From NCBI GenBank assembly GCA_008330645.1, contig VLTN01000015.1:434001-498000 (forward strand): DNA of 64,000 bases, in the 5' to 3' direction. The stretch is from Cafeteria roenbergensis. Taxonomy: Eukaryota; Sar; Bigyra; Bicosoecida; Cafeteriaceae. Shown in pieces: positions 1 to 64,000 of the stretch. A program made the translations under genes and the position numbers. Positions within the stretch are counted from its first letter, which is position 1; every line of letters begins with the position of its first letter. The notes under the pieces are model-generated. The model worked only from the letters and a program-made list of their open reading frames with translations, searched no databases and was not told the DNA's origin.

Positions 1-1269
1 GGGCCGTCCTCCGCCTTTGAGGACGTGGCCTACGGCCGCCTCCCGGGCTGCGCGCACGTCATCCACGGCTCCCCTTACATCACCACGACGTCGGACCTCA
101 CCCAGTTCGTCACCGTGGGCGACGCCCTGCGCATCGGCACTCGCCGCCTGCTGGTGGTGGCCTCTCCGCCGGCGCCCCGCTCCATCCGCCTCACGGTGCC
201 CTGGCCTGGGCCCACTGCCCAGTGCCTGCCCACCTCCCGCATGTACCGTCGCCTCGAGCTTCCGGGCCGCCTGGACTGCTCGGAGGGGCAGCCCGACTGC
301 GTGACCAGCCAAGACACCCGTGGCGCCGTGGCGGTCGGGGAGGTCATCGTCATCGTGTCTCGCTCTTCCGCATCCGGCGCCCAGCCCCGCGTGTCGGAGG
401 CCACCGGCACGCCCCTCGCGCCCAACGAGCGCGAGTACACGGTGGTGACCCCCTTCACGGACCGAGCCCTGACCCTCTCCGAGGCCTACACTGGCCCCAC
501 CGAGAAGGCCATGCCGGCGTACCGCGTGCTCTTCGGCTCCGGCGCAGGCGTCTTGCTGCCGGGGCACGTGGCCGTCTCCAAGGGCTCCCCCTACGCCCGC
601 ACGTCGGAGGACGTGAGCGGGTCAGTGCGCGCGGGAGAGAGGCTCCGAATCGGGCTGCGGGAGTTCACGGCCGTTGAGCCTATCACGCCCTCCGGCCTCA
701 CGCTCTCGGAGGCGTACCCCGGCACGACTGCTGATGGTCTCAAGGCCTTCAACCTCGGCCGGACGCAGCGCCAGGCGTCCCTCGAGGCGCTGGCCGCTCT
801 CAAGCTGCGCTGCCGCTCCATCTACTGCCTTGCCAAGATCGAGCAGCTTGAGCGGGGCACTCCCTCTGACCTAACCCGCAGCCTGACTGCGGGCAAGGCT
901 CCTCGCGCGGTACTGGCAGCCCTGGCGAGCGACCAGTCTGCCGTTCCCTACGTGCCGACCCCCGAGGAGTACGCGAGGGGGGCTTTCACGGCTGATGCCA
1001 CCACCAAGGCAATCCTTGCCTCGGACGAGGACGACCGCGAGGACGTTGAGAGGGAGTGGCAGCGGTGGTTCCGCGACGCAGCATCCACTGCGCGCAAGGA
1101 CGAGGCCGCCGCCGACGCCGCCAGCCAGGAGCGCGAGCTCGGGGGCGCAGCCTCGGGCTTGCCGCCACCGCATCTGTTCGAGCCGGGGGGCAAGCTCACA
1201 GAGCAGGATGCAGCCGATGGAGCAGAGGCGCGGGTCGCAGAGACCTGGGGCAAGCCCGAGCGCCCCTAG
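1..1269 (+). CDS. 3' end of a tandem-repeat protein of unknown function (5' partial)
   Basis: The frame is open from the first base of the window to a TAG at 1267-1269, so the start lies upstream and only the last 422 residues are seen. Three degenerate copies of a unit of about 60-90 residues are visible. Each has a pattern like LPG...GSPY..TS.D......G..LRIG....V followed by LTLSEAYPG; the units begin near residues 23, 95 and 186. The remainder (about residue 245 onward) is helical and charged, with an acidic stretch (DEDDREDVE) and no membrane segment or signal for export. I do not recognise the family, and the short beta-rich units could be small barrels. The gene is transcribed toward the tRNA cluster. 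The frame is convincing because the repeats are conserved only in it. Confidence 0.7.
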   Translation, partial: GPSSAFEDVAYGRLPGCAHVIHGSPYITTTSDLTQFVTVGDALRIGTRRLLVVASPPAPRSIRLTVPWPGPTAQCLPTSRMYRRLELPGRLDCSEGQPDCVTSQDTRGAVAVGEVIVIVSRSSASGAQPRVSEATGTPLAPNEREYTVVTPFTDRALTLSEAYTGPTEKAMPAYRVLFGSGAGVLLPGHVAVSKGSPYARTSEDVSGSVRAGERLRIGLREFTAVEPITPSGLTLSEAYPGTTADGLKAFNLGRTQRQASLEALAALKLRCRSIYCLAKIEQLERGTPSDLTRSLTAGKAPRAVLAALASDQSAVPYVPTPEEYARGAFTADATTKAILASDEDDREDVEREWQRWFRDAASTARKDEAAADAASQERELGGAASGLPPPHLFEPGGKLTEQDAADGAEARVAETWGKPERP

Positions 1270-1665
1270 GCTTCCTTGGCCAAGGCGGGCAGGAGTTTTG
1301 TAGAGCGCGCGAGGTGGGGGGGAGGGGCGTGGCGGGCAGGATGCATATTTGCGGGTCGATGCGGCTTCCCATTTCGGAGAGCCATTGGTTGGTTGCCTGG
1401 TCAGGCGTGGCTTCCCAAGCCCCATCTCAGGGCAAGGTCCGTTCGTCCTGTGTGCGTGTTGCATTGAACTACGGTTCCCATCGCGTTTGCACGGCGCCTC
1501 GTCCTCACACGATGGGAAGATTCCGCCACACTCGGGGGGGGGGGCTAGCGAGTGCGTAGGGGCCAGGGTGTGCGTGGCGTCTCCTCTCAGGGTGTGCCAC
1601 CAGCCATCGTGACTCAAGAACGAAGTGGTGTGTGTCTACCGAAACAAAAACAAAACAAAAATCAC
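1270..1665. other. Intergenic spacer between the repeat protein and the tRNA-Gln cluster
   Basis: This stretch holds no gene that I can support. It includes a G8 run near 1536-1543 and an A-rich end (1641-1661) that is the terminator of the first tRNA gene. Base composition drops toward the tRNA cluster. Confidence 0.5.
1657..1661 (-). terminator. Pol III terminator of tRNA-Gln copy 1
   Basis: A run of five T on the minus strand lies 4 nt past the 3' end of the tRNA, followed by further T-rich blocks (1642-1655). This is the usual RNA polymerase III stop signal. Confidence 0.65.
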
Positions 1666-1736
1666 TTGCCCCTCCGAGAATTGAACTCGGATTGCTGGAT
1701 TCAGAGTCCAAAGTGCTACCATTACACCAAGGAGCA
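1666..1736 (-). tRNA. tRNA-Gln (anticodon CUG), copy 1
   Basis: This is a 71-nt cloverleaf without an intron. The acceptor arm pairs TGCTCCT with AGGGGCA and the discriminator base is A. The D arm contains GTGTAATGGTAGCAC, the anticodon stem pairs TTGGA with TCCAG around loop CTCTGAA, and the T arm pairs CCGAG with CTCGG around TTCAATT. Anticodon CTG reads the Gln codon CAG. A-box and B-box promoter sequences are present. All five copies in the window are identical over the 71 nt. The first pair is U1-A72 where most nuclear tRNA-Gln have G1-C72. This copy has the most divergent flanks of the five. Confidence 0.93.
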
Positions 1737-1760
1737 ACCAGATATCCAACGGAGCTGATT

Positions 1761-1767
1761 TTGTCAA
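1761..1767 (-). promoter_or_regulatory. Upstream -31 element of tRNA-Gln copy 1
   Basis: TTGACAA on the minus strand begins exactly 31 nt before the tRNA 5' end, the same position as TTGTCAA at copies 2, 3 and 5. It is probably the TFIIIB/TBP contact site (a TATA-like upstream element). Confidence 0.5.
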
Positions 1768-2347
1768 TCGATACTTATTATTGTTCAGCTCACTGGTCGA
1801 CAATGGATCGGTGACAGATACGAGGGCCAAGACTGAGGCAAAAGGAGAACCAAAAGGCCAATTCGGACGTGCAAGTGCCACTCGCGATGTGGCTGAAGCA
1901 CTACAGGTAGAACAAGGAGCGAGTGGCGACATCCTTTGGAACGAAAACGGTACTGTGCTCAAAGCCTGTGGGTGTAACCACCCCACCGCCACTGCAACTT
2001 TCTTGGGATTTGGCACCACAATACCAACACTTCGGCAGCGGTCTCGTCCCTGGAAGCTGCTCTCGCGCGTGCATTGTATTGCCAGATGCATAGTGCAACG
2101 ACACGTTCTGCGTCGCCAAGCACCGCTCCTTTAACTTGCATCAGCGCCATGCGTTACATTGTTTGGCCACACTACTCAATCCGCAGGCAAAGAGAGGTCG
2201 TTTGGGCGGAAAGAAAGGACTTGCAGCGAGAGCCACGATACCCGACACAGGGAAGCCAAGCTCTTGACTCTCTGAAGCGCTTGAGAGCACCTTGCATGTC
2301 CTCGAGATCTGCCACAGTGATGTCGTCGAAAACATGATTGTACCACA
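1768..2347. other. Spacer between tRNA-Gln copies 1 and 2
   Basis: About 580 nt of lower-GC DNA lies between divergently oriented tRNA genes. I see no coding potential, no other tRNA and no recognisable snRNA or mobile element. Confidence 0.45.
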
Positions 2348-2359
2348 TTGTCAAATTTT
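2348..2359 (+). promoter_or_regulatory. Upstream -31 element of tRNA-Gln copy 2
   Basis: TTGTCAAATTTT begins 31 nt before the tRNA, and the leader ends in GTGTTGT immediately before the gene. The element is matched in sequence and spacing by copies 3 and 5. Confidence 0.6.
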
Positions 2360-2378
2360 AACTAAGCAGATGTGTTGT

Positions 2379-2449
2379 TGCTCCTTGGTGTAATGGTAGC
2401 ACTTTGGACTCTGAATCCAGCAATCCGAGTTCAATTCTCGGAGGGGCAA
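2379..2449 (+). tRNA. tRNA-Gln (anticodon CUG), copy 2
   Basis: The sequence is identical to the other four copies: cloverleaf, anticodon CTG, no intron, U1-A72 pair. Leader GTGTTGT and trailer GTCACT plus T-run are shared with copies 3 and 5, which shows that whole transcription units were duplicated, not only the tRNA body. Copies 2 and 3 are tandem on the plus strand, 348 nt apart. Confidence 0.93.
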
Positions 2450-2464
2450 GTCACTGAATATCTC

Positions 2465-2469
2465 TTTTT
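2465..2469 (+). terminator. Pol III terminator of tRNA-Gln copy 2
   Basis: A TTTTT run lies 16 nt after the tRNA, within a trailer similar to that of copies 3 and 5. Confidence 0.65.
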
Positions 2470-2766
2470 GCTTCTGGCACCCTTTTTGGTCCGTGGCCTC
2501 TCTGCCTGCCCCGCTGCCAGAGGAGCCACCTCGTCGCACAGAGCAGACTGAGATCGACATGGCTTGCCGAGCTTTTTTCCAGGTCAAACCGGGCCTTGAG
2601 GCGGTCCATGGGCGCGACACCGTTCGGAGCCGCGGCGCATGCCGCTCGCGACTGGGCGCGGGCTTACCATTCGAGGCTTGCCACCGCGTTGGTCTTCGCA
2701 CTCTTTGCACGAGTACTGGGCTCGCTGATGCTGGCACTGAGGCTGAGTAACCGTAAATAGAATAAA
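2470..2766. other. Spacer between tRNA-Gln copies 2 and 3
   Basis: No gene is evident in this roughly 300-nt spacer. It contains an AATAAA hexamer (2760-2765) just before the upstream element of copy 3, probably fortuitous AT-rich promoter sequence. Confidence 0.4.
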
Positions 2767-2778
2767 TTGTCAAAAATT
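2767..2778 (+). promoter_or_regulatory. Upstream -31 element of tRNA-Gln copy 3
   Basis: TTGTCAAAAATT begins 31 nt before the tRNA, with the same spacing as at copy 2. The leader again ends GTGTTGT. Confidence 0.6.
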
Positions 2779-2797
2779 TGACTTCCCATCGTGTTGT

Positions 2798-2868
2798 TGC
2801 TCCTTGGTGTAATGGTAGCACTTTGGACTCTGAATCCAGCAATCCGAGTTCAATTCTCGGAGGGGCAA
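2798..2868 (+). tRNA. tRNA-Gln (anticodon CUG), copy 3
   Basis: The 71-nt sequence is identical to copies 1, 2, 4 and 5, with anticodon CTG and no intron. It is in tandem with copy 2. Its trailer (GTCACTAAACATC then T7) is nearly the same as that of copy 5 on the opposite strand. Confidence 0.93.
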
Positions 2869-2881
2869 GTCACTAAACATC

Positions 2882-2888
2882 TTTTTTT
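2882..2888 (+). terminator. Pol III terminator of tRNA-Gln copy 3
   Basis: A run of seven T lies 14 nt downstream of the tRNA. Confidence 0.7.
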
Positions 2889-3183
2889 GCTTGGCGGCGC
2901 CTCACGTGGTGCGCTTGTAATTGGATGGTTCCAGGCCATCACAGTCTTCACGCACATCGCGATGCCGGCCCGAACCGAGAGTGCTGCGTTAGCCTCCGTC
3001 TGAGGAGGGTTGCCTCGCAATCTCCCAACACCCAGACAGGACCGGCGAGTTATGGCAACGCGTGCTGCTATCTGAGGCTCGCAATGACACGGCTATCGGG
3101 TCGCTTGCTGTCGTTTGTCTGCCGTTTGCACGAGGAGGCCGGCCGGCAGCCCACAGCTTTCGCCACAGGAAGAATCCCCACGC
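2889..3183. other. Spacer between tRNA-Gln copies 3 and 4
   Basis: This spacer separates convergent tRNA genes. I see no gene or repeat in it. Confidence 0.4.
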
Positions 3184-3188
3184 AAAAA
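3184..3188 (-). terminator. Pol III terminator of tRNA-Gln copy 4
   Basis: Five T on the minus strand lie 13 nt past the tRNA 3' end, in a trailer beginning GTCAC like those of copies 2, 3 and 5. Confidence 0.65.
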
Positions 3189-3200
3189 GAGGTATGTGAC

Positions 3201-3271
3201 TTGCCCCTCCGAGAATTGAACTCGGATTGCTGGATTCAGAGTCCAAAGTGCTACCATTACACCAAGGAGCA
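3201..3271 (-). tRNA. tRNA-Gln (anticodon CUG), copy 4
   Basis: The sequence is identical to the other four copies. Leader AGTGTTGT is shared. The upstream element is the weakest of the set (CCTCAAA at -31 in place of TTGTCAA), so this copy may be transcribed less. Confidence 0.92.
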
Positions 3272-3290
3272 ACAACACTCCCGGGCGGCG

Positions 3291-3302
3291 AAAAATTTGA
3301 GG
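3291..3302 (-). promoter_or_regulatory. Upstream -31 element of tRNA-Gln copy 4 (degenerate)
   Basis: CCTCAAATTTTT on the minus strand starts at -31. It matches the TCAA and T-rich parts of the element but lacks the initial TTG. Confidence 0.45.
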
Positions 3303-3641
3303 TTTCTTTTGCCATAGGTTCCCGACATGGCCAGTGTCGCTGCGAAGCTTCGGCTGTGGGCTCACCTCCGGCTCCGGCACCGTCGCGCAAGCGCTGATCG
3401 CCTCGACCAACGAAGCAGAACCCCCCCCATCAGGCATTCCCAAGGCACCCGGCAAAGTCGCAGCGTTTGTCCTCAACTCTGTACACGGCTGCTCGCCGGG
3501 CGACGCGGGATGGCAATGTGGGTCGTTGCTGCTCACCACTGCAAGGCTGCAGCGTGCGCATCCGCTCCTGCAGCTTGGGTGGGGGGTGAAGAGGTTAGCT
3601 CAACAGCACCCTAGGAGCACAACATGAGGCGCCGCCAAGCT
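3303..3641. other. Spacer between tRNA-Gln copies 4 and 5
   Basis: About 340 nt without a supportable gene; the short open frames here have no recognisable product. Confidence 0.4.
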
Positions 3642-3647
3642 AAAAAA
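3642..3647 (-). terminator. Pol III terminator of tRNA-Gln copy 5
   Basis: Six T on the minus strand lie 14 nt after the tRNA, in a trailer (GTCACTAAACATC) nearly identical to copy 3. Confidence 0.7.
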
Positions 3648-3660
3648 GATGTTTAGTGAC

Positions 3661-3731
3661 TTGCCCCTCCGAGAATTGAACTCGGATTGCTGGATTCAGA
3701 GTCCAAAGTGCTACCATTACACCAAGGAGCA
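3661..3731 (-). tRNA. tRNA-Gln (anticodon CUG), copy 5
   Basis: The sequence is identical to copies 1-4. It has the full upstream element, leader GTGTTGT and T6 terminator, so it appears functional. It ends the cluster next to the MaoC-type gene, which is transcribed toward it. Confidence 0.93.
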
Positions 3732-3750
3732 ACAACACAACTATTTTTCA

Positions 3751-3762
3751 AAAAGTTGACAA
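3751..3762 (-). promoter_or_regulatory. Upstream -31 element of tRNA-Gln copy 5
   Basis: TTGTCAACTTTT on the minus strand starts exactly 31 nt before the tRNA. Confidence 0.6.
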
Positions 3763-3902
3763 TTTGATTACTTTTGCAGTCCCAGCCGACTGTTTGTTGT
3801 CTTGCTGCACCCGTTTTGTGATGTTTGGCTTTCTGGGGAGGCTCAAGATGCACGAGGCTTGGCACAAGTGCAGTGGACTGCAAGCCTAAGTTCGGCAGGG
3901 GC

Positions 3903-5084
3903 TCACGGAATGGGGCAGAAGCCCGCAGTGCCATGGCAGTACACGTCATCCATGACCTCGGCGATGGCGCGCCGCTTACGGGGCTTGCCCCACACCGCAA
4001 ACTCGACCTCGCCGTCCTTTGCCGTCTCCCACCAGCCAAAGGCAGCCTTGCCCGGCATGACAAGCGGGGAGCGGAAGCTGCAGTCGACGAACACGCCCTT
4101 GTCCTTGGTCGGGCGCAGGTGGCCGTCGCGGCGCAGGGCGGCGCAGGCCTTGCCGAGAGTCCACTTGCCGTGAATGATGGCACCCTTGAAGCCGGCGAGG
4201 ACCTTTGCGGCGATCGGGGACACGTGGATCGGGTTGAAGTCGCCGGAGAGAGCGGCGTAGGTGGAGCCGGTGCCGGAGGGCACGTCCCAGCGCTCCTTGG
4301 GCTCCGAGGCCTTCTCGGCGTCGCGACGGCGCAGGGCTTCGACGTCGGGGGGAGTGGCGGGCTTGGCGTCGGCAGCCTTGTCCTTGCGCTTGCCCGCGAA
4401 CTTGTAGAGGGCGAGCAGGGTGGAGCGGGAGAAGAGGACGCCGTCGGGCCCCGAGGCGTCGAAGACGATGCGGAGCTCGAGGCCGTTGTCGCAAGGGGTG
4501 AGGGTGGGGGGGCGGGCCACCACGCTGAACTTGCAGCCCGCGGTGGCGTCCACAGGCAGGTCGCGGTACATCTCCACGCGCTGCCCGATGTGCACGGGGA
4601 ACGGGATGGTCGGCAGCGGGTTGGTTGGGTGCGCGAGGGAGGCGATGCCCATGACCTCGCCGGCCACGTTGGGATAGGTGATGAAGAGAGGCAGGCTCCC
4701 GGGCTTGCCCGACTTGCCGTGCGCCTCGCCTCCCTTGAGCGAGTCGGACGGCTCGAAATGCTGGTGGAAGCGCTCGTACTGCTTGGGATCGAGCACGATG
4801 TCCCGGGACATCTCGAGGTTGGGCATCTTCGGGACCGGCTCGGAGCGGCGGAAGTTGCCGCGAATGCGGCAGCACAGCACTCCGCGCAGCATGAACAGCA
4901 TGGGGTGCGGGTTGTAGTCGGCAGGCACCTTTACGACAGTGGGGCTGCCGGCGGCGCCGCCCTTGGGAGCAGCGGAGGGGTCCACGGGCAACGAGGTGGC
5001 CTGGAAGACGTACACCACAAGCGCCAGAACAGCCGCAGCGACGATGCCTACGCCCCACAGGACGCAGTCGCAGTCGCCGAACAT
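3903..5084 (-). CDS. MaoC-like hotdog-fold hydratase/dehydratase, N-terminally anchored
   Basis: The gene is a single exon of 393 aa. An N-terminal hydrophobic segment (about residues 9-30, VGIVAAAVLALVVYVF) follows a very short leader, so the protein is probably a membrane-anchored enzyme. The C-terminal half carries the (R)-hydratase signature YAALSGDFNPIH at about residues 276-287 with the Asp and His used for enoyl-CoA hydration, followed by IIHGKWTLGK. The N-terminal half is probably the second hotdog fold of the double-hotdog family. Family members hydrate enoyl-CoA or act as 3-hydroxyacyl dehydratases in fatty-acid metabolism; the substrate here is not evident. The chosen ATG (5084) directly precedes the hydrophobic anchor. 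An in-frame ATG at 5222 would add 46 low-complexity residues. It lies 288 nt downstream of IFT22 on the same strand. Confidence 0.8.
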   Translation of the reverse strand: MFGDCDCVLWGVGIVAAAVLALVVYVFQATSLPVDPSAAPKGGAAGSPTVVKVPADYNPHPMLFMLRGVLCCRIRGNFRRSEPVPKMPNLEMSRDIVLDPKQYERFHQHFEPSDSLKGGEAHGKSGKPGSLPLFITYPNVAGEVMGIASLAHPTNPLPTIPFPVHIGQRVEMYRDLPVDATAGCKFSVVARPPTLTPCDNGLELRIVFDASGPDGVLFSRSTLLALYKFAGKRKDKAADAKPATPPDVEALRRRDAEKASEPKERWDVPSGTGSTYAALSGDFNPIHVSPIAAKVLAGFKGAIIHGKWTLGKACAALRRDGHLRPTKDKGVFVDCSFRSPLVMPGKAAFGWWETAKDGEVEFAVWGKPRKRRAIAEVMDDVYCHGTAGFCPIP

Positions 5085-5372
5085 TTCCTCCGCAGAACAG
5101 GCGCTCGGGGACCCTTCGCGGCGGCCGCCACGCGTGCGCTCGAGGCCGCGGTGCGGGCTGGATCGCTGCTGCTCTGCCCGCCAGGGTTGCGGACGGAAGC
5201 ACACGGCCGTGGCACCGGGCAAGCAGCGGCAAGGAAGTCCGGGACCAGGCCGCGCGCGCGCTCATGGTTGTGTGTTTTTGTGTGTTCTGTTGCTCTTGAG
5301 GGCAGCCCGGCAGTGTGCACGACACAGGTTGAAAACGAAAACTATGCACCACGCGCGCCTGGCGCCCAGGCT

Positions 5373-6471
5373 CTAGATACGCGAGAGCAGGTCGTCAAGC
5401 CCGTCGCGGATCGCAGCCGGAGTCTCAAGGTTGCAAGGGACGACGGGGATGCCTCGGAGCTTGTGCGCTGCGCGGTGCGGGGGACGGTGCAGAGCGGCGG
5501 GAGAGGCGGCAGTGGCGGGTCGGCACCCTTGCGCCGCCCAGCGGGCCAGGGTTGCTGTTTGAAGGCACGACTCACGCAACGCGGGCTTGGCTGTGGCCTC
5601 GCTCCCGTAGTTGGCGAGGACTAGGCACTTGCTCTTGGGCAGCTTGCTCTCCAGCACGAAGGCGGCGTGCCTGCAAGCGCGGGGTCGGGCGAGCGGAGGG
5701 AGAGTCGGGGCGGCGCTGGCGAAGCGCAGCCCGAGGCAAGCCGGCGAGCCTCGCGCGAACAGCCAAAAGCAGCAGCGGAAAATACAAGCTCCCCCCCCCT
5801 CTCCGCTGGCTGCTGCCAGGTGGCCTGGTTGAGCCCGCGCCGCAGCGGAGCGGCAGCACGACATTTGCCGTTGGAGCCATCCCGAGGCCCGGCTTGCCGA
5901 GGCCAGCCCACGGGGAGACGGAGGCCGCTCACCAGTTCTCCAGCATATGGAGCTGGGCGTCGTCCGCCGCGTTGAAGCACAACACGGTCGCAGAGACGTC
6001 CTTGCGGATGGCCGGCCAGCACCCCTCGTACCTGCGAGGCGAAATTCAGGCGGTGCGGCACATGGCGGCCATGCGTCACCCCCAGGCCCCAGGACGGCGG
6101 GCGAAGGGCGCCCAAGCGAGCCCCGCTCCGCAGCACGGCCGCGGCGGGCGGCACACTGCGCCGAGGCAACGCAGCCGGGGCCAGAGGCATGTTTGCGCCG
6201 CTTGAGCACGCCCTCACTGCGGGTTTCCGGACACATCCCAAAGCTCCGCGGACACGTGACCCCTTCCCGGGATGTCCCTTTCGACCTCCACGATGCGGCA
6301 GGCCGCTGTGGGGGTGTGGTTCTCCAAGTCCAGCGAGTCAGTGAGCCCGCCGAGGAAATTGGCGACGCCGCTCTTGCCCGAGCGCGAGGGCCCGACGAGC
6401 AGGATCTTGAACTTCCCTGGCGCCACCATGGACGGCCCGGAGCCCTTTTCGTCGGAAGCCGCAGCGGCCAT
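5373..6471 (-). CDS. IFT22: Intraflagellar transport protein 22 (Rab-like 5 GTPase)
   Basis: Four exons encode 180 aa (human IFT22 is 185): 6471-6218, 6031-5933, 5670-5576 and 5467-5373. Introns of 186, 262 and 108 nt begin GTGAG and end GCAG. The P-loop GPSRSGKS follows KFKILLV near residue 20. The switch II motif WDVSG precedes the splice that rebuilds the family-specific YEGCWPAI segment. FNAAD, the LVLANYG strand and the C-terminal HKLRGIPVVPCNLE region follow in family order. IFT22 is a small GTPase subunit of the IFT-B complex that carries cargo in flagella, so the organism is flagellated. The gene is head-to-head with the IQ protein at 6609. Exon 4 placement relies on phase and weaker similarity. 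Confidence 0.87.
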
Positions 6472-6608
6472 GATGCCCCGCGCAGTGGTTTTCGTGGCGC
6501 TCGCCTCTCAGCCGTTGCCGCAGCCTTGGTTGCAGGCTCTGCTGGGCGCCGAGCTGCCCCCGGCCGCGCCACCGGCGAGGACCAGAGCCGCAGGCCCTGG
6601 CACGGCCT

Positions 6609-8648
6609 TTGCCCCAAGTCACCGGGCAGCGCCAGCCGGCTGAAGGAGGGCAGTGGCGAGTGGCGAGTGGCCCCTTGCGGCGAATGGCCGACGGAGCGCG
6701 CGGTGCCAGCGGTAGCAGTGGCGGCGGAGCCCGCACGCCCCGCCGGGAGCCCGGCCGGCGATACGGGCCGATGAGTTCCGCGAGCACGGTGCACGAGGGC
6801 GGGTGGCCTGGGCCGGAGGGCAGGGGCAGCTCGCTGCCGCACTGGATGCCTCAGGCGGCTCACAACCCGGTGCTGCACACGGCAGCCGCCGACGGTGTCG
6901 GCGCCGCCCCTTCGCTGCCGCTCCTAGTGCAGCCGTCGACACTGGCCGCGCTCCGGCGCGCGGCTGCCGCTGCGCAGGGCGGGCCTGAAGGCGCAGAGGA
7001 CGACGCAGTTGCCGGCTCCGCCGTTGCGTTCCACGTGCGCCGAGCTGCGCCCTGGACTGCGCTGCATTTTCGACGGCAGCCCGTGTCGACGAGGCGGCTT
7101 CTAGTGCGCGAGCCCTGGCGCATGCCCATAGGCGCGATGCACATCGCCGCGACGGCCGTTCAGCGCTGGTGGCGCTTCCAGTGCCTGCCCGCGATGCCGC
7201 TGCCGCAGCCGGGCGCCGTTCGATTCGTCGATGTCCTGCCCCCCGAGCGATGGGCGGAGCTCCCGCTCTACCACGTGGCGGCGCTGCAGATCCAGCGGCA
7301 GGCTCGGCGCAGCATCCCCGGCCTGGCGGCGCTGCGGGTGCAGCGCTGGCTACGGGCGCGCCGGCGCGCGGCACAGGACCGGGCAGCCTTCGCATACTTC
7401 AAGGGCGTGTGCCTGCGCTTCCAGCGGGACTGCACGCCGGTAGAGCTCCTCAGGGTGCTCAACCCCACGGAGGCGGGGCTGGTAGACGCCGCGTCGGGGC
7501 TCACGGTGTCTCTCCGGCTTGGCGGCGCCAGCTTCCCGCCCGCGGTGTACTACAAGGTGGCGACGCTGGCCCCCGTGTGCGACGTCGGCGCCTTCGCCCC
7601 TCGGTCGTACGCCACCGAGCGGCTCAGCCTGCGGGAGCGCGACGCAGACCAGGTGCTAGGGCCAGCCGCGCTGGCCAGTGCCAAGGCGTCGCTGCTCGCG
7701 CTCCCGTCTGCACCGGCCGGCCCGGGAGCGGGGCCCACACCATCGGGCGGCAGGGGGCGCCTTGCTGGCGGCGCCGGGGCAGGCGGCGCGGCGGTTTCCG
7801 GCGCGGGTGAGCGGCCCGGCTGGTACACTCGCTGGGAGAACAATGGCTGGCGCCCAGTGGCGGTCAAGACCCTCCAGGAGGCCGAAGCCGATCCACTCAC
7901 GAAGCTGACCGCTGCGCGCAGGCAGCCGTGGCACTGGAGCCGCCTGCAGAGGAACGAGGACAGGCAGGCCAAGCGGAAGGAGCGGCGCCGCCGCTGGCTC
8001 ATGCGGCTCTACCGAGAGGGCCTGGCGACCGATCAGTACGGCGTCGCAGCCGCGCAGCCGGGGACGCGCCGAGGCGGCCAGGACGCGTCGGCAGAGCTCG
8101 CTTCGGAGCGCAGCGTTTCGCTGCCAAGGCCGTCCAAGGAGCACCAGCGGCCGGGCTCCGCGCTGAGCGACGCGTCGTGGGCGACGGAGGACCTGAGGGC
8201 TCTGCCCGAGGCAGAGCTTCGTGCGGCGGCAGAGCGAAGCGTGCGTCGCAGGTTGGGCTTGCAGGACGGGGCACCGCTGTCCGTGGACGCGTTCCTGTCG
8301 CGGCTATTAGAGGAGGAGGAGGAGGAGGAGGAGGAGGAGGAGGAGCGGGAGGGGGCCGGATATGACGAGGAGGCGAAGTTTGTGGACGACAGAGTGGGGC
8401 GCGGGGGGCAGCATGGCGGCCCCTTCGCGGCGCGGGGGGGGTCCCAGGACCGTGCCGGAGAGCCGGCAGAGGCAGAGCAGAGTGATGGCACCGCTTTGCA
8501 GTCCATGGGGTGTCCGGTGGACTTCGACTCGCCCGACTGGGACGCTCAAGCTTCGGCCCTGCTGCAGTGGGCGGAGGCGCTCGACCCTGACGCGTACGAG
8601 GAGAGCTGGGCTGCTGGCCAGCTGGGCCAGACGGGCGCGGACGAGTGA
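6609..8648 (+). CDS. C11orf65/MFI-like IQ-motif protein
   Basis: One exon encodes up to 679 aa. The core (about residues 170-430) has tandem IQ-like helices (IAATAVQRWWRFQ, VAALQIQRQARR, LAALRVQRWLRARR). It continues into FLGG-like LRLGGASFPPAVYYKVAT and, after a Gly/Ala-rich insertion, GWYTRWENNGWRPV, a combination I associate with the animal C11orf65 (MFI) family. IQ motifs bind calmodulin. The C-terminal part is disordered with 12 consecutive Glu (8310-8345), then a short conserved-looking tail (DFDSPDWDAQASALLQWAEALDP). In-frame ATGs at 6609, 6684 and 6771 are all possible starts; the first 54 residues are low complexity. The gene shares a 137-nt divergent promoter with IFT22, which fits a flagellar role but does not prove one. 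The family call is from memory of motif order. Confidence 0.65.
   Translation: MPQVTGQRQPAEGGQWRVASGPLRRMADGARGASGSSGGGARTPRREPGRRYGPMSSASTVHEGGWPGPEGRGSSLPHWMPQAAHNPVLHTAAADGVGAAPSLPLLVQPSTLAALRRAAAAAQGGPEGAEDDAVAGSAVAFHVRRAAPWTALHFRRQPVSTRRLLVREPWRMPIGAMHIAATAVQRWWRFQCLPAMPLPQPGAVRFVDVLPPERWAELPLYHVAALQIQRQARRSIPGLAALRVQRWLRARRRAAQDRAAFAYFKGVCLRFQRDCTPVELLRVLNPTEAGLVDAASGLTVSLRLGGASFPPAVYYKVATLAPVCDVGAFAPRSYATERLSLRERDADQVLGPAALASAKASLLALPSAPAGPGAGPTPSGGRGRLAGGAGAGGAAVSGAGERPGWYTRWENNGWRPVAVKTLQEAEADPLTKLTAARRQPWHWSRLQRNEDRQAKRKERRRRWLMRLYREGLATDQYGVAAAQPGTRRGGQDASAELASERSVSLPRPSKEHQRPGSALSDASWATEDLRALPEAELRAAAERSVRRRLGLQDGAPLSVDAFLSRLLEEEEEEEEEEEEREGAGYDEEAKFVDDRVGRGGQHGGPFAARGGSQDRAGEPAEAEQSDGTALQSMGCPVDFDSPDWDAQASALLQWAEALDPDAYEESWAAGQLGQTGADE
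8310..8345 (+). repeat. GAG trinucleotide repeat encoding 12 Glu
   Basis: Twelve uninterrupted GAG codons lie within the MFI-like gene, giving a poly-Glu tract in its disordered C-terminal region. Pure codon identity suggests recent slippage. Confidence 0.9.
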
Positions 8649-9096
8649 GCCGCCGTGGCCGCCGCTGAGACGCGCGCTTGTGATCGAGCGAGTGAGAGGG
8701 CCCGAGATCGATTGCGATGCGTTCAGTGTTTGTGGATCGGCATTGCGTGTGCGTGCGTGGGTGTGTTGGGAGGAAGGAAGGGGGGGAGGTGTGGGCGGGG
8801 CCGTGTCCTCCCCCAGGGGCAAAGGCATCGCGGACAGTCACGCATATCGCAGGCCGCATGGCGCGGAGCCAAACCACGCATTATTCGCTCGTCTTGACGC
8901 GCAAGCGGCCCAGCCAGCCGTGGAGACAGTCAGTAGATGCAGCGCGCCCACAACAGTGATTCGGCCCGAGTGGGGCGGGGCGGGCATGACACACGACGCG
9001 AGCAGAGCAGAGCCTTGGCAGGTGCTGTCGCCAGTGCGGCAGTCCCTCCCCACCTGCCCGCAGTCTCAGAAACAGCGGGGGTAAAGCGACCCCCGG
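8649..9096. other. Convergent intergenic region (MFI-like gene / PPP4R4-like gene)
   Basis: About 450 nt lies between two converging stop codons and must hold both 3' ends. I see no other gene. Confidence 0.5.
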
Positions 9097-12000
9097 TCAC
9101 CCCGTCTTCCCGCCTCGGGGCGTCGTCCGGCCGACGCGCAGCCCCCGCAGCGCGGCCTGGGCGGTTGCGCTCGATGACACTGCAATCGCGCCCAGGGCAG
9201 GGGGCTGGCCGACTGTGGCCGGAAGGGCGCGCTGCGGAGCTGCCGAGGGCTTGCCACGCGCTTGTCCCGCTGCCGGGCGGTGAGCGCCGAGAGCAGGCTG
9301 TCGCATGACTGGCGTCGCCAGCGCGTCGGCAGCCGCTGCTCGGGCACCGTCCACGCGCAGGCTCGCAGTGGCGCGGGTCGGCTGGTCGCGGCGGTCTGGC
9401 CGCCTGGACGCAGCGACAGGGGCGGAGCCAACGGGCTCTCGCGCCGGCAGAAGCCCCGTCTGCCTCGGCGTCAGCGTCTTGGCGGCCGAGGAGGAGCTTC
9501 TGGCGGAGGCGGGTCCACGGGCCGATCCCGGGCCTCGTGCCGACCCGAACGCCGAGAGTGTCGCCCCCGCGCCCTGCGCACTAGCCATCGCCCCAGCGGG
9601 AGCTTGGAGAGCTGCCAGCGGCGGAGGTGCGTGGGAGGGCGGCGCTGAGCCCTTGGCTTCCGGCGAAAACGGGGCAGGCACGCCCCGCAGCCCTGGCGCC
9701 AGCGGCGAGAGCTGGTCGGCCTTGCCTGTCAGCGGGGCAGCCGATGGCACGCTCAGGGGCGGCGGAGCGGAGGCGGGGACAATCGCGGCGCCGGGGGCAG
9801 CCAGGGCGTCTGACGTCGCCAGCGCTGCAGAGGGAAGGCTTGACGGGACCGCGGAGGCTGCCGCAGCGAGAGACGCAGGCGGAGCGGCCAGCAGTGCGTC
9901 GCTCTGCGGCGGTGGCTGGGCAGCAGCGGGGGCGGCCGCTCGCGTGATGGGGGCGAGGGGCCTGCGCCGGGCAGCGGGAATCGGCAGGCTGCCGCGACGC
10001 AGGCTGTCGGCATCCGACGAACTCAGCTCCGACGTGGTGGCCGACACTGACGTAGGCCCGCCCGACGGCGCGTGGGGCAGGTGCGTGGCCGCGCCAGCGC
10101 GGATGGGGGGCAAGGGCCGCTTCGATGCGCGGGCGTGCGGGTCGCCGTGCTGAGACGCGGCCACGCCGGGTTCGGGCTCCTCCCACGTGGCCGACGACGA
10201 GCCCGGACCTCCCACCTGCAGCGGCGGCCGTTCCTCGGGCGCCCCGTCGGTCGGGCCTCTCCCAGGGAGCCCCCCCCGCATTCTAGCAGACCCGCCCGTC
10301 CCACAGGCGGCAGCGGTGCCGGTCCGCTGGGCCGCGCCGCTCCCAGCCAAGCCGAGCGTGGCCTCCGTCGCAGCGGACGCCTTTCCCAGGTCGTGCTGGT
10401 CTGCCTCCTGCTCCGCCAGCAACGTCCTCGCGCGGGAGCGCTGGGCGCGGGCCCGAGCCGCCGCAGCACCGCGCCGCCAGGCGGTGAGCACTGCCTCCCT
10501 GCAGTCAATCGGCAGCGACAACCGAGCTGCGTAGTCGCCTTGCCCGTCCGGCAGCCGAAGCAGCGCGCCCCGGGCCAAGAATCCAAGCGAAGCCAGCGGC
10601 AGGGGCAGCCCCGGCCAGCCGCGCTCCAGCCCCACGCGCGGACCGCCCGACGTCACGGGGCCAACGTCCATGGCAAGCTGGGCCACGAAGGCGTCCTCGT
10701 CCGCCTCGGCCGCGTCTCCCGCCGCGCCCCCCGCTCGCTGAGCCTGCGGCCCGCGGCCTGGGCTGAGCGCGGCGAGCTCCGACGCTGTGGCCCGCCTCCC
10801 CGACCCGGACGAGGCGGAGCCAGAGGCGGCGCTGGCGGAGCTCGCGAGCGCGCCGCCTCCAACACTCGCGGCAGCCGACGCCGGCCCGCCCACCGTGTGC
10901 GCTGCGGGCCCAGTCCACGAGCCCCTGCCGCCACGCCATGCGCCGCTGCCAGTGCCGTTGCCGCCGCCGCTGCCACCTCCTCCTCCTGCTTGTGAGCCAA
11001 GCGCCCCCCCGGCCAAAACCTGCGCAAGATCGGAGGGCCGGCGGGAGATTCGCCCGCCGTCCTCAGCTGATCCGGCCCCCTCCGTGGCCGTGGTGCGCCC
11101 GCCTTCGCTCAGCGGCTGCGGCACGAACCCGAACGAGTGCAACGAGGCCCAGGCGTCGCCCGCATCCTCAGACACGGCCTGGGAACGGGCCTCGCCGCCC
11201 GCCCCTTGCCCCGTGGCTCCAGAGGAATGGGCGCTGCCGGACGCCCCGCCGCGGCGGGCCCGTTGCTCGATCGCTGCGGCGACAGCCGCCGCGTTTGCGG
11301 CTGCTCCGGGCGCCACCACGGACGATCGCCCACCCAGAGCGCCGCGAAACCCCGACTTTGCCGTGTCCTTGGCCGCTTCGCGCTCCTGCCTGTGCTCCAG
11401 CTCACGGCGCCGGCTCGCGTCCAGCTCAGCCACCGCAGCCTCCACAAGCACCGCCTCGGCGAAGCGGCGACGGCGCTCCTCCGCAGCGTTCGGCGCAGGG
11501 TCTAGCGGGAGCAACAGCCGCCCAGCGAGCGACTCCGACTCTGCCCTCTCCAGCGCAACGGCGAGGAGGCGGGCCACGTGAGCGGCGTGCGCTGCGGCAA
11601 CGCTTGCTCCCGTCTGGCCGGGCGCTCCCACCGGCTCCGCAGCCGAGGCCTTGCCTCCTGCTGGGGCGAGCTGGGCGCCCCCTGCCGCCCGGCTTGACCG
11701 CCCGGGCGTCAGAGCCTTGCTCTCGCCACGAGCCGTTGCAGCCGCCGAGCTCCTGAGAGCCGCAGAAGCCGGCAACGCAGCGGCGGCTCCCGCTGCCTTC
11801 GTCTCCGCGGCGGCCGCCCATTCCCGCAGGCTGTGGATCAAGTCTGCTGAAGTGGCGGCCACCGCCTCTGCGTCACGTGCGCCCAAGGCTGGCGCGCTGA
11901 CGTCACCAGGCAGGGCCCACCCCGTCGCGGTTTCACGCATGGCGATCTGAGCCGGAACCGAGAGACCCAGGGCCTGCCACGACAGGAGGAGCGGCGGCAC

Positions 12001-12541
12001 GGCGCTGCTGGGCAGAAGCGGGGCGGGGGACAGATCCACCCAGGCGGACTGTAAGGCCGGCGGGGCAGCCACGGCGGGCGCTGTCGCAGGGCGGGCTCGC
12101 CATGCGGGCAAGTTGCCTCCGGACGCGGGAGGGGCGGGCGGCGGCATCGTGCTGCGCGCGAGCCCTCCGGCCGCCGCTCCGAAGGCCGACGCCAGCGCGG
12201 TGATGGCGGCGCTGGCGGCTCCGTCAAGCGGCCCGAGACCCAGCCGCAGCCGCTGGCTTGCAACGGCCCGTGCAAGCCCGGAGTCAACCCCCAGCCAGTT
12301 CGTGTCCCGCGGGAGAGCGGCAAGGGCCTGCGGGTGGTGCCCGCCAGAGAGTGCGGGGGCGACGGCGAAGCCAACCGGGGGGGCGGTCGACTCGCTGGCA
12401 ACCCACTGCGCAGCAGCGGCGAGGCAGGCCGCGGCAGCAGCAGCAAGCTCGGCAGGGGTGGAGGGCTGGGGACCCGTTGCCGGCCTGTGCGCCTGGCGGC
12501 CCGGCGCGGCGCCTGCGCCGTGCTGTCTGCCCTGTCGCTGA

Positions 12542-12581
<40 letters not shown>

Positions 12582-15500
12582 GCTGTTGTTGTTGTTGCTG
12601 TGGCGGCGCTGAGGCTGCGGCGGAAGGCGCTAGCGTGCTTTTGCGCCTGGCGCCGCGCATCGCCGCAGCCCGCGCTGGGGCGTGAAAGAGGCGAAAGGGT
12701 GAGGCCAAAAAGGGCGACGACTCGGCCCACCGGTCCAGCGCAGCGCACGCAAGATAGGCGCTTGATGACGAGCCGATGGGCGAGCTTGGCGCGTCGGGTA
12801 GAACCGGCGCAGGCCACGCAGCGGCAGGGAGCGTTGCTGCTGCATCGGCCATCGAGGCCGCTGCTCCAGCCGTCAGCTGGCCCGAAGCCAGGCCGCGCAG
12901 CCATGCAAGTGCGCCCCCTCCCTCATCGCCCTCGTCGCCCCACACCGCGCAAGCCCCCGCCGCGCCGCCCAAAGCGCCCTCGCCCGAGCGCGAGATGCCC
13001 AGGGCTTCGGCGGAGGGACGGCCAGACAGGTCGGCGCCTTCCGGGGCCGACCGCCTGGCCTCGGCGGCACGGTGCATGCCCGGCGCCACGGCCTGGGCGG
13101 GGCCAACGGGCTCTGCGGGGAGGAGGGAGGTGCGAGCGAGGAGCTCTGCCATCCCAACGGTGGGCCACTTCGCCCCCGCAGCCACGGCAAGAGCCGGGCT
13201 GGGGACGTGGGGCAGGCCGTCGTCCACTGCCGGAAGCACATCGCTCATGTCCAGCGAGGCGCCGGCCCTGGCGGGACCAGTGGGGGAGCTTGAGGCCGAC
13301 TTGGACACGACGTGGTGGCGGCGGCGGCGAGAAAAGTCCGGGGTGCTGGGCTCAGTTCCCGGGGCGTCCTGGCCGCCGTCGGCGAGCGCGCCCCCCGCCC
13401 CCGTTCGCAGCGAGGCCAGGTGCCGCCGGCGTGCCCTGGACCCAGCGGGGGTGCGCACCTGGGGCTGCATGGACGACGTGCGCCGGGGCTCGTCGGCTCG
13501 GCCCGGCCCGGGCTGGGCATCGCCGCCGGCGGCGCGAGGCATCGCAAGGGCAAGCGGCATTCCCGAGGCAGCGGAGGCCTTGGAGAGGCGAGCGGCGCCG
13601 GTGCCTCGACGGCCGGCTCGGAGCGACGCCCCGGCGGCGGTCGCGCTCGAGCGGCTGAACGTGTTGTTGGCGAGCGGACCGCTGGCGGCGGACGCGAGCG
13701 CCAGGGGCCCCGGGGCGCGGGCAACAGGGTTCCCGAGCAGCATTGGCGACATGGGCTCGTCGTCACTGGTGCCGCTGACCGTGCGCGATAGTGGCTGCTG
13801 CGCGCCGTGAAATGGGGAGTGAGCGTCCGCCGAGACTGGCCGGTCGATTCGCCCTGGGGACCGCGGGGGCGAGCCGCGGCCAGTGGGCGCGCCGACAAGC
13901 TGGCGGGGGTGCCCGCGCGCCGACTGGTTCCCCACTCCCGTGACGGAGCCGCTGCCTCGCGCTGACAGCGTTCCGCTCCGGCGCCCACCAGCGCCGGGCC
14001 CCACGCTGTCCATGGCGCCCGGCCCGCCGAGGAGGCTGCGGCGGCTCATAGAGGGAGGGGTGCCCCGCGCGGAGTGCGGCGATGCGTTGCTGGTCCTGCC
14101 TCTAGCTCGCGACCGCCGCCCGCTGCGGCGCGCGCTCAAGTCGCCTGCCCCGACCTCACTCTCCGGGCTGGTGTCGCGGCTGCGTGCCGACAAGGCCCCG
14201 TCCCCGCGGCTGCGTGCCGACAGAGCCCCGTCTGCGCGGCGATGAGACCGCATCGAGCGAATCCGCCCACCGGTTCCACCCCCTTCCTCAGCCGGTGCCA
14301 CCGGGACGGCGCGCCCTCCCATCGTGGCCAGCCACGGCGCGTATTCGCTGCCGCCCTGGCCGTGAAGGGCCTTTCCTTCAGGCCCTGCCGACGACGGGCC
14401 GGCTGCTGGCACGGCGAACGCGGACGAGGACGGGGCGTCCTGCCCGGGCGCGGGGAGCTGCGAAGGGCCGCTGGAGCGAGTCTTCGATCCGCGTCTGCTG
14501 CGCGTGCCGCCAACCTGGCGGTTCACCGGGCCTGAGATGAGGGCCGATGAGCTGGCCGTGGGGGAGCGAAGCGGCACCGGGCGACTGGGGGGTCCCTTCC
14601 CGGCTGTGGGGGGCTGGGCAGGGGCGGCCGGCGACGCGCCAGCGCCGACGTCATCGTCCTCGCACGAGCTGCTTGCTCCTGCAGCGAGGGAGATGAGCGG
14701 CGCGCCCGCGCCCGAAGCGGCAGACGACTCGGCTGCGTCTCTTACGGCCTGGATCGGCCCGTCGATGGCGGCCAGCGCGGCATCCAGCGCGAAGGCGAGG
14801 TCGGCGAGCCGCGGTGGCACGGGCAGCCGCGCGTACGGCAACGGCGACCCCGCCGGGCGCAGGGCCAGCACCAAAGCGCGGCGAGGGTGCTCGCCCATCG
14901 GAAGCCAGGCCCTGCCCGGCGCCCTGGTCCCGCCGAAGGAGAGCAAGTCGAGGCTGGGGCGGCGGCGGGTCTGGCCAGGGCTCGTGGGCGAGCCGGAGGC
15001 GGCTCGCGCTCTGCGGGCCGAATCTGAGCCCGCCCCGGCTCGTTCATGCTTGCCAGCCACCGGGGGCAGCTGAGAGTGCGAGGCCAGGTCCGCAACCACG
15101 GACCTGATGACAAGGATGGCGTGGGCGTCCTCCGGCCACACGAGGCGCGCACGCCACAGCGCCAGCCCCTTGAGACAGGCCTCCCTGACGCCCTCGTCAG
15201 CGTCGCACAGGGCGAGCACAGCGAGCGGCCGGCCCAGCTGGCGCCACGCGCCCGAGCGGGAGAGGACCCACGTGAGCGCCGCAGCGGCGTGAGGGAGGAG
15301 GGAGCGCGTGGCGGCGTCGGGCGCAGCCATGATCCGGGAGGAGAGCACCCGCTCTGCCGCGGCCCGCGTCTGGGACGTCGGGCCGAAGCGGACGAGCCAG
15401 GCGAGCGTGTGGGCAGCGGCGCGGCGCACCGGCAGGGCGCTGCTGCGGTCGTCGACGCCTCGCTCAGCGAGGCTGGTGGCCAGGGCCACTGCGCCTGGCG

Positions 15501-18500
15501 CGCCTGTTCGCAAGGCCAGGCCGCGGGCGGCGTGCAGCAGCGACACTGCGGCTCGCCAGCTCACCCTCCCCGGGCGAAGGTGAGGGGGCGGCGGCACGGA
15601 TGCCTCTCCAGAAGCAGCAGCTGCGGTTGCCGCTGCCGCTGCCGCTGCAGCAGCTGTGGCGGGCGCCCCACTGCCGGCAGCCGCGGCCGACTGGCCGGAG
15701 TGCGAGGCGGCAGAGGCGCGCCTGCCCGCCTTTGGAGACCCCAGCCCTGCGCTGCCCAGAGCGGGCGAGAGCAGCGGAGGCGCCAGCCCACCGCAGGCCG
15801 ACCACACCGCCTTGGACACCCCCTCCGCGTCCAGCAGAGGGAGGCCGGTCAGCGCTGCGGCCCCAGCAGCCAGCGTCAGCGATGCCACGGCTGGAGCTGC
15901 CGGCCCGTCGGCGGCCCAGCTCGCCGCCTCCGAGCCCAGAGCGTTGAGAACGGAGCCGAAGCCCGACGCTTGGCTCAAGGAGGACGAGGCCAGACCGGCG
16001 AGGAGCGGCGTGCTAGGCGGAGAGATGCTGGGAGCGGCAGGGGACGCAGTCGACCCGGCTGCCGACGGCCCCGCGTCCCGGGGCGAGAGGGCTGCCCCGC
16101 CCAGCGAGAACGACGATGCGGCCATGCAGGCCAGCGCGAGGCCGCTGGCCGGAGGAAAGGACGCGTCTGCCCCGCCAGCACTCCCCGCCGAAGCGACGTC
16201 AGGCGACACGGCAGCGAGCGCGGCAGCAGTCAAGGCATGCGACGAGGCCAGCGGCGCCGGCCACGCGGCGTGCCAGGGCGGCAGGCGGGTCGCAGTGGCC
16301 GACGCTTCCCAAGCCGCAAGGCGCCCGCCAGCCTTGCTCTGAGCCACCGGCTCTCCCGCGCCGCACAGCCGCTGAATCGCCCGTGCGCCGGCCTCGGCGC
16401 CCCGGCAGAGGCGCGGGGCCCAGTCGAAGCTGGAGAGGATGGCGGGACCGGACACGGCGGGCGAAGGGTCCAGGCAGAGCTGGCACAGGGCGTCGAACAC
16501 GCAGGCAGCGCTGGCCGTCGGCGGGCGGAGGCGGGGCGCCAGAGACACGAGCGCGTTGGACAGCGCCGCGCGGACTTCCGCGGACGGGTCGATCGCTGCT
16601 GACTCCACGAGCACGGGCACGGCCGTGTCGGCCGCCTGCGGGGCCAGGGACAGCGCGAGCGCCGGAACGGCACGCACAGCGTCCGCCCTGACGGCGGCGT
16701 CGTCATGGTGGCGGAGGGAGGCGGCGAAGCGCACAAGGGCTTCTTGCGGCGTGATGGTGGTCTCGGTGAGCCGGCGCCTCGAGGCACCCGCCGACTGGCC
16801 AGAGGCTGACGCGGGATCGTGCCCAGACCTGGGCCCGGGCACGGTGGCCCGCTTCGAGCCCTGCGCCGACGACGAAGACCCCGACGACGGCCCCGGCCCT
16901 GCGCCTGCCTGTCTCGCCTCGCGGTCCGTTCCGCTGGACCCGCCAGCCGCGGCGAGGCTTGCTGCCGAGCTGCCCCCGGCCGCGTCAGCGTCAGCCGCGA
17001 AGCCAACGCTCGCATCGGTGACGTCGGCGGACGCGAGCGGGGACACCTGGTCGCCGATGGCCTGGCGGGAGGGTGGCGAGTCCGGCCCCTGGAACGCCAG
17101 CTGTGCCGCTGCGGCGAGGTGCTCGTATCCTGAAGACATGCGGCGAGACCCGCGGTGCCGGCCCTGGCTTCCCGGCAGCCTTGATGGGCCGTCTGCCGCG
17201 GGAGAGGTCCTGCCCGAGGCACTGGCGCCACGCCTGACGCCGGACCCGTGCCCGGCAGAGGCTTCCAGCGGCTGCCTGCGCGAGCCCAGCGCCCGAGACG
17301 AGGCGGCTCTCGTTCCCCCGGCCCCCACAGACGCGAGCAAGTCCCCGCACGCGGCGAGGGCTCGGACGAACATGGGCAGGGCTGCGGCCAACGCCGAGCG
17401 AAGGTGCAAGAAGCGGCGCTCCTGAGCGCTCGGCACGCCTGGTCCCTGCCTCGGCGGAAACACCGCGGGACTGCGCTTCTCCGGCGGGCTCACCACGGAG
17501 AGGCCGGCGATGGCGAGGCTTGCCGGCCGCGGGCGGCGCGCGGGAGGCGGGGGAGTGAAGGGCGACGCCGAGGCCTGCGCGTGGCCGCCGGACGACGGCG
17601 CGCCGGGCACGCCAACGGCGGCGTCCTCGGCCGAAGCCGCAAGCCGGCCCGGCGGGGCAATGACCCTGGCGGCCGTGAGCAGCAGCGTCATGGAGGGGAG
17701 AAGCACGGTGCGGCGCAGCGACTGGGGAAGACACGCCAGGCAGCGGCTCGCGGCCGCAAACGCCGCGCCGCTGACTGCGCGCTCTTCGTCCTCGAGCAGC
17801 TCAGCCAGCTCTCGGCAGAGCCGTACGAGCGGCGCCGCGTCCTCTGGCGGGCACGCCGGGCCAAGCTCCGCGGCGCACAGCGCGAGGACACCGTCGTGCT
17901 CCTCGGCGTCATCGGCCTCTGCAACAGCAGCGCCGGCTGCGGAGGCGGTGGCGCCGGAGGCGGAGGGCGCAGTCTTGGGGGGCTGGCCCTCGTGCAGCCG
18001 GGCATGGCCCTCTGCCGCGATGCCCGGGACGGCCAGTCTGCGCCGTGCAAGGCGGAGGATGAGGACGCCGAGCAGGCGGGCGGCGGCCTCCCGCACGTGG
18101 CCCGACGTGTCCTGGCAGAGGTCCAAAACGCTCGGCAGAGCCGCAGCAAGGGCGCCGTCAGAGAGCGCCCGGTGGTGCGCGAGCGCGCCGAGGAGGCGGC
18201 AGTAGGCCTGGCGCGCCCCCCGCGTGTTCTCAAGGCCGGCAAGCGATGCAGCTGCCGGCAGGACGGTGCTGGCTATGGAGCGGCGGGGCACGAAGGGAAT
18301 CAGGGCCGCCAGGGCGGCCGAGGCCCTTGTGGTGAGAGGGCTGGCCGCAGGGTCGTCGTGGACTGCCGCCACCGTCGGCCGGACGAGCGAGAGCAGCGCG
18401 GGGAGGGCGCGCTTGGCGAGCAGCACGAGCCGCGGCGGCGCCCCGGGCCACACCGGGAGGACTGGCTTGCCGCTGCCCCGGCCGCCCGGCGCGTGCTGGC

Positions 18501-20058
18501 TGCGGGGGTCGCCGCCCTCGAGCCCCGCGCCGGCACTGGGGGCGTCGCCTTCCTCCTCGAGGGGGGCGAGGGAGGCCGCGTCCGCCAGCCAGCGGGCGGC
18601 CTCAGCGGCGGCTGCAGGCCCGAGCTGGTCGGGTCTGGCCGGGTGCTGGTGGCTCTGCCCCCCTCGTCCCGCCTGCTGCGGGGCTGTGCTGGGGGGCGCG
18701 TTGGCGTGGGGTCGGCGGCCTGCCTGCGCGGCGGGGCCGGAAGGGTGGCCGGCGCGCCGACGCGTGGCCCGTGCGTCGCACCAGGCCAGCCACAGCGCGT
18801 AGCGGGCCTCCCCGCGCAGCTCCGCCTCGCAGGCGGTCTGCACCGCATCGGCGGCTGCCTGCCGGAGCGCCGAAACCTCGGCCTCCAGCTCCGCCGTCGT
18901 CCCAGGCTCGGTCGGAGTGCCGACCGAAGGCCCCCCTGCCCCGCCAGGGCTGGCCAACGGCGATGCGATGCGCAGCCTCGCTGGAGAGCTGAGCACGGCC
19001 GACGGGCCAGTCACGCCCGGGACGGCACACAGCTTGGGGGGGTTGCGGTGGCCGGCAGAGTGCCCTCCGCTGCCGCCGCCGCTGCCCGAGCCGCCGCCGC
19101 CGCCGCCGCCGCCGCTCTGGACGCCAGCCCCCCCGGCCTGAGCCCCTGACTGCGAGGGGACGGGCGAGTGGCCCGAAGGGGAGCGCCGGCCGCTCGCTCG
19201 CCATCCCAGCGCCGTCACCAGCGCGCTCACCACGCCGGGCCACGACCCGTCGCTGCGCTCCGTCCGTTCCGGCCGAGCACCCTCCCCTGGCGGCGTTGCG
19301 GGCCGCGGGGAGCCTGGCCGCGCCGTGACTAGGCGAGGGAGGCTCGCGCACGCGGCCTCTCGTTGCTCGAAGGTCCCCTCGTGCAGCAGGAGCGCAACGC
19401 GGTCGCACTCTGGCAGGCTTTCGGGAGTGGTCTGCCGCGCGATTTCGGCCAGCGTCTGCGAGGCGACACGACAGCACCGGAAGCGTGCTGGACACGGAGC
19501 AGTCATCCCGGCTCGGGCTTGTGCGCGCCCCGCCATCTCCAGGGGGCCCGCCAGCTGCGCGCAATTGCCTGGCTGCCGCGCTTGCAGCTCCGGCCACGCC
19601 AGGCTGCCGCCCGCGCCGGCAGGCCGGCGGCTCGGAGTCCCTCCCCTGTCGCCGCCGCGCGCCCCCCCCTGCGGCGAACACTTCGCCTAGCCATCGGCTG
19701 GGAGGCCGAGGGCGCGGTCCGCGGCGGCGCGAGGAGGGCGCATCAAGCCGGGAGGCCGGCCCGGTCAGCGGCGCGACCACCAACCGGTCGTGCACGCGCC
19801 CATCAAGTCCCATCCAGCGGCGCGAGGGGGCAGCCGAGAGGCCCGCGCACGCCGAGTCAACGAGCGCGAGCCCAAGGGCGCCCCGCGCCCGAGAAAGAAG
19901 GCCGGCGGGACCCGGCCGGGGCGGCTTGGAGGGCAAGGCAACTCCCCTCCGGTTGCATGACAGGGCCGACTTACCTTGCCGTGCTTGCGCGCGCGCTCCG
20001 CCTCGTCCCCCTCGCCAAAGCTGAGGAGGCCGGAGACCTCATCCAGAGACAGTGCCAT
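9097..20058 (-). CDS. Giant PPP4R4-like HEAT-repeat protein (protein phosphatase 4 regulatory subunit family)
   Basis: Two exons encode 3480 aa: exon 1 is 20058-19975 (28 codons, ending at a strong GTAAGT donor) and exon 2 is 19455-9097 (3452 codons), separated by a 519-nt phase-0 intron. Residues about 30-1495 are helical HEAT repeats that follow the order of animal PPP4R4: ECDRVALLLHEGTFEQREAA, RRSIASTVLPAAASLAG, LPSVLDLCQDTSGHVREAA, VVLP-like LLPSMTLLLTA, then a late block with LAVLALCDADEGVREACL. PPP4R4 binds the PP4 catalytic subunit in the cytoplasm. Human PPP4R4 is about 870 aa; here loops are expanded and residues about 1495-3480 are a disordered extension rich in Ser/Ala/Gly. The extension has repeated SAR(G/S) motifs, a 19-Gln tract (12544-12600) and poly-Gly blocks. 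Small in-frame introns within exon 2 cannot be excluded. It is divergent from the epimerase-chelatase gene. Family assignment is fair; the catalytic partner is inferred. Confidence 0.7.
12544..12600 (-). repeat. CAA/CAG repeat encoding 19 Gln
   Basis: A TTG/CTG array on the plus strand reads as 19 Gln codons (mostly CAA) on the coding strand of the PPP4R4-like gene. CAA is AT-richer than surrounding codons, so this is slippage of a triplet and not local codon preference. Confidence 0.92.
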
Positions 20059-20173
20059 CGCGCTGCCTCGCTCCGCCGGCCGCAGCCCTCGGGCGCTGAC
20101 CGGCGGGCAGGCCGTGCGCTCGCAAGCCTGCTGGCCCCTCCCGACGCTGCGCACGCCCGGCTCTGCAGGCCGG

Positions 20174-20210
20174 CCCAAATAGCAAGCACCTATTCCGGCG
20201 CCTATTTGGG
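20174..20210. promoter_or_regulatory. 9-bp inverted repeat in a divergent promoter
   Basis: CCCAAATAG at 20174-20182 is matched by its exact reverse complement CTATTTGGG at 20202-20210, with 19 nt between. It lies between the PPP4R4-like ATG (20058) and the epimerase-chelatase ATG (20475), in the most AT-rich part of that 416-nt interval. It may be a pair of binding sites for a regulator acting on both genes; no known factor is inferred. Confidence 0.4.
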
Positions 20211-20474
20211 GCCGTTGGAGTTGACTGCCGCACGACCTCGGCGGCCGCGATCATGACTCGCGCGCGGATGTTGCGTGTCCGCGGCCCGGGGAGTGCTCGC
20301 CCGCAGAGCCTGCCCGCCCCGGATCCGCGCGCGCCGCGGCCCCACCCCGCCCCCCCACCCCTGCCCGCCCCCGAGGCGCGACCCAGCTGCCCCAGGGCGC
20401 AGCGCCTCTCCTCCCGGCGTCGGACTCTAGCGCCGCGCTTGCCTGCCCCTCGTCGACGAAGCCAAGAGCCGACC

Positions 20475-23315
20475 ATGAGCCTGTGCGCAGTCATTTTCGG
20501 CCTCGGCTTCACCGGCTGCGCGACGGCTCGCCTGCTCGCGGCGGCCGGGTGGGAGGTCCACGGCACGGCCCGCACCGCGGAGCGGGCCAAGGAGCTCACC
20601 GCCGAGCTCGGCAGCGCCATCGCCGGAGTTCACGTGTTCTCCGGCGGCGACTCCGGGGCCGCAGCCATCGCCCCCGAGGGCCTTCGCGCCGCGCTGAGCA
20701 AGGCCACGCACATTCTCTCGACAGCGCAGCCGGCCAAGGGCGCGGAAGGCGCAGCCGCCGGCGAGCTGGACCCGGTGCTGCCCACGCTGCTCGGCTTGCT
20801 GCGCTCCGGCAGCCTGGCTGGCGTGCGCTGGGTTGGCTACCTGTCGACCACGGGCGTGTACGGCGACAGGAAGGGCGCTTGGGTGGATGAGGCCGACCTG
20901 CCCCAGCCTCGCTCGCCCCGAGCAAAGCGCCGAGTCGCCGCCGAGGCAGCGTGGCTCAGCAGCGGCCTCCCCGCGCACGTGCTCCGGCTCCCCGGCATTT
21001 ACGGCCCCGGCCGCGGCCCGCTGGCGAAGGTCCGCGACGGCAAGGCTCGTATCATCGCCAAGCGCGGCCAGTACTTCTCGCGCGTGCACGCCTCGGACGT
21101 GGCCGGCGCCGTGCTGGCGTCCGCGATCCGGCCGACGGCAGACCCCTCGAGGCCCTTTGGCGGCGACCTCAGCATCTTCAACGTCGCAGACGATGCCCCC
21201 GGGCCCCAGGGCCCGGTGACAGCGCTGGCATGCCGCCTCCTCGGCGAGCCCGTGCCCGAGCCGGTCGCCTTCGATGACGTGGCAGGCTCCATGTCCCCGA
21301 TGGCCCGAAGCTTCTTCACCGAGTCCCGCAGAGTCTCCTCGCGCCGCGTTAGGGACGTCCTGGGCTTCCTCCCTGCCTTCCCCTCCTTCGGGGAGGGCCT
21401 CCCCGCTTGCGTCCAGGAGGAGGCCGAGCTGGAGTCCGGCCGCACCGCGCTGCTCGGCGGGGTGGCATTCACTCCCACGGCAGCCCTGGCCGCCGCCCAC
21501 CACATCTCGGCCCTCGGCCTGTCGGCGGTGGGGCCTGCGCGTGCCCCAGCCCAGGGCTCGGCCCTGGCGTGGCCGGAGTCGTCTGTGCGCCTCGGGCCAT
21601 CGTCCCTTGCAACGGCGGTGGAGCTGATCGGCCCCACCCCGGCCCTCGTTGCCCTGCGCGAGACCATCACAGCGCCTGCTGGGTCCACTCCGGGGGCCGC
21701 CCCCCGCTCCGGTGTCCCTGCGCCCGACAAGCTGCTCGCGGCAGTGAGCGGACCGCGCGCCGCAGCCGTCGCCGTGGCCCGCGCCACCTCCTGCCGGAGC
21801 GCGACGATGCTCGCAACCGACGACATGGCAAGGGTCTCCGGCGAGGGCGACGCGACCCCCGTGGTGGCCGTTTCGGAGGAGGCTTCCCTCGTCCGGCTTG
21901 CCGGCCCCGGCCCCCGCCCGTGGGGGTCCGACCCCTTCGCCGAGGAGGACGCCGCCAAGGTGGGCGACCACTCCCTGCTCTACGTGCTGGGCGTTGCAGG
22001 GGCCGCTCTTGGGCGCGCGTTTGTTGCCGCCCTGGGCTGCACGCCGGTGCCTCGGCCTCGAGGCGGCCTCCTCGGCCGCATCGAGGACGTGCCTTGGTTT
22101 GCGGGAGGCGGCATCACCGCCATCGTCGTGGACAACGGCTCCATCCAGCCCGGCGCCACCCTTGCCCTCCGCCGCATTTGCCGCGCGCTCTGGGACCGCT
22201 ACGGCGTGCGGGCTGTGCCCGCATCCGCCCGCTATTCGGACCGAATCGACGCAGCGGAACTCAACGGCCGGCCCGCAGAACTGCTGCACCACGCCCTCGT
22301 GCGCACCTGGCAGGCCTCCGCGGGCCGCCGCATCGTCGTCCTCCCTCTCTTCTTCGGCCCCAGCGCCACCATCGCAATGCACCTGCCCCTCGAGGTGGAC
22401 AAGGCAGCCAAGGAGGCGAGCACTGTGCGCGGCGTGGAGCCCGGCCAAGTCGTCATCGTGCCGCCCCTCTGCATGCCCGACATCGCGGCCACCAAGCCGG
22501 CCCCCATGGGCAGGGCAGCCGCGCTGCTCACCAAGGCGGCTGCGTCGCCAGAGGGCGCTGCATGGCTCGACCCGGCCTCCAAAGAGTGCATCGTCCCGTC
22601 GCTGGTGGCCCCCCGCCTCTCTCACCCGGAGCGCGCCTCTGAGGTGGCGGCTGTCGGCTTTGCTCGCTCGGACGCGCCCGCCATCGCGACCCCGACTGGC
22701 CCACGCGTCCAAATCTCCGGCCTCGACAGCGTCGCCCTTGCGCTCGCCGACCGCGTGCTCGAGGCCCTCGCGCGCGACTACGAGGCGTCGGGGGCCCCGC
22801 CCACGGCCGCGCCGCTCCGCATCCTCCTTTGCGAGCACGGCTCACCGTCCAAGGACGTCCACGCCGTGCGCGAAGCCGTGGCTCCGCGGCTCGCAGCCGC
22901 GCTGGCCACGCGCGGCGTCAACGTTGCCTCGGTTCGCGGCTGCGCCATGGAGCGCAAGCCCGGCGACGCGTACGCCTTCTCGGAGCCCATGCTGGCAAGG
23001 GCGCTCCCGGATGCTGTGGCGGACGCGAGTGCCAGCGCCGAGGCGGGCGCCGGCGAGGGCGTGCGCGTGGTGCTGGCCCTGATGTTCCTGCTGCCGGGAA
23101 AGCACGCTGGCGTCGGCGGCGACGTGGCCAAGATTGCGGCCTCGGCGCTGGACCTCGCTGTTGCCTCGCCCGCCGGCCGGTCGGACGACGCTCACCGAGC
23201 TGCACTTCGCACCCGCGGCGTTCTGGTCGCGGACGTCCTGGGCGAGCACCCTGCCGTGCTGGACGTGCTTTGGAACAGGCTGCGCTGGGGCGCCGCCCAC
23301 TTCGACGACGCCTGA
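20475..23315 (+). CDS. Fusion of a YeeZ-like Rossmann epimerase with two CbiX/SirB chelatase-like domains
   Basis: One exon encodes 946 aa. Residues 1 to about 300 resemble NAD(P)-binding SDR proteins of the YeeZ type. Visible motifs are VIFGLGFTG at 6-14, STTGVYGD, LRLPGIYGPGRGP, RVHASDVAGAV and IFNVADDAPG. A poorly conserved linker follows. Two chelatase-like repeats then appear: one near 550-650 (VDNGS at 552-556, LPLFFGPSATIAMH with His 636) and one near 780-890 (CEHGS with His 788, LMFLLPGKHAG with His 877). CbiX/SirB insert Co or Fe into sirohydrochlorin using two His; only the second domain has both, since the first has Asn where His 788 stands. A siroheme role is plausible but inferred. 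The ATG at 20475 sits just before the Rossmann strand in a good context (GACCATGA); 20253 would add 74 low-complexity residues. Confidence 0.72.
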   Translation: MSLCAVIFGLGFTGCATARLLAAAGWEVHGTARTAERAKELTAELGSAIAGVHVFSGGDSGAAAIAPEGLRAALSKATHILSTAQPAKGAEGAAAGELDPVLPTLLGLLRSGSLAGVRWVGYLSTTGVYGDRKGAWVDEADLPQPRSPRAKRRVAAEAAWLSSGLPAHVLRLPGIYGPGRGPLAKVRDGKARIIAKRGQYFSRVHASDVAGAVLASAIRPTADPSRPFGGDLSIFNVADDAPGPQGPVTALACRLLGEPVPEPVAFDDVAGSMSPMARSFFTESRRVSSRRVRDVLGFLPAFPSFGEGLPACVQEEAELESGRTALLGGVAFTPTAALAAAHHISALGLSAVGPARAPAQGSALAWPESSVRLGPSSLATAVELIGPTPALVALRETITAPAGSTPGAAPRSGVPAPDKLLAAVSGPRAAAVAVARATSCRSATMLATDDMARVSGEGDATPVVAVSEEASLVRLAGPGPRPWGSDPFAEEDAAKVGDHSLLYVLGVAGAALGRAFVAALGCTPVPRPRGGLLGRIEDVPWFAGGGITAIVVDNGSIQPGATLALRRICRALWDRYGVRAVPASARYSDRIDAAELNGRPAELLHHALVRTWQASAGRRIVVLPLFFGPSATIAMHLPLEVDKAAKEASTVRGVEPGQVVIVPPLCMPDIAATKPAPMGRAAALLTKAAASPEGAAWLDPASKECIVPSLVAPRLSHPERASEVAAVGFARSDAPAIATPTGPRVQISGLDSVALALADRVLEALARDYEASGAPPTAAPLRILLCEHGSPSKDVHAVREAVAPRLAAALATRGVNVASVRGCAMERKPGDAYAFSEPMLARALPDAVADASASAEAGAGEGVRVVLALMFLLPGKHAGVGGDVAKIAASALDLAVASPAGRSDDAHRAALRTRGVLVADVLGEHPAVLDVLWNRLRWGAAHFDDA

Positions 23316-23753
23316 CCCGCTCTCTCACGGCGAGCTCGCCCAGCTTTTTCCCCGTTTGCTCGGCTGCGTGGCTGCTCGCACGCCTGCCGATGACCGCTGG
23401 CTGCACCATGAGGCGCGAAGCCCGTGCGCGAGATCAAGCTCATGCATGCTGGCGCCGAGCAAAAGCCCATTCGGCATCGGAGCGCTTGGCTGCCACTTTG
23501 ATGCTTGATTCGCCGCCCGCCCCCCTGCCCTGGCACCCTCGCACGCGGGCGAGCTCGCCCGCGTGCGCACACACACAGCCACGCGGACACCACCACGCAC
23601 TCTCTTGCGCGCGGAGTGCCTTCCGGGCACGCGGTCGGCGCATACTCGGAGGACTGGTCGCAACGCCACAGGCGTTGGAGCAGGAGTGGCTCCAGCAGTC
23701 GCACGTCTCCCCCCCCCAACCCCACCCTCTCCCGCGCACCCCAAGCAGGCGGC
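23316..23753. other. Convergent intergenic region (epimerase-chelatase / RecA)
   Basis: About 440 nt lies between converging stops. It contains an ACACAC-rich patch near 23568-23578 and pyrimidine-rich DNA toward 23730. I see no gene. Confidence 0.5.
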
Positions 23754-25499
23754 TCAGGAGGCCTCAAGCTTGCGCTTCTCCGCCTCTAGCGAGTCGAGCT
23801 TGCCCCGGCGCCCCTCCGCGCGGATGGCTCGTTCGAGCAGCGCGACCTGATCGGCGTTGGCAGGGTTCTCCAGCCACGCCTTGGCATGCTCGCGGCCCTG
23901 GCCGATGCCGATCACCAGCTGCTCCGGCTCGTCCTCGCGCTTTGCACCGGCATCGTCCGCCGCTGTCCCTTCGGAATCTCCCGCGGCAGCGGCAGCGGCA
24001 GCGGCAGCGGCAGCAGCCTCCGCGTCCGCCTCAGCCTCGGCAATGGCCTTCTTCGACCGGCGAGCGGTCTTGGCGCGACCGCGCTTGGCCGGGGCCGCAT
24101 CTTCGCCAGCGCTCGAGTCGGCAGCTGCGGCGGCCGCCGCCGGTGCTGCGCCGGCGGGGGGCCCCTCTCCCGCTGCTTCCCGGCACGCCCCGATGTCCAA
24201 GGAGTACCAGGCGCCAGCGCGCTTGACGAATCCGCCGCGAAGGCCGAGGTCAACAAGCTCGCCGACGCGGGAGACACCTCCTCCGTAGGTCATGTCGAAC
24301 TCCGCCACGCGGAAGGGCGGCGCGAGCTTGTTCTTGACCACGCGGACGCGGGTGGTGCTGGCCACAATCTCGTCGCCCTTCTTGACCTGGCCGGAGCGGC
24401 GGATGTCCAGTCGGATGGATGCGTAGTACTTGAGGGACTGCCCTCCCGCAGTCACCTCGGGGGAGCCGAAGATCACGCCCACCTTGGAGCGGATCTGGTT
24501 GATGAAGATGATGAGCGTGTTGGAGCGGCCCATAGAGGACGTCAGCTTGCGCAGAGCCTGGGACATGAGGCGGGCCTGCAGCGCCATGTGGTGGTCGCCC
24601 ATGTCCCCCTCCAGCTCGGCGCGCGGGACCAGGGCAGCGACGGAGTCGAGGACGACCACGTCCACAGCGCCGGAGCGCACGAAGGTGTCCACGATCTCGA
24701 GGGCGTTCTCGCCCGTGTCCGGCTGGGAGAGCAGGAGGTTGTCGACGTCCACGCCGAGCTTGAGCGCGTACGCGGGGTCGATGGCGTGCTCCACGTCGAC
24801 GAAGACGCAGGACATGCCCCGCTTCTGCGCCTGGGCCACGGCTTGCAGGGCAAGGGTGGTCTTGCCGCTGGACTCGGGGCCGTAAATCTCGACCACGCGG
24901 CTGCGAAGGACGGGCAGGGGAGCGGGAGGGGGAATAGGAGGCGGGAGCTGAGCAGAGCAAAGCAGAGCAGGGCAGGGCAGTGCCGGACGGCGGCGGGAGC
25001 AGGACGCCGCGGCCAGGGAAGATCCCTCGGCGGCGTGGCCGGGGCAGGCCAACCGGCCGACGCGCTCTGACGGCCTGGGGCTGCCGGCTCGGCGCGCCGG
25101 CCAGCTCAGAAGAGCCCAGGGCGCAGGCCGCGACGCGGGCGCGCATTCGAGCCAGAGTTCGATGGCGGACGCCCAGCGGTCTCACCCGCGCGGGAGTCCT
25201 CCGATGCCGAGCGCGACGTCGAGCGTCAGTGAGCCAGTCGAGATGACCTCAATTCCCTCGGCCGAGTGGCGATCACCGAGGCGCATCACCGTGCCTCGGC
25301 CCATGGCCGACTCGATCTGCTTCAAGGCGGCGTCGAGTGCCTTTTGCCTCGCGTCGCTCGTCGCATCGCGGGCCTGGGCAGGGGCTCGCGGCGTGGAGGC
25401 CGCAGCCAGGGCAGGCCGACCGGTGGCCGCCGCGGCCCGCAGCGATGCGCGCGACGCGACTACGCTGTGGCGAAGGCGAAGTGCGCGCGAAAGGGCCAT
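23754..25499 (-). CDS. recA: Organellar (probably mitochondrial) RecA recombinase
   Basis: Two exons encode 486 aa: 25499-25186 and 24900-23754. The 285-nt intron is phase 2 and its removal rebuilds [19 protein letters not shown] exactly as in bacterial RecA. Present are Walker A GPESSGKT, Walker [11 protein letters not shown], loop L2 [18 protein letters not shown], and the C-terminal [15 protein letters not shown]. RecA forms filaments on single-stranded DNA for strand exchange and repair. The first about 50 residues ([20 protein letters not shown]...) are Arg/Ala/Ser-rich without acids, a typical mitochondrial presequence. An Ala/Lys/Glu-rich insertion of about 100 residues separates [10 protein letters not shown] from the IGQG helix. 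Protists inherited such RecA from organelles; a plastid origin is possible only if the host has plastids. The promoter (171 nt) is shared with the M16 peptidase. Confidence 0.93.
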
Positions 25500-25563
25500 G
25501 TCTCCGCAGCTGGGCCTCGCTCCGGTACGCGGGGCGCGGAGTGCGGGCGCGACTGCAGATGCG

Positions 25564-25579
25564 CCAAGCAAATGCTTGG
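25564..25579. promoter_or_regulatory. 16-bp near-palindrome in the RecA/M16 bidirectional promoter
   Basis: CCAAGCA-AA-TGCTTGG is a perfect 7-bp inverted repeat around 2 nt. It lies about 65 nt upstream of the RecA ATG and about 90 nt upstream of the M16 ATG. It is a candidate binding site for a dimeric regulator. An inverted CCAAT (ATTGG) is at 25660-25664. Confidence 0.35.
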
Positions 25580-25670
25580 GCTCTGGCATTCCGCGAACCC
25601 CGCAGCTCTGCAGCAGAGCAACGCACCGGCGAGCCTGCCGCACGACCCCACCGCGGCCGATTGGTGGACC

Positions 25671-28600
25671 ATGGGGTCACGGGCCGACGACGACGCCTCA
25701 GCGTCTGGAGCCAACGAGTCGGACAGCCTGATGGGCGAGGAGGAGGGCCAGCGGGCGGGCTCCGAGGCGGCAAAGGGGTCGTCGGGCAATGCGGCGCAGG
25801 CCTCGGCCTCCTGGTTCTACACCCTGATTGCCGTGGCCGGCGTCGTGCTGCTGAGCCTCATCGTCGTCTCGCTGGCCGTGCACACTACTACCTCGGCCCA
25901 GCACTCGGAGTCCGACACGGTTGTGGTCTCGCCGAACGACGAGCGCGCCTTCACGGTTGTGACTCTCACGAATGGCCTGCAGACGCTGCTCGTCTCCGAC
26001 CCCGAGGCGGACAAGGCGGCAGCCGCCGCAGACGTGGGCAGCGGATCGTGGAAGGACCCTCCAACCGTGGAGGGGCTCGCGCACTTTACGGAGCACATGC
26101 TGTTCCTCGGCACGGTGCGCTTCCCGGAGCCGGACGGGTACCAGCGCTACCTGTCCGCCCACGGCGGCTTTAGCAACGCGTACACCGATTCCGAACACAC
26201 GTGAGGCTCCCCTTGGCGGGGAGGCTGGCCGCTTCACGGAGGGCGCGCACCGCCTCTGTCGCCCTGGCGGCAGAAGGTCGCGTTGCCGCGCCCGCGCCAA
26301 GGTTTGGTTCTGCTGTGCTGGCGCAGTGCGCCAAACTTGCTTCATCCCCAGACCCTTCCCCGCTGCTTCCGCTTGCTCGTGTGCGCGCAGCAACTACTAC
26401 TTTGCGGTCGACTGGCGGCACCTGCGCGGCGCTCTGAAGCAGTTTGCAGAGTTCTTCGTCGCGCCCTTGCTCGCGCCCGAGGCCGCTGCCAAGGAAATGC
26501 TCGCCATCGAGTCCGAGCACCACAAGAACCTGCAGGAGGATGCATGGCGCCTGCAGCAGCTCCTCCGCACCGCCGGACTGCCTGGAACCCCCGTCTCCCG
26601 CTTCTCCACGGGCAACCTTGCCACGCTCAACAAGACCAACATCGACGAGGAGCTGCTGCGCTTCCACTCGGCGCACTACGTGGCCGCCAACATGCGCGCC
26701 GCGCTGCTTGGCCGTGAGTCCCTGGAGGAGCTGCACCAGCTGGCGGAGGAGACATTCGGCCAGGTGCCGGCCTCCGCTGACGAGGTGGACGCCCGGCGCG
26801 CGCAGGCTGAAAGCGACGCCGCCGCGGCAGCCAAGCAGAAGAACGACCGCCGGGACAAGCTGCAGTCCCGCGGTGCCGCTGCCGCGTCTGCTCCCGTTTC
26901 GGCCCGTCGGAGTCTGCAGAGCCGCAAGCCGGCCGCCGGCGCGGCCCTGGACGCCACTAGCTCTGCCTCCAGCGCCGCCGGGGCAGCTGCTGCCGCGCTG
27001 CTCCAGGCAGCTGCAGCCGATCGCGGCACCGCCCAGCGTAGCCGGCGTCGCCTCACCGCAGAGCCCGCGCCCAAGCGCCGCGATCCCCCCACGGAGGCAC
27101 CGGCAGCGAGCGCTGGCACGGAGGAGGCCGCGGGCGCAGCCGGCGCACCCGCGCCGGCTCCCAAGAAGGACAGTCCCGCCCCTGCCCCGGCAGGCGGCGA
27201 CGCCCCCAAGGACCCCAGCGGGCAGGAGCCTGCCGGCGGCGCGGATGCTGGGGCCCCTGCGCCCGCGGCAACTGGCGCAGTGACGGACGAGGCCGTCCGG
27301 GCTGCCGCCCAGGAGGCGCTCAAGGCCGAGGAGGCCATCGCGGCCAACGTGGCCAAGGGCCTCCCGGCCGCTGGCGCGGAGGTGCAGGTCGGCGACCGGT
27401 GGACGGCGGCCGACCTCGACCCGTCCGTAATCTTCCCCGCCGGCCGGCTCGGCCGCATCATCCGCTGGCGCCCCGTCGGGGACGGAAACACGGTCAAGTT
27501 CGTCTTCCCTCTGCCGGCGCAGAAGCAGAACTACCTCGCGGCCCCCACCTCGCACCTCTCCGTGCTGCTCGGGGACGAGTCAGAGGGGTCCATCCTCCTG
27601 AACATCAAGCGCGACCTTGGCATCGCCGAAGACCTCGTCGCCGGCCTGGAGATGGACAACAGCGGCTTCTCCCTCTTCAACATCGGAGTGACGCTCTCGC
27701 CCGCCGCGGGCGAGACCTCTGCGGACGTCGACAAGGCCGTCGCTGCCGTGGGAAACGCCATCTTCGCCTACCTGGCAATGCTGCGCGGGCCTGCCCCCGG
27801 AGAGACGCGCAACACCACTCGCGGCGCCCCCGCTCCCACGACTGCCCTGGCCTCCACCCGCTGGCTCTGGGACGAGCGCCGCAGCGTGGCGGAGGCGGAC
27901 TTCCTCTTCCCCACCCGTTCAAAGTCCTCCGACCTCGTCAGCGGCGCGGCGCGCTCGCTGCATGACCGCGCCCCCGCAGACCTCCTCTCGCCCCCAGCGC
28001 GCTGGCGATGGGACGCTGCCCAGCTCAACGCCACCATCAGCCTGCTCACCCCGCAGCGCTGCATCGTCGTCGTGGGGTCGCGTGCCTTTGCCGACGCCGA
28101 GCTTCCCGATTCGGAGCCCATCTACGGCACCCGCCACTCCTCCAAGCCGATTCCGCCCGCCACCATGAAGGCATGGACCGCTCCTTCCCCCGTGGCCGCC
28201 CTTTCCCTGCCCCGCCGCAACCCCTTCGTGCCCAAGGACCTCAGTGTCCTCCCGCTCGGCTGGGGCGTCACCGCCTTCGACCCGAACGAGCCCTACACGC
28301 CGGTGCCGGAGGCCCTCTCGGACCTGGACCTGGACGCCAGGCCCAACCCCGGAGAAATCGGCCAGGCGGCCAACAAGCCCACCGACGACGCCCCGGAGCC
28401 CCCCGTTCCCGGCTCTGCCGGCGGGCAGGTGCGCTTCCGCCGAGCGAGCGCGGGCGAACCCGAGGCAGCGCAGGTCTCCGACGAGGCGACTGCCAAGCTC
28501 GCTGCGGCAGCCGCCGCCGAGGCCAAGGCGACCAAAGCCATCGAAGCCAAGGCGGGCTTCCCGCAGGGCAAGCCCCCCCTGCCCGCCAGTGGCATCTCCG

Positions 28601-30441
28601 TGTGGTGGCGGCAAGACGAGACGTTCCGGAAGCCCGTCGTCAACGTGATGCTCGAGGTGGAAACTCCCGTCGTGATCCGAGACGCCCGCGCCTCGGTCTA
28701 CTCCACCCTGTACCTCTCCTCAGTGGACGACACCCTGCAGGCGGAGGCCTACCGCGCGCAGACGGCCGGCTACGTGTACGCCGCGACCAAGGCCGGGCTG
28801 GTGTCTGGCATCAGCGTGGTGGCGGGCGGCTTCAGCGAGGCGATGCCGCTCTGGCTCACCACCGTCATGGGCGGCGTTCGCAGCCCCAAGCTGGACGCCA
28901 AGCGCTTCGAGGCGCACCTCGGCCTCCTCAAGCAGTCCCTGGACAACAACGAGAAGACCTCCAAGCCCTACGCCCGCGCCCTCTACTTCTACAAGACCTT
29001 CATCGGCGAGAACGCCTTCACCATCCCGGAGCTGCGCGTGGCGGTGGCCAACGCCACGCTGGAGGGCCTCCAGGCCCACGCGGAGGAGATGTGGAAGGCG
29101 GCGCGTGTCGTCATGCTCGTGCACGGCAACGTCAACGCAACGGGCGCGGCGACGCTGGCGCGCATTGTCGCCCGGTCGGCGGCCGGGACGCAGCCCCTGA
29201 CCGAGCAGGCGGCCACTGCCTCGCGCAGGGCCGTCCGCTGGGTGCGTGGGAACCGCATGATCCAGCGCCGCGTCAGCAACCCCGCCGAGGGGGACTCAGC
29301 CGTGGCAGTGCTGCACCAGCTGGGCCTGCTGGAGGACTGCTTTGCAGGCCTCACCCCTGCAAAGAACGCGTCGGCCTCGGCGGCCGTTGCGGGTGCCGGC
29401 GCCCAGCTCGCGGCCGCGGCGAACGCCACCAACGATGCTGCCTCAATGCTGCAGCGGGCAGGCCGCAGGCGGCTGAGGCAAGCGCCGCGCCGCGAGGGCG
29501 TTCCGTCCAAGGCGCGCGGACCGGACGGCGACGCCGCCCACTCGGAGGCGCTCGAAAACCAGCACGCGCCCGAGAAGGCAGCCCACCTTGCCGAGCTGGT
29601 GCGCCGGCGGGAGTGCACGGTGCGGGAGCTGGCCGCCCAGCTTCTCGGCGACGCCCTCTACCAGCCAGCCTTTGAGGAGCTCAGGACGAAGCAGCAGCTG
29701 GGGTATCTCGTCTTCGCGGGGCTCACCTCCTCGCCCACCTTGGGCGCGGAGGAGCCGCACACGGCGTCCGCCGCTGCTGGGGGCGCGCCGCGCCCCGCTC
29801 TGGCGGGCGGCGCCCTGGTCCATGGCACCGCGCCCGCGCCTGCCCCCCGCATCAGCGAGGCCGTGGCCCTGGCCGCGCCCCCGCTTCCCGTGCGCGGGGA
29901 CGAGATGCAGGCACTCTACGTGATCGTGCAGGGCCCGGACAACAGCCCCGCGCTTCTCGATGTGCGCGTGACGCAGTTCCTGGCCACAGTGAACGAGACG
30001 CTTGCCAAGCTCGCGAGAGCCACGGAGGAAGGCGGCTCCGCCGCCACAACCGTGTGGGACGGCATGGTGACGGCCCAGACCATTGCCAAGCGCCGCAAGC
30101 CGCTGTCCCTCTCAGAGGGGACCGGCGCCATGTGGGGCGAGATCTCCGGCCGCACGTTCCGCTTCGAGCGCAAGAAGGACCAAATCGAGGTGCTGGCCAA
30201 CGGGCACATCGCCATGAGCGACGTGGTTTCCCTCTACAACTCGCGCGTGCTCGACATGGAGGGCGGCGCGGGCCGCATGTCGGTCCAGGTGTTCGGCGCC
30301 GACGTCCCGTTCACGTCGCCCACGCAAGCGTGGCAGGCAGACGCCTTGGTCAACTCCGAGGTCGCCGGGCCGCTCCCGTCCGCCTCCGCGGCCGCAGTCA
30401 ACGTGACCGACGCGGACCCCATTAACAGCAGGCTCAACTAG
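25671..30441 (+). CDS. Membrane-anchored M16 metallopeptidase (insulysin/nardilysin family)
   Basis: Two exons (25671-26200, 26391-30441; 190-nt intron) encode 1526 aa. A single membrane segment (about residues 45-70, [21 protein letters not shown]) follows an acidic cytosolic tail, giving a type II anchor. The inverted zinc motif HFTEH is at 138-142. Splicing rebuilds SEHT-NYYFAVD, and the third ligand lies in AIESEHHKN near residue 217. Family members are clamshell peptidases that cut short peptides, often at basic residues. Human IDE is about 1020 aa; an Ala/Pro/Lys-rich insert near residues 320-505 and further disordered inserts explain most of the excess. The later M16 domains are recognisable by order ([36 protein letters not shown]). 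The anchor puts the peptidase domain outside the cytosol or in a compartment lumen. The ATG has a good context (GACCATGG). Confidence 0.9.
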
Positions 30442-30766
30442 GCGCCGGAGCCCCACTCCCTGTTTCGGGGGCGAGGCCGTGCAGTTCGGCGGCTTCGTCT
30501 CCCCTGTGCGCTGAGTTGGGCGCGGAGTCCGTGTGGCGGTGGCCCAGCCGTGGTGCTGCGTCAATTTTTACGTATGTGCAGCTGCATGTTCGCGGCGCGT
30601 CAGCCAGCTCGCCGCCATGGTGAATGTCGCTTCTTGTCTCGTCGCGCCACTGTCAGCCGCGCACTCGGCCGCGCACTCAGTCGCGCGCGCCCACCCGCTT
30701 GCGGTCATTCGCCCGGCCACAGCCACGCACGCATGCATTGGACGCCACACACGAAGGGAACGAGGC
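30442..30766. other. Convergent intergenic region (M16 / Pol X-like)
   Basis: About 325 nt lies between converging stops; I see no additional gene. Confidence 0.5.
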
Positions 30767-33209
30767 TCAGCCACGCGCGGGCAGCGGGATGGGCTCCATG
30801 CCGAGGGTGGCCCAGAACTGCGCCTCCGAGGTGATCTCCTCGCTCTTCTCGCACAGGATGGGGGTCTTGGACTTCTTGGCGCCGTCCTTGCTCACGGACT
30901 CCTTGAACTCGCCAGAGTGCTTGGTCAGTCCGATGGAGCCCATCGACACGCCCTTGCGGCCCATGCGTGCCCGGAGGCCCTGGAGGGCGTCCGACGAGAA
31001 CGAGCAGATGACCCGGGCCGAGACCAGGAAGTTGCGGGGCACGAGCACCAGCTGCACCATTGCGCCGAAGGGGGCCGTGCGCCCGCTGCGCTCAATGGCC
31101 TCGCGAGCGAGCTCCCCGAGCCGGCCGCGCTCCTTGGCCGCCTTGGCCTGCACCTCGTCGCGGCTGACCGAGTCTTCGGACGCCGCAGCGGCCGTCAGCG
31201 CAGCCGCAGTTGTGGCGGAGGGCGCCGCCGCCGAGGAGGAGGACGACGAGCCGAAGTCCGCAACGGCCGAGAGCTGGCCCTTGTCCCAGACGGCGCTGGC
31301 GCTGGTGGCGGCCTCGTCTTCGGCCTCTGCGTCGTCCAGGTCCGGCAGCATGGCCGCGAGCTTGGAGGCCGCCGACTTGGCCGCCTTGCTGCCGGTCACG
31401 GGCGCGGCAGCGGCCATGCTCGTGTCCGCAGGCTCCGCCTTGGCGGCGGCGGCCGCCCCGCCAGCGCCAGGCTTCTCGGCCTTAATGGCCTTGCCGTCTG
31501 CCCGCTTCCCCGCGTCGCAGAGTGTCCCGGCGGGAACCACAGTGCCGGTGGCCCCGGGCACGCAGACGACGGTGGCCATGTGCGCTGCCTTGCGGAGCGT
31601 GGCATGCGCCACATGTGCCCTGCGGGGGCTTGGGGGCGCGGTGGGCGAGGGGAGGGGGGGGGGGGCACACAGGGAGGGCGGTGGAGCTGGCGGGGCAGGC
31701 GCAGCTGCCGGGCGCGGCAAGCGCACTGGCGGCACGCCGGAGGCCGCACGACGCGCCGACGCAAGGGCTGAGCGTCTGCACAACAAGGCGCGGCAGCGGA
31801 CTGCAGAACTGACTTGGTGAGCGCGTCGACGAAGCCCTCAAAGTCGGGCATGTTGTCCTCAGGCTTCCCGCCCTTGGCGAAGGCACGCGCGGCGGAGCGC
31901 GTCTTCGCCGCCAGCTCGTCCACACGATGCTCAAAGGTCCAGTCGTCCGCCACAACCAGCAGCTTGACGCGGGACATCTCCTCCGCCCCGCGGGCGTAGG
32001 CGCCCGACAGCTCCACGGTAGACATACCCAGCTGTGGCGTGACAGGGCCATGGCGCGAGGGGCACGAACGGGAGCGCGCAGACTGGAGGAGCGGCCGGAG
32101 CGACGGGCATGGCGCGAACTGGCCCGCGAGCTCGAAGCGGCACCGTGTACGAGAGCGAGGGTCGGGAGAAGGGGGCGGGGGAGCGCGGAGGCGGCGAGAC
32201 TCACCTCCTTGGCCACAGGGGCGATCGCGTCTCTGAGGCGCTCGGCATCGGCGCGCGACAGCGGCATCAGCGTCTCCTCCACCCAAGGGGCGTGCGCAAT
32301 GCCAGCCTCGGGCACCTTGCAATCACGCAGCACGGTGGACGACGTGGTGATGGCGGCGCGCAGGTCCTTGAAGCTCGTGATGTTGTTGTCCGCGAGGCGC
32401 GAGGCGATGGTGTGGCCGACGCCCTCCAGCGTGCTGAGCTCCTCCACCGCGCGCTCCGCGTCCGTCTTGTTGGCGTCGGCGGCGGCGGCGCGAAGGCTGC
32501 TGCCGTGCTCCACGATCTCCACGATCTGCGCGACGGTGCTCTTGCCCACGCCCTTGATGCGCGCGGACAGCGCAGCGTCCTCCGGCGTCTTGATCTCCAC
32601 CCCCCACGTCTTGAGCTCGCCGATGGCCTGCGGGCGAACGGCAGCGAACGCCACACCACCGCACTCACGCACTTCAGAGGCTCGCCGCAGCGACGCCAGG
32701 GTGCGCGCAGCGCAGCGGCGGCGGGCTTGCTCACCTTGGCAAGCCCGCGGATTTTGAAAATGTCGGCTCCCTCGCGCTTGAAGCCGGCCAGGATGGCCTC
32801 GAGCTCCTGCGACGCGCAGGAACAGGCGCACACGACACACAACACGTCGCCGCCGCGCCTGTGAGCAGTAGCATCCCTTGCCCGCGCTTCAAGTGGAGCG
32901 CCCGCGCTGGGCTCGCTGAGCCGGTGGCGACAAGTCCAGCAAACCGCAGGGCGCTCGTCACACGGCGCGGCTCACATCCGTGATGTGCTTGTTCAGGTTC
33001 ACCTCGCTCAGGGGCTTCGGGTCCTTGTCGTCGCTGCGACGGCGGGCGAACACGCGGAGCAGAGCAGCAAGCCATCGTCCAGTGTGCGCCTCGCGGGCGG
33101 CCCCGGGTCCTCACCCGGCGGTCGACAGTGCGGCCTGCCGGACTCACTACTTCGTCATCTTGACCTTCTTGGGCCGAGCCCGGGCCGCGCTCGCCGTACG
33201 CTTGGGCAT
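30767..33209 (-). CDS. DNA polymerase X family (Pol beta-like) protein lacking catalytic residues
   Basis: Six exons encode 561 aa: 33209-33148, 33033-32976, 32806-32735, 32627-32205, 32031-31814 and 31619-30767. Introns are 107-194 nt with correct phases. A Lys/Arg-rich N-terminus (RARPKKVK) looks like a nuclear signal. The 8-kDa domain is clear (SEVNLNKHITD, ELEAILAGFKREGA, then HhH IKGVGKSTVAQIVEIV). The second HhH (STLEGVGHTIASRLADNNI) and the thumb end (VQLVLVPRNF...FSSDALQGLRARM) follow Pol beta order. The active sites are gone: where Pol beta has GSFRRGAESSGDMDVLL, this reads GAYARGAEEMSRVKLLV, so Asp190 and Asp192 become Arg226 and Lys228. Asp256 aligns with Gln467 and the lyase Lys72 with Gln98. 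A low-complexity insert splits the palm. It is probably a non-catalytic DNA-binding or scaffold protein. The GTCAGT donor of intron 5 is the least certain junction. Confidence 0.8.
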
Positions 33210-33681
33210 GACGCCTGCTGGAGCCGCGCGGGGTGCCGCGAAGGTTGGCCCTGGGCTGGCGCCACGCCCGATGACGTCATCACAGAGTGGCTGCGGCCGC
33301 CGAGTGCGAGTGTTGGACAGGCGCCGGTGCGCTCCTCCGCCCGCTTCCGGCTCCATTGACAGTAATACCCAGCGCGCCACATGCATGCTGCCCTTGAGCA
33401 AGAGTTGTGTGGGCACGCAGCGCGCTTGCGAGCAATTTGCATACCCCACGCAGCACACTCGGCCCTTTATTTTTGTCCAGGACGCAAGCACTGCCAGTCG
33501 CGCGCGTTGTGCGAGTCCGAGGGGAGCGCCATCGTTCCATCTACGCCGCTCGCGGCCGAGGGCCGGACGCGGGGCGGCAACAGCATCTTGCTCTGCCGGC
33601 GCGAGGAAACGCGCAAAAGCGGTGGGCGCCACACCCCGACGGCTGGCGTCAACCCCCGTCCCTGCCTCCAGGCTCTTGACC
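33210..33681. other. Divergent intergenic region (Pol X-like / SFT2)
   Basis: This 472-nt interval serves both promoters. It contains the palindrome ATGACGTCAT (33271-33280), an ATTTGCAT octamer (33435-33442) and a T-rich TTTATTTTT block (33467-33475). Open frames through it have no recognisable product. Confidence 0.5.
33271..33280. promoter_or_regulatory. CRE-like palindrome ATGACGTCAT
   Basis: A perfect 10-bp palindrome containing TGACGTCA, the classical bZIP (CRE/ATF) site, lies about 60 nt upstream of the Pol X-like ATG in a divergent promoter. Function is inferred from the motif only. Confidence 0.35.
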
Positions 33682-34759
33682 ATGCACATGCTTTCCGAGC
33701 TTGGAGTGGGCGAGCAGCGCGAGGGCGGCGACCTGCTTGGCGAAATCGGCGAGGGCTGCCGCATGAGCAGGCGCACGGTGAGGATGCCACGGCTCGCCAG
33801 GATGAGCCGGGCAGCGGCACTGCGCCCTTGGACGAGGAGCCAAGTGGGACTGCGATGCCCAAGCCCCTGCAGATCGGCGGCCGCAGCGCGGATGCCCCGC
33901 CGTGCGTGGGTGTCTGGGTCTCGCAAGTCCGATTTCAGTTGTTGAGGCAGATGCATCGGCGCTGGTTTCCCCCCGCAGAGGATGATCGGCTTCGCCTGCT
34001 GCTTCGGAATCGGAATGCTTTTGTCGTTTCTGGTGAGCAGGGCCCGCCTGGGAAGCGGAGGGCGCGCCAGACAGTCTGGGCGCGTGCTCTGGGCACCGTC
34101 CCCCCTGAAGCGACGCCTCGCTTCCCCTGCTCCCGCGCCCCCCGTCGCCCCCTCGCGGCGTTTTGCAGAGCCCTGTGATGATTCTCAACCCCACTGGGTT
34201 CGCGATCACGTACACGGTGGGAAATCTTCTCGCCATTGGCAGGTGAGCCTTGCGGCGGAGCGGGCTCGCGGCGGCGCGGCGCCGGGACGCGCTGCCCGCA
34301 CGAGCCGGTGGCCTCTCGGCCGGAGCAGGCCGAAAGGGGGGGACAGGGGACGCCCACCGGGTGGCGCAGCGAGCCTCGCCCGTGCCACGCTGTGCTGTCG
34401 GGCGGCCCTGTCGTCGCTCGAGCCCAGCGGGCAACGTCCGCCGGCCGATGCCTGCTCTGTGCCCTTCCTGCTGCCCCTCTGTGCCGCTCCCCCGCAGCAC
34501 GACCTTCCTCGTGGGGCCAAGGAAGCAAGTCAAGTACATGTTCGACAAGACGCGCGTCGTGGCCACCCTCATCTACCTCGTCTGCCTCGGCGCCACGCTC
34601 TGGGCCGGGCTTACAAAACAGCACATCGTCCTAGTTATCGTCCTCCTCCTGTTGCAATTCTGCGCCCTGGTGTGGTACACCGCCTCGTACATCCCCTACG
34701 CGCGCCAGGCTATCCAGTCGTGCTTGTGCAGCTGCGTGCGGGGCGGCGGCTCGGCCTGA
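33682..34759 (+). CDS. SFT2: Sft2-like vesicle transport membrane protein
   Basis: Four exons (33682-33777, 33979-34032, 34169-34242, 34498-34759) encode 161 aa, about the length of yeast and animal SFT2. The spliced protein runs LLGEIGEGCRMSRRT-RMIGFACCFGIGMLLSFL, then a second segment, then STTFLVGPRKQVKYMFDKTRVVATLIYL, and ends with LVWYTASYIPYARQAI. These match the family's four membrane segments and the conserved FLxGPxxQ and SxIPxAR motifs. Sft2 helps transport vesicles fuse with the Golgi (syntaxin 5 pathway). Junction phases are 0, 0 and 2. The start is the first ATG before the LSE-like segment; a second in-frame ATG follows two codons later. Pol X-like is divergent on the left and the NlpC/P60-like gene follows 240 nt downstream on the same strand. 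Confidence 0.92.
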
Positions 34760-34831
34760 CGGGCGCCTCCGAGCTCCGAGTCCCAGCTCCGCTGTGCGTG
34801 TTTTGCGTGTTTGGCTTCCCCGCCTCTACTT

Positions 34832-34844
34832 TATGCAAACCAAT
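34832..34844 (+). promoter_or_regulatory. Octamer-like and CCAAT sequences upstream of the NlpC/P60-like gene
   Basis: TATGCAAA followed by CCAAT (34840-34844) stands out as AT-rich sequence in the 240-nt gap after SFT2, about 155 nt before the ATG. It may mark an independent promoter for the downstream gene. Confidence 0.3.
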
Positions 34845-34999
34845 GGAAGCGCAAGGCCGCCCTCGCCCTGGCCGTCTGGCGCCCGAGCGGTCTGCTTCGC
34901 CCTCTGTCGCTGCTGCGCTGCTGCCGCCCGTTGCTCTGCCGCGCGGAACCACATGCGGCAGCGCCCTCACAGCTGGAAGAGAGGCTCACTGTGCACGCC

Positions 35000-36096
35000 A
35001 TGGCCGACGCCACGACCACTGCCGGCACAACTCGGCCCGGCGCGGCCGACGAAGGGGCCACTGCTGGCGCAGCCAAGTGCAAAAGCGTGGGCTGCTACAC
35101 GATCAATTTCGGCGAGACCGACGCTGCATCCGGATCGCTGCAAAGCGCCTTCGCAAAGTACAGGCAGGAAAAGGCCAAGGCCCTGGAGCTGCGCGCTGGG
35201 CCGGCAAAGCGGGAGCGGTCCGACGACGAGAAGCAGGCGCTGCGCGAAAAGTTCCTTGCAAGGTGCCGGCACTACTTGGGAGTGGTGAGCTCAAGGCCAG
35301 GCGACCTGGGCGCCTCTTGCGACGGAGCACTGGGTCAGCGGGCGCGTGGGGATGCATGGGGGGGGAGTGGAGACGGAGAGGGGGTCCAGGAGGCGGTGGG
35401 ACAGTGTTCGCGCCGAGCACATTCCAGGTCGCGTCAGCTGGCTGCCGCCCGATGTGCATTGCCATTCCGCAGCCGTACAAGAAGCGCTACTTTGACGAGG
35501 GCACGCCCGAGTACGAGTCTCCCATCTTTCTAGATTGCTGCGGTCTGGTGCGGCGGGTCATGTGGGACCTGCAGGAGGACTTTGGGTTCCGGCTCGGGGG
35601 CTGGAACCAGGCGTACCAGTGGGACACGCTGGCCGACGCGGAGGTGTCCGACCCATCGCAGCTCAAGCCTGGCGACCTGGTCTTCTACGCAGGGGACTAC
35701 ACGCGCCCCTCTGCCAAGCAGCAAAAGTTCCGGATGGTGCACGTCGAGGTGTGGCTCGGCGGCGAGACTGGGGAGGCCACGCTTGGGGCACGGTGGAAAA
35801 AGGGCAAGGTGTCGGAATTTCCCTCGTACAAGTTCGAGTCTTCGTCATGGGGCAACGTTGAGATGCACTTTTGCTCTCTGGAGCCGTGGCTCCGAGGAGA
35901 GTGCATGCCCAAGCACACCCACATGTGGCGGATGAGGAGCCTCGAGTGGATGAGGAACGAAAAATCGGTGTTTTCTGACGCAGCGGGCGAGAGCGCAGGC
36001 GGTCCCGCAGCAGAGGAGGGCGAAGGGGAGCACTGCCAGATGCAGGAGCAGGCTGCAGGCTCCGACTCGGACGACGAGGACGAGCCGACTGCTTGA
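35000..36096 (+). CDS. NlpC/P60-like papain-fold protein conserved in flagellated protists
   Basis: Two exons (35000-35284, 35473-36096; 188-nt phase-0 intron) encode 302 aa. The N-terminal 95 residues are charged and helical. The second exon carries the NlpC/P60 core: FLDCCGLVRRV with the probable catalytic Cys117, then KPGDLVFYAGDY, and MVHVEVWLGG with His185. GARWKKGKV and a Trp/Arg-rich MWRMRSLEWMR follow, and the tail is acidic (DSDDEDEPT). NlpC/P60 enzymes are Cys peptidases or amidases. In bacteria they cut peptidoglycan, but intracellular eukaryotic members of this type have unknown substrates. No signal peptide is seen. The ATG at 35000 has a strong context (CGCCATGG). A third catalytic polar residue is not assigned. 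Confidence 0.75.
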
Positions 36097-36405
36097 GGGC
36101 ACCCCAAGAAGCAGCCATGTTGTGGAGGGCGTTGTCAGCGACCGTGATGGCGGGCATGGTGCGTGCTTGTGCTTGTGAGAGTGCGTGCATGCGCCTCAGG
36201 CCGGGGCAGGCATGCGTGTGCGTGCGTAAGTGGGAGGGTGCGCGAGCGTGGCAAGCTAGGAGCACTTCGCTCGCATTCATCACCGAGGCAGCGCCACAGT
36301 CCTCGGGGCCGACGGTGATGCGAACAGTTAGTCACGACGAGGCGCCCAGGAGCACGCACAGCCCGGTGGCCGATGCACCAGGTGGCTGCTCCGCCTGCTG
36401 CTCAA
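36097..36405. other. Convergent intergenic region (NlpC/P60-like / SPRY protein)
   Basis: About 310 nt lies between converging stops, with GTGCGTG-rich repeats around 36160-36230 but no gene. Confidence 0.5.
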
Positions 36406-39400
36406 TCACGCCGAGCCGCTGGCCGCCCTGGCTTCCGCCTCGGCGGCCTGTGCCTTGGCGGTGGCGAGCGAGGCTGCCATGGCAGTCCTGGCGTCGGATG
36501 CCACAGTGGCGATGCCCGATGAAATCTCCGCAAACGGGCCAGCGCTCGCAGGGAAGAGGCGCACAGCGGCGCAGCCGAGCGGGCTGAGCGTGCGGGCCCC
36601 GGCGGGCAGGTCGGCGCTCCGGTGAATTTGGAGCGACACGCGGGGGGTCCTGCATCCCGAGGGGAAGCGCCACAGGCCCATGCCGGCGCGGGACATGCAG
36701 TCCCGCATTGTGCTCTCAATGAAGCGCACGGAGGCCGACTCGGTGCTCTTGGCGGGGGGCAGCGCGATGGTGAGGTGGAGGCTGGCTCCCCAGTCACCCA
36801 CGACCCTGGTCTCGAAGCCGGCTGCCTCCGCCTCGGCCTGGATCAGCAGGAAGGCGCGATCGAAGCGGCCGTCGCGGAGGGACGGGTGGGCCTCGGCGGG
36901 GCGCTCGAGCAGGCCGGAGGCGATGACCGACTTTGCGTTCTTGGCAATTTTTGCGCCAAAGGCCTGCTCGACGGCGTTGGCTGTGAGGGTGGGGAAGCGG
37001 AACTGAAGCTCAAGCGTGCCCCCGCGGCCCAGGAGGAGGGCCAAGAGCTCGCGGCGCAGCGCCTTGGTGGGGTAGAAGAGCGTGGTTCCGGCATCCATCG
37101 CCGACACGGAGGCCACCGACGCCTTGGCGAAGACCTGCTCTCCAGCGTCATCGACGCTGTTGTCCACGCGGGAGAGGGCCAGGCGCAGCGCGTTGAGAGG
37201 CGAGCCGTCCACCGAAGCTGCAGAAGAGCCCGACCCAGCACCTGGAGCCGCCCCTGCAGCGGCGGCAGCAGCGCCAGGTCCGGCCGAGGACGCAGCCTTG
37301 GCTGCGCGACCGGGCAGCGTCACGCCAAGGTCGGCGGGCCGGATGCCGCTGGCTTCGATGCGGGCAAGCACTGCGCCTGCCTGGTGGGCAAGCACGCTGA
37401 CCACGCGCTCGATCACGGGAATCAAGTCCTTGGCAGAGGTGGCGATGCTGGCAGCCCTGTCAAGGGCGGCGGCGAGCGCGCCGATGCCGTCGTCGCTGGT
37501 GTCCAGGCAGCACGGCGTCTCCAAGCGCATCACGGCTTTGCACAGATCCTTCTCGGTCTCCGCAGCGCCTTCGTCCTCATCGGCACCCGCTGGAGCGTCG
37601 TTGCTGTCCTTGGCCGCAGCCTTGCGCGCGCCGACGCCGACCACCTCCACAGCCGCACGTGTGAGCATCGCCTCAGCACGAACAGCTTCCTCGATAATGA
37701 CTGCCGTTTCCGTGAGGACCTGGGCAGTTGGGACGGCAGCAAGAAGGGTGCCGGTGGCGTCCATGGCGCCGCCACGGCAGAGGGGCGGGGAAACAACGGC
37801 ATCGGCGCCGAGGAGCTCAACGCAGGCAGCGTGCGGGTCTGGCGACACCTCCGTCAGCTCAAACTCCGCCTTGCCCATGGCGAAACCGCCGAGGACCATG
37901 GCGACAGGCGTGGCCGTCTTGCTCTTGGGACCGGCGCAAGCGCGCACGGTGACGGTGACGGAGCTGGACGCGGAAATCGCAACGCGGCAGGGTGCGAGGC
38001 TGGCGGCCCCTTCGGCGAGGCCAGACCTGGCCGGCAGAGCGTGAAGGCGCGGGCTTCGCCACACAACCTTGCCGTCCACGCTGACGTCGACGACAGAGGG
38101 GGCTGCGGAGGCCGAGAGCGAGGCGCCGGGCGCGCAGCCGAAGGAGGCCATGAACAGGCGCGGAACCAGGCCGGAGGGCAGCTTCGGCTTGCACGTGGAC
38201 ACGGCGGGCGACGGGCCGAAGCTCAGCGAGACAGGGCCCGTAGGGGGCGCAAGGATGGCGGGCGTTGCGGCAGCGGCTGCGGCTGCTGCGGTGCCATCCT
38301 TGTCCAGTCCGGGGCGGAACACAACGGCGTCCTTGCGGGGCATGCCAGCCACCAGGACGGGCTTGGCCTTGGCGCCGTCAGCCCCGGGTTCGTCGGAGGC
38401 GCCCATGCCCGGCGCCGAGACTCCCGGCGCGTCCTCCACTGCGCTCATGAAGGTGGAGTTTGCAGCCGTGACGAGAGCAACGAGCCCCTTGGCCCCGGAG
38501 CCGCTGCCCTCGGTCTTGAACGACTTGAAGCGGATCGTCTTGTCGCGAGAGTAGCCACAGACGGCAGGGTAGATTGTCTGGCCGGTGAGCCCGGTGAAGA
38601 CGGGGTCGCCGCCGTTCTGGGGCTCGTCGTCGATCCACATGTGCACGGTGCCCGCGGTCATGTTGGCCTTGAAGCGGACCACGTTGCCGGGATGGATGTT
38701 GGAGACGGACGAGGACATGCCATTGTGGTAGACGCCGCCGTTGTAGCAGCGCACCATCCACATGTCGTCGCTGTTCTGGTACCGGTGGTCGCTGACGGGG
38801 CGGCGCACGAAGCCGACGCAGGTCTGCTCGTCGCCGTGGTTGTCGGAGACGATTTCGAACTCCCACGTGGCTACTCCCTTGCGCACACCGGTTGTGGCCA
38901 TTCCGTAGTTGTCGCTGCTGCCGGTGCTGCACCACACGCGGTCGCCGGACTCAAACCGGCAGTTGCTCCCGTGGTGGCGCGAATCGAACTTGGGCAGTGC
39001 CTCGGGGCCATCGCCGCCAGAGCTTGCCACCTCCACGAGGGCGCTGGTGCTGGCCGGGGCAGCCCCGGAGCGGATAGCCAGGTCGCGGGACTCGGCAGCA
39101 GCGCTCGAGGCGGCGACCGCGAGCGCGCGAATGCTGGCGCCGACGGTCCCGGGGAGAGTCGTGCCCCCAGCAGCGAGATGGTTCATCGCAAGCCCAAGGG
39201 CCACAGCGGCCGCTTGCGGGCTGGCAGTGGCCGCGGCCACGGCGAGGGCCGTCTCCACGGCGGCTGTGCGGGCGCGCTCGGGCGCAGAGGAGCCCCCTGC
39301 CACCTCGCAGGCCTGCAGGACGGCGGCGAGCGAAGCACCAGTGGAAAGTGCAAACGGGCTCGGGTCCGGCCGCAGCAGCGCCACGGTCACGATGCTGTGA

Positions 39401-40095
39401 ACAACGGCATCATCCGTGGTGCTCCCAGCCTGTCCTGACAGCGACACGCGCAGGAAGCGGAAGCGGCGGCCGGCGGGGATGGCCAGGCACACCACGTCCT
39501 CGTCCGCCTCGAGGACGCCGGCAGCGCGAGCCGCAAAGGGATCGCTCTCCAAGTCGTCGCTCGTGGCCGCGTCCTTGGCCTTGTCATCGTCGCCCTTGAG
39601 CGTGAACGGGGCGCCAACAGGCGCAAACGCCACGCCGTCGATGCTCGCTTCGAGCGTGGCGGTCGCGGGCTTGACAGCGCTGTGCTCGGTCCCGACCGTC
39701 ACCTCCAGCTGCATGGGCCCTTGGAGGACCTTGTCCATGTGCAAAGTCCACGTGTTCGGGGTCTTGGACTTGGCCGAGACCCAGGCCGCGCTCGCGTCGG
39801 AGCCCAGAGCGGCCAGGGCAGGGCTCGAGTCCTTTGCGCTGGAGGCGAAGGCGTGTGCCTTGTGCAGGGACACTGGAGCCATGGTGCGGCGCCTGAGCGG
39901 AGCCCACTCCGCGAAGAGCGAGCCCGGCGCGCAGGCCGCGAAGCTGGAGGCGGCCTCGCGGAGCGGCTCGGCCAAGATGTCGGCTTCGGCGGGCGAAATG
40001 GCCTCCGTGATTGCGGAGAGCACCGTCAGCGCGAAGCCGCGGGCCACCGGCTGCTCCTGCTCCAGCTGGAATGTGCGCGAAGGTTCGGTTGCCAT
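36406..40095 (-). CDS. Large SPRY-domain protein
   Basis: One exon encodes 1229 aa. A SPRY/B30.2 domain occupies about residues 367-525. It begins KFDSRHHGSNCRFESGD, passes through GVATWEFEIVSDNHGDEQTCVGF, SDDMWMVRCYNGGVYHNG and TAGTVHMWIDDEP, and ends with AVCGYSRDKTIRFKSF. The subtype resembles those in giant HECT-type E3 ligases (HERC1 class), but no HECT, RING or RCC1 repeat is present. SPRY domains bind protein ligands. Flanking regions are Ala-rich helices; residues about 85-160 look like a beta-rich domain (WTLHMDKVLQGPMQLEVTVG). The C-terminal region (FPTLTANAVEQAFGAKI, WGASLHLTIALPP) also looks folded but I do not recognise it. The ATG at 40095 (context ACCATGG) is preferred over 40305. 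It is divergent from ProRS, 261 nt apart. Confidence 0.75.
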   Translation of the reverse strand: MATEPSRTFQLEQEQPVARGFALTVLSAITEAISPAEADILAEPLREAASSFAACAPGSLFAEWAPLRRRTMAPVSLHKAHAFASSAKDSSPALAALGSDASAAWVSAKSKTPNTWTLHMDKVLQGPMQLEVTVGTEHSAVKPATATLEASIDGVAFAPVGAPFTLKGDDDKAKDAATSDDLESDPFAARAAGVLEADEDVVCLAIPAGRRFRFLRVSLSGQAGSTTDDAVVHSIVTVALLRPDPSPFALSTGASLAAVLQACEVAGGSSAPERARTAAVETALAVAAATASPQAAAVALGLAMNHLAAGGTTLPGTVGASIRALAVAASSAAAESRDLAIRSGAAPASTSALVEVASSGGDGPEALPKFDSRHHGSNCRFESGDRVWCSTGSSDNYGMATTGVRKGVATWEFEIVSDNHGDEQTCVGFVRRPVSDHRYQNSDDMWMVRCYNGGVYHNGMSSSVSNIHPGNVVRFKANMTAGTVHMWIDDEPQNGGDPVFTGLTGQTIYPAVCGYSRDKTIRFKSFKTEGSGSGAKGLVALVTAANSTFMSAVEDAPGVSAPGMGASDEPGADGAKAKPVLVAGMPRKDAVVFRPGLDKDGTAAAAAAAATPAILAPPTGPVSLSFGPSPAVSTCKPKLPSGLVPRLFMASFGCAPGASLSASAAPSVVDVSVDGKVVWRSPRLHALPARSGLAEGAASLAPCRVAISASSSVTVTVRACAGPKSKTATPVAMVLGGFAMGKAEFELTEVSPDPHAACVELLGADAVVSPPLCRGGAMDATGTLLAAVPTAQVLTETAVIIEEAVRAEAMLTRAAVEVVGVGARKAAAKDSNDAPAGADEDEGAAETEKDLCKAVMRLETPCCLDTSDDGIGALAAALDRAASIATSAKDLIPVIERVVSVLAHQAGAVLARIEASGIRPADLGVTLPGRAAKAASSAGPGAAAAAAGAAPGAGSGSSAASVDGSPLNALRLALSRVDNSVDDAGEQVFAKASVASVSAMDAGTTLFYPTKALRRELLALLLGRGGTLELQFRFPTLTANAVEQAFGAKIAKNAKSVIASGLLERPAEAHPSLRDGRFDRAFLLIQAEAEAAGFETRVVGDWGASLHLTIALPPAKSTESASVRFIESTMRDCMSRAGMGLWRFPSGCRTPRVSLQIHRSADLPAGARTLSPLGCAAVRLFPASAGPFAEISSGIATVASDARTAMAASLATAKAQAAEAEARAASGSA

Positions 40096-40356
40096 GGTAG
40101 GCAGGCCCACAAGCCTCGCTGTCCGCCACTCTTGCCGTCGAGCGTGCGCGCGCTGCGGCAGATCCTCCGTCCACAGATCCGCGAGTTTTCCAGGAGGCTG
40201 TGCAGCGCCAGTTGGCCGCGCGGCGCAAATATCGGCTTGCTCTGCCAGTTGCAGCAAGCGGACCGGAGGACGCCGCCGCGCCCAGCGCCTCCCAGGCCCG
40301 CGCAAGCGCGACCGGCACTCGACCAGGTCGGAGCACTCGGCGCATTCAGGCCCGTC

Positions 40357-42924
40357 ATGGCGGACGCGGGAAAGTGAGCCCGTCCCTTGCGCCAGGCTTG
40401 CCGCGAGCAGCCACCCTGACCCCGTTGCCGTGCCTCACCCCTGTCTTCGCCCCCGCTCCCCTGCCCTCCTGGCCCGCCCTTTCGCAACGCCCCTCGCTTG
40501 GTCGCCTTGAATCTGCCCCATTCCTTCGCTGTGGTGAGTGTCCTGCCCTGCCGAGCGCACGGAACGCCGTGCCAGGGCGAGGCGACAAGAAGCTTCGCGC
40601 ACGAGAGCTTGCGATGGCGCCCGTGAGCCGCCCCACCCCGCCCCGCCGGCGTGGCCCATCCCACTCTAACCGCACCCCCCCCCCGTGTCGCGCCCGCTTT
40701 GCGTCGGACGCAGTGTTTCGCTGTCGTCGGCTGCTCTCAGGTCGGGCAAGGGCGGCAAGGCTGGCAAGGGCAAGGCCCCCAAGGGCGACAAGGGCGCCAA
40801 AAACGCGACCGGGCTCGGTCTGCGCGCAACCAAGGTGCGTCCCAGCAGCAGCAAGCCGCACTGTGGGCCATGCTGCCGTTCCATGGGGTCGACTTGCTCC
40901 GGTCGGCGGATGCTATGGCGGCACTCACGGCCGGCGGCGCCTTCCTGCCACTCCCACCCCTCCCAGCGCCACGCCGGGCCGTGCTCTCCTCGCCCCCCTG
41001 CCTCCCCCGCGCGCGCACCTCCTCAACCTTCCGTTGCCCCCGCTTTGCTCCTTGTGGGAGCGCAGGCCGGCGACTTCGGCGAGTGGTACACGCAAGTGAT
41101 CACCCAGGGAGAGCTCATCGAGTACTATGACATCAGCGGCTGCTTCATCCTGCGCCCCGATGCCTATGCAATCTGGGAGTTCATCCAGGGCTTCTTCGAC
41201 GGCGAGATCAAGGCCATGGGTGGGTCGGAATGCGTGCCCAGAGCGCCGCCCTTCATGCCTGCCACGCGGACCAAGTGCCCCGCACCGTCGCTGCGCCCCC
41301 CCCACCCCCCCCCCCCCCCCCGCGCCGCGCGTTGTTTCCACCTCGCCGTTCCGCCACACCGCCCTCCTGCCCGGTCGCAGGCGTGCGCAACGCATACTTC
41401 CCCATCTTCGTGCCGGAGGCCGCGCTCATCAAGGAGAAGGACCACGTGGAGGGCTTCGCGCCCGAGGTGGCCTGGGTCACCCAGTCGGGCGACACCGACC
41501 TCAAGCAGCGCATCGCCATCCGCCCGACCTCGGAGACGATCATGTACCCTGCCTACGCGCGCTGGATCCGCTCTCACCGCGACCTGCCCCTGCGCCTGAA
41601 CCAGTGGACCAACGTGGTGCGCTGGGAGTTCAAGCACGCCACCCCCTTCATCCGCACTCGCGAATTCCTCTGGCAGGAGGGGCACTCCGCCTTCGCGACG
41701 CGCGGCGAGGCGGACCGCGAGGTGCTCGCCATCCTCGACCGCTACGCTCGCGTGTACGAGGAGCTGCTGGCTGTGCCCGTGATCAAGGGCCGCAAGAGCG
41801 AGAAGGAGAAGTTCGCCGGAGGCCTGTACACCACAACCGTGGAGGCGTTCATCCCCTCCAACGGTCGCGCCATCCAGGGCGCCACCTCCCACTGCCTCGG
41901 CCAGAACTTCGCCAAGATGTTCAAGATCGCCTTCAGCGACGAGAGCTCCAAGGAGGGCGGCGGCGCCGCCGCTGCCGCCGGCGCGTCTGCTGCCGCTGCG
42001 GACGCCGAGACGGACGCCGGCGCGGAGGCCAGCGCGGCCCAGGCCGTGGAGCAGGCCACCGCTGCGGTCGCTGCCGCCTCGGTTGCCCCGGAGGAGACCG
42101 ACAGCGAGTACACCCCGGGTCCCGCCGACGGCGACCTCCTTGCCGACGGGCGCCGCTATGTGTGGCAGAACTCTTGGGGCCTGACCACGCGCACCATTGG
42201 CGTGATGATCATGGTGCACGGCGACGACAAGGGCCTCGTCATGCCGCCTCGCGTTGCGCCGCTTCAGGCTGTGATCGTTCCCGTGGCCAAGGCCAAGGAC
42301 CCGGAGGGCACCGCTGCCGTGAACGCTCTCTGCCGGCGCGCCAAGGCCGTCCTCGACGCCGCGGGTGTGCGCGTGGAGCTGGACCTCCGCGACAACTACA
42401 CGGCCGGGTGGAAGTACGCGCACTGGGAGCAGAAGGGCGTGCCCCTCCGCATCGAGATCGGCACCCGCGACGCAGAGGCCGGCACCTGCGTCATGGTGCG
42501 GCGCCACACGGGCGTCAAGGAGGTTGTCGCTGTCGACGACCACATGGGCGCTGGCGTGCTCCGACTCCTCGAGACGATCCAGGCAGAGATGCTGGAGCGC
42601 GCTCGCAAGGAGCGCGACGAGCACATCACCATCGTCACCGAGTGGGCCGACTTCATGACCGCCCTCGACAAGGGCCACATGGTCCTCGCCCCGTGGTGCC
42701 AGACCATCGAGACGGAGGAGTGGGTCAAGGACGAGACCAAGCGCATCGCCGAGCTCAACGCCGCCCAGGAGGGCAAGGAGACGGATGCCCGCGCCGCCCT
42801 CTCCGGCGCTGCCAAGACTCTCTGCATCCCCCTCGCCCAGCCGCCCATGCCCGAGGGCCAGATGTGCTTCACCGGCCGCGGAGGCAAGGCCACCGTGTGG
42901 GCGCTCTGGGGCCGCTCCTACTGA
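40357..42924 (+). CDS. Prolyl-tRNA synthetase, cytosolic (archaeal/eukaryotic type)
   Basis: Four exons (40357-40373, 40741-40834, 41066-41219, 41381-42924) encode 602 aa. The sequence follows the ProRS half of human EPRS closely. Visible blocks are AGDFGEWYTQVITQGELIEYYDISG, APEVAWVTQSG, IRPTSETIMYPAY, motif 2 VVRWEFKHATPF, EFLWQEGHSAFAT, motif 3 NSWGLTTRTIGVM, the anticodon-binding domain with WKYAHWEQKGVP, and the terminal GRSY. It charges tRNA-Pro in the cytosol. It is free-standing, without a GluRS half. The N-terminus is a short Lys/Gly tract (GKSGKGGKAGKGKAPKGDKG). An Ala/Glu-rich insert (about residues 255-305) sits after IAFSDESS. The first exon has only 17 nt; its donor and phase fit and it supplies the only good start. 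Intron 3 has a long C-rich tract (41296-41321). Confidence 0.95.
41296..41321 (+). repeat. Poly-C tract in ProRS intron 3
   Basis: The tract is almost unbroken C (one A) within the 161-nt intron, 60 nt before the acceptor. It may act as a polypyrimidine tract; such runs are prone to length errors. Confidence 0.8.
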
Positions 42925-43570
42925 GCGCGCTCCCTGCTCGGCTGCCCCGGTTCAGCGCCACCTGGGCCTCGCCTCTGCCGCTGCGCCGTTCCGGGCCCCG
43001 TCGCCCTCATCGCCGCCTGGGGCCATGCGGCCGGCAGGCTGCAGCACGTCCCCTCTCCCGCCTCCCGCCTCCCCAGCGCGCACTTCCTCGATGGCCGTCC
43101 ATCGCCAGCCCGGTGCGGCCCCCCCACCCCCCGTCCTCCTGACCAAGTCGCGGCTCGCGCTCGGCAGGAATTGTCCCCGAGTCTCGTTTCAGGATGTCTC
43201 CGTGCTGCGTCTCGACAGACTGCTCCCTCCAACGGCAGCCGTGCTCGTTCGCGCAGCGACCGATAGCGTGCCCAGAGACCAGTTTCGTGCGTGGCGTGCG
43301 TAGTTGTGTGTGTGTGAGTGTCCGTGCGTCCCCACACTCCGGAAGCTCGCCTGCCGATCGCGAGGGCGCGCGCCTCTTCGCGGGCCTTGGGCCGCACGCG
43401 CACAAGCAGCAGCTCTCTTAAGCCGGTGGGGTCGGAGTGGCCCGTTCCACTCACGGCGCGCACCGCACAGCGTCTGTTTCAAGCGCAGCTCGCACACGTG
43501 GCCTCGCAAGCGACGGTCGCAGACCGCAACCCACGCAGCCGCTAACCTGCCAGCGACGCGACGGCACACC
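42925..43570. other. Convergent intergenic region (ProRS / symplekin)
   Basis: At about 645 nt this is one of the larger gaps. A GT-rich block (GTGTGTGTGTGAGTG, about 43303-43325) is present. I found no gene that I can support in it. Confidence 0.5.
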
Positions 43571-46500
43571 TCAGGAGTCCCTGGGCCGCTTGGGAGCGCC
43601 GCTGCGGCCAGCCGCTCCACCTTCCGCGAGCGACCGCGAAGCCCCGGCACCGGCTGCCCCAGCAGCCCCCTGGGCGCCATGCTGCGGACCAAGGCCGCGG
43701 CTTGTTCCTGCTCGTGCCATGCCTGTGCCGGGCAGTGCGCGCCCGCCCATGGTCGGCGCTCCCCCCATCCACGGGCCCTGCCTGCCACCCGCCATCATGA
43801 GCTGCCGCTGCCGCATCATCAGCGCCGCCGGGATGCCGCCAGGGCGCTGCATCCCGAGGCCAGGCTGCAGCCCCAGCCCCATCCCAGGGTTGAACCCGAC
43901 TTGCCCTGCCATGCCCGGCATGGGCGGGCGCCGGCCCATCTGCGCCAGCCCCATGGCGCCTGGCGCTGCAGCCGTGCCAGGCCCATGCATCATGCCCGGC
44001 AATCCAAACACGCCAGGCAGCCCGGGCCTGTGAGCCGCAGCGGCCTGCGGAAGCGCAACTGCACTGGAGAGCGCCCCGGACGCGGACTCGGAGGGAGCGT
44101 CCGACGTGTCCTCCACGCCCAGCGCCTCGAGCACCTCGACGGTGACGCCGTAGGCTCGCCTGACGCGGGCATTGGACGCCCACTCCTTCAGGCGCCCCAC
44201 GAGCAGAGCGCAGCTCTCGTCTGCCACCAGAATCGCCACCCGAGCGGACGGCAGCCTGGCCACCACGGGGAGCGAGAGCGGCACGCAGGCCTTGGCAACG
44301 CCCACGAAGCCGCGCCAGTGGTTTTCCAGGTCGCTCGACGTCTCATCCTCGGACCCCTCGTCGCCGGCACCCGTCGCATCGCTGGCTCCTGCTTCCGTCT
44401 TGACCCGCTTCGCGCCTGGCTCCTTGTCCCCCGCCTTGGCTGCGTCTCGCGGCGTCCACGGCGAGGCGCGGCGCAGGTCGTCCAGCAGGGCGGCCACGAG
44501 GCGGCGGCCCGCCTCCTGGCGCCCCTGGGCCGCGAGCGTCAGCGCGCTGTAGAGGGTGGCTGGGGGCGCGCGCGAGCTGGTGAGGGGCGACAACGCCGAC
44601 CGGACCACGTCGTCCGGGAAGCAGGCAGGGTCCCGCACGCAGGACACCACCGCCGAGCGGTGGCGGGCAGGGTCGATCTCCCGCACCCCCAGCGCGCTGG
44701 ACACGACTGAGAGGAGGAACGTGGCGCGGCTGAAAATGGCACCAGGTGCCGCGCCGGGCCTGTCGTCGCGGGCCTGGTAGGGGACGGGGCAGGCGTTGGC
44801 GCTGAAGAGAACGTTCACAAACGACGTGAAGGTGCGGGCCGCCTTGGGGTCCGACGAGGCGGCGAGCCGCCCGAGAATGAACACCAGCTCCGAAGGGGAC
44901 AGACCCCGCGCCACTGCGACCAGGATGCCGGCGTCGCCGCGCAGCCCGGGACCCAGGCGGCAGGTGCCGGGGTCCGGAACCGCAGCTGCAACGCCGGCCA
45001 TCTGCGCACTGGCTGGGGCTGCCACTTGCGCGGCATCGGCTGCCTCCGCCGTGGCGCCGTATCCGGCGTCCTCCGCGCCCTCGGCAAGCCCGCCGCCCTC
45101 CGCCTGCCCTCCGGCCGGCGCACTCGGCTCTGCACCTGTCGCCGCCGCCGGGGCCGACCCCGCATCTCCCGCAGGTGCGGCTGAGGAGGCCGAAGCCCGT
45201 TGCCCGTTGGCATCGGCAGCCGGGTCGTCGCTGCTCGCCCACTCCGCCCCGACCTCCAGGACAGTTGCGACAGGGGCACCGTCCACGGACCCGCGCACGA
45301 AGAGCCGCCTTGCCACGGAGAGCAGGTGCTTGGACGGCATGCGGAGCACCGTCACGGCCGCCTCCGCCTCCGCCTCCATGGCCCTGCCCAGCTGTCGAGC
45401 GGCCGCCACGCGGCTCTTCACCTCAGCCTGTTGCTCCCTGCTGGCCGCAGCGCGAACGACGGCCCTGACCAGCGCGCGCCGCTCCCACACGGGGTCTGCA
45501 GTTCGGATCGCCTCGAGCGCACCGGCAGCAGCGTCCGACGCCGTGGAGGATGCAGCCTTCACTGCCCTCTCGGCGCCGGTTCCGTCCGGGGCGCCCAGCA
45601 GCATGAGCAGCAGCGGCTCAAGCTCCTGGTCGATGGCCGCCCTCTGCCGCGGGGCCACGGCGTACACTGGCGCGACGACGTCTGCCAGAAGCCCCAGCCT
45701 CCGCGTGGCAACGCCCACAAGGAGCTGGGCCCGGCGGACGGCGTCCCCCTTCGAGACCGGGGCGCAGGACTCCAGCTGCTGCAGAACGGCCTCAGAGGGC
45801 AGGAGGGCGGAAGGGTCCTCCGCTCCCTCCCCGTCGCCCGACTCGTCAGAGCCTCCCTCTGCCTCTTCGCCGGCCGCCTCGCCGCCATGGCCGTCGTCGT
45901 CGCCCTCGCTGCCAGCAGCGGCCTCGGCCTTCCCGTCGCTGGGGTCCTCCTCCTCTTCCTCCTCCTCCTCCCCCTCCTCAGCGCCCTGCCCTGCGTCTTC
46001 GTCGCCCTCCCTGTCCTCCTCCACCACCTCGTCCGACACGGCCAGAGACCAGAACGCCCTCGTGGCGAACGCCTCCACCTGGTCGGGCGCCAGTGCGAGC
46101 AAGGAGAGGACCATGAGGCCGACAGCGTGCCGGCGCGTTTCGCTGGACCACGCCACGCAGAGCCGCAGCACGGCAGCCACAGCCTCTGGCCGGGCGCCGG
46201 GCCGTGCCTTGGCGACGTCGCCGAGCACCTCGAGCCCCTCCGCCGCTTCAAGGGAGCCCTGCTCGACAGCATCGCACACTGCAGCGCCGAAGCCCCTCGG
46301 CGGGAGGGGCAGGCTGAGCAGGAGGCCGCGCAGTGTTCCGCTGGGCGCGGCGGTGCCGCGAACAAGCTCCTCCCCGGCGCCCGAGCCGCTGGAGCCGCCC
46401 GAGGCGGGCGGCGTCGCTGCAACGCCGACCACTCGCTTCACCAGCGCTAGCGCCGCCGGGCCGTAGCCAGCAGGGTCGGTCGCGCTCGCGTCGCTCGGCG

Positions 46501-46691
46501 GCTCAAGGCGCCCCTCGAGCGTGACCCGCTCGCGGGCCCACTGCCGCCAGAGGACCCCGCAGGCGGCGCGCCAGCCGTGTGCCCAAGATGCCGCTGCCAG
46601 CCCAGTGGCCATCGACTCGCGAGCTGCGCGCGCGGCCGGCACCGCTGCAAGGACCCTCGACCGCTGCAGCGCCTGGTGCTGCGCGTCTGAC

Positions 46692-46734
<43 letters not shown>

Positions 46735-49648
46735 CGTTGCCGTCCCCCGCAGCCTTGGCTTGCGCCTTGGCCGCGGCCGCCGCCGCCTCTGCCGCAGACG
46801 CGAACGCCTGAGGGAGGGTGGCGTCTGCGCCGTCTGAGCGAAGCGGAGCCCCGCCCAGAGTGACGGCCCACGCCAGAGCGGGGTCCGTTGCCAGCAGCGC
46901 CGTCACGCGCGCCGCAGCACGCAGGGCGTGCCTTCCCGAGGCAGCCAGCAGCTCCGGCGGCGTCTTCACCACGCGGCGGAAGGCCTCGTTGGCCTGCACC
47001 CACGCGCGCTTGGCCGACAGCGGACCGAGCTCCTGCTCCTGCGCAGCGACGATGGCGGCTGCGGCAGACGCGGCGGCGGCGGCAGCGGCCCGCTCCCGCG
47101 TGGCGGCCCCTGCCCCGACCATGTCGCCCTCCTCCTCCGCCTCTTCCTCGTCGTCGTCAGCGTCAGAGTCGTCTTCCGCCACCTCCCCGGCGCCTCGGGC
47201 GAGCCGCCCGCCCGCTCCGGCCGCTCCGCCCGGGCCCGAAGGCGTTCCGTGCCCCGCAGCCCCGGCTTTGGATGCCTCTGCACCCGCGGAGGCGGCGGGG
47301 TCGTCGTCGTCGTCGTCGTCGTCGTCGTGCGCCGCCCCAAAGGCGGCTGCAAGGTCAGCCAGGGCGTCGGTCTGCGCGCCGGCGGCGGCAGAGCCAGCAA
47401 CCCGCGCACCCGCTCCGTCGAGCGAGCCGGCCACGCGGGTCGAGGCCTTGGCTGCCGCCGCTGCGCCGCTCGGCGGCGCCTTGGCCTCGAACTCCTTGAC
47501 CAGCGGGGCCACCGCCAGCCTCACAGCCCCCGCGCACGCGAAACCGCCCGTCTCGGCCGCCCACTCCACCACGCCAGCGCCGCCGCTCCTGGCCGACAGG
47601 AAGGCTGCCCCGGTCAGCTGCGGGCGGTCCTTGTCGGAGCCGCCGCCCTCCGCGCCATGCTCGGCCCCCTCCAGCACCGGGTACGGCAGGGCGGCGAGGG
47701 CTGCGAGCGCGACTTTCCGCCTCGCGGCCGGCGTGATGGCCCGCATCTGGTTGAGCAACTCCGCGTCGCTCAGCACAGCGCCAGACACCCTGTCCAGAGC
47801 GGAGCCCTGCGCCTTGGCCCCAGCTTGAGCCGACGCGTCCTTGGCGTCCTCCCCCCTGGCCGCAGAAGCGAGCGCCGCAATGGCGGCGCGCTCGTCCGCC
47901 GAGGGCGGCGGCGGCTGCGACCCCGCGGCACCCCACCCCATGAGCGCCGCGGACGGGGCAGCCGCCCCCATGTCCCACACTGGAGTGTCCGTCGCGATGA
48001 TCGACCACAGCGGGAGGCGCAGGCCGGCCGCAGCCGCGGCCTCGCCTTCCGAAGCCGCCCCGAGCGTGGCCAGCGTCGCTTGCAGTGCCACTTTGTGGCT
48101 CTGCCTGACCGCGGACCCGGCCTTGCGAAGGACCTTGATGATTGCGGCGCGCAGCGCGGCGGCAACGGGGGCGGGGAGGTCGGCGAGGGTGGCCCCGGCG
48201 CTGGGGACAAGGTCCCTCGGCGGCGTGGCGCCGAAACCCACGATGCCTTGGACCGCTGCGTCGACGAGGCCGGGGCGGGCGGCCGCGACGTCGGCGAGGG
48301 CGGAGAGCAGAGCGCTGTACGTGCGTGCGGTGAATGGGCACCGCGGGGCTGGAGTGCCGGCCTCCGCAGCGTCCGCCGAGGGGTTGCGGCAGAGCAGGAG
48401 AGCGAGCACCGCGACGGCGTCGTCCCCCGTGGAGAGGCAGGCTGCCGCGTCCACAGTGCCGTGCGACCCCGGGATGGATGCGCCCGAGAAGACGTCGTCA
48501 GGGGGCACCCCGATGAGCGGGGCGGGCCAGGTGTCGGCGTCTTCCTCTTCCAGCGCCTTGGTGAGAGACAGCGCGTCGCTCGCGCGTTTGCGGGAGCGTG
48601 CCAGCGCCTTGGCAGCCTCCTCCGTCGCCACAGAGGTGCCCGCCGTCGGCCGCAGACAGAGCCCCGTGATGGCAGGAGCGGAGGCGTGGGCCGACCGCGA
48701 CACGCTCAGCACGCCGGCGGCGGCGGCGGCTCGGGCCGCTCGCTCCGCCACGCGCACCGCAAGCACGGACGGCAAGGAGTGAGCGAGCGCAGCGCCCCGC
48801 AGCGCCGCAATGGCTGGCAGGCGCACGGCGTCCGGCGCCTCGGGCGAGATGGACAGGGCTGCCACCGCGTCGCGAAGCTGCTCCATCACCGCCCACGCCG
48901 CCTCCACCTTGGGCGGCGTGGTGGGCATGACCTCGCCAGTCTGTGGGTTGGCCACGCGCATGGCCAGGGCCAACGGGTAGAGCTTCGACACGGCTCTGCC
49001 AACGGAGGCCTGCACGATCTCGTGGTCGTCGGAGCTCGCGCGCTCCAGCGAGGCCGCCAGTTGGGGGAGCCCTGCGACGCAGCAGAGAAAATGGGAGCCT
49101 CGGGGCCGGGGCGATCGACGGGGCTGCGCTGGGCGTGCTGGGAGGCGCGCACCGGCCTGACGCTGCGGGCGCGGCCCAGCCCACACGTGTGCGGCAGCGG
49201 CCTCGGGACTCACAGAGGGGGGATCGCAGGGCAAGCTCCACGATGAAGCGCACCACGCATGCTCGCACTAGCGGAGCCCGGTCGTCCTGCGCAAGCTCAC
49301 TCGCACGGCACGCGAATCGACAGCAAACCGCATCAAGGCGACCACCGACAGTTGTGCGGCTGCCTGCACGGCACTGCAGCAATCCAGCAAGCTGGCCGTG
49401 CCAGCGAATCTGTATGGCTTGGGGCTGGCACCCCAGAGCAGGCGCTCCGCCCCGAAGCACGCCTGGCTCACCATGAACTCCATAATCTGCGGCACCACCT
49501 CGCGCAGCAAACCTGTCCCATGCTCCAGGAGCTCAAACGTAGCGCTGCGGAGCGTCGTTGCGCGCTCCGCGCCATCCGTGGACTTGCGCGCGACAGAGAG
49601 GAGGCGCTGGATCTCCGCCGCCACCCCGCTGGCCGCGGATGCCGCCAT
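43571..49648 (-). CDS. SYMPK: Symplekin (Pta1-like scaffold of mRNA 3'-end processing)
   Basis: Three exons (49648-49472, 49286-49214, 49071-43571; introns 185 and 142 nt) encode 1916 aa. Splicing rebuilds the N-terminal HEAT region: LLREVVPQIMEFM-DDRAPLVRACVVRFIVELALRSPL-WLPQLAASLERA, then AVSKLYPLALAM, parallel to human symplekin. The C-terminal symplekin domain is seen near residues 1470-1700 (LSPSELVFILGRLAAS, HWRGFVGVAKACVPLSLPVVARLP). Symplekin scaffolds CPSF/CstF in the nucleus for cleavage and polyadenylation. Human symplekin is 1274 aa; the excess is low complexity (13 Ser at 46693-46731, Asp run near 47302-47327, Glu runs). The tail is Met/Gly/Pro-rich and ends with basic PKRPRDS, a likely nuclear signal. 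It is divergent from the AFG1-like gene. Confidence 0.85.
46693..46731 (-). repeat. AGC repeat encoding 13 Ser in symplekin
   Basis: An uninterrupted CTG array on the plus strand reads AGC (Ser) in the coding frame. It is frame-dependent and would encode Gln or Ala otherwise; Ser is consistent with a disordered linker. Confidence 0.85.
47302..47327 (-). repeat. GAC repeat encoding an Asp tract in symplekin
   Basis: Repeated GTC on the plus strand gives 9-10 consecutive Asp codons within a disordered acidic linker. Confidence 0.8.
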
Positions 49649-50049
49649 GCCGCTGAGGGCCGCTGCTGGGCGATTCAGCCGCCAGCAGGCGCTCTTGCGC
49701 GAGAGCGGGCGCCTGGTCGTGCCCTGGTGCGCGCCCTCGCGGCCCGCGATGGCCTGGTGAGTGGGGGTGCAACGTCCCGCTGCCTGCGTGGAGCGGCTTG
49801 CGCTTGGTTGAGCGCACGGTCACGGGTTTTGATGGGAGGCAAATTTGTGAAGCCATGACGGCTCTGCCACCCGTGTTGGCAGCGCATTCGGACGGCTCGC
49901 TCCCCGACACTGGCCCGGCGTGCGCACACGGGCCACGCTCTCGAGGGCAGCTGCGGCTAGACCTTGCGGGGGTAAGGCGTGCCCAAGCCTTTCTCGCTCA
50001 CTGGAGCCCAGAAGTCCGCAGCAAGCCCGACCGCGGGTTGCGTCTTCAA
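49649..50049. other. Divergent intergenic region (symplekin / AFG1-like)
   Basis: About 400 nt separates the two ATGs and should hold both promoters. An open frame continues leftward from the AFG1-like gene to 49798, but its sequence is unlike the family. No clear TATA or CCAAT pair is seen. Confidence 0.45.
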
Positions 50050-51588
50050 ATGCTGCGCCGGGCGGGACTTGTCGCGCTTCGCGGCCGGAGCGCAGGAGCG
50101 GCGCGCGGGGGCTGGCTGCTGGGGGCGGCGCAGACGACAGATGCTGCAGCGGTCGCAAGCGGCGTTGCGGGCCTTCGGTTGCCTTCTGGCCTGCGCTGCG
50201 TTGGGCGCCGACAGTCGAGCACGGGGTCACCTCGCGCTGACCACGTCGGCGGGCGCGATGGCCCCCTGTCGTGGTACCAGTCGCAAGTTTCGAGCGGGGC
50301 CGTCGTTGAGGACTCCCACCAGCTCGCGGCGGCCGCGCTGCTGCAGAGCCTCCATGACGACCTCTGCCGGCTGCACGGCGCAGGTGCCGACGCCGACGTT
50401 GCGGACGCCGCGCCCCCCAGCGCTGAGACCTCTGCCGAGCCGCCGCCGCCTCCCCGCGGCATCTTCTCCCGGCTGTTCGGCACCTCCAGCCGCCCCTCCC
50501 CCGCGCCACAGTCCCGTCCCGCCGGCCTGCCCTCCGGCACCCTTGGCCGGGAGGGCCCCCGCGGGGTGTACCTGTGGGGCGGCGTTGGGTGCGGGAAGTC
50601 CATGCTGATGGACGCCTTCTTCGAGGCGTCCGCGGTGCCGCCCTCCCGTCGGCGGCGCGTGCACTTTCACGAGTTCATGCTCGAGGTACACTCGCGCGTG
50701 CACCAGCACCGCCAGGCAAAGCTGGAGGGGGACGCTCTGCTCTCAGTGGCCTCCAAGGTGGCGGCGGAGGCCCAGCTGCTGTGCTTCGACGAGTTCCAGG
50801 TCCGGGACGTCGGCGACGCGATGCTCATGAACCGGCTCTTCGGCCGAATGTTTGACCGCGGGGTGACGATGGTGGCGACTTCGAACCGCCCGCCCGAGGA
50901 CCTGTACGCGGGCGGTCTCCAGCGCGAGCTGTTCGAGCCGTTCATCCACCGGGTCAAAGAGCGCTGCCTCGTGCATCGCCTCGGATCCGAGGTCGACTAC
51001 AGGCAGGCCGGCGAGCAGGCCGACCGCACGTGGATGGTGGGGGCGGACCCGCGATCGCGCGCTGCGGCGTTGGAGGCGGCGTGGCGGCGCGTGGCAGGGG
51101 CCTCGGACGGCACGCCGTCGACCCTTTCTACACAGGGCAGGACCATCCGCGTGCCGCGGGGCGTCTCGGCGGCCGGCGGCCGTCCGTCCGCCTGCGTGTT
51201 TTCCTTCAAGGACCTCTGTCAGGAGCCGCGAGGCGCCGCGGACTTCATCGTGATCGCGCGCGCCTTTGACGTGGTGATGCTGAGCGACGTGCCGCCGATG
51301 ACCCTGTCGGAGCGGAACGAGGTGCGACGCTTCATCACGCTCGTTGACGTCCTCTACGAGCAGCGCACCAAGCTGGTGGTGTCGGCAGCGCGGCCCCTGG
51401 AGCGGATCTTCGAGGCGCGCTACCGCGAGCCGGGAGAAGACCGCTTTGCTGCAGCCCCTGCGGCCGCAGCCGAGAAGCCTTCTGCCTCTGCAGCGGCGGC
51501 CAACAGCGACGAGGCGTTCGCGTTTGACAGGTGCACCAGCCGGCTTATGGAAATGGGCAGCAGCGAGTACCTGGGCACGGATGCCTAG
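50050..51588 (+). CDS. AFG1: AFG1/LACE1-like mitochondrial AAA ATPase
   Basis: A single exon encodes 512 aa from the chosen ATG. Walker A GGVGCGKS (177-184; Ser in place of Thr) follows GPRGVYLWG. RRVHFHEFMLEVHSRVH, Walker B LLCFDEFQV (Asp247-Glu248), VATSNRPPEDLYAGGLQR and FIHRVKERC match the AFG1 family block by block, as do the C-terminal LSDVPPMTLSERNEVRRFITLVDVLYEQ and LVVSAARPLERIF. AFG1L supports turnover and assembly of respiratory-chain subunits at the inner mitochondrial membrane. The N-terminus (MLRRAGLVALRGRSAGAARGG) is a good mitochondrial presequence, which is why 50050 is preferred to 49798. There is a Pro-rich insert (about residues 120-165) and an insert after YRQAGEQ. Confidence 0.92.
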   Translation: MLRRAGLVALRGRSAGAARGGWLLGAAQTTDAAAVASGVAGLRLPSGLRCVGRRQSSTGSPRADHVGGRDGPLSWYQSQVSSGAVVEDSHQLAAAALLQSLHDDLCRLHGAGADADVADAAPPSAETSAEPPPPPRGIFSRLFGTSSRPSPAPQSRPAGLPSGTLGREGPRGVYLWGGVGCGKSMLMDAFFEASAVPPSRRRRVHFHEFMLEVHSRVHQHRQAKLEGDALLSVASKVAAEAQLLCFDEFQVRDVGDAMLMNRLFGRMFDRGVTMVATSNRPPEDLYAGGLQRELFEPFIHRVKERCLVHRLGSEVDYRQAGEQADRTWMVGADPRSRAAALEAAWRRVAGASDGTPSTLSTQGRTIRVPRGVSAAGGRPSACVFSFKDLCQEPRGAADFIVIARAFDVVMLSDVPPMTLSERNEVRRFITLVDVLYEQRTKLVVSAARPLERIFEARYREPGEDRFAAAPAAAAEKPSASAAAANSDEAFAFDRCTSRLMEMGSSEYLGTDA

Positions 51589-51886
51589 GCCCTGGTCCAG
51601 GGGCCGCGTCCGGGAAGGCCCCGGCGTGGTTGCTGCGCCACGCGCCGCTTCGCGTGACGTCCTTCGTGCTGTCGCGGCTGCCGCCGCCCAGGGAACCCGC
51701 AGCTTGCTCCCGAACAATAGCCGGAGACTCCGCGCCGCAAGTGGTCATTCGTCAGATATGCCTCGCAGCCACTCAGGTCGTGCCGCGCGCGCATAGGTGA
51801 GCGAGGCTTGCGGGCAATGTCTGCCGCGACAGGCGCAGGCTCTCACCAAGCACTGCACGCGTGACCTCCCCCGACCCCAGCCGCTT

Positions 51887-51906
51887 CACACACACACACA
51901 CACACA
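51887..51906. repeat. (CA)10 dinucleotide microsatellite
   Basis: Ten uninterrupted CA units lie upstream of the androglobin-like gene. Confidence 0.95.
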
Positions 51907-52018
51907 CGCACGCCCGCAGGCCTTCAACAGCAGGCAACTTTGGTCCACCTTGGCTTCAAGGAAGCGGCACGCACCCCGTGCCGGCAAGTGCGAGTGTGGC
52001 GCTTGGCTGCGCAATGCG

Positions 52019-52043
52019 TATATATTCCCGAATGCCATATATT
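52019..52043 (+). promoter_or_regulatory. TATA-like pair upstream of the androglobin-like gene
   Basis: TATATATT and ATATATT lie 11 nt apart, about 70-90 nt upstream of the ATG at 52111. They are the only such motifs in the intergenic region and are a reasonable core promoter candidate. Confidence 0.4.
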
Positions 52044-52110
52044 GCCACTCATGTGTGGCGCGGCGGCGAGCTGCAGCTCACAACCGGCACGGCCCGCAGG
52101 TGGCCCCGGC

Positions 52111-55100
52111 ATGCCTGGCAAAGCCAAGGCCAAGGGGAAGGGGAAGGGGAAGGGGAAGGACGGGGATGCGGGCGCGGCCCGGTTGCGCGATGTCCATCGC
52201 GTGCGGCCGGCTGCCGTGGCCGTTGTGTCCCCGGAAGCCGAGCGCGCCGTCCTGGACCTCGTGGCCGCTGATCCATCGCTGGCCCCGCAACTCCTCGACG
52301 CGCGCGACCATGCCGCTGTGCGGTTCGGCATGTCAAGCGGCGGCGCCGGGGGTGCAGAGGCCGAGGAGGAGCAGGCGGCCGCCGGCAAGGGCATTTCGCT
52401 GACGACGCAGGCTTGGCAGGAGCTGCTGCGCGGAGAGCTGGCGCTGTCGGGCGTCGACGCGAGACTGGCGAGCGCATGGGAGGCGTCTGCCGTGGCGCAG
52501 GGGCGAGCCCCCGACGACCCGGAGGCGGTCGGCCCTGCGCTCGTCCGCACTCCCACTGGCAGCCTCCGCATCCCAGAGGACGTAGCCGCAGCGCTTGCCG
52601 AGGCGGAAAGCGGTGACAGTGGTGCATCTGAGGACGCCGGGCCAGAGGCAGCCGGCGGGAAGAGCGCCAAGTCGAGCGCTCGCAAGTCAGCGCCGTCGTC
52701 GAAGCGCGGCTCGCGCAAGCGGGGGGACCCAGACCCCGCCGCCGACGCCGCCGGCGCCACCGGCGCCTTCGGCCTCCCAGGAGACGCCCCATCGGGCGCC
52801 GCTGGCCCCCCCTCCGTCGTGGACTGCGTCCCCTCCGCGCCCCGCCGCCTCGTCGCGCGTCTCGGGGCCGACCACCCCGTGGTGGCCGCCATGACCCGAT
52901 TCTGCGACGCCCTGGCGCTCCTGGCAGCGTGCCACGGCAGTGACTGGGTGCCCTGGACGGGGATCCGCCGGGTCGAGGGGGCAGCATCGGCTGGCGAGGG
53001 TCCCGCCAGCGGCGCCCCCGTGTGGGCGGTGGAGCTCTCATGGGCCGGGGCCCGGAGGACTGTCTACGTCGATGGCGCGCTGTGCTTCCCTGTGGCCACC
53101 TTTGACCTGGAGCCCGCGCCCTCGTCCGCGTCCGCGGCGGGAGAGGCGAGCCAGGCAGGCTCAGTGGGCACGCCCGGCCCCGACGCCGACGCCGACGCGG
53201 ACGCCGAAGTCACAGCTGGTGCTGGTGCTGGTGCTGGTGCTGGTGCTGGCGCTGGTGGCGGGAAGGCTCCCGCGTCCAAGGCGAAGCAGGCAGCTTCCCC
53301 CTCGGCGACTGCGGCCGGCAAGCCCGGGAGCGCGGCCGACAGCGCGCCCAGCAGCCCTCCCGACAGCGAGTGCGCCACCCCCGCTGCCGTCGCCTCCGAA
53401 GACTTGCCCCTCTTTCCGGTGGCGGAGCACGCCAAGGGTCCAGAGCTCTGGGCGGCCGTGCTCTGGGCCGCCTGGGTGGCGCTGCACTCGCTGGGCGTGG
53501 ACCACAACCCGCCCGCCGAGCCGTCCGCTGCAGAGGGTGCCGCCGGGAGCGGCGCAGGGGAGACCGGGTCTGAGGCAGAGGCCTCTGCGGCGGCGGCGGC
53601 GCGGCTCGCGCCGTCGCTGGCTCCGCTTGCTGCTGCAGCCCAGCCCATGGCGCTGCTGGAGTGCCTGACGGGCTGGCGCTCCGCCCCGCTCGCCTGGCCG
53701 GAGCACGCGGGGTCGGCCGACGCTTCCGCCGCCGCCCCTCGCGACGCCGGAAGCCCCGACGCAGTGTGGAAGGGGATTCTCGCCAGCGCCGTCGTCGTCA
53801 ACGCCCCGACCACCGCAGAGGTGCTGCGAAACCGCGCCATGAGGCACGCAGCTGCGGTGCTTCGCTGGCGGCGGGCGATGGAGGTGCTGGTCGACCGCAG
53901 GCGGCTTCGCCGGGACGAGCTGATAGCGAGGGCGGGCTTCCGGCCCACGTCCACCCAGGGCCTGAAGAGAGCCGAGGAGCTTGGACTGCTGGACCAGGCA
54001 GCGGCCGATGCTGCCAACCAGCTGCCGCCTCCGCCCGCGCCGCCCGCGCCGCCGCTGCCTGCAAGCCCAGCCCTCACTCGGCTGGGGAGACACCGCGTCC
54101 TCCTCCAGGCGCGCGAGGCGGCATCGGCTCCCGTGACGGCAGCGGGGGGCTGCCTCGTGCCCGGTGCCGGGTACGCCGTGGTGGGCTGCCGGGTGGCGCG
54201 CGGCGTGGTGCTGGCCTCGGGCTGTGAGAGGCCATGCCGAGCCACCGACAGCGGCGTGGTGCTGCTCGGAGGCGGGGACGGGCTTGCGGGCCAGCAGCGG
54301 GCCGCGGCAGGCGGCGGCGGCGGCGGGGATGCAGAGGCGGATGAGGATACCGGCGTGGCCGCTCCTGCTGTGTGGCTGCTGCTGGCCGGGCCGACGCTGC
54401 GCCCAGGGGTCGAGGCCTTCGGGGTAGGGGGAGAGGAGGTCGACGTCACCGCCACGGCAGAGGCGCCCTCCCGCGAGGACACCCCCAGCCGAGGGACGTC
54501 GCGAGCGGGAATCCCGGCTGGAGCCGCCAGCAGTGGCGGCGACGTCGCTGGCGATCTGAGCGCGACGGTCAGCGGCGACGTCGGCGGCGGCGCGGGACGT
54601 CGCCTCAGACACCGCCGCGCCTCCGGGCAGAGCGAGGGAGCGGGCAGCCAGGTGGACGTGACCATCCCCACCGACCCCACTGACAGCGAGATTTGGGTCA
54701 GATTCGACAGGGTGCCTTCGTTCTTCGACACGGCGGGCTGCTTGCTTGCCCTGGAACCAGCCCAGGCAGTGGCAGCGGTGCCGCCCGAGCTCGTGGCCGA
54801 CCCGCCCGAGGCCGCGGACGCCGCCGGAGGGAGCGGGGCCTCTTCCGGAAAGAGCTCTCGGAAGGCGAGCGCCAAGAAGCCGCAGGCCTCGTCCAAGGCC
54901 CCAGCTCCTGCGGCGGCAGCCAAGAAGGCGGGAAAGAAGGGTGCCGGCGGCGCTGCGGGCCGGGGCGCCAAGGGCGGCGCCGCGGCTGAGCCCGCCCAGA
55001 CAGGGCCCTTGGCCTGGGCTCGCGCAGGGGAGGGCGTCGCAGTGCGGCTGCCAGTTCAGCGAGCGCGGAGCTCTGCCGACCGGGCCGCTCTGCTCCCACA

Positions 55101-57774
55101 CAGGACGCTTCTGATTGAGCCTCACGGCGAGGCCGCGGGGACGGCGCCGCTCCTGCTCGTGCGCGGCCGCTGCGCCGCCGGAGCTCGGCTGGCTGTTCAC
55201 GAGCTGCCCGGCTCCCGCGCGCTTCTGGCCTCGTCGGCGACGCCCGACCCAGCTTCCATCGCGTTCCCCGCCCCCGCTGCCGGCCCGGACGCTCCGCCGG
55301 CTGCCGGGTCGGAGGAGGGCGCGCGTGCATCGCCCGAGCCTCGCTGTCCTGCCGGGTCTGTTCTCGCCGCTTGTGCGCGGCCGGACAGCTCTGCCACAGG
55401 GTCAGCCTTCAGCTTGGGGCTGAGCGGTCCGGGCCCCGCTGGCGCGCCAGGCTCGCCGGGGGGCGCAGCGCCGGCCATGCTGTGGAGGCCGTGCGTGAGC
55501 GCGAGCTCCTCCCAGTGGCCCCGCAGACTGCTGGTGGCGCTGCACGCCCTCGCGGAGGACGGAGCGGACGGCCGCGAGGGCGCTCCCGGGGACGGCAGCA
55601 AGACGGGTGCAGCGGCCGGTGGCGCCTCTGCCAGCCTGCCGGAGGCGGTGGTAGAGCTGTCCCTGGTGTCGGCGGGGTGGCGCATTTGCTGCGGCTCTGC
55701 TGAGGATGTCCTGACGGCCGCAGGCGCAAGCGTCGCCAGACCGGAGCCCGGAGCAGCCGTCCCGCTCCCTGCCTGGACCCTGCCAGGGGCCGTCGTGCCG
55801 GTGGCGTCGCGAGTAGTGCGGGTGACGCCTGCGGCGCCTGCTGACGGCGCTGGCCCGCTGACCCCCCCAGTCCTCTCCTGGTGGCTTGCCGCCCCAAGCC
55901 CCCTCTCACAGCTCTGCCGGTGCTTCTCCGTGCGCCTCGACACAGCCGACGTCACGTCCCACCTCGGCGCGGGGGGGAGCCTCAGCCTGCCCCCGGTTGG
56001 TGCCCGGGCTGCTGCTGCAGCAGCGGACGGGGCGAAAGCCTCCGCGCCCGCCGCCGCCGCCGCCGCCGCTGCCGTGCCAATCGACGTTGCACTGGTGGTG
56101 CTGGCTCCCGCCCCGGCCAACGCAGCAGCTTGGTCCCTCTGCGCCGCGTCTGCGTCGTCGTCGCTCCAGGTGCTCGAGCCGGCTCTGCCTGGCAGAGCCG
56201 CCGCGCTGTTCGCGGGCGCAACAGCGCCGAACCGCGATGGCGTGCTATTCCGTGGCACGGTGTCGCTGCCTGCTGATGGTGTATTGGCCTGCGGGAGCCG
56301 CGAGCGCGCGCTGGCGCTGACGTCCTTGCACGCCGTGGCAGGCTCTGCCGCTTGCGTGCCGCCGGCGCTGGCCTCTTCGCTCGGCCTCCCGGAGCTTGCG
56401 CGAATCACCGGATGCAGCGACGAGACGGGAGGCGCGGGCGCGGGCGCGGGCGCGGGCGCAGGCGCGGGCGCGGGCGCGGGCGCGGAGAACGCCGGCTCCG
56501 CCCCTGCGACAGGCGGGGAGGGTGAGGGCGAGAGCGGCGCTGCGCCGGCAGAGGAGGCTGGCGCCGCTGCGGCGGACCTGCCGCTGGGGGCGCTGACGCG
56601 GGCCTCGGCAGCGTTCAGGGCAGGCGACGCAGCAAGCCCTGGATGGCTGGGTGCCGGGGAAGTGTCGTTGGAAGTGGCCGACGCTGTGGAGGGTGGGGCC
56701 GTCAGGGCCATGTGCGTGTCGGACAGGGCGGGCGCGGCGTTGCTTGTGTCGCTGCCTCCGGTGGCGGGCAGGGGGGACGGTGCCTCTGGCGACGCTGCCG
56801 GGGAGGCGCACGACGAAACCGACGAGCTGGCTGCCGCTTGCGCGCCTGCAGAGGCAGAGGCGGGGCTGGAGGGCGCGGCGCTTGCCACGGCGCTCCTGCA
56901 CCGAGGCTGGGCTCCGGCCTGCGTGTGGCCGGAGGTTGACGCTCTCACAAGCGGAGAGGAGGCGGCGGCGATCGGCGGGAGCGACGCAGACCTCACGGTG
57001 CGAGTGACCCTCCGGCTGGCAGCGCTGCCCCCGCAGTGGCGGCACTGCCCCCCGTTTGAGTCCGTTGCCGCCCAGTCCGCGACTCTGGCCAAGGCAGCCT
57101 CTGCTGCGGGCGAGGCGGAGGGGGCGGGGAGCGCCGCCACCCTGGCTCCGGCTGACAGCGAGGCGGGGGAGGCGAAGGCAGCGAGCGCTGCCGCAGCCTC
57201 CGTTGCTGCTGCAGCGACGGCAACGGCGGCGGCGACGGCGACGTCTCCTGAGCCGGCCGCTGAGGAGGACGAGGTCACCCGCGAGGAGGCCGCGCTGGCC
57301 GCAGACGCAGGCCCGCATGTGCCTTGGCGACTGACCTTTCACTCGCACGCTGGCGCAGCGAGGGCCGCTGCTGTGGCTGGGCCCCCGACCGCGGCTGGCA
57401 GCACCCTCTGGAGCTGGCCTTCGGCCATGAGCGTGCAGCCCGTCCGAGCGGCTTCCGGCGAAGAGACCGGGCCTGAATCTGGCAAGGGGGGCAAGGGGGG
57501 CGCAGCATCCAAGAAGGGAAGCAAGAAGAAGCCGGCCGAGGAGGACGAAGCGGAGGCCAAGGACGTCGGCAGCGAAGCAGTTGAGCGCATGCTTGCGTCG
57601 ATTGTGCCGAGCAAGCCGCTGGTGGATTGGGTCCCGGGCACAGCGGGGAGCCCCTCTCTTGAGATGGCGGCCCCACCACCAGCAGCAAGCCAGCACAAGG
57701 CTTGGGTCGCCGGCGAAGACGCGGCCCAGGTTGCCGCTGCGTTGGAATCCGCGTGGGCAGCGGCGATGAGTTGA
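52111..57774 (+). CDS. Androglobin-like protein (degenerate calpain region, no globin seen)
   Basis: One exon encodes 1887 aa. The ATG is followed by a Lys/Gly tract (MPGKAKAKGKGKGKGK). Residues about 275-560 parallel the calpain-like half of animal androglobin: DWVPWTGIRR, VWAVELSWAGARRTVYVDG, GPELWAAVLWAAWVALHSLGV, LLECLTGW...DAVWKGILAS. A later LVTR-like Pro-rich stretch and EIWVRFDRVPSFFDTAGCLLAL (near 860) match the androglobin region before its globin. I see no globin His motif or IQ motif. Androglobin is linked to cilia and sperm flagella in animals; a flagellar role here is inferred. The rest is Ala/Gly-rich and disordered, with two Ala-Gly dipeptide arrays (53215-53258, 56431-56484). 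Catalytic Cys/His of calpain were not identified. Assignment depends on short collinear matches. Confidence 0.55.
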   Translation: MPGKAKAKGKGKGKGKDGDAGAARLRDVHRVRPAAVAVVSPEAERAVLDLVAADPSLAPQLLDARDHAAVRFGMSSGGAGGAEAEEEQAAAGKGISLTTQAWQELLRGELALSGVDARLASAWEASAVAQGRAPDDPEAVGPALVRTPTGSLRIPEDVAAALAEAESGDSGASEDAGPEAAGGKSAKSSARKSAPSSKRGSRKRGDPDPAADAAGATGAFGLPGDAPSGAAGPPSVVDCVPSAPRRLVARLGADHPVVAAMTRFCDALALLAACHGSDWVPWTGIRRVEGAASAGEGPASGAPVWAVELSWAGARRTVYVDGALCFPVATFDLEPAPSSASAAGEASQAGSVGTPGPDADADADAEVTAGAGAGAGAGAGAGGGKAPASKAKQAASPSATAAGKPGSAADSAPSSPPDSECATPAAVASEDLPLFPVAEHAKGPELWAAVLWAAWVALHSLGVDHNPPAEPSAAEGAAGSGAGETGSEAEASAAAAARLAPSLAPLAAAAQPMALLECLTGWRSAPLAWPEHAGSADASAAAPRDAGSPDAVWKGILASAVVVNAPTTAEVLRNRAMRHAAAVLRWRRAMEVLVDRRRLRRDELIARAGFRPTSTQGLKRAEELGLLDQAAADAANQLPPPPAPPAPPLPASPALTRLGRHRVLLQAREAASAPVTAAGGCLVPGAGYAVVGCRVARGVVLASGCERPCRATDSGVVLLGGGDGLAGQQRAAAGGGGGGDAEADEDTGVAAPAVWLLLAGPTLRPGVEAFGVGGEEVDVTATAEAPSREDTPSRGTSRAGIPAGAASSGGDVAGDLSATVSGDVGGGAGRRLRHRRASGQSEGAGSQVDVTIPTDPTDSEIWVRFDRVPSFFDTAGCLLALEPAQAVAAVPPELVADPPEAADAAGGSGASSGKSSRKASAKKPQASSKAPAPAAAAKKAGKKGAGGAAGRGAKGGAAAEPAQTGPLAWARAGEGVAVRLPVQRARSSADRAALLPHRTLLIEPHGEAAGTAPLLLVRGRCAAGARLAVHELPGSRALLASSATPDPASIAFPAPAAGPDAPPAAGSEEGARASPEPRCPAGSVLAACARPDSSATGSAFSLGLSGPGPAGAPGSPGGAAPAMLWRPCVSASSSQWPRRLLVALHALAEDGADGREGAPGDGSKTGAAAGGASASLPEAVVELSLVSAGWRICCGSAEDVLTAAGASVARPEPGAAVPLPAWTLPGAVVPVASRVVRVTPAAPADGAGPLTPPVLSWWLAAPSPLSQLCRCFSVRLDTADVTSHLGAGGSLSLPPVGARAAAAAADGAKASAPAAAAAAAAVPIDVALVVLAPAPANAAAWSLCAASASSSLQVLEPALPGRAAALFAGATAPNRDGVLFRGTVSLPADGVLACGSRERALALTSLHAVAGSAACVPPALASSLGLPELARITGCSDETGGAGAGAGAGAGAGAGAGAENAGSAPATGGEGEGESGAAPAEEAGAAAADLPLGALTRASAAFRAGDAASPGWLGAGEVSLEVADAVEGGAVRAMCVSDRAGAALLVSLPPVAGRGDGASGDAAGEAHDETDELAAACAPAEAEAGLEGAALATALLHRGWAPACVWPEVDALTSGEEAAAIGGSDADLTVRVTLRLAALPPQWRHCPPFESVAAQSATLAKAASAAGEAEGAGSAATLAPADSEAGEAKAASAAAASVAAAATATAAATATSPEPAAEEDEVTREEAALAADAGPHVPWRLTFHSHAGAARAAAVAGPPTAAGSTLWSWPSAMSVQPVRAASGEETGPESGKGGKGGAASKKGSKKKPAEEDEAEAKDVGSEAVERMLASIVPSKPLVDWVPGTAGSPSLEMAAPPPAASQHKAWVAGEDAAQVAAALESAWAAAMS
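53215..53258 (+). repeat. GCTGGT hexamer array encoding Ala-Gly dipeptides
   Basis: About seven GCTGGT units, ending in GCTGGC variants, form an (AG)n tract in the androglobin-like protein. Confidence 0.9.
56431..56484 (+). repeat. GGCGCG hexamer array encoding Gly-Ala dipeptides
   Basis: About nine GGCGCG units encode a second Ala-Gly tract using different codons from the array at 53215, so the two expanded independently. Confidence 0.9.
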
Positions 57775-57994
57775 GCCCGCCGCGAGTCAGTGGTTGTAGT
57801 GAGTCTGTCGGGGCGTCTGGCGCTCTCGCATTGCATGGGTGTGACGTGCACTGCGTGAAACATACGGGTGTGACCCAAGTGCATGGCACAAGGCTGCGAT
57901 TTCGAACCACCTGCAAACATTCACAGCGCCCATCTTCGGCTGCGACACCCCGCGTCAGGGGCTAGGCCCCGCGAGACAGCAACAGCTCGCGAGC

Positions 57995-60900
57995 ATGGCC
58001 AGTCATGCCTTTCGTGTCCGATTGGCCATGGCAGTTTGCGAAAGCAACCTGGTCGAGGTCGAGCGCGCGCTAAATTCCGGATTTTCCGTCCACGACTCCC
58101 TGGACAGGGTGAGTGCCGCCCACCGTGGGAACCGTGCGAGGGGTGGCACAAACGGCGCTAGGTCGCTCCGTCGTGGGCCAAGGGTCGCACTATGAGAGCA
58201 ACGCCTGCAGCCTGTGTGCTGCTTCTGCCGCTGCGGCCGGACGCAGCTCGACCCGGTTCCGCTCAACCCTCTGGCCCGCCGCGCAGTCTGGGAACACCTG
58301 CTTGCACCTCGCCTCCATGAGCAACCTTGTGGGCGTGGCCAACTTTCTGCTCGCCAAGGGAGCGGACATTGACGCCCGGACCCTGGTGAGTTCAAGCCGG
58401 CAGCCAGGCTCGCGCCCGCAGAATGCCCAAGTGACGCAGCGTCACGGCGAGCAAGCTTTCGTGGTGTGTGTGCAACGACCTGGCTTTGGGTCTCCGCAGA
58501 ATGGGGAGACTCCACTAATCCTCGCAACCCACAGCCACCACCACGAGTTTGTTGCTCTCATGACGAGCCTCGGAGCCGACACTGAATGCCAAGTCAAGGT
58601 GCGTCCGCAGCAATCTCAGCGGCAATGCGACGCACCACACGACTCGCCATGGGAGTACGCCAGAGTAGCCGTTCTCTCTCAGCTTGTACCCGCCGGGATC
58701 GCAGGGCGGCCAGACTGCGCTCGCGGTGGCTGCAGGCCAGCAGGACGCGGAAGCGTGCCGCATGCTCATCAAGGCGGGAGCCAACGTCGATGCAGTTGAC
58801 GCGGTGCGTGATTAGGTTGCCCGAGTTCCTATTCTCGCGCCATCAGCGCCCCACGGCCGGCGTGTTGGCTTCAATGCGAATCGGCTGAGAGGCGCTGGCC
58901 AGTCCTCGCTGGGCACCGTGCGCGCGCTCTCCTGTGCGATTGCGTCCGCAGGACGGCTTCTCGGTGCTGTCAAGGGCGGCAGGGGTCGGCTGCTGCGAGA
59001 TTATCTCGCTGCTCGCTGAGGCAGGCGCGCTCCTGAATGGCCCGGAAGGCGTGAGGCCCTGTTGTCGTGTCTTGGGCAAAAGGTTGCTCTCGCGCCCTTG
59101 GAGCACAGGGGGTTCCGTTGTCTGGTGGTCTTGACACCGCAAAGCTTGCGTTTGAGCGGCTTGCGGCCTCCGAGCGAGGCTGCCATTGCGGGAGCCATCG
59201 TGCGGCGCCTGTCCCGCGACACGACCGTGTCTGGCTCGTCGGTTGAGAAGAGCAAATGTCGCAGCGTTCGTATTCGCCGCTGGGGTCAGCCTGCATGGTG
59301 GGCCATCTGGATGCAATCAAGCTCTTGATCGGCCTTGGGGCGGACATCGAATATCAGGACCTTGTGAGCCGTTGCGTCCGTTTGCTGTTTCGCTGAACAC
59401 TCCGACCGCGGTCGACAGGCGCGGCATTGGTTGCTGCAGGCCGCTTGTCCTGTCCAACGCGTCCTCCGTCGTCTCGATACGTTCCAATGCGTCCGGGCTC
59501 GCGCAGACAGGTGGCAGCCCGCTGATGGCCGCAGCTGGAACTGATCAAATGGAGGTTGTGGAACTGCTGTTGGCCCACGGGGCGGACGCAAATTCCATCA
59601 GCAAAGTGCGTTTGCACCGCAACTCTCCTGGCTGTGCAACGATTTCCAATCGGATACGAACCCATCGGTCGCTGGTTGTTGCAAACCTTGGCCTGCCTTG
59701 TCCCGGTGACGGGCGACTGAATGATGCATCTGGCCTCGCAGAGAGCTGGGACAGCGCTGACTGTTGCTGTGGACACCAAGCACGTTGAATTGGTTGCCCT
59801 TTTGCTGACCCACGGCGCGGACCCAACTTTGCTCGACAGTGTAAGCCGCCGGCAGACCACGTGATGACATTGCCCGGCGGCGGCACGTCATCCTGTCAAT
59901 TGCCGCCGCTCGGTGGCGCGCAAATGCTGCGGGTGGTACTCACGGGCTGGCCCTGGCTGGCTGCCGTGGGGCTGGGCGCGTCTCCATGGCCCTCGCAGCT
60001 TGGCTCTTGCCAAAGCAAGGGTTGGCCTTCTCTTGGTGCACCTCGCAGCGTGGCGAGTCCGCCCTGGAGTACACGTGCCGGAGAGGCGACACCAGCATGC
60101 TCAGGATGCTGAGCATCGCTCTGGAGATGGCAGAGGAGCCCGACTTCGTCGACTGCGACAGCTCCTCTGCGATGGGCGGAACGGGTACCCGCCCGAAGCC
60201 TCGCCCACGCAGCAAGCGCCACAAGTTTTCCTCCAAGCGGATCAGCGCTGCAAGGAGCCGCGTGAAGAAGGCCCACGCCGCTGCCAAAAAGGCAGCCCCG
60301 AATGCTGCCAGTGCCGCGGCTGCCAGCGAAGCGGAACGCGTTTCTCTCCTGTCCGCAGTTGCCAACAACCTGTTGGATGACGCACAGGCCAAGCTTGATG
60401 AGGGAGAGTCGCCCGACAGCGAGGACCCGGTGAGGAGGCCACGCCGTGACAGCTCCTCGGGCTCATGCTCTGGGCAATGTCTGGCCAAGCATGAGCGCTT
60501 CTGTGCCGTCCTTTGGTGACTGGGTGTTTGGCGCAGGATGGCCGGCCTCTGCTCGGCATCGCTGCCAGTGCTGGCCACACCAGCATGGTCAAGCTGCTGC
60601 TCGACCGCGGCGCCAACGTCGAGGGCTGCGCGCCGGTGAGCAACGCATTGCCGTTGGGGTCAGTGCGCCTGTCGGCGCCATTGCAGCGCCTGTGCTTGCA
60701 GTAGGCTATCCGCTGACTCTTGAGCCATCGTGCCCAATTGCAGGACGGGCGGACCGCATTGATGCTGGCTGTGGCGGAGCGCCACGCGGAGACTGCCGCC
60801 GCGCTCTTGGAGCGGGGAGCATCTGCGGCCGCAACAGGAGCTGTGAGAGATTTAGTTGCTGTCCTTGGTGCAGCTGTTGCTGTTGCGTGGCCGGTCTCGT

Positions 60901-61064
60901 TGCTCGAGGCACGGACATGCGGCTCAGGCCTGATATCGCGACCTTTCACAGCGACGCCTGGCGGCTGCGCGCGTCGTCCGCAGAAAGGAGAGACGGTTGC
61001 TCAAATCGCCTTGGCCAACGACGACTTCAAGATGCTTGGCCTGCTACAGGGCTTCTTGGAGTAG
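57995..61064 (+). CDS. Ankyrin-repeat protein with one repeat per 99-nt exon
   Basis: Twelve exons encode 488 aa: 57995-58108, 58287-58385, 58500-58598, 58705-58803, 58952-59050, 59265-59363, 59507-59605, 59742-59840, 60049-60429, 60537-60635, 60744-60842, 60984-61064. Nine exons (2-8, 10, 11) are exactly 99 nt, all introns are phase 0, and each 99-nt exon is one 33-residue ankyrin repeat starting at the DG-T-L position and ending after GAD....D (for example DGRTALMLAVAERHAETAAALL). Exon 1 is an N-cap repeat. Exon 9 holds a degenerate repeat, a basic linker (RPRSKRHKFSSKR) and a second cap-like repeat (SLLSAVANNLLDDAQAKLDEG), so there are two repeat arrays. The TAG stop follows LLQGFLE. Ankyrin arrays bind proteins; no enzymatic domain or partner is evident. 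Introns are 106-214 nt. Confidence 0.9.
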
Positions 61065-61504
61065 TCTGCCGAAGCAGCGACAGGGGCTTGCCGATCGAGT
61101 TGCCCCCCCCCCCCCCTCCACCCCCCTTTAGGAGCGCGTGTGACGGTTGGGGCGCTTGTTGGATTCCTGGGAACGGCTGCAATGCGCACGCCAACGGTTG
61201 CCCGCGAGCCCAACCGATGCCATCGCCCACGCCTCACGACTCGTTGCAGGGTCAGCCTTTGGGTGCCACCGCTCGCTTCGTGCTGGTGCATGCGTGCTGG
61301 GTTGGGAGTGCCTGCGCGCTCGGCGCAGCCTTTGCAGGCCGCGGCGGCCCGCGTGTTGCTGCATTGCGTGGTCGGCTTGGAGCGCCCGCCTCAAAAACGA
61401 CTCCGCTGCAATTCATGTCAAGGTGTGTGTGTGGGGGTGGGGGTGGGGGCTGCATCTCCTGCCACGCAAATGAGACACTGACTGCGCGGAGCCCAACCAA
61501 CAAT
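61065..61504. other. Convergent intergenic region with C14 and G-rich tracts
   Basis: About 440 nt lies between converging stops. A run of about 14 C starts at 61103 followed by another C-run, and a GTGGGGGTGGGGGTGGGGG block (about 61431-61450) could form a G-quadruplex. No gene is seen. Confidence 0.55.
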
Positions 61505-63925
61505 CTACACCACGCTGAGGTCGGGCCGAAGTGTGGAGAGCGGCACCCACGGCTCGTCCGGCATCCCGGGAAGAGGTGCAAGCAGCCCCCAGGACTCGTC
61601 CTCGTCTGTCGCAAGCAGGGTTGCCGCGGAGCCCGCTGGCAGTGATGCGTAGGCGAATCGAGGGTCGATGCCCTTGGTTGGTTTCCAGCCCGAGGGGCAA
61701 CGCACTGCCATCGGCAGTGGGACTCCGTGCCACGACTGCACGTTGTGGCGAGCTTCGTCGTCGATGACGACGTCGAGGGGCTGCGAGGACTCCCCAGTGT
61801 GGTCGGTCTGGGGCTCTGCAGCATCTCCCAGCCTCGCGGACGCCATGGCATGCACCGGGACAACAAACGTTGACGGCAGCCACCCTTCCTCGCCCGTGCG
61901 CTGGCTACGGCCCTCCCACCAGCCGCTGTCGTCAAATTCTCGCACAAACACGACGTCGCCGGGCTCCATGGACAGCTCGCCTTCGTCTGCCGCCTCGTAC
62001 GCCGAGTGAGCCACATACGGAACCCCGAAGCTCTCTGTGTCCCCCCTGGCACTCCCAAGGCCTCTGGACGACCGCAGGCCAGCGCCACGCGCGCTGCCTA
62101 AACTGCGCATGCTTCCCGCGCCCTGGCTGGCGAGCGCGCGCTTCGACGTGGCGCGCTTTCCTGCTGTAGCATTCTCCGGCACGGCGCGCGCAGTCTCGGC
62201 CTCGAGGTCGAAAGTCCCTTCGTCGTCACCCAGGTCAAACGCGTCGATGTCCTCCACAGCCCACTCCTCCGCGAAGGGATCGGCCGAAGTCTCGACCTCG
62301 CCGGTGCCCGGGTCCCGCCGCTCCCACACGTCCTTGGAAAGGTTATACCGCCACAGGCCGCTTCCTTGCCGCGGCACGGGCCCAGAGGCGAGACTCGGCC
62401 GGCGATGCTCCGACGCGTTGCCAGGAACGGTGTGCTCATCGCTGCCCGGCTGCCGCGGCTGGCCGTTGAGCGCGTGGTCGTCCTCCTCTGGGACCACTGT
62501 GAGCACGGCAAGGTCCGCCGGGCTGGACGGGCCGGCAAGGCCGTTGTGCCGACCGGCGTGCGGGCTCCGCGGCTTGACCTGCCCTGGTTGTCCGATGAAG
62601 CTCCCTGTCGCGGCGTTGGTGGGCGCAACGAGCTCCGCAACGGGGAGGCCGCGCTTGTTGAGTGCGGCCAGCCCGCCAGGCGGCAGGTCCGCCTCGGAGG
62701 CCCACTGCAAGAAAGTGCAGGGCAGGTACCCACGGCGCGGCTGGCTTGGGTCAGGCCCCTGAGCGGGTTCCGCGTCGCCGTCCGCCGGCTGCATGGGCAC
62801 GACGCGGCAGAGCCACCACCCGCTTTCGTCCTCCTCTTCCACCATCACCACTGTTGCGGCCGGCACCGAGAGCTCCCCGTCGTCCACTGCCTGGTAGGCC
62901 TCGATGCAGGTCGCGAGCCCAGCTCCCCGGCCGTCCCGGGGCGTGCGGACGGCAAACTTGGCCTCCCCGAACGCGCCATAAGCGGACCGGCCGGTCAGGC
63001 CGCCGGAGCGGAACGTGGTGAGCCCCGAACGCGCCGAGTCTTTCCACCGGAGGCCCTCGGGCAGGTCGGCCTCCGCAAAGAGCGTGGGGTGGATGGATGT
63101 CTCGCCCTGCTCGGTGACGTCGACTTCCCTTGAGTCGGACGGGCGCCCCGGCGAGCCGCTGCGGCCCTCGTTCTCTCCGCCGTCGCGAGGCCCGTGAACG
63201 GGTGCGCGGGGGGAGCTTTGCTGGGACAGACTGCCTCCCCTCGGCGATGCTGTGGGGGAGTGTGAGCGGTCCTTGGTCGCCCCAGCCCAGCCAGGCGCCG
63301 CAGCAGGAGCGTGCTTGCCGTCCCTAGCGGGCGTGGCGGGCTCGCCGAACATCGCCTTGTCGGCCGCCTGCACCAGCGATGGGGTGAGGATGCCAGCGCC
63401 GGGCGTGCCACTGCTTGCGCCAGGCGACTCGGCGGCCTCGAGCAGCAAGTCCACCGCGCGCTTTCCCGGGAAACGCTGCGGATGGTTCTGCGCGCTTTGA
63501 GGGCCGAGGACCCGCGACGGGCTGTCTGCCAGGCGCTGGTGCTGCGCCTCCTGCTCCGGGTGGTGAGCGCTCCCTTGTGGCCGGCCGTCGGGGCCGGAGC
63601 CGGCGGAGCCGGAGCCGGAGCCGGCGGCTCGCTTCGACGCCGCCGGGCCGACGGTCGCCGTGCCTGCATTCCATGCCGAGTCGGCGACCACAGCGCGATC
63701 AGCCGTGGGGGACTCGACCTGGCCGGGGAGATGCGGTGCGCCGTGGTCAACGGTGCCGAAGTGAACCGAGCGCATGTGGCTCGCTTTGAATTGCGTGTAC
63801 ACGCTTGAGAGCGGCCCCGCTTCAGAGCTGGCGCCTGACGACTCGTAGGCGCGGTTTTGCCACGCACGGGCTCTTGCCGCAGCGGCGGCCGCCGCAGGCG
63901 AGACAGCAGTGTGCACAGGTTCCAT
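61505..63925 (-). CDS. Two-SH3-domain adaptor-like protein (start uncertain, possibly 5' partial)
   Basis: From the ATG at 63925 this exon encodes 806 aa. SH3 domain 1 (about 338-405) runs CIEAYQAVDDGELSVPAATVVMV, ESGWWLCRV and GYLPCTFLQ, with an insert in the distal loop. SH3 domain 2 (about 636-695) is more canonical: AHSAYEAADEGELSMEPGDVVFV, DSGWWEGR and GWLPSTFV. SH3 domains bind Pro-rich peptides, often in actin or endocytic adaptors. The N-terminal 330 residues and the linker are disordered and Ser/Pro-rich, with SARG-type motifs (LGSARGAGLRSS) like those in the PPP4R4-like tail. The reading frame stays open from the ATG to the window edge (25 further codons), so the true start may be upstream or after an intron there. 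No catalytic domain is present. The partner is unknown. Confidence 0.78.
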   Translation of the reverse strand: MEPVHTAVSPAAAAAAARARAWQNRAYESSGASSEAGPLSSVYTQFKASHMRSVHFGTVDHGAPHLPGQVESPTADRAVVADSAWNAGTATVGPAASKRAAGSGSGSAGSGPDGRPQGSAHHPEQEAQHQRLADSPSRVLGPQSAQNHPQRFPGKRAVDLLLEAAESPGASSGTPGAGILTPSLVQAADKAMFGEPATPARDGKHAPAAAPGWAGATKDRSHSPTASPRGGSLSQQSSPRAPVHGPRDGGENEGRSGSPGRPSDSREVDVTEQGETSIHPTLFAEADLPEGLRWKDSARSGLTTFRSGGLTGRSAYGAFGEAKFAVRTPRDGRGAGLATCIEAYQAVDDGELSVPAATVVMVEEEDESGWWLCRVVPMQPADGDAEPAQGPDPSQPRRGYLPCTFLQWASEADLPPGGLAALNKRGLPVAELVAPTNAATGSFIGQPGQVKPRSPHAGRHNGLAGPSSPADLAVLTVVPEEDDHALNGQPRQPGSDEHTVPGNASEHRRPSLASGPVPRQGSGLWRYNLSKDVWERRDPGTGEVETSADPFAEEWAVEDIDAFDLGDDEGTFDLEAETARAVPENATAGKRATSKRALASQGAGSMRSLGSARGAGLRSSRGLGSARGDTESFGVPYVAHSAYEAADEGELSMEPGDVVFVREFDDSGWWEGRSQRTGEEGWLPSTFVVPVHAMASARLGDAAEPQTDHTGESSQPLDVVIDDEARHNVQSWHGVPLPMAVRCPSGWKPTKGIDPRFAYASLPAGSAATLLATDEDESWGLLAPLPGMPDEPWVPLSTLRPDLSVV

Positions 63926-64000
63926 GGCGGTCGGTCGAAGCGAGGACTTGATTGCAGGCTGCTTCGGCTTGGTCGCCTGCAGAAAGGCCCGCGCGGTGCC

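Follow-up and report, generated by a model that had tools for sequence, protein, structure and literature searches.

FNF29_03058 of Cafeteria roenbergensis, a eukaryotic family X DNA polymerase homolog that has very likely lost catalysis

Cafeteria is a marine flagellate, a single-celled predator, and its 36.3 Mb genome contains a gene whose product, FNF29_03058, is very probably a family X DNA polymerase (Pol X) by descent and not by activity. Its predicted fold is that of a full Pol beta/lambda-type protein. Of the palm's three metal-binding acids at least two are replaced, and the lyase lysine is replaced as well, so that it very probably makes no DNA. The reading we prefer, to which we give a probability of roughly 55%, is that it acts as a nuclear pseudo-polymerase in DNA repair, where without catalysis it would bind nucleic acids or serve as an adaptor, with its DNA binding and its partners putative.

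The gene lies on the minus strand of the window, the whole stretch of 64,000 nucleotides analysed here, which is part of contig VLTN01000015.1 (C15) (Table 1). All intron borders are GT-AG, the introns measure 107-194 bases and the stop codon falls within the last exon. The spliced product matches the deposited C. roenbergensis protein FNF29_03058 with 100% identity over 100% of its length, so that the six-exon structure with intact frame and splice sites proposed in the first-pass annotation holds, and Q98, R226, K228 and Q467 stand at the positions named there. NCBI labels the protein 'hypothetical'; the genome annotation drew on transcriptome data as well as on de novo and homology evidence (PMC6972860). 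No stop or frameshift interrupts the six clean exons. GC by codon position is 0.658, 0.525 and 0.902 across the exons and GC3 is at least 0.84 in every part of the gene, the introns having no comparable consistent pattern, and a codon bias this strong across all parts, with the intact frame, speaks against a broken gene and agrees with the earlier view that this is not a decaying pseudogene. Exon 1 encodes a basic N-terminus, MPKRTASAARARPKKVKMTK, which resembles a nuclear localisation signal.

Table 1 Features of the FNF29_03058 gene, in window coordinates
Feature	Position	Strand	Remark
Six-exon gene of putatively inactive Pol X protein FNF29_03058 (561 aa)	30767..33209	-	
Exon 1: basic N-terminus MPKRTASAARARPKKVKMTK	33148..33209	-	pI 10.45, residues 1-30
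Exon 2: 8-kDa domain begins	32976..33033	-	
Exon 3: 8-kDa domain, middle part	32735..32806	-	
Exon 4: remainder of 8-kDa domain, HhH2/fingers, palm start	32205..32627	-	
Exon 5: predicted palm strands with GAYARGAEEMSRVKLLVV, counterpart of GS.RRG....GD.D	31814..32031	-	
Exon 6: Ala-rich insert, then predicted last palm strand and thumb	30767..31619	-	exon span 31619-30767
HhH1 hairpin GVG, residues 90-92, kept	32544..32552	-	
Gln98 codon, at Pol beta Lys72 (dRP-lyase nucleophile) position	32526..32528	-	
HhH2 hairpin GVG, residues 133-135, kept	32415..32423	-	
Arg226 codon, at Pol beta Asp190 position	31969..31971	-	
Lys228 codon, at Pol beta Asp192 position	31963..31965	-	
Insert, residues 300-455	31088..31555	-	largely low confidence in both models
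Asp319 codon, rival counterpart of Pol beta Asp256	31496..31498	-	low-confidence stretch
Gln467 codon, preferred counterpart of Pol beta Asp256	31052..31054	-	

Elsewhere in the window, five tRNA-Gln(CTG) genes of identical body sequence lie on both strands at 1665-3732, in a low-GC pocket (0.555 at 2001-4000 as against 0.63-0.77 across most of the window), and together with flanking sequence the genes make up inverted repeats of 83-130 nt. A bacterial-type RecA, probably an organelle protein, is encoded on the minus strand at 23757-25181 (PF00154, 358 bits), about 5.6 kb from the Pol X gene.

Pfam recognises the 8-kDa domain at residues 34-107 (PF14716, HHH_8; 45.9 bits against a cut-off of 30), the sole match above cut-off in the protein, and this domain is 33% identical to that of Pol lambda (25/76). 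In the PDB the best matches by sequence are to Pol lambda and those by fold to Pol beta or Pol lambda, the predicted-fold match spanning residues 33-561, and an 8-kDa domain with its HhH is followed in order by palm and thumb of the Pol beta fold, identity to Pol lambda and Pol beta being 17-20% in the palm and 11-18% in the thumb. Palm and thumb are found by none of the Pfam domain models, and we assign them from collinearity and structure prediction; the Pol beta architecture described in the first-pass annotation is supported to this extent. No PHP domain is matched by Pfam up to E 1 and the protein stops at the thumb. A MUS81-type helix-hairpin-helix protein lying outside family X would fit both the restriction of Pfam matches to HHH_8 and the UniRef name, but is hardly credible since a Pfam search of the protein to E 1 gives no match to the ERCC4 nuclease domain, while the genome, which also holds two Ku matches, has four ERCC4 matches elsewhere, and the PDB matches point to Pol lambda and Pol beta. 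The UniRef name itself, which starts 'Crossover junction endonuclea' despite the absent ERCC4 domain, likely stems from the HHH_8 match alone.

Within the 8-kDa domain the dRP-lyase lysine is replaced, Q98 standing at Pol beta Lys72. In the protein as a whole both helix-hairpin-helix motifs are intact. Both points were first noticed in the first-pass annotation, and the GVG hairpins of the two motifs are kept. The 5'-phosphate and lyase residues changed in alignment A5 are, in Pol beta numbering, H34F, Y39L, K60A, K68S, K72Q and K84A, the counterpart of K84 differing by alignment (Ala in A5, Arg in A2); of all functional positions compared in A5, those retained are K35, both GxG hairpins, R183, R283 and K289. 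The fingers segment has a net charge of -5, lower than in all 49 Pol Xs compared, for which the minimum is -1. With most of the 5'-phosphate pocket changed and the fingers this acidic, the suggestion that the protein is a gap-binding scaffold is weakened.

In the palm, each of 30 MAFFT runs, which combined six sequence sets with five settings and in which prokaryotic rows were only partly recognised by the pattern used, gives R226 as the commonest partner of the first catalytic aspartate (Pol beta D190), and K228 aligns with D192. Against either of two Pol X profiles that include the two Cafeteria paralogues, the palm piece 161-300 scores higher than every one of 2000 shuffles, and with Cafeteria-free profiles the palm scores 2.9 bits, a value reached by 0/400 shuffles. 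Metal binding would be lost through the acid-to-base changes at these two positions whichever register the third takes, so that this part of the original claim is supported. Further changes in A5, again in Pol beta numbering, are R149P, S180A, S188M, G189S, R254M, R258V, Y271I, F272C, T273S, G274F, D276S, N279L, K280Q and E295S, and R183 alone is kept from the dNTP pocket set of R149, S180, R183, G189, YFTG and N279. The functional roles of this set and of the other positions compared we take to be those given in the Pol beta literature.

The third carboxylate is held less firmly. Its partner is D319, which sits inside the Ala-rich insert (residues 291-455 are 30% Ala), in 26/30 MAFFT runs and Q467 in 4/30; in 120 random subsets, each judged on one Pol beta row, the counts are 109/120 and 4/120. 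Tail statistics favour Q467. Taken by themselves, residues 440-561 do not reach significance with local profiles, their scores being equalled or exceeded by 885 and 80 of 2000 shuffles, and neither does the thumb by sequence (-1.7 bits, 16/400 shuffles as high). The AlphaFold2 models depend on the alignment given: with rows chosen to hold the Q467 register, pLDDT is 82-91 over blocks 461-510, and with a deeper alignment imposing the D319 register it is 29-36 over 461-490 and 41-43 around D319, the last palm strand being lost. On these models and the tail statistics Q467 is the preferred counterpart of the third aspartate, with less certainty than R226 and K228, and the claim that all three palm carboxylates are replaced holds for the first two while for the third most MAFFT runs give D319. 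An enzyme that is still a catalyst, with D319 or a later acid at the metal site or by some other chemistry, would be in keeping with those runs but is very unlikely, as positions one and two are Arg and Lys regardless, the D319 register brings low confidence and the loss of a strand, and the dNTP-pocket residues are gone. From the residues compared, loss of catalysis in FNF29_03058 is very likely.

In our preferred reading FNF29_03058 would be a protein-coding, presumably expressed, nuclear family X pseudo-polymerase of Cafeteria with a fold like that of Pol lambda and Pol beta, in which the two catalytic metals are not bound and few dNTP-contacting residues are kept. Lacking metal binding and the dRP-lyase lysine it would carry out neither DNA synthesis nor dRP removal, its two intact helix-hairpin-helix motifs would hold on to the DNA backbone, and the remainder of the protein, disordered insert included, may contact partners, possibly the two active-looking Pol X enzymes of the same cell. 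The intact frame, the codon bias, the annotated protein and two paralogues with intact triads support the idea, already put forward in the first-pass annotation, of a retained pseudoenzyme. Against it stand an extreme end branch of 7.25 changes per column, as is expected under weak constraint, the mostly lost 5'-phosphate pocket, the acidic fingers, and a thumb and last palm piece that are not significant by sequence. The main rival is a redundant Pol X copy that is drifting out, its active sites lost, translatable and functionless; the very long branch, the thumb not above shuffles, the weakly scored palm, the Ala-rich insert and two intact-triad paralogues that could cover its job would all suit such a copy. 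We nevertheless consider decay unlikely, given an uninterrupted frame in six clean exons, a codon bias that is strong in every part, hairpins that are kept and helices that are confidently modelled, and given that both metal acids have become bases in a frame that stayed open, which would point to long retention. Also against the preferred reading, searches reaching only fairly close relatives found no relative outside the species with which to gauge selection on the protein. Its cluster numbers 5 member sequences, taken by count and not inspected singly, and this count says little on selection because the four sequenced strains, for which the name C. burkhardae is used, are >99% identical on average (PMC8547959).

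A search of the genome for a second, active Pol X gene, with Pfam palm and thumb models, yielded two, on contigs C3 and C9. Both have intact triads, with D.D and RRLD/LRID motifs, both carry a YFTGS or AFTGN motif and likewise have inserts before the third Asp, and at the lyase position Lys is kept in C3 and replaced by Arg in C9; they are the apparent Pol X enzymes of the Cafeteria cell. The C9 gene (L053:1134-5789) has an open frame of 1552 aa with a long insert before the third Asp and no recognisable 8-kDa domain. With Cafeteria-free profiles the 8-kDa domain scores 27.7 bits in FNF29_03058, 4.4 in C3 (a weak match, yet one that 0/400 shuffles equal) and -3.5 in C9, while the palms of C3 and C9 score 23.1 and 25.5 bits against 2.9, their thumbs 54.9 and 35.8 bits against -1.7, and the fingers score similarly in all three; Pfam agrees with these scores. 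They are suggestive of reciprocal decay, in which the apparently dead protein combines the best-scoring 8-kDa domain with a worn palm and thumb and the live paralogues are the reverse, and this is the new and most suggestive part of the analysis. A genome search with HHH_8 at E <= 1 finds the FNF29_03058 gene only, at 21.9 bits, below cut-off because the gene is read exon by exon. Both the reciprocal scores and this single match would be expected if FNF29_03058 were a partner subunit and divided the Pol X functions with the C3 and C9 proteins, these having kept palm and thumb with a decayed 8-kDa domain and FNF29_03058 the opposite. Such a partnership is distinctly unlikely, for its 8-kDa domain has neither the lyase Lys nor most phosphate-pocket residues, and could thus lend DNA grip but hardly 5'-end recognition, and C3 retains a weak 8-kDa match with its Lys. 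We regard as slightly more doubtful again an obligate non-catalytic subunit that arose after duplication, as the 8-kDa domains of the live Pol Xs decayed and the palm of the dead sister was lost, leaving Pol X split over separate proteins.

In the order of its 8-kDa domain, fingers, palm and thumb, FNF29_03058 resembles Pol lambda and Pol beta, and it differs from them in having R, K and, by preference, Q where they have DDD, in its dismantled pockets and in an insert of ~150 residues before the last palm strand. With the C3 and C9 proteins it shares a genome, a Pol X palm and thumb and an insert before the third Asp, but these have intact triads, the YFTGS/AFTGN motif and an 8-kDa domain that is weak (C3) or unrecognised (C9). 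Pol mu and TdT, unlike FNF29_03058, have kept the catalytic triad and are active polymerases. They resemble it as eukaryotic Pol Xs in which the dRP-lyase Lys is absent (PMC5537341). A classification of 7250 Pol Xs includes a SAR cluster and remarks that Paramecium has the three aspartates (PMC12362244).

Among prokaryotic Pol Xs, 809 (27.5%) lack one to three of the triad acids, which are replaced in some cases by Lys or Arg, and two noncanonical Deinococcus proteins were polymerase-inactive and 3'-5' exonuclease-active in the tests of that study, although an earlier report had given the D. radiodurans enzyme activity (Prostova et al. 2022, PMC9226535). The same study describes good conservation of the PHP and 8-kDa domains (PMC9226535). 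A 2026 survey agrees with this picture and describes a bacterial group, PolX2, which is without N-terminal and PHP domains and is not called inactive in its account of that group (PMC12926913). In our own comparison of 55 other Pol Xs (39 prokaryotic loci and 16 Pol beta rows) DDD is present in 52; two Anaerolineales Pol X-PHP proteins (L022, L040) are DDQ, with Gln for the third Asp and the first two kept, and a Saprospira grandis Pol X-PHP (L051) has a degraded palm, GPFRREMPVVDALDFL, and is apparently a noncanonical Pol X, cases which fit the prokaryotic reports. The noncanonical prokaryotic proteins are like FNF29_03058 in their Pol X palm with an altered triad, Lys and Arg included, and a changed dNTP site, but they have a conserved C-terminal PHP 3'-5' exonuclease and mostly a full 8-kDa domain (PMC9226535), whereas FNF29_03058 is eukaryotic, ends after the thumb without matching PHP and lacks the lyase Lys. 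The initial statement that no Pol X lacking both activities was known therefore needs narrowing, as prokaryotic triad losses and the loss of the lyase Lys in Pol mu and TdT are published (PMC9226535, PMC5537341); the literature searched yielded no eukaryotic Pol X described as lacking the triad, and no PHP-less eukaryotic protein described with both losses. What is new is a eukaryotic, apparently dead Pol X without nuclease and without lyase lysine, dead prokaryotic kin being already known. In prokaryotes the PHP nuclease explains the retention of a dead Pol X; a nuclease-less eukaryotic case lacking the lyase lysine would, if true, mean that the Pol X body is of use without any catalysis, and that use could be sought in Cafeteria, a cultured protist that has two active-looking Pol X paralogues and for which a giant virus is known.
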